Notes under the pieces: generated by a model
The model's database searches: none
Told to the model about the DNA's origin: nothing
What the model saw: only the letters and a program-made list of their open reading frames with translations
In this document: positions 1 through 48,155 of the stretch, one piece after another
How positions within the stretch are numbered: position 1 is the stretch's first letter
Layout of the letters: each line of letters starts with the position of its first letter
Program-made: the position numbers and the translations under genes
IMG/VR virus record: IMGVR_UViG_3300031972_000834
Coordinates: 1-48,155 of that record
Strand: one strand, 5' to 3'
Length of the DNA stretch: 48,155 bases
DNA from: a virus

Positions 1-1604
1 TAACTCAAGAGTTATGGGTAAAAATAACGGGAGTTGAGAAACTTAACGGTCAACCAATCTCTACACCTTTATCTATTCAAGGTGTTTCTGAGGGCGGCCG
101 TAACGATCAAGCGGCAAGACTGGCGGGTTATTTGATAGCCAAAGGCTTAAATACAGATTTTACAGAGTTCTTTGTGCAGTCTTGGAACGAACAAAATACT
201 CCACCTTTATCAGCAAGTGAAATATCCACAACAGTTAATTCAGTTCAAAAAACTCACGATAGAAAAAACCAACAAGCGCCTGCTTATATATCAACAACCA
301 AAACAGTAAAAGAGCCTGTCAATCTTTTTTCTCCGCCTGGTGTGTTAAAAGACATTTACGAATACTCAGAAGAAATAGCGCACATATCTCAGCCAGCGAT
401 TAGCATGCAAGCAGCTTTGTCTTTAGGCTCGGTAGCTTTGGGCAGAATGTATAGAACCAATATGAATAACTTTTCATCTTTATTTTTTATGTGTATTGCT
501 AAGTCTGGCCAAGGTAAAGAAAATGTTAAGACGGTCGTTGAAACTATTTTGGATCATGCTGAATATAGCGACCTTATGGCTGGAGACGGCTATACTTCAA
601 GTGGGGCTATCTACAGCTTATTAAGATATAAGCCAACCCATATAACCGTAATGGATGAGTTTGGTAAAAGATTAGAAAGTATATCTAAGTCATCTAACTC
701 TAACAAAGAAGATGCGTTACAAATACTTATGGAGACTTGGGGAAGATGTCATGGCGTTTTAAGACCAGATAACTATTCAATGATGACGCTAACCAATAAA
801 CAACAAAAAGAAGTATTAGATAGATCAACGATTAAACCTGCAATTACTTTGGTCGGTATGAGTGTGCCTAAAAACTTTTATGGCGCCTTATCAACAGGTC
901 GTATTGTTGACGGATTCCTTAATAGATTTATTGTCGTTGAATCACATGTACCAAGAACTGTTGGCAAGATGGTGGCTTTTGTTGAGCCTCCGCAATCGAC
1001 CTACGATTGGGTTTCGCATGTAAGACAAGTTGATAATGAAATGGAGCAAATATCCAGAGACAATGCTGAGCTAGATTTCAAACAAAGAGTATTGAAGTTT
1101 GATGATGATTCAAATGCTTTGCTGGATAGTCTGGCTTACAGGCTAGTAGACCAGCAAAACTCTTTGGAGAAAGAGGGTCTTGAAGTTTTGTTATCAAGAA
1201 CCAGAGAAAAAGCCATGCGTTTAGCTTTGATTGGAGCTTTGGCAGATGATAGAAAAACAAAAGTTATTAAAGGTGATATAACTCAATGGGCAATTGATTA
1301 TGTTTATTACTACGATCAAGTGCTGATTGAAAGCTGTAAAGATAAAGTTGCAGGTTCTGAAATGGAGGGGCGTATTAAACAAATACTTAGCTTTATTAGA
1401 TCGCAAGGAGAATGGGGTATAAGCAAGCGTGATATTGATCGACGTGAAATATTCAGATCAATGAAGTCGTACGAAGTAAAAGAAATTATTGAACGATTAA
1501 AAAACTCGGGGGAGATACAAGAAAAAGATTTAAGAGCAAAAGGAACTGGGCGACCAACCAAACGTATTGTTGCGATTGATCCAGAATTTTTCAATGAAGA
1601 TTGA
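1..1604 (+). CDS. Primase-helicase, 5' end cut by window edge
   Basis: The frame is open from base 3, so the start lies before the window. The first residues carry a primase C-terminal (PriCT-1-like) signature: EGGRNDQAARLAGYL followed by PPLSASEI. A P-loop-like segment, SGQGKEN (bases about 505-525), and a Walker B-like ITVMDEF (bases about 640-665) fit a DUF3987-type replicative helicase. The end looks like a winged helix (EWGISKRDI to the C-terminus). The likely role is priming and unwinding during phage replication. Odd point: the P-loop lysine is followed by Glu instead of Ser/Thr, so ATP binding may differ or the loop may lie elsewhere. The downstream gene starts inside the end of this one. 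Confidence 0.8.
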   Translation, partial: TQELWVKITGVEKLNGQPISTPLSIQGVSEGGRNDQAARLAGYLIAKGLNTDFTEFFVQSWNEQNTPPLSASEISTTVNSVQKTHDRKNQQAPAYISTTKTVKEPVNLFSPPGVLKDIYEYSEEIAHISQPAISMQAALSLGSVALGRMYRTNMNNFSSLFFMCIAKSGQGKENVKTVVETILDHAEYSDLMAGDGYTSSGAIYSLLRYKPTHITVMDEFGKRLESISKSSNSNKEDALQILMETWGRCHGVLRPDNYSMMTLTNKQQKEVLDRSTIKPAITLVGMSVPKNFYGALSTGRIVDGFLNRFIVVESHVPRTVGKMVAFVEPPQSTYDWVSHVRQVDNEMEQISRDNAELDFKQRVLKFDDDSNALLDSLAYRLVDQQNSLEKEGLEVLLSRTREKAMRLALIGALADDRKTKVIKGDITQWAIDYVYYYDQVLIESCKDKVAGSEMEGRIKQILSFIRSQGEWGISKRDIDRREIFRSMKSYEVKEIIERLKNSGEIQEKDLRAKGTGRPTKRIVAIDPEFFNED

Positions 1605-1815
1605 TAGGCTGGCTTTAAGAGAAAGTCTCAGCGATGTAGCTGTTGGCGTTGTAATAGCTTTGCCTTTATCTTTTTTTGTTCTTAACATGTGCAATTATTT
1701 TAATGCCAGCTTATTAACAACCTCTATTATTCAAACAACAGTATTTACACTTGTTGCAATTATTCGCAAGTATTGTGTTCGTATTGTATTTAAAAAAGGA
1801 GAAATCAATGGATAA
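1594..1815 (+). CDS. Small two-helix membrane protein
   Basis: A 73-residue protein. The ATG at 1594 lies 11 bases inside the primase-helicase end. Two hydrophobic segments (about residues 11-31 and 38-58) are followed by a basic tail (RKYCVRIVFKKG). The pattern of an N-terminal ESLxxVxxG, two helices and FTxxxxxRxYxxR resembles small phage membrane proteins often found near replication genes (DUF7220-like; from memory, unverified). Function is unknown; it could anchor replication proteins or act on the host membrane. It overlaps the next gene by 8 bases, so translation is probably coupled. Confidence 0.65.
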   Translation: MKIDRLALRESLSDVAVGVVIALPLSFFVLNMCNYFNASLLTTSIIQTTVFTLVAIIRKYCVRIVFKKGEING

Positions 1816-2299
1816 GCCAAAACCAAAAATGGAAAACATCAATGATCAGAAACGCGAGGAACGTGTTGCTGGTTTTATTGAGGGCCTTTGGAATGTTAGA
1901 TGTCATAAACTACCAGTCAGCTACGGCTTAGATTACTGGTGCGAATCAAAAGAAGTTTCTTTTTGGTTGGAGGTTAAATGCAGAACTTTCGGTATTACAA
2001 AGTATGACACCTTATTGCTTTCTGCCAGCAAGTTAAGGATGGGCTCGGCCTTATCTTTAGCAACCAATCAACCGTTTGTAATTGTCTATGCAATGACGGA
2101 CAGCGTTTACAGCCATACTTGGAAAAGGGATCACGTATACGATGTAAGGTTTGGTACAATTGCAGAACCTATTTATGAAGAAGATTCAGAACCTTACATT
2201 CACTTTAGTAAAGATGAGTTAGAGTGTTTATCCCCTCATCCGTTAGGTTTTGATAGAGAAGAAATGGGGCTAGTAAACAATTATAAAAAAGATAAATAA
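1808..2299 (+). CDS. PD-(D/E)XK-like nuclease candidate
   Basis: A 163-residue protein. I chose the ATG at 1808 because GGAG sits just upstream and a longer start would lie deep in the previous gene. D42 in GLDYWC, then E55 and K57 in WLEVK, fit the D...ExK catalytic pattern of the restriction-endonuclease fold, and the segment after it (YDTLLLSASKL) could be the following helix. The role is inferred as a DNA nuclease in replication, recombination or host DNA breakdown. A second nuclease of the same general type follows. Only motif spacing supports the call. Confidence 0.5.
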   Translation: MDKPKPKMENINDQKREERVAGFIEGLWNVRCHKLPVSYGLDYWCESKEVSFWLEVKCRTFGITKYDTLLLSASKLRMGSALSLATNQPFVIVYAMTDSVYSHTWKRDHVYDVRFGTIAEPIYEEDSEPYIHFSKDELECLSPHPLGFDREEMGLVNNYKKDK

Positions 2300-2311
2300 A
2301 GGAGAAGAACA

Positions 2312-2725
2312 ATGCCGATCAACTCAAGAACCAAAGGGGCGACGTTTGAAAGAGACGTTGCTAAAATATTAAACGAGTTTTTTGAATCTGAAGGTATTGA
2401 CTACGTTTGTAAACGTAACCTAGACCAATATCAATCTAAAGATCTTTGCGATATCAATATTCCTCATCACGCTGTAGAGTGCAAGTTTTATAAAGAAGGG
2501 GATTGGTATCAACAGGGTTGGTGGGATCAAGTCTGTAAAGCAACAGATGGCCGTATCCCTGTTTTAATTTTTAAATACAATCGTAAACCTATTCGGGTGT
2601 GCGTACCTTTATATGCAATTAATCCAGAGTGGGACGAAGATAACGACAAGGTAACAGTTATGCCAATCGAAGAATGGTTGGAAGTGCTAAGAAATAACTG
2701 GGATCTTTATTTAATTAAGGGTTAG
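2312..2725 (+). CDS. Holliday-junction-resolvase-like PD-(D/E)XK nuclease
   Basis: A 137-residue protein with a clear ribosome site (AAGGAGAAGAACA) before ATG. Motifs: GATFERDVAKIL (E13 in the first helix), D47 in CDINI, and E56-x-K58 in AVECKFYK. This is the E...D...ExK layout of archaeal-type Hjc resolvases and related phage nucleases. It probably resolves branched replication or packaging DNA. Its stop overlaps the stop of the convergent virion gene by two bases, with only a weak stem (TTAGC/GCTAA) around the junction. Confidence 0.65.
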   Translation: MPINSRTKGATFERDVAKILNEFFESEGIDYVCKRNLDQYQSKDLCDINIPHHAVECKFYKEGDWYQQGWWDQVCKATDGRIPVLIFKYNRKPIRVCVPLYAINPEWDEDNDKVTVMPIEEWLEVLRNNWDLYLIKG

Positions 2726-5700
2726 CTTAAATTTGCTAATCTTTGAGCAATATCCATATTAGCCATATTACCGCCTAAAAGATTTAAACTTGGCGTTGTT
2801 TGATTTTGAGCTGACAAGTTAGCAGGTTCAATTTCTGGTAGATCTAAAGCTATAGGAGACTTTGGATCAACTCCTTGATTTTCAAATTGTCTTCGCCCAT
2901 ATTCTGAAGTGTCTCTTAAAAAATCTGTCGGTAATTGAGTGCTTACAGCTCTTCTGATTGGCTGACCAACGCCAAGAGCTTCATACAAACTTGGCAATTG
3001 ATTTTTTAGAAAAACTTTGTCTGGTATTTCTCCAGCCAGCCATTTTACAAAACCTGGCAAACCTAAAAGTCGAGATAAATTGCTTAATATTGTAAATTGC
3101 GGCAGTGCTTGTAAAGGTCTGAATATAATATTAAAAAGCAGCCCTTGAGTAAAAAGACCTCCGCCTTGAGCCGCTCTTTCTCCGCCAACAAGAAACTTAG
3201 ATCTACTTGCAGCTTTCTTTAATAAGTCGTACTGAGCATCTCCAAAAGTTTCTTTTAATACTGCTTGACCATATCCATCTGGAGAAAGTATTGCTTTATA
3301 AAAGCCATCATCTTTAAATAATTTTTCAATTGCGTCGTCTCCTGGATTAACATACTGGTTAAGTATTTTTCTCATTGCCGCAGCTTGAAACTCTTTAAAC
3401 TCAACTGATTCTGGTCCTAGCAATTGTTTTACGGCTGCTATGTCTTCTGAGTTACCAGATTTAAACAAAGTGTTAACTATATTTTCCGAATCAATTGTTC
3501 CGTTTTGTATTTTTTTAAAAACATCTATTTTTGCTATTTCGTCTAACTCAGACTGAGCCGCTGTTTTAAAGTTTAAATCTTCTATTACGTTATCTACGTT
3601 AGAAGTTTTAGCAAGTAAATCATCGAGCTCGTCTACAGTACCAACATTTACAATTTGATCTGCTTCTCTTAAAGATTTTACTAATTCTCTTTTACCAGTA
3701 GGCCCGAACAAAGTATCAGCAGTTGTACCATATCCTTCGATTGTATTGGCTATTTTTTTATAATCAACAATATCAGAGCCTTTCTGGACTCTAGTTACAA
3801 TGTCTCTTAAAAATTCTTTTTGCAGCACACCTTTAACTTGTTCTTTGTTTTTAAATACTGGATCTTTTACGTCTATTTCTGCATCTGCCAATATTTTTCT
3901 TTGCGTATCGCTAAACTCTAAAGCGCTTCTTGTTGGAGCTTTTGATCTATCAACTCTACCAGAACCTTCAAATCTTTGTTTTCTAAATGCTGCTGTATCT
4001 ACATCTAAAGTATCAAGCAATCTTTTAACATTCTCGCCGTTGTTTTTCTTTAAAACTACTTGAGTTAATATTTTATCTATATTTAGCCCGCCTGCTGCCA
4101 CATCATTCAAAAGATCTTTATACAAACCTTGGTCAAACGCTTCCATGCCTTTTGAATAAAAATCATTTGCAATTCTAATAGACTGCATTTGAGCCTGTAA
4201 TTTTCTAGGATCTATTTTTTTGTTTTCGGTTATATCGTCAATAACTTTGTTGTAATAATCATTCTCTCTTTGAAGTGCATCTGCTTCTTTTTTTGCTATT
4301 TGTTTTAAAGATACAAAATCAAACCTGTTTTGAATTTGATTAAAATCGTTTTTAATATTTTCTATTTCTTCAACTTTTGCTCTTCTCGCAATTTCAGTTT
4401 CTTCAAGCAAACGTCTGTTTTGTTGGTTTGCAAAAGTAGTAAGCTCAAACTCTCTGCTAACTAAATCTGTATATTTATTTTGATCTTCTATTATTTTTAC
4501 CAGCTCTGTTTCTGCTTTTGTTAAAGAAGATCTTAATGCGCCTAACTCTTTTGATATTTCTTCTGGTTGATTTTGTAAAAGTTCTTTTAGAAGGTTTTGA
4601 TTAGTTTGGTTTGATCGTGATGGGCTAGCAACGTCTTGTATTAGTTCGTAAATATTTTTATTAGAAACTTCATTTAAGTTTTCTATTTTTAATATATTTT
4701 TTTCTATTCCTTGTATTGATTCTTCCCTGCTTTGTTTAAAAAATTGTTGCAACTGATTAAAAGCAATATCATCCCCATCTTCTAATCTTCTTAAACTTTC
4801 ATCTATAATGCTGATAAGCTTGCTTCTGTCAGTAGAACCAATAGAAGCAAACTCTTTGGAAGATTCTGTAATTCTATTAGCAGATGCTAGTCCGCTTCTT
4901 AGCTCTAGCAATTCTTTTAAACTTAAATTTGCGCTAGTTTTATCTAATAGTTTTTGCAAGTCTGCTAACTGAGCGCCAGCTTTGTCTACATTTAATTTTC
5001 CTGAAGCATCTAATGCATCTCCAGCAATAATTCTTATATATTCTTTTAAAGGGGTTGAGTCAATAAACTTTGCTTGTATGCCAAGTCCTGGACCGCCAAA
5101 AGCTTCAAAAGATAAAATATCATCTGATAGATTTCTTGGTATTTCAAAAAACTTACCAGTAGACTCATACAGTTTGCTTTGAGCGTCATACCAAGCGTTG
5201 TAACCTTGAGCTGTTAAAATTCTTATTTCTTCTCCAGCTTGAGTTGTAGCGGATTCTGCAAAAGCGTCAAAATCTCCTAACACATCATCCATCATTTTTC
5301 TGACGTTGCTGTTAGCCGTATTTAATTTTTTTTGGCTTTCTCTAAATTTTCTTGAAATTGATGCGCTGAGTTTTTTACCAGCAGCAACATCTGCGGCGCT
5401 GTCGCCAAAACCAGTTTTTATAAGATCGTCTATTTCTTTATCAAACCCAGCTGTTAAATCGTTGGTTGATCTAAAAACATTTTTAACATCCGTTGCCAAA
5501 ACATTTCTTACGCCTATTTTTCTGCCTTGATACTTAGATACAGTCTCTGCAATCCCTTGCAACAAACCAGTTAAAGGACTGTCCATCGCCGCTAGTGCTA
5601 CAGCACCTTTGTATCTTTTTCCTGTTTTAGAATCTACCACTCCAGTTTTAGAAATAGCAGATGCCATCTTTAAATCTTCAGCTCCTAACTTGCCTTTACT

Positions 5701-6420
5701 TAAAGCTTTTTGACCAAAGGTGTATTTAAGTAGTTTTCCACCTAAACCAAACAAAGCCTCTCCACCTGCGCCGATAGCTGCTTCAGTTGCTAATAGACTT
5801 GCTAGTTCGCCAGGCGTGTTGTCTTGTAATCCAGCTACGTATTCGATGCCTTCTTCAATACCTTTACCACCAGCAGCTCCAACGCCTGTACCAGCTGATA
5901 TAGCACCTATTTGTTTAACGCTTACATCTTTAAGGCCAGGAAATTTTGGTTTGAGTTTGCCTCTGGTAAATATAGATCCAGCAATAGATCCAAGAATCGG
6001 TCCAACAATTCCAGAAAAATCTGCAAAATCATTTGCAGAAAAACCAGATTCATCAATAACAACGTATTTGTTTGATCTTGGATTTATTCCTAATTTTCTC
6101 AAGCCTCTAGGCGTTAAGGCTAAATCTCCTTTGCTGTTTCTGGTAAAACCATCGCCGCCAACAGATTCAGTTAAAATTATTTCTTTTTCACCTTGAGTTT
6201 CTGCTGCTCCTAGCTTAGTTCTGAGCCAAGGAGCGTTTACACCAGATTCATAATCAAATTTTTTTAAATCAGAATCTGAAGCCATTGTTCTAGCTTTATC
6301 ATCAACAAATCCTCTTTCGCCAGAATTGTAATATTCTACAGCTCTATTTTTTGCATAGTTTTGGTCTTCGGTATCTACCTTAATATATCTACCATTAGGA
6401 AGTCTTACTTTTATAGCCAT
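2722..6420 (-). CDS. Large internal virion (ejection-type) protein
   Basis: A 1232-residue protein, the largest here and last in the late operon. Residues about 136-230 are Gly/Ala-rich and hydrophobic, with glycine-zipper-like stretches (GAISAGTGVGAAGG, IGAGGEALFGLGG) that could insert into a membrane. Residues about 560-790 are charged, Gln/Glu/Lys-rich and likely coiled coil. Size, terminal position and three adjoining proteins of similar style match the ejection-protein modules of podoviruses (T7 gp14-16, P22 gp7/16/20), although sequence identity to those is not evident. There is no transglycosylase motif that I can recognise. TAATG stop/start overlap with the gene upstream suggests coupled translation. 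Confidence 0.55.
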   Translation of the reverse strand: MAIKVRLPNGRYIKVDTEDQNYAKNRAVEYYNSGERGFVDDKARTMASDSDLKKFDYESGVNAPWLRTKLGAAETQGEKEIILTESVGGDGFTRNSKGDLALTPRGLRKLGINPRSNKYVVIDESGFSANDFADFSGIVGPILGSIAGSIFTRGKLKPKFPGLKDVSVKQIGAISAGTGVGAAGGKGIEEGIEYVAGLQDNTPGELASLLATEAAIGAGGEALFGLGGKLLKYTFGQKALSKGKLGAEDLKMASAISKTGVVDSKTGKRYKGAVALAAMDSPLTGLLQGIAETVSKYQGRKIGVRNVLATDVKNVFRSTNDLTAGFDKEIDDLIKTGFGDSAADVAAGKKLSASISRKFRESQKKLNTANSNVRKMMDDVLGDFDAFAESATTQAGEEIRILTAQGYNAWYDAQSKLYESTGKFFEIPRNLSDDILSFEAFGGPGLGIQAKFIDSTPLKEYIRIIAGDALDASGKLNVDKAGAQLADLQKLLDKTSANLSLKELLELRSGLASANRITESSKEFASIGSTDRSKLISIIDESLRRLEDGDDIAFNQLQQFFKQSREESIQGIEKNILKIENLNEVSNKNIYELIQDVASPSRSNQTNQNLLKELLQNQPEEISKELGALRSSLTKAETELVKIIEDQNKYTDLVSREFELTTFANQQNRRLLEETEIARRAKVEEIENIKNDFNQIQNRFDFVSLKQIAKKEADALQRENDYYNKVIDDITENKKIDPRKLQAQMQSIRIANDFYSKGMEAFDQGLYKDLLNDVAAGGLNIDKILTQVVLKKNNGENVKRLLDTLDVDTAAFRKQRFEGSGRVDRSKAPTRSALEFSDTQRKILADAEIDVKDPVFKNKEQVKGVLQKEFLRDIVTRVQKGSDIVDYKKIANTIEGYGTTADTLFGPTGKRELVKSLREADQIVNVGTVDELDDLLAKTSNVDNVIEDLNFKTAAQSELDEIAKIDVFKKIQNGTIDSENIVNTLFKSGNSEDIAAVKQLLGPESVEFKEFQAAAMRKILNQYVNPGDDAIEKLFKDDGFYKAILSPDGYGQAVLKETFGDAQYDLLKKAASRSKFLVGGERAAQGGGLFTQGLLFNIIFRPLQALPQFTILSNLSRLLGLPGFVKWLAGEIPDKVFLKNQLPSLYEALGVGQPIRRAVSTQLPTDFLRDTSEYGRRQFENQGVDPKSPIALDLPEIEPANLSAQNQTTPSLNLLGGNMANMDIAQRLANLS

Positions 6421-7775
6421 TATGTTATAACGTCTGATCTATCCGCAATACTTATCTCATCTTCATCAACGGGAGCCGAGCCAGTATTAAAATTTCTTTT
6501 TAACATTCTTAAATTTGGAAATACATCCATATATTCAGCTTCGTACACGTTTATTAAATTTCTTGCATCTGTAGAAGATTTGGCTAAAGTTGCCTCTGTA
6601 AGCCTTAATAGATCTATTATTTCGGCTTTACTTGATGTTGCTTTTTGAATGTTTCCTAATAAATCTTTAATTAAAGCTCTGTCTGCATCTGAAATAGTTT
6701 TTCCTTTTTCATCAAGTAAAGCTTGAACCATTCTTGCTTCAAGAAACTTACCAATATTTGCTGCTTTAGAAGCAGAATTTAAATCTAAGTCTGTTCCAGT
6801 AAAACCTTGGGCTCTTGTAACTAATCTATTCATCCAGCCTTGTAAACCAGTTGTATTATTTGTAGCTAAAAGTTGTCTTAAAGTTTTTATTTCATTAAGC
6901 ATTATATTGTTGCCTTCTACATCTCCAGCTGCTTTATTGTATTCTTTTATAATTGCATTTTTATCAGTTGTTTTTAAAGCGCCTTTTTCTTTTTCCTCTC
7001 TTAGTTTCTTTAAAAATTCTTCTTGTGACAATGCTTCTGCGTCATCTGCTTTCATTACAGCATCTGAAGAATTAGCTGCTCCAATTGCAATGGCGTCTGC
7101 AAGATTGTCTGTTCCTGCGGCTGCCTTAGACATCTCGTTAAGAAAAATGCCTATATTTCTATTTTTTCTTTCTTGTCTTTTTTGTATAAAAACTTCTCTG
7201 TTTTGTTTATCTTTTAGATCATATGCTTCTAAAATAGAGTTTATAGATTCAATTTCTTTTTTTGTTTTTTCTTCGTTATTTTTTTTAACAACCTTTGGAT
7301 CTTTGCTTGTTGTTGAAGATGGAGAAGATTTAGTTTGAACAGACTCTAAGGCTTCCTGTATGGATACAGGTATTTCTTCTTGAGCTAGTTCATCATTATC
7401 TAATAACAAGTCTGCTCCTACTAAACCAGTTGCCGCTCCTAATGGAGTTTTTGCAGCTTTGTAAAGTTTTCTACCAACATTTAAACTTTTAAGATAACTA
7501 GCAGCAGGCAGGCCAATTCCAGTTATGCCTAATGCTGCAATTCCGTAATCTATAGGATCTGTATAATCAAAAAGAAGACTTCCTTTTCCTCCTACTAAAC
7601 CAGGTTTTTCCGCTTGGTTTATTTTATCAATCTCTCTTTGCAGTTGCGCTCTTATTTGATCTGCATTTAAACCTGTTGTATTGATTCCTAATTTAGCAGC
7701 ATAATCAATAACTTCCTGTGGAATTTGTTGAGCCACATCTCCAGCTGCAAACATTCTTCGTTGTAATACATTCAC
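6420..7775 (-). CDS. Internal virion or ejection protein
   Basis: A 451-residue protein. A hydrophobic Gly/Ala stretch (IDYGIAALGITGIGLPAASYL, then GAATGLVGADLLL) lies around residues 75-125. A long charged, helix-prone region rich in Lys, Glu and Asn follows. This mix of a membrane-active segment plus coiled coil is typical of podovirus internal proteins that leave the capsid with the DNA. It sits between two similar genes: stop/start overlap downstream at 6420 and a 1-base gap upstream at 7776. Function is by analogy only. Confidence 0.5.
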   Translation of the reverse strand: MNVLQRRMFAAGDVAQQIPQEVIDYAAKLGINTTGLNADQIRAQLQREIDKINQAEKPGLVGGKGSLLFDYTDPIDYGIAALGITGIGLPAASYLKSLNVGRKLYKAAKTPLGAATGLVGADLLLDNDELAQEEIPVSIQEALESVQTKSSPSSTTSKDPKVVKKNNEEKTKKEIESINSILEAYDLKDKQNREVFIQKRQERKNRNIGIFLNEMSKAAAGTDNLADAIAIGAANSSDAVMKADDAEALSQEEFLKKLREEKEKGALKTTDKNAIIKEYNKAAGDVEGNNIMLNEIKTLRQLLATNNTTGLQGWMNRLVTRAQGFTGTDLDLNSASKAANIGKFLEARMVQALLDEKGKTISDADRALIKDLLGNIQKATSSKAEIIDLLRLTEATLAKSSTDARNLINVYEAEYMDVFPNLRMLKRNFNTGSAPVDEDEISIADRSDVIT

Positions 7776-7776
7776 T

Positions 7777-9249
7777 TTAAGGTCCTACTCCAAACTGGTT
7801 ATAGTAATTAGAATCTGTTCCTGGAGGCGCATATCCTTGGCCTACACCTGGAACAAAACCAGCTCCGCTGGCTTGAGGTCCTGCTGGTGGTTGTGGAGTT
7901 TGATATGTCGCAGGAGCGGGAGGTACTGTGCCTCCTGTTGGAATCAAGCTTCGGTAATAATCCGCTTTTGCCTGATCTGCTGGATTTGGTTGATATTGCT
8001 GCTGTTGCGGTCTAAAAGTATTGTAAACCCCTAAACCAGCTGCAAGTGCTGCATTTCTTGGATCAACAGGTAAGCCATATGTTTTATCAACTTGGGTTTG
8101 TCCTGATTGATATGCAGGAGCAAAGCCTTGTATGTAAGATGCAGCTTGAGTTGGAGCCATTCTTGTAGCCTGTTGCTGAGCATATTGTCTGTCTAGTCTT
8201 TGCTGCTCAATTCCTCTATTAACACCTCCAAGGCCTTCTAACATACCAATATCTGCGCCTCTTAGTCGTTGTTGCGTTGCGCCTAGATCTCCTAATTGAG
8301 AACCATATCCTGCTAAGTTAGCTCCTATTCCAGCAATCCCAGTACCTACGCCAGAGATATCTCCAGCCAGCTGTCTTGCCGCAGCAGATCTGCCTTGACC
8401 CAAACCAAGCAAGTCTTGAGCATATTGTCTTTGAGCTTCAGATCCTTGCGCTCCAAAACCAGCCTCTAGCTGAGATCCCCTTTGAGCTGCTGATCTTTGA
8501 TTTTGTAATTCTTGTAACGCCCTTTCTTGAGCAGTATTAAATCCGCCAGATCTAATTTTGCTTAATACGTCGCCTAGACCTCTACCTAAAGATTCTTGTC
8601 TTTCTTGCGCTGTTAACCTAGCTCTTGAACCAAACGCTGATTCCCCACCTCGAGAAATATCGGATGCCCTTTGTTGGATGTCCTGCATTTCTCCAGCTTT
8701 TAAAACGTCTTGAATTGTTTGGTTAACCACTTGTTGTTCAAATGGATTGTAGAACTGGCCTGCCATTCTTGGATCGTAACCACGTAAAGATTGACCAAGA
8801 AGCTGTCTGGCTGATGGGCCGCCAAAACCTAAACTACCAAAAAGACCGCCAAGCCCTGAACCTAATTGTTGTTCGGCTTGTCCAAAGTAAGGTTGTTGCA
8901 TGCCGTAAGCAGATCTATAGCCACCTAAAGACTCATCTAATAAACCTCTTTGCGTACCTAAGTCAGATATGCCTTGTTGGATTAAACTTTGCTGCCTATC
9001 TAAAAAGGGTTGATAAGAGCCAATACCTTGTTGGGCTAACTGTCTTGCTTGTTGCTCTTGCGCTGATAATCCTGCTGTTTCTTGTAAGATGGCAGGTTGA
9101 TCTAGATAAGCTTGTTGAGCGGCTCTTGTCGCTTGATTAATTAAACCTGGCGTATCAGTAGAGCCAAAATATAATTCTCTTACCGCAGGATCAGAAATAA
9201 CTTCTCTTCTGTCTAAAGCCTGTAAAACAGGATTCATTGGTTCAGCCAT
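7777..9249 (-). CDS. Gln/Gly-rich internal virion protein
   Basis: A 490-residue protein, strongly enriched in Gln, Gly, Ala and Arg and almost free of Cys and Trp. Recurrent short phrases (QQARQLAQQGIG, LGQGRSAAARQLAG, LGGLFGSLGFGG) suggest a flexible or helical virion component. The C-terminal 80 residues are Pro/Gln-rich and probably disordered. Composition and position resemble the P22 gp7/gp20-type ejection proteins. Start and stop codons overlap with the upstream gene at 9249. Base composition is more GC than its neighbours because of the Gly/Ala/Gln bias. Confidence 0.5.
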   Translation of the reverse strand: MAEPMNPVLQALDRREVISDPAVRELYFGSTDTPGLINQATRAAQQAYLDQPAILQETAGLSAQEQQARQLAQQGIGSYQPFLDRQQSLIQQGISDLGTQRGLLDESLGGYRSAYGMQQPYFGQAEQQLGSGLGGLFGSLGFGGPSARQLLGQSLRGYDPRMAGQFYNPFEQQVVNQTIQDVLKAGEMQDIQQRASDISRGGESAFGSRARLTAQERQESLGRGLGDVLSKIRSGGFNTAQERALQELQNQRSAAQRGSQLEAGFGAQGSEAQRQYAQDLLGLGQGRSAAARQLAGDISGVGTGIAGIGANLAGYGSQLGDLGATQQRLRGADIGMLEGLGGVNRGIEQQRLDRQYAQQQATRMAPTQAASYIQGFAPAYQSGQTQVDKTYGLPVDPRNAALAAGLGVYNTFRPQQQQYQPNPADQAKADYYRSLIPTGGTVPPAPATYQTPQPPAGPQASGAGFVPGVGQGYAPPGTDSNYYNQFGVGP

Positions 9250-10706
9250 TATATTGCCTCAAAAATATTCATTAACTCACGCATGTTTTTTACACCTTTT
9301 TCGCGTGAAGCGCTACCACCTTTAATAAGCTCGATACCAGATTTAGTTTTGTTAACGTCAAATGCGCCTGCGCCACGTGTAGCTTTAGCAGTCATTACAA
9401 ACTCACCATCACTTAACATCGCGGGTATATCATCTGAAGTGCCAGTACCTGGTCCAGCGGATTCTCCGCCTTCACGCATGTCTAGTTCACCAATCGTTGT
9501 TGCCAAACCACCTTGATTAAAATATTTTCTAGCCTCACCGCCGTAAGCAAAATCTAAAGCTACAGGTGCAGGAGCTAAACCAAAGTCTGCTCTACTACCG
9601 CCTGTTCCTAAGTTTTGAGCCATTTGGTATCTGCCCAATTGATCCATTGTTACTTTAGGAGTTTCTGCTATACCACCCATTCTTTCTTTAGATGCGTCGT
9701 AAGCAAGCTTGCCAGCTAGTCCTGCAAGACCCATAAGCCCGAGGTTGCCGCCAAACATACCGCCGCCCCCGCCTTGACCTGGAGAGCCGCCAATTGGAGC
9801 TCCGCTGCCTCCATAAAAATCTTGCAATCCGCTTGCGCCACCTAGACCAACAGCATCTCCAATAGATTTTATAAATTGAGGAGTTTCACGTCCAAAAAAG
9901 CTTCCTATTCCTTGATTGCTTAAATTAGCTTGAGGTGTATTAATTATATTTCCAGATCGATCCATCACGCCCATATCAACTAACTGTTGATAATCGTAAG
10001 TGTTTCCAGCAGCATCTACATACATGCCGTCTGCACCTATTTCTAATCCCTCTGGAACTTGAGGTCCGCCAAACAGACTGCCAATACCCTTTTTTACGTT
10101 GCCAAAAAGACCAACTTTGTCTTGCCCTGGAAGTACAAACTCTTTTACGTTGCCAAATATTCCAACGCCGTCTGCACCTGGGGTAATAAATTCTTTTGCT
10201 CTAGAGAAAAAACTGCCTGTATTTGCTGGAGTTGATCCTCCTGTTGGAGTTCCCCCAAAGAGCTTGCTACCTCCGTAACTTAAAGCGCCACCCAACAAAG
10301 CTTCTTTTGTTGATAAGCCTGAAGCTTTACCAGCAACTGTTGTTAAGGCTGCTTTAGCTAAAGGGCCAACGCCAGGAATAAAATTAATTGCTATAGGAGC
10401 AACTTTTTTAACTATCTTTTTAGCTTTTTTCCAAATTTTAGATAAAAATCCAAACTCAGGTAGACCCGTTAAAGGGTTTAAATCCATACTGCCATTTCCA
10501 ACTAAGAATTGATTAGGATCAATCCCGTACTTAGAAATAGATTTTTGAATTGCTTGTTTTAAAAGTGGGTTATCGCGTAAAGCTTGAGCTGGGACGATCA
10601 TCTCATCTGGCGCTACGTGAGCCAAATAAGTATCTTCGTTTCTGCCTAAAGCTGCAATTCCTTCTAGTTGCTGTCTCTGTCCGTTGTTTAGCATACCTTG
10701 TTCCAT
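9249..10706 (-). CDS. Virion protein with DGEFVM motif and internal repeat
   Basis: A 485-residue protein. Early residues hold DEMIVPAQALRDNPLLKQAI. Near the end, DDIPAMLSDGEFVMTAKATRGAG is a related motif often seen at the ends of phage tape-measure or internal proteins. A short direct repeat (PGADGVGIFGNVKEF, then PGQDKVGLFGNVKKG) lies around residues 170-205, and a Gly-rich stretch around 300-330. A basic hydrophobic segment (KIWKKAKKIVKKVAPIAINFIPGVGPLAKAAL, residues about 90-120) could be membrane active. The likely role is internal or tail-tube related. It overlaps the gene below at its last base. Confidence 0.5.
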   Translation of the reverse strand: MEQGMLNNGQRQQLEGIAALGRNEDTYLAHVAPDEMIVPAQALRDNPLLKQAIQKSISKYGIDPNQFLVGNGSMDLNPLTGLPEFGFLSKIWKKAKKIVKKVAPIAINFIPGVGPLAKAALTTVAGKASGLSTKEALLGGALSYGGSKLFGGTPTGGSTPANTGSFFSRAKEFITPGADGVGIFGNVKEFVLPGQDKVGLFGNVKKGIGSLFGGPQVPEGLEIGADGMYVDAAGNTYDYQQLVDMGVMDRSGNIINTPQANLSNQGIGSFFGRETPQFIKSIGDAVGLGGASGLQDFYGGSGAPIGGSPGQGGGGGMFGGNLGLMGLAGLAGKLAYDASKERMGGIAETPKVTMDQLGRYQMAQNLGTGGSRADFGLAPAPVALDFAYGGEARKYFNQGGLATTIGELDMREGGESAGPGTGTSDDIPAMLSDGEFVMTAKATRGAGAFDVNKTKSGIELIKGGSASREKGVKNMRELMNIFEAI

Positions 10707-10722
10707 ATGTTATATTATCATT

Positions 10723-11052
10723 TTACAAGGTTATTGTAATATTTCCGTTTGTTTTTACCGAAACACTACCTAGTAAACCTTGGGCTTCGTATCCTTGAGG
10801 ATTGGCGGGTGTTCCTAAATCTAAGAAATTATGCCCGTTATATACTTGCAACACTTCAGTTGTAGTATTAAAGATCAGCGTGCCAATATTAAAGTTTAAT
10901 TTGTCACGTTCAGTAGTTGATAATTGCAAAGTATTATCAGGGTCTACTGATCCTAAGTTTATCTCTAAAATACGTACAAGTCTATTAAAAACATCAACAG
11001 AAGTTGTATCCCCGTAAGCTAGTGGAAGTTGAGTTTGCAGTATTTTGCTCAT
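10723..11052 (-). CDS. Small tail-associated protein
   Basis: A 109-residue protein. The C-terminal half (FNIGTLIFNTTTEVLQVYNGHNFLDLG) looks like the short beta motif found in many phage fibre proteins, where a value is attached to a field in the form IxFNTTTxxLQxYNGxxW. It overlaps the stabilisation gene by 4 bases (ATGA), so it is probably translated with it and assembled at the tail. No family name is recognised. Confidence 0.55.
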   Translation of the reverse strand: MSKILQTQLPLAYGDTTSVDVFNRLVRILEINLGSVDPDNTLQLSTTERDKLNFNIGTLIFNTTTEVLQVYNGHNFLDLGTPANPQGYEAQGLLGSVSVKTNGNITITL

Positions 11053-12911
11053 CTCTTACCGTCTGTCTTTACGTCTAACCTAGTCGCCCCCAATCTCCAA
11101 CCAACGCTTAAATTCCCGCTGGTATCATCATCATCTGATTCAACCCTTAAAACAGCTTGTCGGCCTCTTGCTCTAATATTGCTTTGTTGTGTTGTAGAAC
11201 CAATAGAGCTGGTTGCTCTTGTTGTTAAAGAATCACCTGGAAAGTTTCTTGTTTTAACAACAATATTAACTTTTCCGCTACCAGAATTAGATAAGAATTT
11301 AAAGTCTGGTATTAGTCTTCTAATAAAACTAAATTGTTCTCCATCTCCTATATCAAAGTCTGAACTTTCAATAAAAACATTTGTCATCGGCGAGCCATCA
11401 TCGTCAAAGCCTACTTCTTGTTGATAAAGATAGCCGCTACTTACAGCTCTAGGAAAGTTTTCAATGCCAGAATCTAACCACGCTGTTCTGCTTAAAGAAC
11501 CATACACCCAAGTTTGTTCTGTATAATTGTAAATAACATACCTATTAATTTCTCTAGAATCTGCTGAACAGTAAAACCAACCCACTTCATTTTTATCGGT
11601 AATGGTAAAAGCGTTAATTTTAAAAGATTGAGTTAAGTTAATATCTGAAAAAATATAATTTTGCACGCTGCAAGGTAGCGATTGAACTGTGCCATTGTAA
11701 GCGTAAAAATTATTGTAACTCATCCAAAATACAGCAGAAGGAGCTGTTACAGATGCTTTAGGTCCTATCAATCCTGTTCCTTCGTTAATTAAGTTAACGG
11801 CAAAAGTAAACGGAGGCCCAACAAACTGCATGCTATACAAAGCAGTATCAGTCCAAATTAATATTTCTTGACGAGATTTATTGGCTCCAATAATAGAAGA
11901 TCCAGAAGATAATCTTAAAGAACCAGCGGTATTAGTAATTAAGGGTTCAAACTGTAATTCGTTTTCTTGGTCGGAAAATGCAATTAGCATGGGGTCAATT
12001 GTTCCAGACCTAGAACTACCACTAACAGGATCAGCGCCCAATACAATCAAATGCCTGTCTTTCTCAGAGGTAATAACTTGTATACCTTTGGTTGGAACAA
12101 GGTTAGCGCCAGATATTCCAGAAAGTGCAACAGCTCTAGTAGAAGTGCCATCGTTTTCTACCCATTTATAAATACCGCCATTTCTAGCATTAATAATTAA
12201 ATTTTCACCAAAATGGTCATGCGACCACAATCTTAGCTGTCCTGTTTCTGATAAAGCTGTAGAAGAACCAAAAGTCCCTTCACCCCAAGAGCCTGCTCCC
12301 CAACCTGTAGATGGGACATAATCATCTAAACCCACATTTATTTGGTAAGCGCCATCTACCCCTGATCCGCCATTACCAGAATCACTTGCATTTGCAGTAA
12401 CGGTATCGCCAGAAATATCTTTGGCTATAAAAGTGTAAGTATTAGCAGAAGGTACAGTTGCTATTTGATATTCTTGATTTAAAACTTCTGCTGTAATTAA
12501 ACCTCCCAAAGAAGCTGCACCAGCTATTGTTACAAAATCATTTTGGACTGCACCATGAGATGAATCAGTAGCAGTTATAATTGAACTGCCGTTTGTAGCA
12601 GAAAAAGTAATTCCATTAGTTGTTGTTGCCCTAATAGGCGTAACATCATAAAAAACATTACCTTCTTGTATGTAATATTTCCAAGTTGTTCCAAGACCCA
12701 ATAACTTTGTTCCGTTTAAAGAAACCCAAGCATGTAAAGCTCTGCAAGTTCCCAAAAAAGATTCAGTTGTATTTTTAACCCAGCCACCAAACTTTTCAGG
12801 CAAGCCTTTTCTAAACCTTACAAGATTAACATCAAACCAACCGCCCTCATTGCTGTAGTCAGTTCCTTCTCTGTTTATCCCTGGTTTAAATATTGTTTTC
12901 TGTAAAGCCAT
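11049..12911 (-). CDS. Tail stabilisation / tubular protein (P22 gp10, T7 gp12-like)
   Basis: A 620-residue protein. I chose the ATG at 12911, just after the lysozyme stop; an in-frame start ten codons earlier would lie inside lysozyme. The N-terminus (KPGINREGTDYSNEGGWFDVNLVRFRKGLPEKFGGW) is the hallmark of the podovirus P22 gp10 family: FxPGIxxxxTxxxNxGGWxDxxxVRFRxGxPEKxGGW. These proteins form the multi-bladed beta nozzle of the short tail below the portal and adaptor. The family match supports short-tailed morphology. A repeat-like Ig-style insert (TTNGITFSATNGSSIITATDSSHG) is present. Confidence in the family is high; the exact structural position is inferred. Confidence 0.8.
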   Translation of the reverse strand: MALQKTIFKPGINREGTDYSNEGGWFDVNLVRFRKGLPEKFGGWVKNTTESFLGTCRALHAWVSLNGTKLLGLGTTWKYYIQEGNVFYDVTPIRATTTNGITFSATNGSSIITATDSSHGAVQNDFVTIAGAASLGGLITAEVLNQEYQIATVPSANTYTFIAKDISGDTVTANASDSGNGGSGVDGAYQINVGLDDYVPSTGWGAGSWGEGTFGSSTALSETGQLRLWSHDHFGENLIINARNGGIYKWVENDGTSTRAVALSGISGANLVPTKGIQVITSEKDRHLIVLGADPVSGSSRSGTIDPMLIAFSDQENELQFEPLITNTAGSLRLSSGSSIIGANKSRQEILIWTDTALYSMQFVGPPFTFAVNLINEGTGLIGPKASVTAPSAVFWMSYNNFYAYNGTVQSLPCSVQNYIFSDINLTQSFKINAFTITDKNEVGWFYCSADSREINRYVIYNYTEQTWVYGSLSRTAWLDSGIENFPRAVSSGYLYQQEVGFDDDGSPMTNVFIESSDFDIGDGEQFSFIRRLIPDFKFLSNSGSGKVNIVVKTRNFPGDSLTTRATSSIGSTTQQSNIRARGRQAVLRVESDDDDTSGNLSVGWRLGATRLDVKTDGKR

Positions 12912-12912
12912 T

Positions 12913-13359
12913 TTATATATGTTCCCAAGGCTTACCCTCAAACATTAATCCTTCCGCTTCTCTTCTTCTTGTAAGACCAGCTAAAACTTTGCCCTTTGCC
13001 TTATTCCATCTTTTCATTTGCGCGGGAACTTCGTCGTATTTACCTTCATTTAAAACTCTAAGCATGCTAGATTTTTTTAAATTATTTGGTCCTAAGTTGT
13101 ATGTCCAAGAAACCAAAGAATCAAATTGGGATTGATTCATCGGAACAGTTACCAATGAATTAACATAATGTTCATACTCATCATCAAGCTCACGCCATAA
13201 CATAAAGTCTGCTTTTTCTTCAGTCCACCTATCACCTTCTTGTACATCTTTGGTATGGCCATATCCTATAGTCCAAACCCCCGCAGCACATTTATATGCC
13301 TCAAGCTCACAGCCTTCAAATTTTTTTATAAGCTCGAAGCCTTCGTCTGAAGTGTGCAT
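12913..13359 (-). CDS. Endolysin, GH24 lysozyme of the E-C-T type
   Basis: A 148-residue muramidase that cleaves peptidoglycan to release progeny. The true start is the ATG at 13359, in a TAATG overlap with the small TM protein upstream; longer starts read through that gene. Visible residues: E15 in KKFEG, C24 in AYKCAAG and T30 in VWTIGYGHT. This is exactly the E-8-C-5-T spacing of phage P1 Lyz (E42, C51, T57). C17 matches P1 Cys44, which forms the inhibitory disulfide there. No N-terminal signal-arrest-release helix is present, so export would depend on the holin next door. The C-terminal GLTRRREAE motif is typical of the family. Confidence 0.93.
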   Translation of the reverse strand: MHTSDEGFELIKKFEGCELEAYKCAAGVWTIGYGHTKDVQEGDRWTEEKADFMLWRELDDEYEHYVNSLVTVPMNQSQFDSLVSWTYNLGPNNLKKSSMLRVLNEGKYDEVPAQMKRWNKAKGKVLAGLTRRREAEGLMFEGKPWEHI

Positions 13360-13574
13360 TAATTTCCCAATACGATTGTTACAAAAGCGATTAACAAAGT
13401 TCCTATAAAACCGAAAGTTCCAAACATTGCCATTCTTAAGGTTTTGTTTAAATCGTTCATTTCTTGCTTTATCTCTGCTGTTTCTCGAAATATAGTTTTC
13501 CATCTTTCCTCACATTTTGCTTCATGAGACTTTAAATCTGATGCAACAGATTGAACTGTGGTTCTATTCGCCAT
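13359..13574 (-). CDS. XhlA-like small protein with C-terminal membrane helix
   Basis: A 71-residue protein. ATG at 13574 is chosen for AGGTGA upstream and a small 11-base overlap with the holin gene. Residues 1-45 are charged and helix-prone (SDLKSHEAKCEERWKTIFRETAEIKQEMNDL); residues about 48-71 form one hydrophobic helix (MFGTFGFIGTLLIAFVTIVLG). This is the layout of XhlA-type lysis accessory proteins, which work with a holin. Its place between holin and lysozyme supports a lysis role. The exact family is not certain. Confidence 0.65.
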   Translation of the reverse strand: MANRTTVQSVASDLKSHEAKCEERWKTIFRETAEIKQEMNDLNKTLRMAMFGTFGFIGTLLIAFVTIVLGN

Positions 13575-14052
13575 CTTTTTTATCACCTGAGTTGGAAGCT
13601 CCAAAATAAAACGATATAACTGCCGATGCCAATCCACCCAAATATCCTAACACTAAATTAATTAAGGCTTCAGAATTTTGCTCGGGCGGTTGTAAGGTTA
13701 CTAAAAATATATAACCCATAAATCCACCAACAACAGCAATACCCATAATTCTAGCTGTCCAATCTTTGTTAAAAGTTTTTCTAGCGTCTTGTTTTTCTAC
13801 TGTTTCTAATCTAAATATATCTACATCTAGCTCTTTCATCTGAAGTTCAAAACCTTGTTCAGCTTTTTTAAGCTCTAACATTTGTTCTGGAGTAGCTTCT
13901 TGAATAGCTTTGTTAATAGACTTTGGGTCTGATTGACAGCCAAGCACACCAGCAATAACGGACGCTGCTTGACCGCCTAACGGCCCACCTAATGCAGATC
14001 CTAAAGTTGGAGCAAGCGCTCCTACTACATTTTTAATTAAACCAAATTTCAT
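13564..14052 (-). CDS. Holin of the 3-TM (gene-transfer-agent holin) type
   Basis: A 162-residue protein with a hydrophobic Gly/Ala N-terminus (VVGALAPTLGSALGGPLGG), a charged amphipathic middle containing FELQMKELDVDIFRLE, the motif NKDWTARIMGIAVV, and two further membrane helices (GGFMGYIFLVTL and LVLGYLGGLASAVISFYFG). This matches the architecture of the GTA_holin_3TM family known from alphaproteobacterial gene transfer agents and many marine phages. It should permeabilise the inner membrane at lysis so the cytosolic lysozyme can escape. It overlaps the next lysis gene by 11 bases. Confidence 0.8.
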   Translation of the reverse strand: MKFGLIKNVVGALAPTLGSALGGPLGGQAASVIAGVLGCQSDPKSINKAIQEATPEQMLELKKAEQGFELQMKELDVDIFRLETVEKQDARKTFNKDWTARIMGIAVVGGFMGYIFLVTLQPPEQNSEALINLVLGYLGGLASAVISFYFGASNSGDKKDGE

Positions 14053-14054
14053 AA

Positions 14055-14408
14055 TTACCCCGCTAATGGATTTTTATCATTCATTTTTGCTTCTATCTTA
14101 TCTACTTCTTTGTTTAAAGATTGAATGTCAGCTTTAATAGTAGCTATATCTGTTTTTATTTCAGTTACATCTGGAACAGAAATGCCGTCTATTTGTTTTT
14201 CTAAATACTGTACAGACTTTTCTATACCTGCAAATCTTTCTTCAATAACTTTTTGTTTTTGTTCGGTATCACCTATACCACCTATTTGAGCTTCTAGGTT
14301 ATCTAATCTGTTAACATACTGAGCGCCTTGATAGCCAAAGCCAGCAAGTGTTGTAACAATACCAACAAGAGCTATAAGTTGTGTTGTTTTATTTTCAAAC
14401 CAATTCAT
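14055..14408 (-). CDS. Single-TM coiled-coil protein in the lysis cassette
   Basis: A 117-residue protein. One membrane segment lies near the N-terminus (TQLIALVGIVTTLAGFGY, residues about 8-26), followed by a long heptad-like coiled coil to the end. That is the shape of an inner-membrane spanin or of a lysis accessory protein. No lipoprotein outer-spanin partner is seen beside it. It lies 2 bases upstream of the holin, so it is almost certainly co-translated. A spanin role is a guess from topology and place. Confidence 0.55.
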   Translation of the reverse strand: MNWFENKTTQLIALVGIVTTLAGFGYQGAQYVNRLDNLEAQIGGIGDTEQKQKVIEERFAGIEKSVQYLEKQIDGISVPDVTEIKTDIATIKADIQSLNKEVDKIEAKMNDKNPLAG

Positions 14409-14417
14409 TTCAGTCTC

Positions 14418-16574
14418 CTATAATGTTGGCTGTAATTTTTTTAATTCAGTCAAAGTTTTTATACTTTGTCCTGCTAGCCCATAAAAAGCCGCAGTATTAT
14501 CTGAAAGGTTGCTATTAGTATAAATGCTTTTTGGTTCATACCAAAATTCTTTTTCGGGTATGTTTACTGCTCTATAACTATTAAAACCTGGTAAAAAGCC
14601 CATAACCGCTATAATAGCGTTTTCTGAACCATACTCTCCAGTTTCTTCTTGTTTAGCTGCAACTTGTTCTTGAGCTGTCTGTAAGTTTTGAGCAATAATA
14701 TTTTCAACGGTAGTTTCTGAATCAGCATCAACAGATGCAATAGACATATCCATCTGATCTTGCGTTGTTTCTGTTGTTACATTAGCAACTGCTACTTCTA
14801 TTGTTACCGTTTCTGTTCCTGCTGTTGTTGAGCTAAAAGAAGAGTCTGATACAGACATACTGCTCATATCAAGAACTTGATTGGTTTGAGCTGTAGATGA
14901 TGCAAACTGGTCTGACATGCTGGGTGAACTACTGGTACTAAAACCAGCGGTAGATGAGTTACTTACGGCATTTCCAGTAGCTACGCTATTGCCTGTAGCA
15001 TGTATAGAATTGCCAGCGTTAGTACCGCTAACACTCTGATTTGCGGTTCTTATTGTAGATGCAACCACCCTAAGAGCAACTTCTCTGCTAATTGAGCTTT
15101 CACCTTTTGTATTTTCTCTTTCAGCAACTTGAAACTCTTCTTCAAATACATCTTCTTCTATAGTCTCTTCTCTTTCTATTCTTTCTTCTTCTATTTCAGC
15201 TTCAGCCAATCTTTCTTCTATAGCTTCAAAAACTTCCTCAACGGCTTCTTCTTCAAAAATTTCCTCTATAAACTCTTCTTCTGGATCTTCTAATATTGCA
15301 ACCTCTTCTTCTCTTCTGGTTTCTTCCTCAAACCATTCTTCTAATTCTTCAATAGTTTCTAACTCAATAAAAGTTTCAGGTTCTCTAAAGTCTTCTACTA
15401 AAAATGTTTCTTGAAAAATAAACTCTTCAATAATTAAATCTTCTACAGGAATAAATATTTCTTCACGCGGCATTTCAAAGTCTGGTATCAAGGGAAATGG
15501 ATCTACAAACTCATCTTGACGAAACATTTCTTCAAAAATTATTTCTTCTTCAAACATAAACTCTTGTTCTTCAAAGTGCTGCTCATCAAACTCAAATACA
15601 AACTCTTCAAATATAAGTTCTTCCTCGTAGCCAAACTGCTCTTCTTCTTCGTAACCGTAATCAAATTGATCTTCTTGAAAGTAACCTACATCTTCTTGTT
15701 GCGTATAACCAGGGCAAAATGGCCCATACTGAGGATCTAAATCACATTGCTGGTCATCATAAGCATCCCAATAATAGGGGCAAGACTCATCATAAAGAGA
15801 GCTTATATTACATTGTTGGGTTAATAAAGCATCTGCATAACCGCTACAACTAGAATCATTTAAAGGATTGCTGCAATCAATACCGCTGCCAGATCCCCAA
15901 CCAAACAAAGAGCCACCATTTTCTAAATTAGTATTTTTATCTGAGTTGTTCCAATCAGTATTTACACAGGTGCTAGAGTTGGTTGAGCCTGTATTACATT
16001 CATCATGGTAGTAATAAGTATAAGAGTCATCTTTGTTAGCTCCCACTTCACCAATAAGTACATCATGGTTAATAATATCTAATTCACGATAACGTAAATC
16101 AAAAGAGTGGTTGTTCCAAAGTATTATTTCAAAACTATTATCAGATGCTCTGTTGTACTCTCTAAGGTTATACCAGCCAAAAATCATCTTGCTAGAATCA
16201 CCCCAAGACTTCATACGAGAATCAGAGTCTCTAATTAAATCGGTCCAGAAAGGGTATATGGTATAGGTGTGCTGCCCGTTAATAGGGTCAGGAGTATAGT
16301 CATTACAATAGCTACCACTAGAGCCAAAATGCAAACATCCATTTGTTGCCATCCTCGCTTGACTAAATGTAGAGCCATAAAAAGTAAAATTAAAAGAAAG
16401 ATCAATTGCGGGAGAAATACCATCATCGGATACCTCGTACGCTAATTCACCGTTAAAGTTGTTTGCATTAGCGTTAAGATCGTAAAGTTCTTGGTTGCCT
16501 TCATATGTATACTGTCCATATACACTAAATGATAGCAGACTAGCTACTGCGTAGCATAAAATTCTTTTTTGCAT
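14418..16574 (-). CDS. Secreted nidogen-like (NIDO) protein with acidic core
   Basis: A 718-residue protein starting with a Sec-type signal peptide (MQKRILCYAVASLLSFSVYG, cleavage near residue 20). Residues about 40-195 read as a NIDO domain: FNFTFYGSTF, TNGCLHFG, IYPFWTDL, NSFEIILWNNHSFDLRY. Cys-containing loops follow (residues about 200-290). Then comes a block (residues about 290-490) dominated by Glu and Phe, with repeats such as FEEEIIFEEMF. A Ser/Thr/Asn-rich stretch and a short C-terminal globular end complete it. The NIDO part is known in extracellular adhesive proteins; what a phage uses it for is unknown. Its start lies 31 bases inside the previous secreted-protein gene. Confidence 0.75.
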   Translation of the reverse strand: MQKRILCYAVASLLSFSVYGQYTYEGNQELYDLNANANNFNGELAYEVSDDGISPAIDLSFNFTFYGSTFSQARMATNGCLHFGSSGSYCNDYTPDPINGQHTYTIYPFWTDLIRDSDSRMKSWGDSSKMIFGWYNLREYNRASDNSFEIILWNNHSFDLRYRELDIINHDVLIGEVGANKDDSYTYYYHDECNTGSTNSSTCVNTDWNNSDKNTNLENGGSLFGWGSGSGIDCSNPLNDSSCSGYADALLTQQCNISSLYDESCPYYWDAYDDQQCDLDPQYGPFCPGYTQQEDVGYFQEDQFDYGYEEEEQFGYEEELIFEEFVFEFDEQHFEEQEFMFEEEIIFEEMFRQDEFVDPFPLIPDFEMPREEIFIPVEDLIIEEFIFQETFLVEDFREPETFIELETIEELEEWFEEETRREEEVAILEDPEEEFIEEIFEEEAVEEVFEAIEERLAEAEIEEERIEREETIEEDVFEEEFQVAERENTKGESSISREVALRVVASTIRTANQSVSGTNAGNSIHATGNSVATGNAVSNSSTAGFSTSSSPSMSDQFASSTAQTNQVLDMSSMSVSDSSFSSTTAGTETVTIEVAVANVTTETTQDQMDMSIASVDADSETTVENIIAQNLQTAQEQVAAKQEETGEYGSENAIIAVMGFLPGFNSYRAVNIPEKEFWYEPKSIYTNSNLSDNTAAFYGLAGQSIKTLTELKKLQPTL

Positions 16575-17656
16575 TGTTTGCTTGTTTTAGTTTTTCTTGT
16601 ATATATAACTTTAACTGCGCCAACAACATCTTTGTTTATTTTTTCTCTGTTGGGGTTGGAATCGTGTGTACATTTTTGTATGAATAACTTTTCTTGTTCT
16701 TTAACATCTGGTCTTTTAGATTTGTTTTCAGCCCAAGCCAAAGTTGCTTCTGCACCTATCTTGCCTCTGTAAGGACAAGGAGTGCCAGCCATCTCCATAG
16801 CCTTAAACACTCTTTCGTCTTGGCAAAGAATACTAACGCTGGCTACTTTCATACCAGTATCGTAAAGATACTTAGATAGTTTTAACCGTTCACAATTTTC
16901 ATCAGTAACAGTAGCTCCTGTAGAGAAACCAAATACTTGTCCTTGGAACGCACCAGAGCGGCCTACAGTACAAAGATCTTGCGAATAAGACATAATGCTT
17001 GGAGCTATTGCAGAAGCTGGAGGAGCCTTGCTCTTGACGTTTTGATTAATGGTTTGAGTAGAATTAGATTCGTTAATATTTCGGTTCGTATTATCAGATC
17101 TAGAATTGTTTTCGTTTACGTTTCGATTGTCAGTTGTGACGTTAGAATCTGAGGTTGATTGATTAATATTGGTGTTTTGATTTGTATTAGAGCTGGTCGA
17201 AGTCGAATTATTAGTATTGTTGACATTTTGATTAACGGTTGAATTAACCGTTGAGTTAGATGTCGAGGTCGAAGTATTGACGTTGTTATTCGTATTGGTG
17301 TTATTCGAGGTCGAGCTATTTACATTCGTATTGGAATTAGTCGAAACATTCGTATTAGAATTTATATTGGTCGAATTGTTCGTGTTAGTCGATACGTTAG
17401 TGTTGCTATTCGTATTTGAATTTGTGTTGAAATTTGTGTTGGTATTTACGTTTGTATTGGAATTAGTTGTAGTCGTAGTATTTGTTGTATCTAAACTATT
17501 GTTTTCGCAATATTGCGTACCGTTGACGCAAGCTGTACCAGATTGTTGAGAGGATTGAGCGCTAACATTTACAGACAAGCCAATAACTAAAATTACTAAA
17601 AAACCAATAGCCGACCAAGCTATTAAGTTATCATGCTGTTTTTGCTCCTTGTCCAT
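16544..17656 (-). CDS. Secreted protein with Asn/Thr/Ser repeat and Cys-rich C-terminal domain
   Basis: A 370-residue protein. A short basic N-terminus and hydrophobic helix (AIGFLVILVIGLSVNVSAQ) act as a signal peptide or anchor. Residues about 50-205 are a low-complexity tract built from NTN, SNTN and NVN units. The C-terminal domain has conserved-looking Cys positions (QDLCTVG, NCERLKLSKYLYDTGMKVASVSILCQDERV, GTPCPYRGKIGAEATLAWAEN). I recall this domain in other phage genomes but know no function. It is probably a stalked envelope or extracellular protein. It overlaps both neighbours (26 bases with the nuclease gene, 31 with the NIDO gene). Confidence 0.65.
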   Translation of the reverse strand: MDKEQKQHDNLIAWSAIGFLVILVIGLSVNVSAQSSQQSGTACVNGTQYCENNSLDTTNTTTTTNSNTNVNTNTNFNTNSNTNSNTNVSTNTNNSTNINSNTNVSTNSNTNVNSSTSNNTNTNNNVNTSTSTSNSTVNSTVNQNVNNTNNSTSTSSNTNQNTNINQSTSDSNVTTDNRNVNENNSRSDNTNRNINESNSTQTINQNVKSKAPPASAIAPSIMSYSQDLCTVGRSGAFQGQVFGFSTGATVTDENCERLKLSKYLYDTGMKVASVSILCQDERVFKAMEMAGTPCPYRGKIGAEATLAWAENKSKRPDVKEQEKLFIQKCTHDSNPNREKINKDVVGAVKVIYTRKTKTSKQCKKEFYATQ

Positions 17657-18071
17657 CTGGTTTATAAACTCCTAGTTCAATTAATTTAGTTCTATTATTC
17701 ATATGCTCTAATTTAATTTCATGTTTGCTTTGGCCTGTATATTTAACCGCCATATATTTTTCAATCATTTGCTGGTTAATATCTATTCCATCTACTATAA
17801 CTGATGCCAAAACTCTGCCAAATTTTCCTTTAGAGTCTTTTAATTGCGTCTGTAAGATGACGTGCTTGCTATTTGATATAGCGTCTTGTAAAAACTTAGC
17901 AGCTAGCTTACCTCTAGCCTTTTCGTCTTTGTCGCGAGTTCTCGACTCGGGAGTGTCAATACCGTATAAACGTACACGACACTTATGATGAATATTAAAA
18001 CCGAGATCTAGATCAGCGTCAATAGTGTCACCATCAACCACCCTAGTGACTTGGCAACTATACTCATACAT
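17631..18071 (-). CDS. Staphylococcal-nuclease-like (SNase/TNase) endonuclease
   Basis: A 146-residue calcium-dependent nuclease family member. Motifs: VVDGDT (residues 11-16), RLYGIDTPE with R34 and E42, and KGKFGR with R86. These match the catalytic Arg35, Glu43 and Arg87 of staphylococcal nuclease. There is no signal peptide, so it probably acts in the host cytoplasm, perhaps degrading host DNA or RNA or recycling nucleotides; an exported role alongside the secreted neighbours cannot be excluded. Its stop lies inside the start of the next gene, and its ATG overlaps the stop of the gene upstream. Confidence 0.88.
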   Translation of the reverse strand: MYEYSCQVTRVVDGDTIDADLDLGFNIHHKCRVRLYGIDTPESRTRDKDEKARGKLAAKFLQDAISNSKHVILQTQLKDSKGKFGRVLASVIVDGIDINQQMIEKYMAVKYTGQSKHEIKLEHMNNRTKLIELGVYKPDGQGAKTA

Positions 18072-18274
18072 TATTTTTTCTTACGAGGTCGGCCTCTTTT
18101 CTTTGGAACTTTTGTATAAGCCTCATTTTTATTTGGAGTGCTGGGATCGTCAGCCACATATCTGCCATTTTTATTCCTAGCTCTAACCGTTTCCATTTCC
18201 TCTTTAAGAGGATTGGGTAGTTCTGCTGAACTAAGAGGCGTAAAAAAATGTACTACTTTTTTCCACCAAGACAT
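18071..18274 (-). CDS. Small basic protein with AT-hook-like tail
   Basis: A 67-residue protein. It begins with an amphipathic MSWWKKVVHFFTPL and ends with KKRGRPRKKK, the GRP core flanked by basics of AT-hook minor-groove binding motifs. The middle is polar and likely disordered. It could bind AT-rich DNA, or the tail may simply be a basic membrane or RNA contact. It is followed directly by the nuclease gene (1-base overlap). Confidence 0.6.
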   Translation of the reverse strand: MSWWKKVVHFFTPLSSAELPNPLKEEMETVRARNKNGRYVADDPSTPNKNEAYTKVPKKRGRPRKKK

Positions 18275-18275
18275 G

Positions 18276-18383
18276 TTACTTCTTGAGTTTAGATGTAACT
18301 TTATCCCAAAGTTCAGGTTTAAATCTTTTTACAGACCAAGCCAAAACTATTGTTACTATTATTAATGATATTAATATATCCAC
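18276..18383 (-). CDS. 35-residue single-helix membrane protein, GTG start
   Basis: This short frame starts with GTG at 18383, with GGAG five bases upstream, and ends one base before the next ATG. It reads DILISLIIVTIVLAW as a membrane helix, then a basic tail (KRFKPELWDKVTSKLKK). Tight packing between neighbours and a clear ribosome site make it a real gene despite its size. Function unknown; it could be a small lysis or envelope effector. Confidence 0.6.
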   Translation of the reverse strand: MDILISLIIVTIVLAWSVKRFKPELWDKVTSKLKK

Positions 18384-18386
18384 AAT

Positions 18387-18593
18387 TTACTCCTTTTCTT
18401 CTAAAGCTTCTTCAGCTACTTCTTTTGAAGCCTCTACAAATGCTTGATTAAAAACTTGTTGAGATGCTTTTATTTGATCTAATTGAAACATAAGATTTTT
18501 CTCTTTGTTTGCAAGATCATTTAACTGCAACTGTATGTATTGTTGTTTTTCTGAAAGTTCAACTTCTTTTGTTTTGTCACTATCTTTAGCCAT
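18387..18593 (-). CDS. Small coiled-coil protein
   Basis: A 68-residue protein, almost wholly helix-forming and Gln/Glu/Lys-rich (KQQYIQLQLNDLANKEKNLMFQLDQIKASQQVF), with an acidic end. Probably an oligomeric coiled coil. It sits between the tail fibre accessory gene and a tiny membrane protein; no function can be assigned. Confidence 0.6.
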   Translation of the reverse strand: MAKDSDKTKEVELSEKQQYIQLQLNDLANKEKNLMFQLDQIKASQQVFNQAFVEASKEVAEEALEEKE

Positions 18594-18605
18594 CTATCTC
18601 TCCTT

Positions 18606-18869
18606 TTATGAATTGTTGCTAATATAAGTTTCTGCTGTTGTAATAGCTGTGGTGTAACTAGTCTTACTGCCTGAATCATCTATAACGACTTCTTGTTGTA
18701 AAATAAGTGTCAAAGCATCTACATTTCTTTGCATCATATCGTTTTTTTCTTGTTGAGTAAGATTTGCAAAATCATTTTTTGTCCAAGTTCCTGCATTAAC
18801 TCCATTAATTAAATTAACAGAATCATCTGCGATTCCATACCATTTTGTTGCTGTAAAATCATTTGCCAT
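18606..18869 (-). CDS. Small tail-fibre-associated protein
   Basis: An 87-residue protein. The ATG at 18869 lies 3 bases after the fibre stop; an upstream in-frame ATG is inside the fibre gene. It includes KWYGIADDSVNLINGVNAGTWTKNDFANLT and a helical end. Placement directly after a self-cleaving fibre suggests a tail-fibre assembly or accessory protein, but no family is recognised. Confidence 0.6.
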   Translation of the reverse strand: MANDFTATKWYGIADDSVNLINGVNAGTWTKNDFANLTQQEKNDMMQRNVDALTLILQQEVVIDDSGSKTSYTTAITTAETYISNNS

Positions 18870-18871
18870 TT

Positions 18872-21193
18872 TTAATCCTCTAGTGCTTCTATTCTTGACT
18901 TTAAATCGTCTATTATTGTTTGTTGTTGTTTTACAGCATTTACTAAATACCAAGTTATATTATCAGAATCAACGCTTAAACACCCATTCTCTCTTTCCTG
19001 TACAACATCAGGTAGTATTTCTTGTATTTCTTGTGCAATTACTCCAAGTTGTGTGCCTTCTTTTTCTATTGTTACTGAGTCTACAGCACGACCTGTCCAG
19101 TCTGTAATTTCATCTTTCGTTCTATACTCAAAGTTTTTAACTTGAATTTGTTTTATCTTTTCCAAACCAACATTGTTATCTACAATATTTTTCTTAATTC
19201 TTCTATCTGATGTTGTAGCCCAAGCTGATGAGTTGTTACCTTGATAGCCATTTCCACTACCTGTTCCTGCTGAAATAAAAAATGTAGCATCGCCTTTACC
19301 TGTATTTTCATATGTGGAAATCACTATGCATCTGTAAGCTGCTGAATCGTCTCCATTAGCATTAACACCTATCATAATATTTCTATCGCCTGTAGTTGTT
19401 ATATCTCCTGCTTCTCTACCTATAAAAGTATTATGGACTCCACTTGTAACTACACTTCCTGCTTGATAGCCAACATAAGTACCACCATAAGCAGCGTGAG
19501 CTGCATTTCCTGCTTGTGAGCCTATAACTGTAAGTTGTGAATTAGACACACTATTACCTGTTCCTAATGCGTTATAACCGATAGCAATATTATCTTCTTG
19601 TGTTACTTGATTTTCTAAGGCTTCTCTACCAATAGCTATATTGTTTCTTGTTGCATAAACTGCTCCTGTTGCTAATGACGATGCTGCTAAAAATCCAATA
19701 GCAACATTTGAATGTGCATCTGTTGCAAGACCAAGAGCAGAAGTACCAATAGCAATATTGTGACTTCCAGTTGTAAGTGTCGTTGCTGCTCCATTACCTA
19801 TAGCTACACAATCATCTCTATCACCTGCCGCATCAAAAGCTGTGTGTCCAATAGCAACATTTCCATCACCAGTTAATCCACTTCCTGTGTTATAACCAAT
19901 CATTACATTATTTGCTACACCTGCACCTGCTGCTCCTAGTGAGTCTGTTCCGATGGCAATATTAAAACTTCCAGTTGTAAGGGTGTCTGCTGCATCGAAA
20001 CCGATGGCAACATTAGAATCGCCTGAAGTTAAAGATGAAAAAACATCTACACCCAAACCAACATTATAATTAGCACCACTAATCGTGCCTGTAGTAGCAT
20101 CGCCAAGCATAATGGAGGAAGTACCAAATGTTTTGGCATCTGATAAATCATTAATAGAACTTGCTCCACTTGCAGCATCTTCCCAAGCTACACCACTTCC
20201 TGTTGAGGTAAGCACTTGTCCATCACTACCTTGTCCACCATTTACTTTAAAGTTTTCAGAATCTACAAGACCTGCAAAAAAACTTTTATATTTTAAACTA
20301 GCTGTACCTAGGTCAATATCGTTATCTGTTACTGGAGAGATTGAACCATCTGCCATAGTGAACTGAGCAGTACCACCTGCACTAAACGACATTACATCTG
20401 CTGCACTAAAGAATAATCCTGCGTTGACATCGCCTGTATTACTAATACTAGGTGCTCCTGCTGAACCATCTGCAAAAGTAGCCTGTCCTGAAACATCTAA
20501 AGTTCCATTAATATCTATAGCTGTTGCAGTTAAATCTATTTCGTCTGTTGCACCTAAACTTAGTACAGTTGCACTTGAGCCTTGTACAAATTGACTAGCA
20601 TCATTAAAACAAAGTTTATTAGTTGAATTTAATGTTAATCCTGTTCCATCTGTATGAGTAAGAGTGGTATCTCCATCTGCTCCAAAAGTTACAACTGCTG
20701 AGTCAGAACTAAAAGTGAGATCATCAGTTATAGTTAAATCATCTTGTACTTTTAAATCTACAACACTAAGACTGGCAAAAGCATCAACAACTGCTGCTCC
20801 ACTACCTGCTCCATCTAAATAAACTGCTTTTGTATCGCCTGGAGGTATTGTTACATTGGCTCCAGAGCCTTGAGAAATAATAATATTTTGAGATCCACTT
20901 GTTCCATTTTCTATAAAGTGCATTCTGTTTACAGTATTGGGAGCTATGGTAATGGTGCAAGCTGAATCTAAAGTGCCTGTATATTTAACATACATAGCCC
21001 TAACTGGATCAGTTGCTCCATCTGCAATAGTTGAAGTATGAGTATCAGCGTTGGTAGTTATAGCTTCTGTTCCATAACCCAAAGCTTCGCCGATTAATTC
21101 TAAATTTGTATTGGTTGTTGTACCCCAAGTACCCGAACCATCTCCTGTGGCCATCTCATTTAGTCTGAGATCATTTACATATGTGCTTGCCAT
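18872..21193 (-). CDS. Tail fibre with YadA-like repeats and S74 self-cleaving chaperone
   Basis: A 773-residue protein. The N-terminus (MASTYVNDLRLNEMATGDGSGTWGTTTNTNLELIGEAL) is a typical marine phage virion-attachment segment. The middle has many SNVAIGF / HNIAIGT repeats spaced about 25-30 residues, like the left-handed beta-roll of YadA heads. The end (from about residue 662) is a peptidase S74 intramolecular chaperone: S662-D-R-R-I-K667 gives the Ser-Lys pair, then GVIAQEIQEILPDVV and a final coiled coil. The chaperone should trimerise the fibre and then cleave itself off. This is the probable receptor-binding protein. Confidence 0.88.
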   Translation of the reverse strand: MASTYVNDLRLNEMATGDGSGTWGTTTNTNLELIGEALGYGTEAITTNADTHTSTIADGATDPVRAMYVKYTGTLDSACTITIAPNTVNRMHFIENGTSGSQNIIISQGSGANVTIPPGDTKAVYLDGAGSGAAVVDAFASLSVVDLKVQDDLTITDDLTFSSDSAVVTFGADGDTTLTHTDGTGLTLNSTNKLCFNDASQFVQGSSATVLSLGATDEIDLTATAIDINGTLDVSGQATFADGSAGAPSISNTGDVNAGLFFSAADVMSFSAGGTAQFTMADGSISPVTDNDIDLGTASLKYKSFFAGLVDSENFKVNGGQGSDGQVLTSTGSGVAWEDAASGASSINDLSDAKTFGTSSIMLGDATTGTISGANYNVGLGVDVFSSLTSGDSNVAIGFDAADTLTTGSFNIAIGTDSLGAAGAGVANNVMIGYNTGSGLTGDGNVAIGHTAFDAAGDRDDCVAIGNGAATTLTTGSHNIAIGTSALGLATDAHSNVAIGFLAASSLATGAVYATRNNIAIGREALENQVTQEDNIAIGYNALGTGNSVSNSQLTVIGSQAGNAAHAAYGGTYVGYQAGSVVTSGVHNTFIGREAGDITTTGDRNIMIGVNANGDDSAAYRCIVISTYENTGKGDATFFISAGTGSGNGYQGNNSSAWATTSDRRIKKNIVDNNVGLEKIKQIQVKNFEYRTKDEITDWTGRAVDSVTIEKEGTQLGVIAQEIQEILPDVVQERENGCLSVDSDNITWYLVNAVKQQQTIIDDLKSRIEALED

Positions 21194-21209
21194 TATTTAC
21201 CTCTTATTT

Positions 21210-21743
21210 TTACGCAACTGCCTCCCAATTGGGAGTTTGAGTGTCTGTTATAGTAGTATAGTTTGGAGTTTGGCTTTCATCAATACGTGACCATATCAAA
21301 ACTGTTCCTACTGATCCTGTAGCGCTTTGTCCAGTTGGATAAACGTTTGCTGCTGCATCTGTGGTAACTGTTCCCAAAGATCCAGTTGCAGCATTTAGTG
21401 TAACAGATAAATTGTTGTTTGAAACGGTTGTTGCAGTTCCAAGAGCGGATGTCCCAGCTTGTCCTGTAGGTGTTACGTTGGCTTCACCATCTACTTCAAC
21501 CGATACAGAACCTAATGTTCCTACAAGTCCTGCTACAGAAGCTATTGCTTGAGCATTTACTCCAGCTTGAGGAGCTCCTGTTGTTCCTACTTGAGATGCG
21601 GGTGTTACATTTGCTTCTGCATCAACCGCAACTGTACCTAAAGCAGATGTTCCTGCTCCTGGAGCTGTAAGCGTAACTGGAAGTGGCTCGCCCCACGTAA
21701 GTTGACCCCACGTGCCCCGACCCCAACCTGTTATATTAGCCAT
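21210..21743 (-). CDS. Repeat-containing tail or fibre protein
   Basis: A 177-residue protein. After a Trp/Gly-rich start (ITGWGRGTWGQLTWGE) come tandem beta-type repeats around the phrases ANVTPASQVGTT, ANVTPTGQAGTSALG and ANVYPTGQSATGSVG. The C-terminus is IDESQTPNYTTITDTQTPNWEAV. The start and end motifs are familiar from small tail proteins of marine phages. It is directly upstream of the main fibre and may decorate it. Confidence 0.65.
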   Translation of the reverse strand: MANITGWGRGTWGQLTWGEPLPVTLTAPGAGTSALGTVAVDAEANVTPASQVGTTGAPQAGVNAQAIASVAGLVGTLGSVSVEVDGEANVTPTGQAGTSALGTATTVSNNNLSVTLNAATGSLGTVTTDAAANVYPTGQSATGSVGTVLIWSRIDESQTPNYTTITDTQTPNWEAVA

Positions 21744-21749
21744 TTAAGG

Positions 21750-22178
21750 CTAGGCGATTCTTATAATCGCTGTACTGGCTGCTGCCGCTGGGAATACAAT
21801 TGTAAAGTCTCCTGCTGTTGATGTTTTGTCTCCACCAAAGTCAATACAAGCAACTGATTTATTGCTGTCGCTAGAGTTGTAAATCATACAACCTCTAGCA
21901 GTAACTGTAGCGGTTCCAAACGTTAAATCTGCAAAATCAGTAAAACCTGTTGTTCCTGATGAGGTTGGGTCTACTCTTGTTAAATTTGCTCCACCAGAAG
22001 TATAGTTAGTTCCAGTTGCTTGTCCAGTTGTAACAAATGCTGTTGTTGCAGCACCAATTGTTGCCGAGCTAGTATAAAGAGCTAGTTTAAAAGTGTCCCC
22101 ACCAGAATTTTTAAAGTTGTGGACAGCCTCTAATAATTCTTTTTTAAAGCTGGTTGTTAATGTTGATGTAATTGCCAT
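21750..22178 (-). CDS. Conserved small structural protein
   Basis: A 142-residue protein. Its pattern (LLEAVHNFKNSGGDTFKLALYTSSATIGAATTAF ... GARGCMIYN-type ... ACIDFGGDKTSTAGDFTIVFP) is one I know from many phage structural modules, usually annotated hypothetical. Predicted mostly beta. Lies 1 base from the next gene, inside the tail module, so a virion role is likely. Confidence 0.7.
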   Translation of the reverse strand: MAITSTLTTSFKKELLEAVHNFKNSGGDTFKLALYTSSATIGAATTAFVTTGQATGTNYTSGGANLTRVDPTSSGTTGFTDFADLTFGTATVTARGCMIYNSSDSNKSVACIDFGGDKTSTAGDFTIVFPAAAASTAIIRIA

Positions 22179-22179
22179 T

Positions 22180-22479
22180 TCAAATACCTTTGATTATTTT
22201 TGCCAAATCTTCAGCATCTCCTTGAGTTAATTCTTGAATCAAAGATGCTTTATAAGATTTTATAGCATTTTGAATATATATCAAACAAACTTTATAAATT
22301 AAATCTTTGTAAGCTCTAGCCTGGTCTTTTATATGTTGTTCATTTTCATCAGAATAGCCAACTATTTTTTCAGTTAATTGTTTAGCCCAAAACTCGGGGG
22401 GATGGCCTCCAAAATTTGTTGTTGCTATTTCTACCACTCCAAGCTCTGGCAATCCACCAGGCGTTAACTTATCTACCAT
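22180..22479 (-). CDS. Small helical protein of the tail module
   Basis: A 99-residue protein, mainly helical, with FWAKQLTEKIVGYSDENEQHIKDQARAYKDLIYK as its clearest stretch. It overlaps the gene upstream by 7 bases. I associate this pattern with small proteins near tail genes of marine phages; no activity is evident. Confidence 0.6.
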   Translation of the reverse strand: MVDKLTPGGLPELGVVEIATTNFGGHPPEFWAKQLTEKIVGYSDENEQHIKDQARAYKDLIYKVCLIYIQNAIKSYKASLIQELTQGDAEDLAKIIKGI

Positions 22480-23198
22480 TTTTTAGGCTCCCTTAAATGC
22501 TCATCATTTCTACCAATTAAAGTTGGTTCAAACTGATGTTTGTTTGTAATTTTTTCGCTAGATTTTTTTGCAATTAATTTATTTTTTTCTTGAACTACAA
22601 TCATTGGATCATCTAAACGATGATAGCCATATAACTTTTCATCATCAGGAACGTTCGTATCTAATAATCCGCTAGATCCTGCAATACCAATTTGTATACC
22701 CAAATCGCTTGCTTTGGCTAACCAATACTCTACACATGCTCTTCCAGATTCTGCAAAGTGTAAATTTCCTTTATAGCTAAAATCTACACCATACATATTT
22801 ATCTGGCCTACATTATTCCAAACAGCAAAAGCTACTGCATAAGCAACTGTATTATTTAGATAGTGACAATTTAAAGAGGCTAAAACTTCGTTAATTGGAT
22901 ATTCTACTAAGTTATCGCAACGCTCGTCTAGCTCGCAAGTGTAGATAGGTTTATTGCCATTTTCTAAAACATCAAGCATTCCACTTGTTTGATTTCCTGC
23001 ATTCTCAGTATCATAAAAACGACTAGCAGGATCCATCATAAAAACTCTATCGTGGAATATAACAGATGCTACTGAATTAATAGCCCAAACCTCATCAAAA
23101 TAAGTGCCGTGTGATTTTGCTAAATTGTAATCAAACCAACTGTTTCCTAAAGCTACAATAGCTACGGTAGCGCCTTTTAGCTCTTGAATTGGCTCCAT
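22473..23198 (-). CDS. Rossmann-like protein, possible DUF115/GT42-type fold
   Basis: A 241-residue protein. It begins with a beta strand and loop (ATVAIVALGNSWFDYNLAK), has FDEVWAINSV and FMMDPASRF, and later QINMYGVDFSYKGNLHFAESGRACVEYWLAKASDLGIQI. A GxDF motif followed by His is seen in the DUF115 pterin/flagellin-modification family and in GT42 sialyltransferase-type folds. That resemblance is from motif shape only. Possible roles are modification of a virion or host glycan. It is unusual among the tail structural genes around it. Confidence 0.45.
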   Translation of the reverse strand: MEPIQELKGATVAIVALGNSWFDYNLAKSHGTYFDEVWAINSVASVIFHDRVFMMDPASRFYDTENAGNQTSGMLDVLENGNKPIYTCELDERCDNLVEYPINEVLASLNCHYLNNTVAYAVAFAVWNNVGQINMYGVDFSYKGNLHFAESGRACVEYWLAKASDLGIQIGIAGSSGLLDTNVPDDEKLYGYHRLDDPMIVVQEKNKLIAKKSSEKITNKHQFEPTLIGRNDEHLREPKKW

Positions 23199-23216
23199 AT
23201 CTTCTCCATTTTAAAT

Positions 23217-23891
23217 TTAACTAATTTGACTTCTTAAAGAATCATATCTGTATTCGTCTTTTCTGCCTCTTGCTTCCGCTAAATTTTTTAATCTAGCCAC
23301 CTCTTGATTAAATCTAGTTTCGTATAAAGTAATTAGCTCTGGCTCACCTTTCATAAATGTGTAGGCTTCAATTAAACTACCGTAAAGCAAAGCATTTTTT
23401 GCATTTTGAGAAAGCCAAGTACCTGTTGTTGAAGAAGTTAAGCTTGATGGCTTATATAGATAATGTAGCTCAACCGAATAATCAGCATCTGGGACTGGAG
23501 AAACAATTAAAGTAGATCCATTACTAGAAGCCGTAGAAAGTTCTTTATCAAAATCTGCATAATATAAAGGCCTTCCTCTTTCTGAGCTTGTTGAAGCATC
23601 GTTAGAATACTCCCGCATAAAACTAGGATGTTTTTTATCTAGATAATGATAATCGCTGCTGCTGTCTATAATAGCTAAAGAAAAACTCATTTTAAAATCA
23701 GACGGAGCTGTTAAGTAAGTATTTCCAGTTGTTAAATTTCCTGTTACGTTTTTTCTAAAAAAATCAAATTGAATTAACTCAAAAAGTCTTTCCTCTGCAA
23801 TTTCAATCATATCGTTTAACGTAGCAACAAAAGTTGTTTCGTCGTTTTCAACGTAATTTTGTATAAGAGTTTTTAGTTCGGTTAAAGTCAT
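23217..23891 (-). CDS. Head-tail adaptor-like protein 1
   Basis: A 224-residue protein. Helical N-terminus (TELKTLIQNYVENDETTFVATLNDMIEIAEERLFELIQFDFFRK), a central beta part with a YYADFDKEL-type phrase (values predicted from P-x-PD), and a helical end (NALLYGSLIEAYTFMKGEPELITLYETRFNQEVARLKN). This helix-beta-helix plan is that of T7 gp11 / P22 gp4-like ring proteins joining portal and tail. Overlaps the next gene by 4 bases. Confidence 0.6.
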   Translation of the reverse strand: MTLTELKTLIQNYVENDETTFVATLNDMIEIAEERLFELIQFDFFRKNVTGNLTTGNTYLTAPSDFKMSFSLAIIDSSSDYHYLDKKHPSFMREYSNDASTSSERGRPLYYADFDKELSTASSNGSTLIVSPVPDADYSVELHYLYKPSSLTSSTTGTWLSQNAKNALLYGSLIEAYTFMKGEPELITLYETRFNQEVARLKNLAEARGRKDEYRYDSLRSQIS

Positions 23892-24211
23892 ACTGTTATT
23901 GTAACTGCTCCAACACTTGCTGTCATTTCAGTTACTGTAAAATTTGATCCAACGTTTGCTGGGTTCATAAAATTATTATCCACGACAACTATAAACCCTT
24001 CACCTAATTCTTTGTCATTATTTGGTCTTGGGTCATATAAAGCTTGAGGATCTGAAGGTGCGGTATGCGGGTTTAATTGCGGATGTTTAGATTCAAAACA
24101 TTCTGGGCAAGTTTTTAAACCATTCCATTCTTTTTTAAGGTCTAGTAATTTATATTGAAAACCACACCTATCGCAAAGAGCGATTGCAAATTTAGCGCTT
24201 GCGTAAGCCAT
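23888..24211 (-). CDS. Zinc-ribbon protein of the head-tail module
   Basis: A 107-residue protein. C13-x2-C16 and C35-x2-C38 (LCDRCGF, KTCPECF) form a zinc ribbon. The rest is polar with DPQALYDPRPNN and a beta end (NFTVTEMTASVGAVTITV). I know this layout from many marine podovirus genomes between the two adaptor-like genes. Probably a small structural or assembly protein; zinc binding is inferred. Confidence 0.7.
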   Translation of the reverse strand: MAYASAKFAIALCDRCGFQYKLLDLKKEWNGLKTCPECFESKHPQLNPHTAPSDPQALYDPRPNNDKELGEGFIVVVDNNFMNPANVGSNFTVTEMTASVGAVTITV

Positions 24212-24212
24212 T

Positions 24213-24884
24213 TTATAATCCTGCTATATAAGGTCTAATTCTAAAAGATGCTCTGTCTTCATCTTGAGACATGGCTCTTTGAAATTCTTCTTCATATGAT
24301 TGTTTTAATAAAGCAGATCTATCTGGAGCTCTTTTCATAGAAATGTAATAAGCCAATCCAGCAGCAAAACAAGGGTAAAATCTAAACGGCATATCCATTG
24401 TATTCGTTGCTTTATCTGCATCATCCATTCTTACAATTTTATTAAAAACCAATACGTCTGTAGAGTTTTCTGGGGCTGGCCATACTTTTATAGCTGGCGT
24501 TGATAATTTATCAAAAAAGAATTGAGAAGGCCTTGCTTTGGTTGTTTTGTTTGGAATATTAATATATTGGCTTCTGCTCAAGCGATCCATAGAAATATCT
24601 GTTTCAGTTGAATTAACAGTACGCCTAACAACCATATCTAATATATCAATTACATTAGAATTTAAAGAATAACTACTTGTTCCTTCTGTAACAGTTTGCG
24701 TTGCTTGCTCTATTGTCCATTGGTTTAAACCGCGATTAGCCCACTCAGCTAACATTAAATTGATTGATCTTCTAGCTGTTTTTAGGTCATAACCAGTTCT
24801 AAGTTCTAGGCCGCATCTTTCAAATGCTTCCTCTACAAACTCAGCTACGTTTGGCTCAAAATCTGTACTGCTTGACGTTGCCAT
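24213..24884 (-). CDS. Head-tail adaptor-like protein 2 (P22 gp4-like)
   Basis: A 223-residue protein. The opening (VAEFVEEAFERCGLELRTGYDLKTARRSINLMLAEWANRGLNQWTIEQ) resembles the first helices of P22 gp4-type adaptors. A middle beta region (PSQFFFDKLSTPAIKVWPAPE) and a helical C-terminus (PCFAAGLAYYISMKRAPDRSALLKQSYEEEFQRAMSQDEDRA) follow. It likely forms a ring under the portal. Starts in a TAATG overlap with a 41-residue basic gene. Confidence 0.65.
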   Translation of the reverse strand: MATSSSTDFEPNVAEFVEEAFERCGLELRTGYDLKTARRSINLMLAEWANRGLNQWTIEQATQTVTEGTSSYSLNSNVIDILDMVVRRTVNSTETDISMDRLSRSQYINIPNKTTKARPSQFFFDKLSTPAIKVWPAPENSTDVLVFNKIVRMDDADKATNTMDMPFRFYPCFAAGLAYYISMKRAPDRSALLKQSYEEEFQRAMSQDEDRASFRIRPYIAGL

Positions 24885-25009
24885 TATTTTTTACGCTTTG
24901 TTGTTTTAAGACTTTTTTCAATAATTTTTGCTTGTGCAAGATGAGATTTAGAAGCTTTTTTTAATGCACTAACTAATTTTCTTTTTTGTGCAACTGTTAG
25001 TTCTGCCAT
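24884..25009 (-). CDS. 41-residue basic protein
   Basis: A very short gene joined to both neighbours by TAATG overlaps (stop at 24884-24886, ATG at 25007-25009). It reads as helix-forming and Lys-rich (LTVAQKRKLVSALKKASKSHLAQAKIIEKSLKTTKRKK). The double overlap makes it convincing. It may bind nucleic acid or a scaffold surface; function unknown. Confidence 0.65.
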   Translation of the reverse strand: MAELTVAQKRKLVSALKKASKSHLAQAKIIEKSLKTTKRKK

Positions 25010-25689
25010 TATTCCTCCGTATCGTTATACAAGTTATCAAAAACTCTATTGACATCTAAGGTATAGTCTAAATCAGATTTTGAATAATGTATATGTGCAG
25101 ATGGCCTAAAGTCTGGAGCACCGCTACCTGTTTCAAACCAAGCTGGGTGCGTTACCCTAACTCTATTGTTAGGCAAAGCAACAATATTTCCTGTCCATTT
25201 ACCTGCATCTAACAATTCTAGTACGTGACTTTGTTTATGTTGGGCGGGATCATCTGCTATTTCATTTTCGGCATAATCTACTGTAAACATGTATTTAGCA
25301 GGAAAAAATTGACCATCTATCTTTGCCATCCAAGGACATGGTGTTGCTCTATCAATTACATAAACTGCATGTGTATGCGAAGAACAATCCCAAGGTTGAG
25401 CATCATGGACAGCCATTGGTTCTGGCCACTCTTCAAAAGGAGTATCCCCAACCAAAGCTGTAATAGGCATACGAGCCCACATAGCTCCACCGTGAACTGT
25501 GTCTTCTGGTTCTCCTTCCGCTTCTATACCTGTAAAAATCATTTGAAAACTTAAACACCTGCAAGGCATGGTCGTAACGCCAACTGCCATAGCGTGCAGA
25601 AATTCACCATGATATTTACCGTGGTTATGGGTGTACTCTCTCCTTACCCAGCATTTAAAATGGGGTATATTGCTATACAAATAAGGCAC
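25009..25689 (-). CDS. Conserved marine-phage protein of unknown function
   Basis: A 226-residue protein, rich in His, Trp and Cys (PHFKCWVRREYTHNHGKYHGEFLHAMAVG, ATPCPWMAKIDGQFFPAKYMFTVDYA). I recall similar proteins in uncultivated marine phages but cannot assign function. The many His/Cys/Trp residues could reflect metal binding, possibly a virion enzyme. It shares its last base with the start of the 41-residue gene and its first with the end of the next. Confidence 0.6.
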   Translation of the reverse strand: MPYLYSNIPHFKCWVRREYTHNHGKYHGEFLHAMAVGVTTMPCRCLSFQMIFTGIEAEGEPEDTVHGGAMWARMPITALVGDTPFEEWPEPMAVHDAQPWDCSSHTHAVYVIDRATPCPWMAKIDGQFFPAKYMFTVDYAENEIADDPAQHKQSHVLELLDAGKWTGNIVALPNNRVRVTHPAWFETGSGAPDFRPSAHIHYSKSDLDYTLDVNRVFDNLYNDTEE

Positions 25690-25898
25690 TATTTACTTGC
25701 CTTTCCGCCCTTTTTGTACCCCTTGGATTTCATTGGGCCGCCATTACGCATACCCTTAGATTTCATTAGACCGCCGTTACGCATACCTTTGGTTTTTTTC
25801 TTTTCTGCAACTCCGCCATATTGCATTTTCACGCCTTTTTTTGCGGGTTTTTTAGATTTTCCACCATTTGCATACATTTTGCTAGTTTTTCTAAACAT
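25689..25898 (-). CDS. Lys/Gly-rich small protein with MRNGG repeats
   Basis: A 69-residue protein. Three near-identical units of the form KSKGMRNGGxMKSKG make the middle, and the sequence is Lys/Gly-dominated with no hydrophobic core. The style, with MYANGG and repeated NGG, resembles small disordered basic proteins seen in marine phages. It probably binds DNA or acts as a linker inside the virion; that is inference. Confidence 0.55.
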   Translation of the reverse strand: MFRKTSKMYANGGKSKKPAKKGVKMQYGGVAEKKKTKGMRNGGLMKSKGMRNGGPMKSKGYKKGGKASK

Positions 25899-25906
25899 TA
25901 TTACTC

Positions 25907-26206
25907 CTAATATTCTTTAGTTTTTTTTCTTCGATTGTTCATTACTTTACCACAACCTCTTGCTATATAAATACTTATAGGACCGCCTTTTGCTTTTTTT
26001 GTCCTACCATCTTTCCAGCTAATTCTTTTAGAGCTGGTTTTCTTTTTGGCTGCTGATGTACATTGAGCTTTTGTTGGTCTACAGGCAGGATAACTTCTGC
26101 GTTTTTCACCTTTTTTTCTACCGCAAGGCTTACCTGTTTTACAGTCCACCCATCCTGTACCATCATTTTTAGAAAACCAATCTCTAAGTGTTTCTTTTTT
26201 AGCCAT
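25907..26206 (-). CDS. Small basic Cys protein (WVDCKTGKPCGR type)
   Basis: A 99-residue protein with GTGWVDCKTGKPCGRKKGEKRRSYPACRPTKAQC, a conserved-looking motif with four Cys and a dense basic surface. I recall this motif in marine phages and large DNA viruses (DUF5872-like, unverified). A long run of Lys/Arg follows. It may fold around zinc or disulfides and package with DNA. Overlaps the gene upstream at 26206. Confidence 0.6.
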   Translation of the reverse strand: MAKKETLRDWFSKNDGTGWVDCKTGKPCGRKKGEKRRSYPACRPTKAQCTSAAKKKTSSKRISWKDGRTKKAKGGPISIYIARGCGKVMNNRRKKTKEY

Positions 26207-26439
26207 TAGCTTAATTTGGTTTTTGTTCTTTTGCCTGGAAGTATATTTTTAAAACCTCTTGCTTTAACAAATGTTACTTCGCCACCAGCTGATTTTTTTG
26301 TTCTTTTCTTGCTATTGCCGTAATTAGCTGCGCCAACTTTTCTGCATTGGACTAATCTGCCACTAGCATATGCGCTAGGCCAAACTTCCGCACTACGCTT
26401 TACTTTATGATAACAAGCATCTTTTTTTCCACTAGCCAT
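26206..26439 (-). CDS. Small basic protein with DACYHKVK / WPSAYASG motif
   Basis: A 77-residue protein. KKDACYHKVKRSAEVWPSAYASGRLVQCRKVGAANYGN is a short conserved motif with two Cys that I have seen in marine phage and giant virus genomes, unnamed to my knowledge. The C-terminus is Lys/Arg-rich. Probably a nucleic-acid-associated virion or host-takeover peptide; function unknown. Confidence 0.6.
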   Translation of the reverse strand: MASGKKDACYHKVKRSAEVWPSAYASGRLVQCRKVGAANYGNSKKRTKKSAGGEVTFVKARGFKNILPGKRTKTKLS

Positions 26440-26739
26440 TTAACATTTCCACCTTCGTCTTGCTTGACGTATTCTTGAATTAGGATCATTTCTTGTTTTG
26501 GCTGAACTACGTTTAAGTTGTCCAAGCGATCTAGCGCAATATGATTTGCGTCTTTTAGCAGCTTTACTGCCTTTTTTAACTTTGCCTGTTACAGCTGTTT
26601 TTAATTTAGATCCAGGGTTAGCTTTACGATAGGCTCTTACACCTTTCGCAGTCATCCCTGCGCCTTTTTTTGTAGGCCTATAGTTAGCTTTCTTACCCTT
26701 GGTAGTTCTGCGAATTGGCTTTGCCGCTTTGCGAGCCAT
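26440..26739 (-). CDS. Small basic protein with GAGMTAKGVxAYRxANPGS motif
   Basis: A 99-residue, extremely Lys/Arg-rich protein. Its core (KGAGMTAKGVRAYRKANPGSKLKTAVTGK...KRRKSYCARSLGQ) and end (ARRRWKC) match a recurring short phage and large-virus protein that I associate with DUF6321 (unverified). It is the third of three consecutive basic Cys-containing genes. A protamine-like or nucleoid role is possible. Confidence 0.65.
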   Translation of the reverse strand: MARKAAKPIRRTTKGKKANYRPTKKGAGMTAKGVRAYRKANPGSKLKTAVTGKVKKGSKAAKRRKSYCARSLGQLKRSSAKTRNDPNSRIRQARRRWKC

Positions 26740-26742
26740 TCA

Positions 26743-27144
26743 TTAATAGGTTTTATTCAAAACCAATATTATTGAATAAGTGTCACCACTAGAATGTCCA
26801 ACGGTTGTTAGATCAATATCTCCAGTAATACCACTACCAGCGTTATTAGGAATGGCACCAAATAAGTCATAATACTCATCTCCTGTAGAGTCAGCAGGTA
26901 ACCCTGTTAACAAAACATTAGTTGAAGCATCAAACTCAAGGTTAACTCCCATTCCTCTTGTAGCCCAATAAATTCGAGCAACTGAAACTCTAGTACAAGC
27001 TTCGCCCAAGCTATTAGCGTTTAAAGCTGATACATCAACTTTTTTTACCGCACTTTCACCTGAACCGTCAGAAACGTTAGTAAATTTCAAGACGGCAATT
27101 CTCTCGCCGTCTTGAATTGTTTGAGATGTGACTACATCAGCCAT
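26743..27144 (-). CDS. Structural protein, probable head or tail decoration
   Basis: A 133-residue, mainly beta protein: GERIAVLKFTNVSDGSGESAVKKVDVSAL, VARIYWATRGMGVNLEFDA, and a C-terminal GDIDLTTVGHSSGDTYSIILVLNKTY. I know this pattern from phage structural modules. It sits 3 bases upstream of the basic trio and just below the fibre-like gene. Most likely a virion protein. Confidence 0.6.
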   Translation of the reverse strand: MADVVTSQTIQDGERIAVLKFTNVSDGSGESAVKKVDVSALNANSLGEACTRVSVARIYWATRGMGVNLEFDASTNVLLTGLPADSTGDEYYDLFGAIPNNAGSGITGDIDLTTVGHSSGDTYSIILVLNKTY

Positions 27145-27156
27145 AATTTACCCCTA

Positions 27157-27681
27157 TTAAGATTGGTCGGTAAATGCTGGAGCGTCTGCACCTTCTTGGT
27201 TACCCCAAATGTACCAGTTAGTTGAATCTTTAGCTAAGATATTAATTTCAAATAAACCAAAATCAGTTAAAGTAAGAATGGAGTTTGAGTTACCATCAGC
27301 GTAAACAGAAACATTATCTGCATTAGAATCTAAATGTATAATTCCACCTAAGAAGAAATTAGTGTCTGAGCCTGTATCAATAATAAGGTTTTCTGTTTCT
27401 TCTGCTGCACCACCATAAACAAATTTAAAGTAAACGCCAGCAGAGGGACTTGGTAATGTAAGAGTTCTATTGCCTGAAAGAGCTGGAACTACATTAGTAC
27501 GGCCACCATTTGCTGTTGCTGTTAGTGTTGTATCTGCGTCAGTTAAAGCTACAGGTGCAACCTTCATACCATCACCATCTAAAGTAAATTCAGTAGTAAT
27601 AACACCTGTTGTTGAATTTTTTGAAATGACTGTAAAGCCATTCTCAGACCTAACTGGTCCGTTAAAAGTTGAATTTGCCAT
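27157..27681 (-). CDS. Head-fibre or decoration-type protein
   Basis: A 174-residue protein. It begins NSTFNGPVRSENGFTVISKNSTTG, which resembles the head-fibre / decoration starts of marine phages, and continues with GGRTNVVPALSGNRTLTLPSPSAGVYFKFVYGG, a beta-rich layout used to display a surface. A strong ribosome site (AGGAGGAAATT) precedes ATG, suggesting high expression. No enzymatic motif. Confidence 0.6.
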   Translation of the reverse strand: MANSTFNGPVRSENGFTVISKNSTTGVITTEFTLDGDGMKVAPVALTDADTTLTATANGGRTNVVPALSGNRTLTLPSPSAGVYFKFVYGGAAEETENLIIDTGSDTNFFLGGIIHLDSNADNVSVYADGNSNSILTLTDFGLFEINILAKDSTNWYIWGNQEGADAPAFTDQS

Positions 27682-27703
27682 AATTTCCTCCTACGGAAAA
27701 AAT

Positions 27704-27738
27704 CTATCGTCTTGGCTTGTCTGCTAGGTCAGTCGATA
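27704..27738 (-). terminator. Stem-loop between DUF1289 gene and next gene
   Basis: On the minus strand, TCTATCG and CGATAGA form a 7-base stem with a large loop, followed by TTTTTT and then a strong ribosome site. It could be a weak terminator after the DUF1289 gene or a leader that protects the following mRNA. The long loop makes a simple terminator less likely. Confidence 0.35.
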
Positions 27739-27796
27739 GATAGGTTAACAATCCTAGTTATTTGATTGTATATGAATGTATTGATAAATGAAAGAA

Positions 27797-28213
27797 TTAA
27801 AGTTCTTGAGGAAAATTTTCTTTAGATTTTAAAATTTCTTTTCTACACTCAAATAAGGCTTGATAAGACTTTTTGATTGCTGGATCTTTGCCAAACTCAT
27901 CTATCATATCTTTACCAATCATTTCAACCAAAGCAATAACAGTTGTCATTCTACCATCTATATCTTTTATTTTTTGAATGTCTTTTGCTGTCATTGTTGA
28001 TTCTTTTTTTTGTCTAATATTATAACCATCTAGCCAGTTTTTTACATTAATTAATTTTTTGCTGAAATCAGGATAAGTTTCCCAGTCTCTTATTTCTTCT
28101 ATATCTCGGCCGCAACCTTGACATCTTTCGTCAAAGGGAGCCATTGACGTTGAGCAACGTCCATTGCAGGGTGAGTTAGCTAGGCTAATACTCATATGTA
28201 AACCAGTATTCAT
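27797..28213 (-). CDS. DUF1289-type Cys4 protein with helical extension
   Basis: A 138-residue protein. Residues about 14-44 hold SPCNGRC...CQGCGRDIEEIRDW (C16, C20, C31, C34), the DUF1289 signature common in proteobacteria, thought to bind a metal. A helical C-terminal domain (residues 70-138) is extra to the usual short DUF1289 protein. I chose ATG at 28213 because GAGG lies 7 bases upstream within a shared leader. The gene stands between the capsid terminator and the next virion operon, apparently with its own leader. Role unknown; possibly host-derived and regulatory. Confidence 0.75.
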   Translation of the reverse strand: MNTGLHMSISLANSPCNGRCSTSMAPFDERCQGCGRDIEEIRDWETYPDFSKKLINVKNWLDGYNIRQKKESTMTAKDIQKIKDIDGRMTTVIALVEMIGKDMIDEFGKDPAIKKSYQALFECRKEILKSKENFPQEL

Positions 28214-28220
28214 ATATATA

Positions 28221-28247
28221 CCTCGGTTTACTTAAATTCTACATCAA
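28221..28247 (-). promoter_or_regulatory. Late leader copy 2 (before DUF1289 gene)
   Basis: Read on the minus strand, TTGATGTAGAAT is followed by TTAAGTAAACCGAGG, ending 7 bases before ATG. The copy at 38642-38668 is nearly the same and has the same 7-base gap. TAGAAT resembles a -10 box, but no good -35 is seen. Likely a phage late promoter plus ribosome site placed just after the capsid terminator. Confidence 0.6.
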
Positions 28248-28283
28248 GAATCACGCTAAAGGTAGCTTTTTGTAGATTTTATT

Positions 28284-28311
28284 AAAAAAAAAGGGAGCCG
28301 AAGCTCCCTTT
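28284..28311 (-). terminator. Intrinsic terminator after the capsid gene
   Basis: On the minus strand, AAAGGGAGC and GCTCCCTTT form a 9-base stem closed by a TTCG tetraloop, followed by nine T. It lies 17 bases past the capsid stop. A textbook rho-independent terminator, perhaps leaky, limiting read-through into the downstream tail genes. Confidence 0.92.
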
Positions 28312-28327
28312 ACCAAAAAAATTTGGA

Positions 28328-29236
28328 TTATATACCTTCAGAAGCGTAAACAGCTCTCCAGTTAGAAAATCCAAATGAGTATCTTTCTCTAGCTTTGTAA
28401 CGCATGTTACCAGTATCGAAATCGCCTTCTAAGGCTGTAGTCATTGGACTTCTTTGGAAATGTTTAAATCCATCAGGACAGTCTGTTTTTAAGAACCAAG
28501 CATCTGTATCAGTTAGATAATGGTTAACAACATATCCTTGAGGGATCATACCCATATTCTTCATAGCATTTACGTCATTGTCAGATGTACCTGGACGGCC
28601 ATTGCTTTGCAATAGTCTGTCAGCAACGAATTGTAACGCTGGTGGAATAATTAACTTTTGCGCTTGAAGAGCAATTGTCAAATTTCTGTCATCAACTAAA
28701 GTTGAAACATTAATAAGAGCATCTTCTAATGAAGTCTCATTCAAGTCGGCATAAGTTGAAGGTCTGTTACTGGAAGTTCCACCGCCACCGAGAGGGTGAG
28801 CGTTAGAAACGAGAGGTTGCCCATCTCCACCAGTAAAGCTACTATCGAACGCATTGTTCAATGTTGCAGCAGCTTTAACCTGTTTGGTATTCGCCATAGA
28901 TCTAGCCAAGGCTTTTGTATACCTTGAACCAAGTCTATCGTAAAGATTATCTTCAACTGCTTCTTCTGTAAGTGCAAAAGCTAAAGCAACAGTTTCGTGG
29001 CTGTAACGAGAAGTATAACCTTCAGTAGCGCTATCAAACGATACCCCAGCTCCTTCTTGTTTTGTTTGGGCATTCCCAAAGCCAACGATCATTACTTCTT
29101 CTTCAAACGCTCTGTCGGAAGACTCAGTTTCGTAAATTTCTTCGTGTTCAGAATCATAACGAGCATATTCCATCCCAAAAAGGGCATTCAATCCTGGTTC
29201 TAATTCTTTCGCTAATTGAGCTCTATTTATAGCCAT
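28328..29236 (-). CDS. Major capsid protein (Mu gpT / HK97-fold type)
   Basis: A 302-residue protein following a good ribosome site (AGGAGTAAATC). Features: EEVMIVGFGNAQTKQEGAGVSFDSATEGYTSRYSHETVALAFALTEEAVEDNLYDRLGSRYTKALARSMANTKQVKAAATLNNAF, then DGQPLVSNAHPLGGG and KLIIPPALQFVADRLL. This progression matches Mu-type major head subunits, which share the HK97 fold. Placement after scaffold and portal, plus a strong terminator right after it, is the expected place for the most expressed capsid gene. I consider it the main shell protein. Confidence 0.85.
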   Translation of the reverse strand: MAINRAQLAKELEPGLNALFGMEYARYDSEHEEIYETESSDRAFEEEVMIVGFGNAQTKQEGAGVSFDSATEGYTSRYSHETVALAFALTEEAVEDNLYDRLGSRYTKALARSMANTKQVKAAATLNNAFDSSFTGGDGQPLVSNAHPLGGGGTSSNRPSTYADLNETSLEDALINVSTLVDDRNLTIALQAQKLIIPPALQFVADRLLQSNGRPGTSDNDVNAMKNMGMIPQGYVVNHYLTDTDAWFLKTDCPDGFKHFQRSPMTTALEGDFDTGNMRYKARERYSFGFSNWRAVYASEGI

Positions 29237-29248
29237 GATTTACTCCTA

Positions 29249-29833
29249 TTATGCTAGACCTGCGCCTTTTTGACCGCAGATATGATTTTGAATAACAACT
29301 AAAACATTTGTGTTCGCCGAAGCAATATCTGAATTATCAGGATCTTCTGATATATCAATTGCTTTAAGCGGTAACCCAGCTGTTGTAGCACCCGTTGTGA
29401 CGTCTAATTCCGCACCTGAAAGTCCTGACTGAGTGCTTGAACTGTTTGTATAAACAATATCAAAATTTCCGAATAGATCAGCTATTGGGAAAGTGTCATC
29501 AGCTTGGATTTCAAATACAACATTAGGATCGTCCACTATAAAAGCGATAATATCCGAAGCATTTGTGCTTGCTGGATAATATGCGCTAAATACTTGCTCG
29601 CCCGAAGTAGGATCGGTGTACTGACATCCCATAAAAACTCCCACAATAGGAACAGTTCCGCCGTCAGCGTGTATTTCTACAGTACCACCAGTAACTTGCA
29701 TTACCATGTCTCCTGTATAAATAGCTGTTCCGTAATTTGCAGCAATTCTATAGCGACTAGTACCACCAGTCCAAGGTGAGCCACCCATCATTTTGACAGG
29801 CCTCATACCAAATGAAGCATCTTTATTTGCCAT
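29249..29833 (-). CDS. Head decoration-type protein
   Basis: A 194-residue protein. Starting MANKDASFGMRPVKMMGGSPWTGGTSRYRIAANYGTAIYTGDMV, with VGVFMGCQYTDPTSGEQVFSAYYP and ending NVLVVIQNHICGQKGAG, it is an all-beta phage structural protein I know from marine phages, found next to the capsid gene. It probably decorates or stabilises the shell; it is not the main capsid because its neighbour fits the shell fold better. Confidence 0.65.
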   Translation of the reverse strand: MANKDASFGMRPVKMMGGSPWTGGTSRYRIAANYGTAIYTGDMVMQVTGGTVEIHADGGTVPIVGVFMGCQYTDPTSGEQVFSAYYPASTNASDIIAFIVDDPNVVFEIQADDTFPIADLFGNFDIVYTNSSSTQSGLSGAELDVTTGATTAGLPLKAIDISEDPDNSDIASANTNVLVVIQNHICGQKGAGLA

Positions 29834-29876
29834 TTTATTTACCTTTAATTAAAAATTACGTTTAGTGAGAAAAAAA

Positions 29877-30350
29877 TTAACTTCTTTTACCACCGCCAAA
29901 AGTTACGCTTGAGGTTCTCTGAGGTTTTAACATCGGAGAACTTGGATCAGATTCCTTCATCAAATCATTATCAATCGCATCTTGTTGCGATTTTGCACGG
30001 TCAGCAAAGTAGGCGTTTCTTTCTTCGCGTGTTTCATTTGGAATCTTAGCCAAAAGCAAACCACCCACAGATACAACACCAGCGTGCTTTCCATCATCAA
30101 TCGAGGGAAGTTCAAAGTCTCCAATCTCTTCAATTCGCACTAGGTCGAAACCTTCGCGCAATCTAGACATTACATTCTTTTTATCCTCTTGACCGACAAC
30201 TTCGGCTCTTATCCACCTGTAAGTATAGCCTTCAGGTGATGGTGGTGTCTCCAACATAGATGGGGGACGCCAGGGTTTGCGAGCAGTATCTTTAGCTCGG
30301 GTTTCAGCAGAGCGCGGAGCTCTGTTATTTGTTTTTTTATCTTCAGTCAT
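29877..30350 (-). CDS. Conserved head-module protein
   Basis: A 157-residue protein. N-terminal 35 residues are basic and disordered; a folded part follows (GYTYRWIRAEVVGQEDKKNVMSRLREGFDLVRIEEI and DDGKHAGVVSVGGLLLAKIPNETREERNAYFADRAKSQQDAID). It is often present between scaffold and capsid in marine phages. Probably a head assembly or minor virion protein; unproved. Confidence 0.6.
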   Translation of the reverse strand: MTEDKKTNNRAPRSAETRAKDTARKPWRPPSMLETPPSPEGYTYRWIRAEVVGQEDKKNVMSRLREGFDLVRIEEIGDFELPSIDDGKHAGVVSVGGLLLAKIPNETREERNAYFADRAKSQQDAIDNDLMKESDPSSPMLKPQRTSSVTFGGGKRS

Positions 30351-30355
30351 ATTGA

Positions 30356-31270
30356 TTACCTTTTAATATGCTTTGCGTATTCTTGAACTGGTACATTTAA
30401 ACGACGAGCCATTTCGACTTCACTTTTGGTTAGTCTGACTCCTCGTTTTTTACCAGAACTGCTTGATCTTCCAGCAGGTGCAACTGTTTGTTGCATTTTT
30501 GCTTGACTCTTAGCTTGTCCACCATCGCTAAACTTATGTGGAAACTCTGTTCTAATACGTTTATCTATCTCATCATAGTACATTGTATCGGAAGGATCAA
30601 ATCCTTCTTCTTCAATTAATTTTTGATGAATGTTAAAAGCGGCTAAAGTCATTATTTCGTCTTGGCCAAACCACTCGTTTTTTTCTGCCCAACTCTCGGC
30701 TGCGGGGTCTGCTTGCGGAGCTGGAGTTTGAACTTGTTGTTGAAATGCTTGTTGATTTAGATCTTGTTGATATACAGGCTGTCTTTCAATTTGCATTCTG
30801 TTATTAGCTAACTTACTTTCTTCAACAGTAATCTTGTCAAGAATTTCTTGGGCTTTTGTCACCTTATCCCAGTCTTGTTCTTGATAAGCACCCTTCAAAA
30901 CTGAGTTGGCTTGAGCTCTTTGAGATTTTAATCTGTTTTCAGCTTCACCATAATAGCTTTGGTTTAATTGAGACGTGTTGGTTTTTAAATTTTCATTTTC
31001 AGCTTGTAAGTTTTTTGCATACTCGTAAGCAGATTGAGCTGCACGCTCTTGCTCACGCATTTTTTTAGTTAAAGTAGCAATACGTTTTTGAACACCTTTT
31101 GAATAGTTTTCTAGTTCGTCCTGCTCTTCATCTTTTTTTGTTTCTTCGTCAGAAACATTTTCAATTGCGGCATCTGCTTCCTTTTGTTCTTCTTCAGAAA
31201 CTTCCAGTTCTACAAATTCGCCTTCTTCAATCTGCTCTTCTGAAGCTTGATTGTTTTCTTCTTCTAGCAT
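30356..31270 (-). CDS. Capsid scaffolding protein
   Basis: A 304-residue protein: acidic start (residues 1-55), long coiled coil (about 55-165), Gln-rich linker, then a short folded region (ESWAEKNEWFGQDEIMTLAAFNIHQKLIEEEGFDPSD) and a basic helix end (GVRLTKSEVEMARRLNVPVQEYAKHIKR). This is the standard make-up of podovirus scaffolds that interact with portal and capsid and leave before maturation. It is encoded between portal and capsid, as expected. Confidence 0.8.
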   Translation of the reverse strand: MLEEENNQASEEQIEEGEFVELEVSEEEQKEADAAIENVSDEETKKDEEQDELENYSKGVQKRIATLTKKMREQERAAQSAYEYAKNLQAENENLKTNTSQLNQSYYGEAENRLKSQRAQANSVLKGAYQEQDWDKVTKAQEILDKITVEESKLANNRMQIERQPVYQQDLNQQAFQQQVQTPAPQADPAAESWAEKNEWFGQDEIMTLAAFNIHQKLIEEEGFDPSDTMYYDEIDKRIRTEFPHKFSDGGQAKSQAKMQQTVAPAGRSSSSGKKRGVRLTKSEVEMARRLNVPVQEYAKHIKR

Positions 31271-31285
31271 GAGTCCTCCTCACGT

Positions 31286-31786
31286 TTACAGCGTGACAAT
31301 ATCATCGGGATCTTGAATCGTCGCGATAACCTCGTCATCGTTAATAATACGGCATTCTGCATCATCGCCTAACTTAAAGCGAGCTCCAGCATACCGACCA
31401 ATTAGCACCCATTGCTTCTCTTCACACCAAGGTGTGTCTCCAAACTTGTCTTTATCTTTATAGCAGAGCGGACCCATTTTTATAACATAGGCCACAACCG
31501 AGGCCAAAGCCTCTCTGTCTACAGATTCTTTTGTTAATACAATTCCGCCTTTAGAAACACCTCTGCCTCTGTAGGGAAGAATTAACATGCGCCATCCAGA
31601 AGGATTGGGCATTCTTTCGATAAGAGTTTTGTCTACCAAAGTAGGATCAAGCACTCTTTGTTCTGCGCTGACAAAAGCTTTGTCAACTTCAGAATCGCTT
31701 TCTTGTTTTTTGTTTTCAGCTACGTCTTTATCTTTTTCTAATTCAGCAGCTATATGGTCAGGAACCAGCACTTTGTTCTTCGTCAT
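31286..31786 (-). CDS. Phage GroES-like co-chaperonin
   Basis: A 166-residue protein, longer than the usual ~97 of GroES owing to a charged 60-residue N-terminal extension. The Cpn10 part begins SGWRMLILPYRGRGVSKGGIVLTKE: residues about 73-90 match the GroES mobile loop and G80-GIVL84 is the tripeptide region that docks on GroEL. Later VAYVIKMGPLCYKD, WVLIGRYAGARFKLG and DDEVIATIQDPDDI follow the family order. Likely replaces the host GroES to fold the capsid protein, as T4 gp31 does. It sits between portal-side small genes and the scaffold, so it is made with head genes. Confidence 0.88.
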   Translation of the reverse strand: MTKNKVLVPDHIAAELEKDKDVAENKKQESDSEVDKAFVSAEQRVLDPTLVDKTLIERMPNPSGWRMLILPYRGRGVSKGGIVLTKESVDREALASVVAYVIKMGPLCYKDKDKFGDTPWCEEKQWVLIGRYAGARFKLGDDAECRIINDDEVIATIQDPDDIVTL

Positions 31787-31970
31787 TTTGTTCTATCCTC
31801 TCTAGCAACTCCCTAAGTTCTTCTTCTACGTCAACGAGGGAATTGTAACGCCCACGTAGATATTGATAATCTTCAAAAGATTGCACCCCATTGAGTATCT
31901 GACTCTGGGTGTCTTCTTTCTTCTCCTTTAGCCGCTTTTGTAATTGGTCAGCTACCCAAATGGTTGACAT
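31758..31970 (-). CDS. Small coiled-coil protein
   Basis: A 70-residue protein, helical and charged (VADQLQKRLKEKKEDTQSQILNGVQSFEDYQYLRGRYNSLVDVEEELRELLERIEQND). Starts in a TAATG overlap with the gene above and ends 29 bases inside the GroES gene. It could be a small head-assembly factor. No family assigned. Confidence 0.65.
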   Translation of the reverse strand: MSTIWVADQLQKRLKEKKEDTQSQILNGVQSFEDYQYLRGRYNSLVDVEEELRELLERIEQNDEEQSAGS

Positions 31971-32152
31971 TAATAAATGCCAGAAAACTTACCGCCGAAC
32001 TCGGCTGCTCCCATACCTCGAGCTTTGCCCTTACCCATTCCAGGTTTAGAGCTAGCATCTGCTGAAAAAGTTCCTGTCTTTGATTTAGACGGAACAGATC
32101 CTTTGTTGCCATATGAAAGTTTGTTTTTTGTTACTTTAATATTTTTAGCCAT
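31970..32152 (-). CDS. Small Gly/Lys/Ser-rich protein
   Basis: A 60-residue protein. ATG at 32152 is favoured over an upstream TTG lying in the portal end. It is polar and probably disordered (KNKLSYGNKGSVPSKSKTGTFSADASSKPGMGKGKARGMGAAEFGGKFSGIY). The length and position just after portal are commonly seen in marine phages. Function unknown. Confidence 0.6.
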   Translation of the reverse strand: MAKNIKVTKNKLSYGNKGSVPSKSKTGTFSADASSKPGMGKGKARGMGAAEFGGKFSGIY

Positions 32153-32156
32153 TTTT

Positions 32157-34658
32157 TTATCCAAATTGATCGAACTGTTTTAATCCAATATCAATTAATT
32201 TTAGTTCTTTTTGTTGGTCAAGTCTATCTTGAGTTGTTTCGTCTTTCATTCTAGCAATATCTCGCTGAGCGTCAATACGTTCTCGATCTATTTGATCTTG
32301 TCGATTTTGTTCTTGAGCGCGCATTTCTTCTTTCATTTGAAACTGTTCTTTGTCTTGTTGCAACTCTTGACCTTTGAGTGCTAGCTCTTGTTTTCTAATT
32401 GCAACCAACGGATCTTCTTGCGGCGGAGTTGCCACTTGTTGAGCAAACTGAGTCATTAGGTCCGTCATTATAGGCGAGCTAAATTGAGCCAATATATCGT
32501 TGGCTTGTTGATTAAGCGCCGCCGCGTCAACAGGTGTGGATTGTTGGGCTTGTTGCTGCAATTGTTGATATTGTTGCATGGCCTCGGGCGGCATCTGTTG
32601 TTGCGCGATCATATCAGCTTTCATTTGTAAATGCTGCATGATATGCGAATGTATGTTGGCTTGAATCTGAGCGTTCATTTGAACTGGCTGCATGTTCAAC
32701 AAGTTAACGTGAGATGCAATATGTGCATCATGGTTTTGTTGAATAAATGCTTGCGCTGTTCCGCCCATTAACAAGGTGCTGTTTTCCATTCCAGATTCAA
32801 TTGGTTTGGGTTGAGTGTCTGGTGGTGGGGTTAATAAAGAATCAATATTGTCAGTTCCTAACGCAGCATACATCCTGCGATAAGCTTCATGAATACCATT
32901 TGGTCCATGAATTTGCGGATTGGATTGAACCAACTGCATCATTTCTTGAGCCATTACAATTCTTTGGCTGGTAGAAAATATATCTGGATTAGAAACAGGA
33001 AATACATCTACCCTTTCGTCAAAGTCAGCTTGCTTAATTTCCATTTGACCGCCAGAAACGGAATATGGATAAACAGGCGGTAAACTTTTTGCAAAGATTT
33101 TAGCCAATAAATTAAATTCTTTCTTTTGACCTGCATGCAATCGTTTATGAATTGCAGATAAAACTTTGGTTGATTTTTCCAACAAAGCAATCGTAGTTCC
33201 TACAGGTGCTTGCGAGTTACCTTCGCCTATATTAATTTCTGCAATAGAGGCAAATCTTTGGCCGCTTTGAACCAATAGACCTAACAAGGATAGCAAAGTT
33301 TGGCTTGGTTCTTTAAATGGCAAAGGTTGAATCGCATCTCGTAAAGATCCTGCGGGTGCATCCACGTCTCTAAACTCTCCTGGTTGAATTGGAGAATCTT
33401 CATCTCTAATTCTTATACCTCTGGTTTTAAAACCAGCTGGCAAGTTAGCCAAAGTCCCAGCATCAATTAATTGTCTAACAATTGACGTTGAGGCTTTGGA
33501 TAAACCACCAATCATATGAGTTAAACCAAAGCCATAAAATCCTAAACCTGGCAAGAATTTAAAGTGTACGAAAAATTCAATTTTATTTTTCATCGGATCT
33601 TCTTCTTCAAAGTTCCTGCGAATAGATAAAATGTTTTCGCTGTTATTATCAATCGTTACAATATATGGCAACTTAACCTCTGTAAACTCGCCATTTTCAT
33701 CGGTATCTTCAAACCCTTCAAGATCTAAATTACAATGAATTTCATACAAATGACAAACTTCGCCTGTATCGTAAGATGGCTCAACGCCACTTAATTTATC
33801 TTTTTCAGAATCTACGCTAGAACTATTGGTTAAATCGTCGCCACCCTCTACTTTAACGTTTCTGTAAAAACCAATTGCTTGAAGTTTTTTAACTTCATTT
33901 TCTGGCATCTTAATTACGTGAGTAATTCTTGGGCAAGATTCTAAATCGGTTGCGTAGTAAGGAACAATTAAATCTTCGGGTGCAACAAATTTAGAAACAG
34001 CTCTTTGCAAAGTTTCATCATAATAAACCTTCTTAAAAGCAGAACCTGCTAACGGCAAATAAAACAACATTTGATCTAGGTCTTCGTCGTACTCCTCCAT
34101 CACGTGAGTTATTTGATAGTTCATAAACTCACGCACACGTTGAGCCTGTTCTTCTATTGCTGAATTGTATTCACCAACAACTTGAGTTTTGACTGGCCCT
34201 TGAGCTGGAAGCAATTCTTTATAAGCCTGCGCTTGGAATTGAGTTACAGATTCTCCAAGCAACGGATGAATAACGCCACTTGCGCCCTCAAAAGGCTCAG
34301 ACCTAGCATCATCAAATTTCATACCTAAATATTTTAAGCCATCGGTATAAGTTTTTTCCCAATCTTCTCTGGCTGATTTATCGTTTTCAACCGCAGTAGT
34401 TAATTCAATATAAATTTTATCGAGCTCAGAATCAGAAACAACTTCGGCTAAGTTTTCGCTAAAGCCAACGTCTTCCATTTCTTCTTCGCCACCCAAAATA
34501 ACTGAACCGTCCTCTTGATACTGAACCCCTTCTTCGTCCAAACCCTCTAAGATTTCAATAATTTCATTATCAATATCTTCGGTTGACCGTTCAGTTGTCA
34601 TATCTTGCATGTCTTCTACTTCTTGAGCAGGATCGGGTGTTTGTCTTTCTATTGCCAT
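32157..34658 (-). CDS. Portal protein (P22-like)
   Basis: An 833-residue protein, the length of P22-type portals with a long C-terminal barrel. Acidic first 100 residues, then REDWEKTYTDGLKYLGMKFDDARSEPFEGASGVIHPLLGESVTQFQAQAYKELLPA, FYLPLAGSAFKKVYYDETLQRAVSKFVAPEDLIVPYYATDLESCPRITHVIKMPENEV, and GFGLTHMIGGLSKASTSIVRQLIDAGTLANLPAGFKTRGIRI, all typical of the portal. The final 200 residues are Gln/Met-rich helix, likely forming the tube that extends into the head. Stop/start bases overlap with the large terminase. Confidence 0.88.
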   Translation of the reverse strand: MAIERQTPDPAQEVEDMQDMTTERSTEDIDNEIIEILEGLDEEGVQYQEDGSVILGGEEEMEDVGFSENLAEVVSDSELDKIYIELTTAVENDKSAREDWEKTYTDGLKYLGMKFDDARSEPFEGASGVIHPLLGESVTQFQAQAYKELLPAQGPVKTQVVGEYNSAIEEQAQRVREFMNYQITHVMEEYDEDLDQMLFYLPLAGSAFKKVYYDETLQRAVSKFVAPEDLIVPYYATDLESCPRITHVIKMPENEVKKLQAIGFYRNVKVEGGDDLTNSSSVDSEKDKLSGVEPSYDTGEVCHLYEIHCNLDLEGFEDTDENGEFTEVKLPYIVTIDNNSENILSIRRNFEEEDPMKNKIEFFVHFKFLPGLGFYGFGLTHMIGGLSKASTSIVRQLIDAGTLANLPAGFKTRGIRIRDEDSPIQPGEFRDVDAPAGSLRDAIQPLPFKEPSQTLLSLLGLLVQSGQRFASIAEINIGEGNSQAPVGTTIALLEKSTKVLSAIHKRLHAGQKKEFNLLAKIFAKSLPPVYPYSVSGGQMEIKQADFDERVDVFPVSNPDIFSTSQRIVMAQEMMQLVQSNPQIHGPNGIHEAYRRMYAALGTDNIDSLLTPPPDTQPKPIESGMENSTLLMGGTAQAFIQQNHDAHIASHVNLLNMQPVQMNAQIQANIHSHIMQHLQMKADMIAQQQMPPEAMQQYQQLQQQAQQSTPVDAAALNQQANDILAQFSSPIMTDLMTQFAQQVATPPQEDPLVAIRKQELALKGQELQQDKEQFQMKEEMRAQEQNRQDQIDRERIDAQRDIARMKDETTQDRLDQQKELKLIDIGLKQFDQFG

Positions 34659-36118
34659 CAGTAATAAACTCTCTGTCTAGGTTCGCGTTCTTCGTCCTCG
34701 TAATCACTATCTAAGTTTACAAAACCGCCTTCGCGGAATCGCATCAACGCTTGAGTCATAGTATCACACAAATCATCGTGAGCTCCAAACGGAAATGATG
34801 CACATTCTTCAATCATATCTTCGGCAAATGCCATGTTCGGAGCATACACCATACCAGATTCAAAGATGGGAGCAACCGAGTGCATTCTGGTTGTTTTATC
34901 ATGGCCTCTGGTCGGCGAATAATTTACCACAGGTATGCCCATTCTTCTAAGTTCATGGGTGAGTGGCGTACCACTTGCCTTGGCTTCAATTAACACCATA
35001 TCGGTTTCCCAGTATTGATACTCTCGCATCGCTATTTCTTTGAGTTCTGGAAAGTCCCACCTGCCTTTTTGACAATCCAATAACATGACGCAATCGGGCG
35101 AATCTTCGCTGGGTCTAAATACACCCCAAGTTGAGATGGCTGAAAAGTCAGCCGTTTCTTTTTTAGAAAACGCCGTATCGTAAGACTGCATAATATATTG
35201 AACAGAGGGTAAAGAATCATGTTTCCATCTTTGCCACCAATCGCGTTTGATAATCGAACCCTCTTCAGCAGTCGGCGTTTGCATCCATTGAGCATTCCAT
35301 TTACCACCTGGCAAAGATGCCTTAACTTTAAGTAATTCATCCAACGCCCAATACTCAGGCCAAAGAGGCTTTTCAGTATCTGGGAAAATAGCAGGGAACT
35401 CTATTACTTCCCATTGGTCAGCCAAAGGTTCTTTCTGCGCTTCTAGCAACTTGGCTGTCAAGTCAATCGAAGACCAGCGCGTCATCACTATTACAATTGC
35501 ACCTTTAGGTTGCAAACGCTGGCGAGGTCCAGAGGTGTACCACTCGTAGGCAGACTCTAACGCATTTGGCGAAAGTGCATCCTGTTCAGAATGCGGATCG
35601 TCGATGATTAACAGATCCGCACCCCGCCCAGTTACAGCACCACCCACACCCGCTGCAAAATACTCGCCACCTTTATTAGTCTCCCAACGTCCTGCTGATT
35701 TGTTATCAGCCTGCAAACTGACGTCGGGAAAAACTTGTTTGTATTCTTTTTGATCCATCAAGTTACGCACCTTACGACCGAACCTAACGGCGAGCTCACC
35801 CGTATGGGTCGTCTCCATTATCTTCATTTTAGGTTTGAGTCCCATCACCCAAGACGGAAAGAAGGTCGAAGCGAACTCACTCTTGGTATGTCGAGGCGGC
35901 ATGTTAACGATCAAACGATTGATTTCACCTCGAGCAACTTGCTCTAGCTTTTCGGCGAATATCTGATGATGGCGACCGCAGACAAACTCTGGCCACATGT
36001 GATTGACGTAACTCAAAAAAGATTCTTGACACTCATCTTGCGTTGAGTAACCGTCTTGCTTTTCTAAAAGCAGCAGGGCTTCTTTGAGTTCAGCCTCTGT
36101 AAGTTTGGAAAAATCCAT
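34658..36118 (-). CDS. terL: Terminase large subunit
   Basis: A 486-residue packaging motor. Walker A-type PPRHTKS (residues 74-80), Walker B LLIIDD (169-174) and coupling-type MTRW (212-215) define the ATPase. RNase H-like nuclease residues are D313 (SYDTAF), E378 (VLIEAKASG) and the cluster D448/D449/D452 (AHDDLCD). The usual PPRHGKS has Thr instead of Gly here, still a plausible P-loop. It pumps DNA through the portal encoded next to it. The paired small subunit is not adjacent; a candidate lies at 45934-46590. Confidence 0.95.
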   Translation of the reverse strand: MDFSKLTEAELKEALLLLEKQDGYSTQDECQESFLSYVNHMWPEFVCGRHHQIFAEKLEQVARGEINRLIVNMPPRHTKSEFASTFFPSWVMGLKPKMKIMETTHTGELAVRFGRKVRNLMDQKEYKQVFPDVSLQADNKSAGRWETNKGGEYFAAGVGGAVTGRGADLLIIDDPHSEQDALSPNALESAYEWYTSGPRQRLQPKGAIVIVMTRWSSIDLTAKLLEAQKEPLADQWEVIEFPAIFPDTEKPLWPEYWALDELLKVKASLPGGKWNAQWMQTPTAEEGSIIKRDWWQRWKHDSLPSVQYIMQSYDTAFSKKETADFSAISTWGVFRPSEDSPDCVMLLDCQKGRWDFPELKEIAMREYQYWETDMVLIEAKASGTPLTHELRRMGIPVVNYSPTRGHDKTTRMHSVAPIFESGMVYAPNMAFAEDMIEECASFPFGAHDDLCDTMTQALMRFREGGFVNLDSDYEDEEREPRQRVYY

Positions 36119-37333
36119 TTATTTACTTTGGTATATTTTTCTAATTTTTTCTTCTATATCATTCAGCTGTTGCTGAAATCTTTTACCGCTTTTAATCGCA
36201 GCGTTCATCATATAAGTGCCTTGGTCAATAGCGTCGGGATCGGTCTTAGATGCTAAGTCTTGACCGCGCTCGTAATTAAATTTTTGTTTATCTATTAATT
36301 GTTTAAATTTATTTCTTTTAGCAAACAAAGGCTTGAGTTGCATTTTAACTGGAGTAGAAATAACTTTTAATTTTTTGGTTGGATCAGCCATCATCATCGC
36401 AAACTCATCCAGCGGATTAGGTTTGTATCTTTCCATTATTGGATTGAATGGTTCGATAGTACCTAAATCGAAAGTGCTTGGGGGAGCCTCAGTTACAGGT
36501 GCTGATTGGGTAAGCATGTCAAGCGCTGATTGCAAGTAGCTTACCTCGTCGCCTGTTGCTTTATTGGTTCTTGTAGTTGTATAGCTGATACGATTGTTTG
36601 GCAAATATTCCACGTTAACCTCTTCTAAATATTTTTCAAAATCATCTCTTAAATCTTTTATATTATTAAATACTTCATCTGCTATTTTTTCTGGATTTTT
36701 TAAATTAAACCTAGAAGCTCTAAACCTTATCTCTTCTTTTAATTCTTTGTTTTTTGAATAATCATCTGCATCATATTCGTAAGAATGTGCAACGGCTTCA
36801 TTTATTAAAGGCGTTAATATTCTGCCTCTTTCGCCTGATAATGATTTAGCCTTTTTTTTCAAATAAGGACTGTTGTAAAAACTTCTTATCCAACCGCTTT
36901 TATCAGCTGATCTATGAACAAATTCATGTTTTTGAGTGCTTTCTGGAGTATGCGGAGTTAAACCTGTACCTTCATATATATCTGATATGTCTTTATAAAC
37001 AATAGATCCTAAACCATCTTCGCTTGCTCTATATCTTCCAGGATTTTCTATATTAAACAGTTCTTTTTTTCCACCCATTCCTAATTCTGTTGTTGACAAT
37101 ATTTGACCGCTGCCTTCTGCTGGAAAAGGGCGCATGCCATATTTGTCAATTAGGGGGTTGCCTGTAGTTTTAAAAAATCTAGGGTCTGTATAACCCTCAC
37201 CACTCATCGAGCTCATTTGAGCTTCTTTTGATACTAGCCTATTTTTTCTAATAAAATTTTCTAATTCTGCAAGTCTTTTTCTGTATTCAGTTGATCTTGA
37301 AGGTCTTGACGGACCTTTAGAAAACTTTCCCAT
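36119..37333 (-). CDS. HExxH-motif protein, putative virion metalloprotease
   Basis: A 404-residue protein, first base directly after terminase. H136-E-F-V-H140 (TQKHEFVHRSAD) is a zinc-protease HExxH motif; 39 residues past the last His, NEAVAHSYEYD offers E179 as a third ligand, the gluzincin-like plan. The rest is mostly helical and charged with no signal peptide. It could process virion or host proteins, or be a domain in an injected protein. Position among head genes suggests the first. The zinc-site reading is direct; activity is inferred. Confidence 0.55.
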   Translation of the reverse strand: MGKFSKGPSRPSRSTEYRKRLAELENFIRKNRLVSKEAQMSSMSGEGYTDPRFFKTTGNPLIDKYGMRPFPAEGSGQILSTTELGMGGKKELFNIENPGRYRASEDGLGSIVYKDISDIYEGTGLTPHTPESTQKHEFVHRSADKSGWIRSFYNSPYLKKKAKSLSGERGRILTPLINEAVAHSYEYDADDYSKNKELKEEIRFRASRFNLKNPEKIADEVFNNIKDLRDDFEKYLEEVNVEYLPNNRISYTTTRTNKATGDEVSYLQSALDMLTQSAPVTEAPPSTFDLGTIEPFNPIMERYKPNPLDEFAMMMADPTKKLKVISTPVKMQLKPLFAKRNKFKQLIDKQKFNYERGQDLASKTDPDAIDQGTYMMNAAIKSGKRFQQQLNDIEEKIRKIYQSK

Positions 37334-37335
37334 TG

Positions 37336-38634
37336 CTAAGCTAGCTGTTCTAGTTCTGCTCCGATACCGTCTTGAGGCATCGCTTCGGCTTCTGCCATCT
37401 CAGCTACAAGTTGAAGGACAGTACCAATATCTTCATCGTCGAGCCCTTGCTCTCTAAGGAACATCATTACCTCTTCTTCACTTGCGCCTTGCTGAATCAT
37501 TTGAACAACCATTGTTACAAGCTGATCGATCATCTCCATTTCTGGAGCCATCTGCTCTAGGTCTTCCATAGCTCCAGATTCTTCAGAATCCATACCGCCT
37601 AACATGGCATCTATTTCATTTTCTTGAGTCATCATTTCGCCTCCCTCGGCTTTAAGTTGAACTCCTCGTCCCTTTAATATATCTGCTTGAGTAACCTTAC
37701 CATCGCCTGTTAGGTCGGGGAAGTCGCCGCCGCCTGCTAGTTGGGGTCTAAGTCTTTTTCTTTCTTCTATAGAAATTTTATTAAATGGATAGTTGTAAGG
37801 ATTGCTTCTGTACTCTTCTTCTAAAGCAGGACGTCTTTCTTCTTCAATTTTTTCTCTTGCTGCTTTTGCGTCAGGATCAAAAGGAAGATTATAAGGATTT
37901 TCGTCAATCATTTTTTGTCGCGCCATTTCCATTTGTATCTCTGCCATTCTTTTTTGTATAGCATTTATTTCAGCAGATGTCTCAACAATAGTTTGAAGAT
38001 CGTTATAAGATCTATCCATTTCTAATTGTTTTTGTAAGTTTTCAAGTTGAGATTGCAAGCTAAATAATTCTTGCTCGGGTGAAACTTCGTCACCTGCTTG
38101 CATCATCATACGTGGCTCAGCTGGAAAGTCTTGTTGTAAAGTTCTGCCCGCCATCATTCCAACAGGTGCAACTTCTGGAAGATCTTGAGTCATCGGCATA
38201 TCAGTTGGAACTTGTAAGTTTGTTAAATCCATTTGAGAAAAGTCAGGCATGTTGCTGAAATCCATATCGCCGATAGGTTGACCAAAGATGGTTGGGTTGA
38301 AAGAAGGTGCGTTACTGACTGGCATTCTTTCTGCTCTTGGTATAGGTTGAGGTGTCCCAATCATTCTAAAAGAGGGATTGTCAAAAGCAATCGCATCAAG
38401 GTTTTTATTTGGCCTCTTATAACCGATTTGATCCCCAAAATCCATACTTGGCATTCTTGGCATACCCATATCGCGTTGTTCTTTTAACCTGCGGATGAGA
38501 TTGCGTAAATTTCCAAAACCTCCGCGTCTTGGCATCTCGCCTCTAAAGCGCATGTCTCCTATCATACCTGGACGTCTTGGCATCCTAGATACTCTCTTAC
38601 GCATTTTGTTTCTTATCTTACTTAAAAATCCCAT
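37336..38634 (-). CDS. Met/Gln-rich virion protein with EF-hand-like loop
   Basis: A 432-residue protein, first gene of the late operon, with its ribosome site inside the shared leader (GAGG 7 bases upstream). It begins basic (KIRNKMRKRVSRMPRRPG), is Met/Pro-rich through residue 180, coiled coil to 245, then D307-LTGDGKVTQA-D318 forms a 12-residue calcium-loop like a dockerin/EF-hand, and ends with an acidic Met-rich helix (residues 330-432). Such proteins precede terminase in some marine phages. Perhaps an internal or head protein; function unknown. Confidence 0.55.
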   Translation of the reverse strand: MGFLSKIRNKMRKRVSRMPRRPGMIGDMRFRGEMPRRGGFGNLRNLIRRLKEQRDMGMPRMPSMDFGDQIGYKRPNKNLDAIAFDNPSFRMIGTPQPIPRAERMPVSNAPSFNPTIFGQPIGDMDFSNMPDFSQMDLTNLQVPTDMPMTQDLPEVAPVGMMAGRTLQQDFPAEPRMMMQAGDEVSPEQELFSLQSQLENLQKQLEMDRSYNDLQTIVETSAEINAIQKRMAEIQMEMARQKMIDENPYNLPFDPDAKAAREKIEEERRPALEEEYRSNPYNYPFNKISIEERKRLRPQLAGGGDFPDLTGDGKVTQADILKGRGVQLKAEGGEMMTQENEIDAMLGGMDSEESGAMEDLEQMAPEMEMIDQLVTMVVQMIQQGASEEEVMMFLREQGLDDEDIGTVLQLVAEMAEAEAMPQDGIGAELEQLA

Positions 38635-38641
38635 ATCGTTT

Positions 38642-38668
38642 CCTCGGTTGACTTATTCTAACATCCAA
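38642..38668 (-). promoter_or_regulatory. Late leader copy 1 (before late operon)
   Basis: Minus strand: TTGGATGTTAGAATAAGTC followed by AACCGAGG, 7 bases before ATG. It matches 28221-28247 with a few indels. TGTTAGAAT fits an extended -10 box (TGnTAnnnT); no matching -35 is found, so an activator or phage sigma-like factor may help. Confidence 0.6.
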
Positions 38669-38744
38669 AAGTTTAAAAAGTATAGAAAAATTTTGGGGGG
38701 TATGGGTACCCTTTTGTTTATTTGGTTTTGATCTGGGGAAAAAG

Positions 38745-38753
38745 TGTGGATAA
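38745..38753 (-). promoter_or_regulatory. DnaA box consensus TTATCCACA
   Basis: A perfect match on the minus strand to the classic 9-base DnaA box. Only one perfect copy is seen here, so it could be chance, but it lies in non-coding DNA near AT-rich runs and a GGCC cluster. It may mark an origin or DnaA-dependent control. Confidence 0.4.
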
Positions 38754-39209
38754 CTTTTTTGTCTGAGGATTTTTTTTGGCTGGAAAAAATTTTTTTAGGT
38801 GCAGGCAAAGTAAAGATCTTGGAGAAGATAGATTGAACGAAGTGCAAAAATACCTTACCTGCATACGAATCATATCTGACGGATATAAAAAAGGCAATCT
38901 TTAGATATGAGAGTTTGAGTATGTGTTTTATTGTCCTCTTTACTGCGCTGAGGAGTCCCAATATACAATATGGGGTGTGGCCCAATTCCGTTTTGGCCTC
39001 GATCTTGGCCTTTTCGAGCTCGATAGAGTCCCTAAAATGGCCAACAAGGTCCTCTGAAACCCGCTGATAGCAAGGGATACAGCGATTTGCTGCGGCCACT
39101 TTTCTTCCAGGTGGATCTAACGCTCGGCCTGGACTGTAGGAATGCGGCCTGGGCGACAATTATTTGGGCCAAGAAGATCCAGTAGGGCCTGTAATTCTAG
39201 GCCTAGATA

Positions 39210-39258
39210 TTACGAATAGTTAGCGGCTGCGCAGCTGCAAAAAGCTAATAACTCGTAA
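39210..39258. repeat. Imperfect inverted repeat around GCTGCGCAGC
   Basis: TTACGAATAGTTAGC (39210-39224) and GCTAATAACTCGTAA (39244-39258) pair at 12 of 15 positions. The loop contains the palindrome GCTGCGCAGC. The whole could fold as a large stem or cruciform upstream of the late leader. Confidence 0.55.
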
Positions 39259-39283
39259 TCAAACCCGATCCCGATCTGCGGGC

Positions 39284-39307
39284 AAAAAAAAGGGGGCTTG
39301 CGCCCCC
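39284..39307 (-). terminator. Intrinsic terminator of the 39326-40552 operon
   Basis: Minus strand: GGGGGC, loop GCAA, GCCCCC, then eight T. It lies 19 bases beyond the last gene stop. A strong rho-independent terminator isolating early-type genes from the late control region. Confidence 0.93.
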
Positions 39308-39325
39308 AGTCCCCCAGTTATTTGT

Positions 39326-39574
39326 TTAGCCTAGATCTCCGCTCATCATTTGATCGGCTTCTTCTTCCAAGAGATCCATATGCCTATCGCCTACCGATCC
39401 CCCGCAGCAAGCCAAGAAGATCTCAGCGTCGAAGTTCCAGTTCTCAGATCCAAAGTATTCAACCAGCCCAGCAAGTACAGCTCGAGTGTCGAGAACATCT
39501 TGACCGCCATATCCTCGGCGCGAGCTGTCGATCACTTTGGCGATAGCGTTGAAGTCTTTTCTTGATACGCTCAT
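39326..39574 (-). CDS. Small acidic early-type protein
   Basis: An 82-residue protein of the pattern KDFNAIAKVIDSSRRGYGGQDVLDTRAVLAGLVEYFGSENWNFDAEIFLACCGG, mainly helical. I have seen this general pattern (AxAixxs...vlxGlayFxxeNpxFDxxrFxxAcg) in other phage small proteins of unknown role. Last in an operon of four small genes, 4-base overlap with the previous. No function assigned. Confidence 0.65.
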   Translation of the reverse strand: MSVSRKDFNAIAKVIDSSRRGYGGQDVLDTRAVLAGLVEYFGSENWNFDAEIFLACCGGSVGDRHMDLLEEEADQMMSGDLG

Positions 39575-39906
39575 TTCAACACCTCATCCTCGACGATCTT
39601 CACATCTAGATCTGACATCTTATTGTTCTGCAAAAGCATATGAATCAATCTAGGCTCAGCTTGAATCAGCTTCCTTAGATAATGAGGATCGCAGCTGGCG
39701 ACGTGATACGCCAAGCCTTCGAGGTTGCCCTCTGCCATTCTGCGAGCAATCATTTCAGATCTAGTCGAAGCAACGCCCCTATCAATCAGAGAACAGCGGA
39801 AGTATTCCTCTAAGGTGAAGTCAGTAGATGAGATCTCAGTCTCAATACAATCCCTCATACTGGACGCTAGTGCGTCCAGTAGATCGGTTCTGTCTGCGGT
39901 ATACAT
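39571..39906 (-). CDS. Small helical early-type protein
   Basis: A 111-residue protein. Helical, acidic (DRTDLLDALASSMRDCIETEISSTDFTLEEYFRCSLIDRGVASTRSEMIARRMAEGNLEGLAYHVASC). Not recognised. Packed between its neighbours with no spacer, so it is surely part of the same message. Confidence 0.55.
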   Translation of the reverse strand: MYTADRTDLLDALASSMRDCIETEISSTDFTLEEYFRCSLIDRGVASTRSEMIARRMAEGNLEGLAYHVASCDPHYLRKLIQAEPRLIHMLLQNNKMSDLDVKIVEDEVLK

Positions 39907-40275
39907 TTAAGCCACCTCTTTAGATTCTTTAGCCACTTTTTTTTCAGCTGCCTTGATAGTATTTCTCAGCATCCTAGTAGAAAACTTGGCTCGGCTCTCA
40001 ACAATAATATGACGACCGCTAAACTTCGCCCCTATTAATCGCTGCAACATATCTATATCCATCCAAGGCTCACCGTCTCCGTCGTTGCCAAGGGCTAATA
40101 TAGAAGTGTCCTGCATTCGCAGTCTCGCATAGACTTCGAGATAGTTCTTTTCAGTTATCTCATCCATACCAATCGCCATCATATAGCTGCCTATCCAATA
40201 CTGAAGGCCGTTGAGATTTTCTCGGCTTTCCTTATCCGTCTCGCGGATATTACTAAAGTCTACAGTAAAGCTCAT
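39907..40275 (-). CDS. Small early-type protein of unknown function
   Basis: A 122-residue protein with an N-terminal helical part (GLQYWIGSYMMAIGMDEITEKNYLEVYARLRMQDTSILALG) and a basic end (FSTRMLRNTIKAAEKKVAKESKEVA). Its stop is immediately next to the following start. No family recognised; perhaps a host-takeover factor. Confidence 0.55.
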   Translation of the reverse strand: MSFTVDFSNIRETDKESRENLNGLQYWIGSYMMAIGMDEITEKNYLEVYARLRMQDTSILALGNDGDGEPWMDIDMLQRLIGAKFSGRHIIVESRAKFSTRMLRNTIKAAEKKVAKESKEVA

Positions 40276-40276
40276 A

Positions 40277-40552
40277 TTACACCCCCCATAGAATGTCTTG
40301 AGTTCGCAGCTGAAACGCTTGCAGATCCTCGCCTTCTAAACTATCGACTGTTACTTGGTCGATCACTTTGCCTTGCGACACATTCCACATATGGCAGGAA
40401 TGAGTGCCGTTAGGGTTAGACCAAAAGCTACGGCGAACGCCGTTCACTTCCATTTCGTCGCCTTGGATCATTTGATCCTTAACGATATGACGATATTTTT
40501 TATTAGAGCCCACTCGTCTTGAGGGCTCAAAAAGTTGGTTTAATTTATCCAT
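40277..40552 (-). CDS. First gene of early-type operon, unknown
   Basis: A 91-residue protein. ATG at 40552 is favoured by GGAGAAAGTA just upstream over a longer start. Sequence is polar and mixed (KKYRHIVKDQMIQGDEMEVNGVRRSFWSNPNGTHSCHMWNVSQGKVIDQVTV), with possible small beta fold. The operon's -10/-35 lies 47-75 bases upstream. Confidence 0.55.
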   Translation of the reverse strand: MDKLNQLFEPSRRVGSNKKYRHIVKDQMIQGDEMEVNGVRRSFWSNPNGTHSCHMWNVSQGKVIDQVTVDSLEGEDLQAFQLRTQDILWGV

Positions 40553-40598
40553 TACTTTCTCCAATTTACAGGCTCGCAAAAGTGTCCGCCTTGGTAGA

Positions 40599-40627
40599 AT
40601 TATCTCAAATAAGAGACAAATTGTAAA
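40599..40627 (-). promoter_or_regulatory. Sigma-70-like promoter TTTACA-17-GATAAT
   Basis: Read on the minus strand: TTTACA (40627-40622), exactly 17 bases, then GATAAT (40604-40599). One mismatch from consensus at each box. It lies 47 bases before the ATG of the four-gene operon. It should be read by host RNA polymerase early in infection. Confidence 0.75.
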
Positions 40628-40786
40628 ATCTAATTAGCTGCGGATCTATCGCAAGCGGCGGTCTTATATTAAGGGGATCTGCGGATCTCCCAGCTGAGCC
40701 AGCGGCGGCCAGCAAAAAAAATTTATTTATATATGTATATATATATGTATGACCTACCCTATATAGCCCAGCATTTTTAAGCAAAA

Positions 40787-40887
40787 CCCGAACCCGAACC
40801 CGAAACCCTAGCCCGAACCCGAACCGCCTTAGAGCGTCAAGGCTAAGCCCAAGCCCGAACCCGAACAAATACAAGGGGAAACCCGAA
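40787..40887. repeat. Cluster of eight CCCGAA hexamers
   Basis: CCCGAA begins at 40787, 40793, 40799, 40812, 40818, 40854, 40860 and 40882, the first three and two pairs in strict tandem. A GCCTT ... AAGGC inverted repeat lies between the clusters. This is clearly unlike the surrounding sequence. It could bind a protein, expand by slippage, or form structure (TTCGGG on the other strand). Confidence 0.85.
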
Positions 40888-40988
40888 ACTTTTAAAAGGG
40901 AAAGCCGAGGAACAAGGGAAATGCTATTTTTTAATCTATATATCCTAGCCTATAGAATAGGCATACATACAAGCGTTGACGCTAGGTA

Positions 40989-41016
40989 CAAAAAAAGGGG
41001 TCAAAAATGACCCCTT
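40989..41016 (-). terminator. Intrinsic terminator of the 41035-42177 operon
   Basis: Minus strand: AAGGGGTCA, loop TTTT, TGACCCCTT, then T-run. It lies 19 bases after the last stop. Strong terminator isolating the operon from the repeat spacer. Confidence 0.93.
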
Positions 41017-41034
41017 AAACTATTGGAGATAGTT

Positions 41035-41625
41035 TTAAATATTGGCAATTAAATCAAAGTGGTTGTCCTCGTCATACTCCTCATACCAGCTATAAAACAA
41101 ATCGGTTTCTATCTCGAATATTTTATAATCGGTATAACCACCCCTAACATCTGCCCCATTATGGACGGATAGGGCAATAATATTTGAATCGTAAGTATCA
41201 CCCAAAGTTATAAATTGTAGCGTTTGAGTTAAGCTAGATTCACCATTATAGGTATTTATAATATGAGTATCTAAGTTATATCTCTCGGACATATACTCCT
41301 CAATATCAGACATACAATTAAGTGATCTGCCCTCGGGATTATCTGCCCAGTGGTATTGATCTTGTTCTATCCACTCAACAAGGTCTGCATTTTCATTCGG
41401 CAAGTAAATGCAAGAATCTGCCAAATGGTGAAAAGTAGATTTTTCATAATATGGATAATTGCTATCTTGATCTAACAATATTAGGCGTGGCTCATTCTCA
41501 AAATCTTTTAAGGATTTCTTTTGATTTATTTGCCAGTGGCGTCCGTCGTCTTGTCCACTATCCAGCATATTTTTGCCAGTAGACTCGGTTAACATTTCAT
41601 AAATAATTTCGTTAGTTCTACTCAC
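41035..41625 (-). CDS. Conserved phage/plasmid protein (MLTESTG...DSG...GRxWQ motif)
   Basis: A 196-residue protein. The opening IYEMLTESTGKNMLDSGQDDGRHWQINQ follows a motif I know from many phages and plasmids (MLxESTGxxxxDSGGxxGRxWQRN). Function has not been described as far as I know. The remainder is acidic and beta-rich (THIINTYNGESSLTQTLQFITLGDTYDSNIIALSVHNGADVRGGYTDYKIFEIE). It overlaps the gene above by 8 bases. Confidence 0.7.
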   Translation of the reverse strand: MSRTNEIIYEMLTESTGKNMLDSGQDDGRHWQINQKKSLKDFENEPRLILLDQDSNYPYYEKSTFHHLADSCIYLPNENADLVEWIEQDQYHWADNPEGRSLNCMSDIEEYMSERYNLDTHIINTYNGESSLTQTLQFITLGDTYDSNIIALSVHNGADVRGGYTDYKIFEIETDLFYSWYEEYDEDNHFDLIANI

Positions 41626-41926
41626 TTTCCACCCCCTCTAAATTAAGGTCATTAAATTTAACATCATCAACAAATAACAATTTATCTTTCCACCCTTTAA
41701 CAGTAAGAGTGATATATTTTTTAAATTCCATATGATCTTCTAAACCTTTATGTCTGCTTGGCATATCGGAACAATGAATTGTTATATTGACTGTATCGCA
41801 ATCGGAACTTTGATATTCTGGATTATTGGTTATTGCCTTATCATGTTCAATAGTAATATGAGTGGCATTATCAATGGTTATATTATCGCCAAAGTAAGTA
41901 TTTAAATTTATATCTTTAAGGCTCAT
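41618..41926 (-). CDS. Small acidic beta-rich protein
   Basis: A 102-residue protein with short beta-strand-like phrases (TITIDNATHITIEHD, DTVNITIHCSDMPSR, KKYITLTVKG). Overlaps both neighbours, so it is cotranslated. Not recognised. Confidence 0.6.
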   Translation of the reverse strand: MSLKDINLNTYFGDNITIDNATHITIEHDKAITNNPEYQSSDCDTVNITIHCSDMPSRHKGLEDHMEFKKYITLTVKGWKDKLLFVDDVKFNDLNLEGVESE

Positions 41927-42177
41927 TATTTCACCTTATCTAAAATTTTAGCTACTCTTTCAAGATCGCCAAGGGATAATTTATTAATAGCGTCAGTATT
42001 AACTAATCTGCCGTCTTGCCAAGCGTTTAAATTATTCCTATCGGCTAATTCATTCCTTGCAAAATTTGATAATTCGCTATTGTTTCCTTTTCGCTCATCA
42101 ACAAAATTCTGCAAAGTTTGATTATTCATTTCAAGCACTTTTGATTTGGCTTGATCTAAAGTCATACTATTATTCAT
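41926..42177 (-). CDS. Small helical protein, first gene of a three-gene operon
   Basis: An 83-residue protein with helical repeats (TLDQAKSKVLEMNNQTLQNFVDERKGNNSELSNFARNELADRNNL). AGGA lies 9 bases before ATG. It is divergent to the long plus-strand chain; the 136-base gap contains promoters for both. Role unknown. Confidence 0.6.
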   Translation of the reverse strand: MNNSMTLDQAKSKVLEMNNQTLQNFVDERKGNNSELSNFARNELADRNNLNAWQDGRLVNTDAINKLSLGDLERVAKILDKVK

Positions 42178-42313
42178 ATTTTATTTTCCTATAAATGCCC
42201 TATCGGGTAAGTTCATTATACATATATTTTCTACAAATAGTAGACAATAATTAATTATTTCTATACTATTAATAAATAACAAATTTATTACCAGCTTGGA
42301 GACTGAAATAAAA
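42178..42313. promoter_or_regulatory. Divergent early promoter region with dyads
   Basis: Plus strand: TAGACA and TACTAT 17 bases apart can serve the small-gene chain. Minus strand: a perfect TATAAT lies at 42225-42230, without a good -35. The dyad TCTAC-AAATA-GTAGA (about 42229-42244) and the 14-base palindrome AATAATTAATTATT (about 42246-42260) are candidate operators for a shared regulator. Confidence 0.6.
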
Positions 42314-42532
42314 ATGAATATTGAACAAAAAATAATAGAGCAAATTTTTGACACTCTAATGAAAAATGACAAGTACCCCGATCATTTCAATTTTGCTGGT
42401 GATCTTAGATACGACCATTGGCTAGATACAAAACCCGACAACCCGACGATTAGTTTAGTTGTTGAGAAAGCTGGACGCCCAACGACTTACAAAATTTCAA
42501 TTAACGAGGTAAAAAATGAAATCATTACTTAG
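42314..42532 (+). CDS. Small acidic protein, head of the plus-strand chain
   Basis: A 72-residue protein. ATG at 42314 is preferred over an upstream TTG, with GGAG about a dozen bases upstream. EKIIEQIFDTLMKNDKYPDHFNFAGDLRYDHWLDTKPDNPTISLVVEKAGRPTTYKISINEVK reads helix plus beta hairpin. Not recognised. 17-base overlap with the next gene. Confidence 0.6.
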   Translation: MNIEQKIIEQIFDTLMKNDKYPDHFNFAGDLRYDHWLDTKPDNPTISLVVEKAGRPTTYKISINEVKNEIIT

Positions 42533-43010
42533 AACAATCTTAGACGAGTGCGAAAAAAATAAACTCATGTATCGAGCCAATGCTTATGATCTCTGGAACA
42601 ATGGATGCGAAGATATGATTGAGCCTTGGGGGTATGACTTCAAAGCTTTAGCCGAAACTATGCAGGCTTTCGAGTTAGACGAACGCCTTGGTAATATCCA
42701 AATTATCCCCGAGAGCCAAGTAAAAACTCATGCCGAACTTATAAAAGAAATCAGATTCAATGCTTTAGAAAATTGTTTTTCAGAGTATGAGGAACATTTT
42801 AAAAAATGTAGTGAAGATGATCTTATCCAAGAGTTCCCCGACGAATACTACTCTGGTCATATGTGGATTATGTGGACAAATTACGGGGGCAACGAACACC
42901 TAGATTGTTTTACCGATTGGACAACAAGTCTGGACAAATACTTTGATGTAAGCAAGTTAACCAATGAATGGGAAGATGAGTACAACAAATTCAGATTGGG
43001 ATTGATCTAA
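42516..43010 (+). CDS. Acidic protein of unknown function
   Basis: A 164-residue, Asp/Glu/Trp-rich protein (NGCEDMIEPWGYDFKALAETMQAFELDERLGN, DEYYSGHMWIMWTNYGGNEHLDCFTDWTTSLDKYFDVS). No motif recognised. It starts in an overlap and its stop overlaps the next ATG by one base, so translation is coupled. Confidence 0.6.
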   Translation: MKSLLRTILDECEKNKLMYRANAYDLWNNGCEDMIEPWGYDFKALAETMQAFELDERLGNIQIIPESQVKTHAELIKEIRFNALENCFSEYEEHFKKCSEDDLIQEFPDEYYSGHMWIMWTNYGGNEHLDCFTDWTTSLDKYFDVSKLTNEWEDEYNKFRLGLI

Positions 43011-43357
43011 TGAAACCTAAAAAAACAATAACAGTAAAATTAAATTATCATTTTGTTGATTGGATAGTTCAAGAATATTCAGCAAGTGAATTAGTAGATG
43101 CTTTAAAAGGAGAAAATTCTATTGAAGATTTTGCGATTAGTATTATGGGAGATTTTATATATATCGAACATATTAATAATTGGGAAGAAATAAAACCTAA
43201 GTTAAACGAATCTTATTATAACGGACGCTATGAATTTGTAAGTAAAGACAAAGGTGTTCCTTTTGGTGATTGGTGTGAAGAAAAAGATGAGTTTGTTCCT
43301 TTTTCCGAAACTGATAAATACCAAATTTTTTATATCGTTGAGGAGAAGGCCAAATGA
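43010..43357 (+). CDS. Small acidic protein
   Basis: A 115-residue protein. KKTITVKLNYHFVDWIVQEYSASELVDALKGENSIEDFAISIMGDFIYIEHI reads as beta-alpha with acidic loops; ends EEKAK. ATGA overlap with the next gene. Not recognised. Confidence 0.55.
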   Translation: MKPKKTITVKLNYHFVDWIVQEYSASELVDALKGENSIEDFAISIMGDFIYIEHINNWEEIKPKLNESYYNGRYEFVSKDKGVPFGDWCEEKDEFVPFSETDKYQIFYIVEEKAK

Positions 43358-43635
43358 TTATTTTTACAGTCAATACCCAAGACGGGGAAAACATATATAC
43401 AGAGTGGAGTTATTACCAAAATTACACCTCAAAACAATACGAGGACGGAAAAATAACAGATGCAGATTTGCTATCTGAATTTTGCGGGACTGAATTTACA
43501 GATGATGATTTGTTTGACAAAGATGACCCGAAACATGATTACAAATATTGGAATAATGATACATCTTTAGTTTGGATTGATTCAGTTAAAGAAATAACCC
43601 CAGAACATTTAGAAATAATCCAGAGGTACTTATGA
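43354..43635 (+). CDS. Small acidic protein
   Basis: A 93-residue protein: MIIFTVNTQDGENIYTEWSYYQNYTSKQYEDG, FCGTEFTDDDLFDKDDP, then a helical end. Strongly acidic. GGAG is present before the start. Unknown role; possibly a DNA mimic or anti-host peptide by charge only. Confidence 0.55.
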   Translation: MIIFTVNTQDGENIYTEWSYYQNYTSKQYEDGKITDADLLSEFCGTEFTDDDLFDKDDPKHDYKYWNNDTSLVWIDSVKEITPEHLEIIQRYL

Positions 43636-43832
43636 AAATAAAATTATATGTTGTTGAGAAATTCTATTACCAAATAGAAATGAAAGATGTTGAGGATTTT
43701 GAAGATGCTCAAGAAAAGTTTTACGACGATTCTCAAAAAATAATGCAAGAGCAAGTTCCAGATAGATCAGATTGGAATGATTATGTTATAGAAGTTTACG
43801 ATAGAGATTATCAAGAATGGGAGAGAACTTAA
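43632..43832 (+). CDS. Small acidic protein
   Basis: A 66-residue protein (KIKLYVVEKFYYQIEMKDVEDFEDAQEKFYDDSQKIMQEQ). Beta-alpha-like with an acidic helix. Ends WERT, encoded by GGGAGAGAACTTAATATG, which serves as ribosome site for the next gene. Confidence 0.55.
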   Translation: MKIKLYVVEKFYYQIEMKDVEDFEDAQEKFYDDSQKIMQEQVPDRSDWNDYVIEVYDRDYQEWERT

Positions 43833-43833
43833 T

Positions 43834-44394
43834 ATGTGCGAAGTAATAGAAACAATAAAAACCAAGAACTATGTTGCAGAAATTATCAATGACGAGGACT
43901 GCTATAACCCTAGAAAAGATTACAGTAGTTTAGGAACGCTAATAGCATTTCATTCTCGGTATGATTTATCCGACAACGACAATTGGGATAAAGAAGAATT
44001 AATATCTTATGTAGAGCAAGATGATGTCTTAGCCTTGCCCGTATATATGTATGAGCATTCCCAAATATCACTTTCAACAAATGCATTTTCTTGCAAATGG
44101 GATAGTGGTCAAATAGGTTATATCTTTGTTTCTTACGAAGATATTATCAAAGAATACGGAAATCTTGATATTGAAACTGCTACCAAGGTTCTTGAGTATG
44201 AAATCAAAGAATATTCCCTATACCTTAACGGGGAATGTTATGGCTACATTATTTATGCAAGGGACAAATATGACACTTTATTACTTGATTCCCAAGATCA
44301 TCTAGAGTCTTGTTTTGGATTTATAGGCAGGGATTATGTAGAAGAAGAAGCCAAATACATTCTCAAAGACTTAGAGCAAGAGGAGAGAACTTAA
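43834..44394 (+). CDS. Conserved phage/plasmid protein (WDSGQIG motif)
   Basis: A 186-residue protein with LPVYMYEHSQISLSTNAFSCKWDSGQIGYIFVSYEDIIKEYG, GECYGYIIY and DHLESCFGFIG. This order (YxYxHSxxxxxxxxFxCxWDSGQxGxI ... CxGFxG) is a family I recall from phages and plasmids with no known function. It carries an acidic C-terminus EERT that encodes the next ribosome site. Confidence 0.72.
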   Translation: MCEVIETIKTKNYVAEIINDEDCYNPRKDYSSLGTLIAFHSRYDLSDNDNWDKEELISYVEQDDVLALPVYMYEHSQISLSTNAFSCKWDSGQIGYIFVSYEDIIKEYGNLDIETATKVLEYEIKEYSLYLNGECYGYIIYARDKYDTLLLDSQDHLESCFGFIGRDYVEEEAKYILKDLEQEERT

Positions 44395-44591
44395 TGGATA
44401 TCGGCGACCTATGTGTCCATTGTAGACAAGACACCTCGTTTGGAAGTGGTAGGTTTGTTAACAGATACCCAGTCTTTGGATTGGAAAATCTAGATACAGG
44501 ACAAGAAGAAAATGGCTATTGCTGTGCTGAATGTGAAGAAAAGTTTTATGCAGATAACCCGATAGAGGAGACCGAAGATGAAAACATTTAA
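44394..44591 (+). CDS. Small Cys4 zinc-finger-like protein
   Basis: A 65-residue protein. C7-x2-C10 and C44-x2-C47 (LCVHC and CCAEC, with an extra C43) suggest a treble-clef or ribbon site. Start ATG is TAATG-linked to the previous stop. It ends in ETEDENI; the bases for ETED are the first copy of the repeated junction. Possibly a regulator or nuclease cofactor. Confidence 0.6.
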   Translation: MDIGDLCVHCRQDTSFGSGRFVNRYPVFGLENLDTGQEENGYCCAECEEKFYADNPIEETEDENI

Positions 44592-44784
44592 AGTAATTAC
44601 GAAGTGGACAGGCTATTCAGAAATAACTGTTCAAGCTGAAACCGAAGAACAGGCTTTTGATTTAGTTGAGGAGAAAAACTACGATCCTAACAAAGAAGTC
44701 TTAACAGGCAGCGGACTTGATTATGGTTATGAAGATGAAGAAATTGTTGAAGTCAATGAAATTCAGGAGAACGAAAATGAGTAA
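44578..44784 (+). CDS. Small acidic protein in the cassette chain
   Basis: A 68-residue protein: FKVITKWTGYSEITVQAETEEQAFDLVEEKNYDP reads as beta-beta-alpha, followed by acidic YEDEEIVEVNEIQENENE. It starts within the previous gene's end, using the first cassette copy. Function unknown. Confidence 0.6.
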   Translation: MKTFKVITKWTGYSEITVQAETEEQAFDLVEEKNYDPNKEVLTGSGLDYGYEDEEIVEVNEIQENENE

Positions 44785-44977
44785 TAGACTAGTGGGATTT
44801 TTACAAGATGACTTAAAAGAAATAGATAATTCTTTTGAAAATATTAAAAATCTTATAGAAAATAAAATTTACTATGAAAATAGAGGTGATGTAGAAAATC
44901 ATATTGAAAGAATAGATCAATTTATTTCTTATTGGCAACAACATTCAAAAAGTTTAAAGGAGACCGAAGATGAATAA
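44777..44977 (+). CDS. Small helical acidic protein in the cassette chain
   Basis: A 66-residue protein with start inside the second cassette. RLVGFLQDDLKEIDNSFENIKNLIENKIYYENRGDVENHIERIDQFISYWQQHSKSL is wholly helical. Ends KETEDE, encoding the next cassette. Function unknown. Confidence 0.6.
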   Translation: MSNRLVGFLQDDLKEIDNSFENIKNLIENKIYYENRGDVENHIERIDQFISYWQQHSKSLKETEDE

Positions 44978-45134
44978 AGCAGAAATGATTGAGAATATAG
45001 AAACGATAATTAAAGCCAATAAAGATAATGATAACTGCTCTGTATTTTGGTTAGCAGATATGATTCAAGAAGTAGTTACAAATTGCGATTGTGGAACTAA
45101 TCCAGATTTAAAGGAGAGCGAAGATGAAAGTTAA
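44970..45134 (+). CDS. 54-residue protein in the cassette chain
   Basis: A short gene starting in the third cassette and ending ESEDES. NKAEMIENIETIIKANKDNDNCSVFWLADMIQEVVTNCDCGTNPD; three Cys near the end (TNCDCG and NCSV). Clear start/stop context makes it real. Function unknown. Confidence 0.6.
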   Translation: MNKAEMIENIETIIKANKDNDNCSVFWLADMIQEVVTNCDCGTNPDLKESEDES

Positions 45135-45348
45135 AGAAGTAAAAATAAATTGGCAAGAGGAAGGACTAGATACCTATTATAAAAGAATGGGCTATCCAAA
45201 AAAAGTATGGAAAGACAACGAGGGTATGCCCTTTGGTATTGCTCTGTTTAATGCTGACGATACTTATTTAGAAGAAGAACTAGATATTGAATGGTTCTCT
45301 ACTGAAGAAGAACGAGATCAAATGTTTTCGGAGAACGAAGATGAGTAA
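45124..45348 (+). CDS. Small acidic protein in the cassette chain
   Basis: A 74-residue protein starting in the fourth cassette. KVKEVKINWQEEGLDTYYKRMGYPKKVWKDNEGMPFGIALFNADDTYLEEELDIEWFSTEEERDQMF, mixed alpha/beta, acidic, ending ENEDE, which encodes the fifth cassette. Function unknown. Confidence 0.6.
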   Translation: MKVKEVKINWQEEGLDTYYKRMGYPKKVWKDNEGMPFGIALFNADDTYLEEELDIEWFSTEEERDQMFSENEDE

Positions 45349-45574
45349 TTATTCATATCAAGAAATTGTAGAGGACGGCATATCTGTTTGTGCGTCTTGC
45401 GGTAATGCAAATATTAATTTCAATAAACCCCGACCAAATAAAAACTTAGATATGTCATATTGTTTTGACTGTAGTTATGCCGAGGGAACTATGACTTGTA
45501 TGCCAGATGACGAATATTTTTATCCAGACGCTCAAATAACTTACAAAAAATTACAGGATACCGAAGATGAGTAA
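45341..45574 (+). CDS. Small zinc-ribbon-like protein in the cassette chain
   Basis: A 77-residue protein from the fifth cassette. C17-x2-C20 (VCASCGN) and C41-x2-C44 (YCFDC) fit a zinc ribbon. Ends DTEDE, encoding the sixth cassette. Could bind nucleic acid or a host protein. Confidence 0.62.
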   Translation: MSNYSYQEIVEDGISVCASCGNANINFNKPRPNKNLDMSYCFDCSYAEGTMTCMPDDEYFYPDAQITYKKLQDTEDE

Positions 45575-45749
45575 ACCAGATTACAACAATATTGCAGTAT
45601 GGGATTTACTTTTTTATAGATGTGATGATGACGGCAACGAACTCAAAGATGAGAATGGAAAAGTAATTACCTATAGAGCAGAAACAAATTGCGAGTATCT
45701 AGCAGAAGGATTAGATATTGACGACCTAGAGGAGAACGAAGATGAATGA
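45567..45749 (+). CDS. Small acidic protein in the cassette chain
   Basis: A 60-residue protein from the sixth cassette. NNIAVWDLLFYRCDDDGNELKDENGKVITYRAETNCEYLAEGLDIDD; ends ENEDE for the seventh cassette. Mostly beta and acidic. Function unknown. Confidence 0.6.
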   Translation: MSKPDYNNIAVWDLLFYRCDDDGNELKDENGKVITYRAETNCEYLAEGLDIDDLEENEDE

Positions 45750-45852
45750 TTTATTTGATAAGTTTTTAAACAGTTTAAATCTGGAAGATGAGTCCGATTA
45801 CGAGCTAGCAGAACGTATGGAACAATTTAAAAAGGAGAACGAAGATGAGTAA
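45742..45852 (+). CDS. 36-residue acidic peptide in the cassette chain
   Basis: A very short gene starting in the seventh cassette and ending ENEDE in the eighth. NDLFDKFLNSLNLEDESDYELAERMEQFKK, probably one helix. The cassette makes the assignment credible. Function unknown. Confidence 0.55.
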   Translation: MNDLFDKFLNSLNLEDESDYELAERMEQFKKENEDE

Positions 45853-45937
45853 TTTTTTAGAAGTAATTGTTGAGCTTACGACTATACTAATGATTGCGAC
45901 AATTTTATATATAATGATAACCGAAGATGAGGACTAA
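45845..45937 (+). CDS. 30-residue single-helix membrane peptide, end of chain
   Basis: Starts in the eighth cassette. FLEVIVELTTILMIATILYIMI is a membrane helix; ends ITEDED. The TEDE codons are a degenerate ninth cassette that no longer starts a same-strand gene. Its stop overlaps the convergent terminase-like gene stop by two bases. Confidence 0.55.
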   Translation: MSNFLEVIVELTTILMIATILYIMITEDED

Positions 45938-45945
45938 TCCTCGTC
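45926..45945. terminator. Hairpin formed by the two convergent gene ends
   Basis: GATGAGGA, loop CTAA, TCCTCGTC forms an 8-base stem with one G-U pair. It straddles both stop codons and is followed shortly by TTTT on the plus strand. It may act as a bidirectional terminator or RNA stabiliser encoded by two acidic tails. Confidence 0.5.
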
Positions 45946-46590
45946 CTCGTCTTTTGCTTCCTCTGGTATAGGTCTGGCCTTCTTAGATTTCTTGACAATG
46001 GTTTCTTCAACAATTTCCCCGACTTCTATTTCCCCCGATCCCGACAAATCCTCAATTTCGATTCCCGACTTATGTTCTATAGCCTGCTTACCTAACAGAT
46101 CTGCTAGCCTTCTTTCTACCTCGCCCCGACTCATTTGATCTACCTTCCCATGCAATACTTCCCGACGATCAACAATAAGGCCCCCGACTTTTAAAAGTAA
46201 ATTCTGCGCGTTAATCGCCGCTGTAAAATTACCTGCACTCCAGGCATCATCTCTAAGCTTATACAAATCCTCAACTGCGCCCTCATGCGTAAGCTCAAAT
46301 TTCTTTTTCGCTTCCGCCATCAATCTTTCATACTCTCGATACACATGCTGATATTTGCCGTTAGGCCCCATGTATCTGCTAACAACCTTTGGATTCTTAA
46401 AACCTGCCTTCTTTGCAGCTTCCGCAAAAGTCAGCGTAGGATCGTTGACTGCATTCCAAACTAACAAACGCTGACGCTTGGTTAGATTTTTTTCGTTATG
46501 ATTCATATACTCAACTGGCATATCTTCTGCATCTGCAAGTGTAGGCTCAACCTTCACTTTCTGTCTGATCCTCGATTCGTCCTTGCTCAT
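45934..46590 (-). CDS. Terminase small-subunit-like protein
   Basis: A 218-residue protein. RQRLLVWNAVNDPTLTFAEAAKKAGFKNPKVVSRYMGPNG (residues about 38-78) is a helix-turn-helix DNA-binding segment, and YERLMAEAKKKFELTHEGAVEDLYKLRDDAWSAGNFTAAINAQNLLLKVGGLIVDRREVLHG resembles the oligomerisation region of Terminase_2-type small subunits. It should recognise phage DNA for packaging. It lies about 10 kb from terL and on the same strand. AAGGTGAGAG precedes ATG. The acidic tail EAKDEDED overlaps the convergent gene. Confidence 0.72.
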   Translation of the reverse strand: MSKDESRIRQKVKVEPTLADAEDMPVEYMNHNEKNLTKRQRLLVWNAVNDPTLTFAEAAKKAGFKNPKVVSRYMGPNGKYQHVYREYERLMAEAKKKFELTHEGAVEDLYKLRDDAWSAGNFTAAINAQNLLLKVGGLIVDRREVLHGKVDQMSRGEVERRLADLLGKQAIEHKSGIEIEDLSGSGEIEVGEIVEETIVKKSKKARPIPEEAKDEDED

Positions 46591-46717
46591 CTCTCACCTT
46601 ATAGCTAATTAGCGTTCCGTTAAAATACCTAACTAATTCTACTACATCTGGTCTTTCTAGCAAATCGATAACTTCTGGCGGTAAAACTTCCCGACATTTC
46701 TTAACTAATTTATACAT
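46547..46717 (-). CDS. Small protein upstream of terminase small-subunit-like gene
   Basis: A 56-residue protein; ATG at 46717 is preferred because GGAG sits 6 bases upstream. YKLVKKCREVLPPEVIDLLERPDVVELVRYFNGTLISYKVRD looks helical. It ends 44 bases inside the next gene. The TGACAAAA array lies just upstream. Confidence 0.55.
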   Translation of the reverse strand: MYKLVKKCREVLPPEVIDLLERPDVVELVRYFNGTLISYKVRDEQGRIEDQTESEG

Positions 46718-47059
46718 ATCTTCTCCTACTTTTGTCAGAGCTCTTGACAAAACTCTGACAAAACTATCAGATGCTCTGAAACTACTACTAATACAATAAA
46801 TAATTATATATATATTATTATATATATACCTATATATATACTTTTGTCATACTTTTCCTTACCCCCCCTTATATTTTACAATTATGAGGGGAATATAAGG
46901 GTTATTTAAGGGGTGTCCTGACAATATGACAAAACGCCTAAACCCTACTACTATCACCTTTACAGCTGTCAGAGACTTCTGACACTCTGACAAAACTAAG
47001 CCAAATCGCGCGTGATTCGACCCAAAAGGGGGTACTTTTGTCAAAGTTTTCTGACAAAA
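46718..47059. promoter_or_regulatory. Non-coding region with eight TGACAAAA sites and AT-rich core
   Basis: Perfect TGACAAAA or its complement at 46730-46737, 46745-46752, 46756-46763, 46842-46849, 46927-46934, 46988-46995, 47036-47043 and 47052-47059. The first two and last two face each other across 7 and 8 bases. Between the clusters lie alternating TA runs (about 46802-46840) and a C7/GGGG stretch. Fits an operator array or replication-origin iterons. No gene is supported here. Confidence 0.75.
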
Positions 47060-47335
47060 CTATTCGGGATCTTTTTCTTCTGTTAGGAACTCGGGGGTAA
47101 AGATAATTTCTTTTTCTAAACCAAACTCTGCGTTGAGGATGTCGTCAATTTTTCTAACGCCTTCTTCGACCGATTGCGCGTAATTGAGAGTTTCGGTTAC
47201 GCCGTAAGTAAAGATAAGTAAGGCAACAAACTCTGCGTCAGCTCCTCTGGAAATAAAATCTTCAAAGAGTGTATCGAGTCTGCGTCGACCTTCTTCGATG
47301 GTTGGTGGGCCTTTCTTCATTTCTACTATCTTCAT
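47060..47335 (-). CDS. Small protein of unknown function
   Basis: A 91-residue protein. It is helical and acidic in style (EEGRRRLDTLFEDFISRGADAEFVALLIFTYGVTETLNYAQSVEEGVRKIDDILNAEFGLEKEI). Its stop adjoins the last TGACAAAA site. No family recognised. Confidence 0.55.
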   Translation of the reverse strand: MKIVEMKKGPPTIEEGRRRLDTLFEDFISRGADAEFVALLIFTYGVTETLNYAQSVEEGVRKIDDILNAEFGLEKEIIFTPEFLTEEKDPE

Positions 47336-47352
47336 ACCTAAAGTTTATCTTA

Positions 47353-47574
47353 TTATTCTTCATATGGGTATAGCCAGATGGGAGTAGTGTCCCCAACGTA
47401 AGATCCAGAGACGTTGTAATCAAAATATTCTATGGCTTCTAGCTCGCTCATGTCGTGATCTTTAATAAGAATATCGATACATTTATTGGCGTCGTAAATT
47501 AATCTGTGGCCGCCTGTTGCTATATCGTCAGCCATACCAATAATGGCTTCGTCGAATCCGTCTGCTTTTAACAT
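47353..47574 (-). CDS. Conserved small phage protein
   Basis: A 73-residue protein: GFDEAIIGMADDIATGGHRLIYDANKCIDILIKDHDMSELEAIEYFDYNVSGSYVGDTTPIW. I know this motif order (DEAxxGxxxxxG...xxYDxxKCIxxLMxxDxMxxxEAxEyFxxNVxGxxVGxxTP) from many phages, without assigned function. GGAGATAAT precedes ATG. Confidence 0.75.
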   Translation of the reverse strand: MLKADGFDEAIIGMADDIATGGHRLIYDANKCIDILIKDHDMSELEAIEYFDYNVSGSYVGDTTPIWLYPYEE

Positions 47575-47707
47575 ATTATCTCCAATAAAGGTGAGGTGTG
47601 TATCGTTGCAAGACTACACCTCAAAGTCCCTGGAGACGAGGATGAATAAACCTCGTCGCAACTGCACTTCTATTGTTTATACAAGCCGAATGATTGCCTG
47701 TTCGCGA
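47575..47707. other. Short non-coding spacer with two stem-loops
   Basis: Two stem-loops: GAGGTGTGTA/TACACCTC (47593-47622, one bulge) and GACGAGG/CCTCGTC (47635-47657, 9-base loop). The second is perfect. Could be RNA structures in the leader of the 47353-47574 gene or a regulatory target. No open reading frame is convincing. Confidence 0.55.
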
Positions 47708-47896
47708 TTAGCCGTTGCCGTATTTCCAACGGCACTCTTCTTTGTAATCATCCCAGGTCTGTCTAATCATTCCTGGTGAATACAGATAATTGATGTCATA
47801 CATGCGATCGCAAAACTCTTGAAAGTTATCGCAATCACCTACGACTATCTGAGCATCTGCTTGAATATCGATAAGTAAATCTCCTGTCTTACTCAT
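47708..47896 (-). CDS. Small acidic protein of unknown function
   Basis: A 62-residue protein: LIDIQADAQIVVGDCDNFQEFCDRMYDINYLYSPGMIRQTWDDYKEECRWKYGNG, acidic with four Cys/Trp clusters. GGAGGAGAT precedes ATG. Not recognised. Confidence 0.6.
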   Translation of the reverse strand: MSKTGDLLIDIQADAQIVVGDCDNFQEFCDRMYDINYLYSPGMIRQTWDDYKEECRWKYGNG

Positions 47897-47904
47897 ATCT
47901 CCTC

Positions 47905-48155
47905 CTATATCTTTTTAGTGTAGTTACTACTACTAATTATTTCTGCAAACGCCACGCCGATAACTTTGTGGAGTTTACCCTCTAGCAAGAAAGCCTGTCT
48001 TTCAAACTCTTCTTGTTCCTTTGCTGTCATCTGACTCCAATCAACAATGACATCCTCTGGATTTTTAACAACTTGATTGACCCAAGCAATAACCACGTCA
48101 GACAATTCATGTTTGACTTTGGTTCTAACTGTAACTTTTTTGCCTTGGTACTCAA
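47905..48155 (-). CDS. Small protein, 5' end cut by window edge
   Basis: The frame stays open to the window edge and the only in-window candidate start is a TTG, so the gene probably continues beyond base 48155. Visible part: EYQGKKVTVRTKVKHELSDVVIAWVNQVV and a helical region KNPEDVIVDWSQMTAKEQEEFERQAFLLEGKLHKVIGVAFAEIISS. No family recognised. Confidence 0.5.
   Translation of the reverse strand, partial: EYQGKKVTVRTKVKHELSDVVIAWVNQVVKNPEDVIVDWSQMTAKEQEEFERQAFLLEGKLHKVIGVAFAEIISSSNYTKKI

Follow-up and report, generated by a model that had tools for sequence, protein, structure and literature searches.

A conserved, helically phased array of octamer sites upstream of the terminase small subunit gene of a marine phage group is a candidate packaging-initiation site

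What is the function of a dense array of identical 8-mers in the non-coding DNA beside a terminase gene? The question is raised by a 48,155-base virus record, classed linear, which was analysed at its full length and is called the window here. The record is incomplete, with the primase gene at its left end lacking its N-terminal part, and its large terminase is ~60% identical to those of the pelagiphages HTVC027P and HTVC023P and of phage 023Pt_psg01. An earlier note on this DNA described eight perfect copies of TGACAAAA, five in plus and three in minus orientation, with facing pairs at both ends and TA-rich DNA inside, and proposed that they form an operator array or the iterons of a replication origin. 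The positions of all eight sites, of the facing pairs (46730/46745 and 47036/47052) and of the TA-rich DNA (46795–46841) were confirmed, and are given here together with the neighbouring genes.

45934–46590, minus strand: terS, terminase small subunit homologue, 218 aa, N-terminal helix-turn-helix
46547–46717, minus strand: orf67, small gene between the array and terS, ATG at 46717
46730–46737, minus strand: site h, perfect copy of TGACAAAA
46745–46752, plus strand: site g, perfect copy of TGACAAAA
46756–46763, plus strand: site f, perfect copy of TGACAAAA, in tandem with g at 11 bp
46795–46841, no strand: AT-rich core of TA repeats, between sites f and e
46842–46849, minus strand: site e, perfect copy of TGACAAAA
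46862–46868, minus strand (the terS strand): run of seven G (G7), in the same stretch as the array
46919: TGACAATA, degenerate companion of site d
46927–46934, plus strand: site d, perfect copy of TGACAAAA
46967–46984, no strand: degenerate facing pair TGTCAGAGACTTCTGACA
46967 and 46980: degenerate sites inside the array, TGTCAGAG and TGACACTC, respectively
46988–46995, plus strand: site c, perfect copy of TGACAAAA
47036–47043, minus strand: site b, perfect copy of TGACAAAA
47052–47059, plus strand: site a, perfect copy of TGACAAAA
47060–47335, minus strand: orf91, small conserved gene, its stop codon abutting the outer end of the array

The window holds 11 copies of TGACAAAA in 48 kb, eight of which lie within 330 bp of non-coding DNA between orf91 on one side and orf67 plus terS on the other. 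Their layout is - 15 + 11 + 86 - 85 + 61 + 48 - 16 + (signs for orientation, numbers for the bp between sites), so that a tandem spacing of 11 bp is confined to the f/g pair, the other spacings being 15, 86, 85, 61, 48 and 16 bp. Sites h and g face each other as a 23-bp dyad, TTTTGTCA-N7-TGACAAAA, immediately 5' of the orf67 ribosome-binding site, and sites a and b face each other as a 24-bp dyad at the opposite end. The degenerate companion of site d is a perfect second site in many relatives, at a spacing of 8 bp. Dinucleotide shuffles of the window averaged 4.35 copies of TGACAAAA, with fewer than 11 in each of 100 shuffles; moreover, TGACAAAA is the most clustered 8-mer of the window, the runner-up having 6 copies in 330 bp. 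A chance origin of the array was rejected on the basis of these shuffle counts, the clustering and the conservation described below. The runner-up 8-mer, AACCCGAA, has all six of its copies inside 330 bp, from 40785 of the window.

The gene beside the array is, by sequence comparison, a terminase small subunit (TerS) homologue. In tblastn searches its 218-aa product matched the annotated terminase small subunits of HTVC027P (E 3e-8) and HTVC023P (E 5e-7), and a profile of the TerS family matched the SF6 and Pam5 TerS chains in the PDB (E 1e-4 to 6e-4). Pfam Terminase_2 was matched by 4 of 14 family members, the window protein not being among them. Three helices are predicted at positions 38–73, as expected of a helix-turn-helix; an AlphaFold model of the window protein is of low confidence (mean pLDDT 61), and a fold search of the PDB with it gave no significant match. 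The earlier note had called this neighbour terminase-like, which was right as to the terminase and can now be narrowed to its small subunit. Neither orf67 nor orf91 has a family match. Elsewhere in the neighbourhood, the run of small plus-strand genes at 42296–45940 shares an almost invariant stop/start junction, GGAGAACGAAGATGA, which gives one protein after another a C-terminal ENEDE or TEDE.

The array is conserved together with its place. A TerS search of viral contigs yielded 80 loci, 71 of them with enough upstream DNA, and all 71 carry 7–11 perfect sites within ~540 bp upstream of terS, giving the synteny in relatives that the earlier note had proposed to check. Site order and orientations are constant within each clade, and most of these loci have no further TGACAAAA copy outside the array; in whole records of relatives (20–53 kb) the 8-mer is likewise concentrated upstream of terS. 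Across 20 representatives, identity is 91% in site columns and 66% in other columns. Loci with at least seven sites number 92, some contigs being counted under two locus names, and fall into 30 spacing signatures. Clade C is more distant (TerS identity 45–56%). All 49 of its loci with upstream DNA retain one or more perfect sites in the 800 bp before terS, usually at −138 to −165 and surrounded by degenerate sites containing TGACA or TGTCA; orf67 was not seen at the corresponding place. The 8-mer is not common elsewhere in the window and its relatives and the array is strongly conserved, the opposite of what the earlier note had named as counting against its readings. The array is thus a genuine cis-element, phased and strongly conserved within a group of marine phages.

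Outside this group, a direct search with the array DNA among isolated phages gave one weak match only. No TGACAAAA array was seen in the regions read of CRP-901/902 and Loktanella phage pCB2051-A, which are relatives by their primase and, for CRP-901/902, also by TerL. A pattern of three sites had one match in cellular genomes, at 34–70 of an archaeal extrachromosomal element from Pyrobaculum oguniense (CP003317), at its very start, and perhaps by chance. Among the papers listed by a literature search for TGACAAAA, none described such an array.

The spacing of the sites points to how they are used. Between homologous sites of different lineages, lengths differ by 9–12 or 21–22 bp, with intervals changing from 48 to 57/58/59 and 69, from 86 to 74 and 64, from 84 to 74/73 and from 77/78 to 88. 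Counted once per inferred event, the net length changes are 10, 21, 12, 22, 10 and 11 bp, with a best period of 10.5 bp (p ~0.0002 versus uniform lengths); intervals were assigned to homologous sites and events by hand after seeing the data, and intervals affected by site loss (e.g. 147 versus 162 bp), which do not fit, were excluded. The control, the distance from array to terS, showed no such periodicity. Since the length changes step by ~10.5 or 21 bp, the sites probably act together as one nucleoprotein complex on one face of the helix. This phasing is the best evidence for a joint complex and is silent on which protein binds. In a wedge model of intrinsic curvature, whose phased A-tract control misbehaved, the window array lay at the 95th–98th percentile for arcs of 125–315 bp and at the 87th for 84 bp. 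The HTVC023P array was the maximum of its locus in the same model; because of the control, neither result was given weight.

Our best explanation, which we hold at a probability of about one half, is that the array binds TerS and serves both to initiate packaging, as a pac-like site, and to repress the terS operon. The phage's own TerS, encoded directly downstream, would assemble on the array, with the helix-turn-helix domains held in a ring and each contacting one TGACAAAA site, and the contacts would fall on one face of a bent 330-bp segment. The TerS complex would show the large terminase where on the concatemer to make the first packaging cut and, because it would cover the start of the orf67–terS operon, it would also repress terS transcription. 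The terminase-like protein had been named in the earlier note as a possible binder, alongside the adjacent small protein, and is now the best-supported candidate; the place upstream of terS, a role in packaging, the phasing and the change of motif between lineages had escaped that note.

In line with pac-type sites, the array lies directly upstream of terS, it consists of short repeated elements conserved within the phage group, and its neighbour encodes a TerS with a predicted DNA-binding helix-turn-helix. The repeat-containing pac site of SPP1 overlaps promoters, a ribosome-binding site and the beginning of gene 1, and SPP1 TerS bound there down-regulates the terS operon (PMC6316719, PMC4737164). 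The window resembles the SPP1/SF6 system (TerS gp1; PDB 2CMP, 3ZQP/3ZQQ, 4ZC3) in having repeated elements at the start of terS and a TerS with a related N-terminal helix-turn-helix, and the repression of the operon by TerS binding in SPP1/SF6 is the role proposed here for the window TerS. In contrast to the few repeats of SPP1/SF6, the window-type array has 8–11 near-identical 8-mers in both orientations, with an AT-rich core, and lies wholly upstream of terS; by analogy, it would be a more strictly sequence-defined version of such a site. Turnover of the repeats has a parallel too, as the boxA repeats of SPP1 are absent from SF6, which has a different repeat pair (PMC4737164).

Other lineages carry different motifs at the same position. 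Among HTVC023P relatives, whose TerS is ~30% identical, 50 of 63 loci have at least two copies of CTAGGAAA at −270 to −30 of terS, also in tandem at 8 and 11 bp, and no TGACAAAA array was found in HTVC023P and these relatives. HTVC023P (MN698239) therefore shares with the window a terS homologue and a conserved short-repeat array (8/11 bp tandem) 100–270 bp upstream, but differs from it in the motif, CTAGGAAA(A), in its mostly single orientation and in having fewer sites; this array was found here, and no earlier description appeared in the literature searched. Pattern scans that ignored gene position, but themselves selected for the TGACAAAA motif, gave arrays upstream of terS or terS-like genes in two unrelated families. 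In one (L431), the array's small gene overlaps the large terminase gene and itself has no family match; in the other (L364/L372), the terS-like genes match a terminase small subunit family weakly. At the same position, the podovirus ctNMl277, which is related to L431 (54% identity in the small gene), carries an array of GTTTACA. Such turnover at a fixed position is easier to reconcile with a binder that the phage encodes and that evolves along with its site, for which TerS is the simplest candidate, than with a host factor. More tentatively, and with rather less than even odds, TerS lineages may read the packaging start through large, sequence-specific phased arrays whose 8-mer differs by lineage (TGACAAAA, CTAGGAAAA, possibly GTTTACA), packaging specificity evolving by coordinated turnover of the whole array and of the TerS recognition helix. 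Recognition of this kind would differ from the weak, shape-only recognition proposed for SF6.

Two of these loci hold more than one array. In ctNMl277 (MW202483), GTTTACA and ACTACCAA arrays lie at 4636–5400 of the locus, upstream of the terS-like gene, and include all 11 GTTTACA copies of the 12.4-kb locus; the record annotates a DnaA-like helix-turn-helix gene ~2.8 kb from the main array. L364 has two tandem TGTGACAAAAC arrays (11/12 bp) at 6898–6966 and 9933–9997, one directly upstream of the portal gene and the other upstream of the terS-like gene.

Several observations weigh against TerS as the binder. Unrelated TerS families would not be expected to share TGACAAAA if each evolves its own specificity, though the scan had itself picked out that motif, and the DNA-binding domain of SF6 TerS has little sequence preference, a ring of helix-turn-helix domains having been proposed to select bent DNA (PMC4737164). 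The repeats upstream of terS in HTVC027P and 023Pt_psg01 are looser and of a different kind (CAAGC- or GAGC-type), packaging leaves the AT-rich core unexplained, and one array, that of L310 discussed below, adjoins a primase-helicase gene on a contig in which terS was not found. Furthermore, no clear genome terminus emerges at the array from the positions of contig ends. In clades A/B and C, contig starts show a mild excess 0–250 bp upstream of terS (12/75) that HTVC023P relatives do not share, and contig ends are in larger excess 1.0–1.25 kb downstream of the terS start (window 45340–45590 and the equivalent stretch of relatives), in a zone of repeated gene junctions, where assembly breaks are the probable cause. 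These counts do not support a cos-like physical genome end at the array, the mild upstream excess being insufficient. Terminal overlaps allowed genomes of the HTVC023P type to be circularised (PMC9599517), a result that agrees with headful packaging but is no proof of it. Runs of at least five G on the terS strand, in or beside the array, occur at 22/44 loci of clade A, 20/27 of clade B and 40/49 of clade C; they might signal cleavage or just belong to the site.

Of the earlier proposals, the array itself stands as real, single-copy, non-coding and conserved, and both the origin and the operator keep a share of the probability. As an origin, the array would offer its TGACAAAA sites as iterons to a phage initiator encoded elsewhere (the DUF3987 primase-helicase, for instance, or a small protein that this contig lacks), with the TA-rich core as the unwinding element. 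Phage P4 ori is an iteron origin with repeated sites next to an AT-rich element, and the window sites likewise flank such an element (46795–46841), with a helical phasing that would fit an initiator complex. The same architecture recurs in a replication module on the 11.6-kb contig L310, where nine sites (- 14 + 11 + 11 + 87 - 54 + 77 - 19 + 18 +), with an AT-rich core, a C-run after the central site and an end facing pair, sit with a Prim-Pol/DUF3987 gene on one side and small genes on the other; a related DUF3987 protein is also encoded by the window phage. A search for L310 relatives found none, and this unit either is a replication origin or lies where replication genes give way to late genes, with terS off the end of the contig. 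As a precedent, SPP1 oriR combines repeats with an AT-rich element among late genes (PMC6316719), so place alone cannot decide against an origin. However, the repeats of several TerS lineages are tied to terS and not to the primase, which is at least 5 kb from the array in the window group and ~9 kb away in HTVC023P, and the L364/L372 arrays lack the AT-rich core. While the window array resembles SPP1 oriL/oriR in its repeated sites next to an AT-rich element, it is linked to terS and has no adjacent initiator gene; the earlier note had correctly remarked on this, none being recognised among the annotated neighbours on this incomplete contig. The skew profile of the window follows gene direction (coding strand) and is uninformative on an origin. 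Because of the layout and location of the L310 array we retain an origin as a somewhat unlikely explanation.

Less probable still is a role as operator only, in which some transcription factor of phage or host, but not TerS, would time orf67–terS expression with no direct part in packaging. The inner site pair directly upstream of the orf67 ribosome-binding site would suit such a role, as would the second L364 array directly upstream of the portal gene and the small ORF beside the L310 array, which is ribbon-helix-helix-like by eye and has no Pfam match. The array's TGTCA repeats 11 bp apart also recall PhoB boxes, in which TGTCA repeats lie 11 bp apart. Yet 8–11 sites over 330 bp, in both orientations and with long-range phasing, go beyond the usual operator, and promoter-like matches were not above those in shuffles. 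Direct TGTCA repeats with an 11-bp period, the basic unit of a PhoB box, occur in the window at one pair only (f/g), the window array has facing pairs, and the different motif at the same place in the HTVC023P group speaks against a host factor. A scan of cellular genome contigs found the three-site pattern in a single record. A PhoB-like host transcription factor is accordingly not favoured, given the spacing and the other motif of the HTVC023P group. We consider it highly improbable that the array is a partition site or another DNA-handling site (centromere-like, or a recombination enhancer) bound by some other phage protein. Short heptad or octad arrays in both orientations do occur at partition sites of some plasmids, but the annotated part of the window genes includes no ParA/ParB or integrase, and the single cellular record with the three-site pattern argues against a temperate or plasmid-like life.

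How small terminases distinguish phage from host DNA is still poorly understood; in the model system SF6, binding is weak and almost independent of sequence. If the array is a TerS site, its strict 8-mers, their phasing over ~330 bp and the contrasting HTVC023P motif would provide a natural experiment on the TerS recognition code in an abundant ocean phage group, and packaging sites could be found from sequence alone. If it is an origin, it would be a strongly conserved one for HTVC023P-like podoviruses, for which no described origin was found in the literature searched. On either reading, the array offers a well-defined element on which binding can be tested.

Finally, the lone dyad TTTTGTCA-N7-TGACAAAA is common in unrelated viral contigs outside the terS group. 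Among the facing-pair matches there, 48 of 71 have a spacer of exactly N7, though N5–N10 was allowed. Since this dyad recurs outside the group, the facing-pair pattern alone is not specific, and the lone N7 dyad looks like the operator of some other regulator, unrelated to the arrays.
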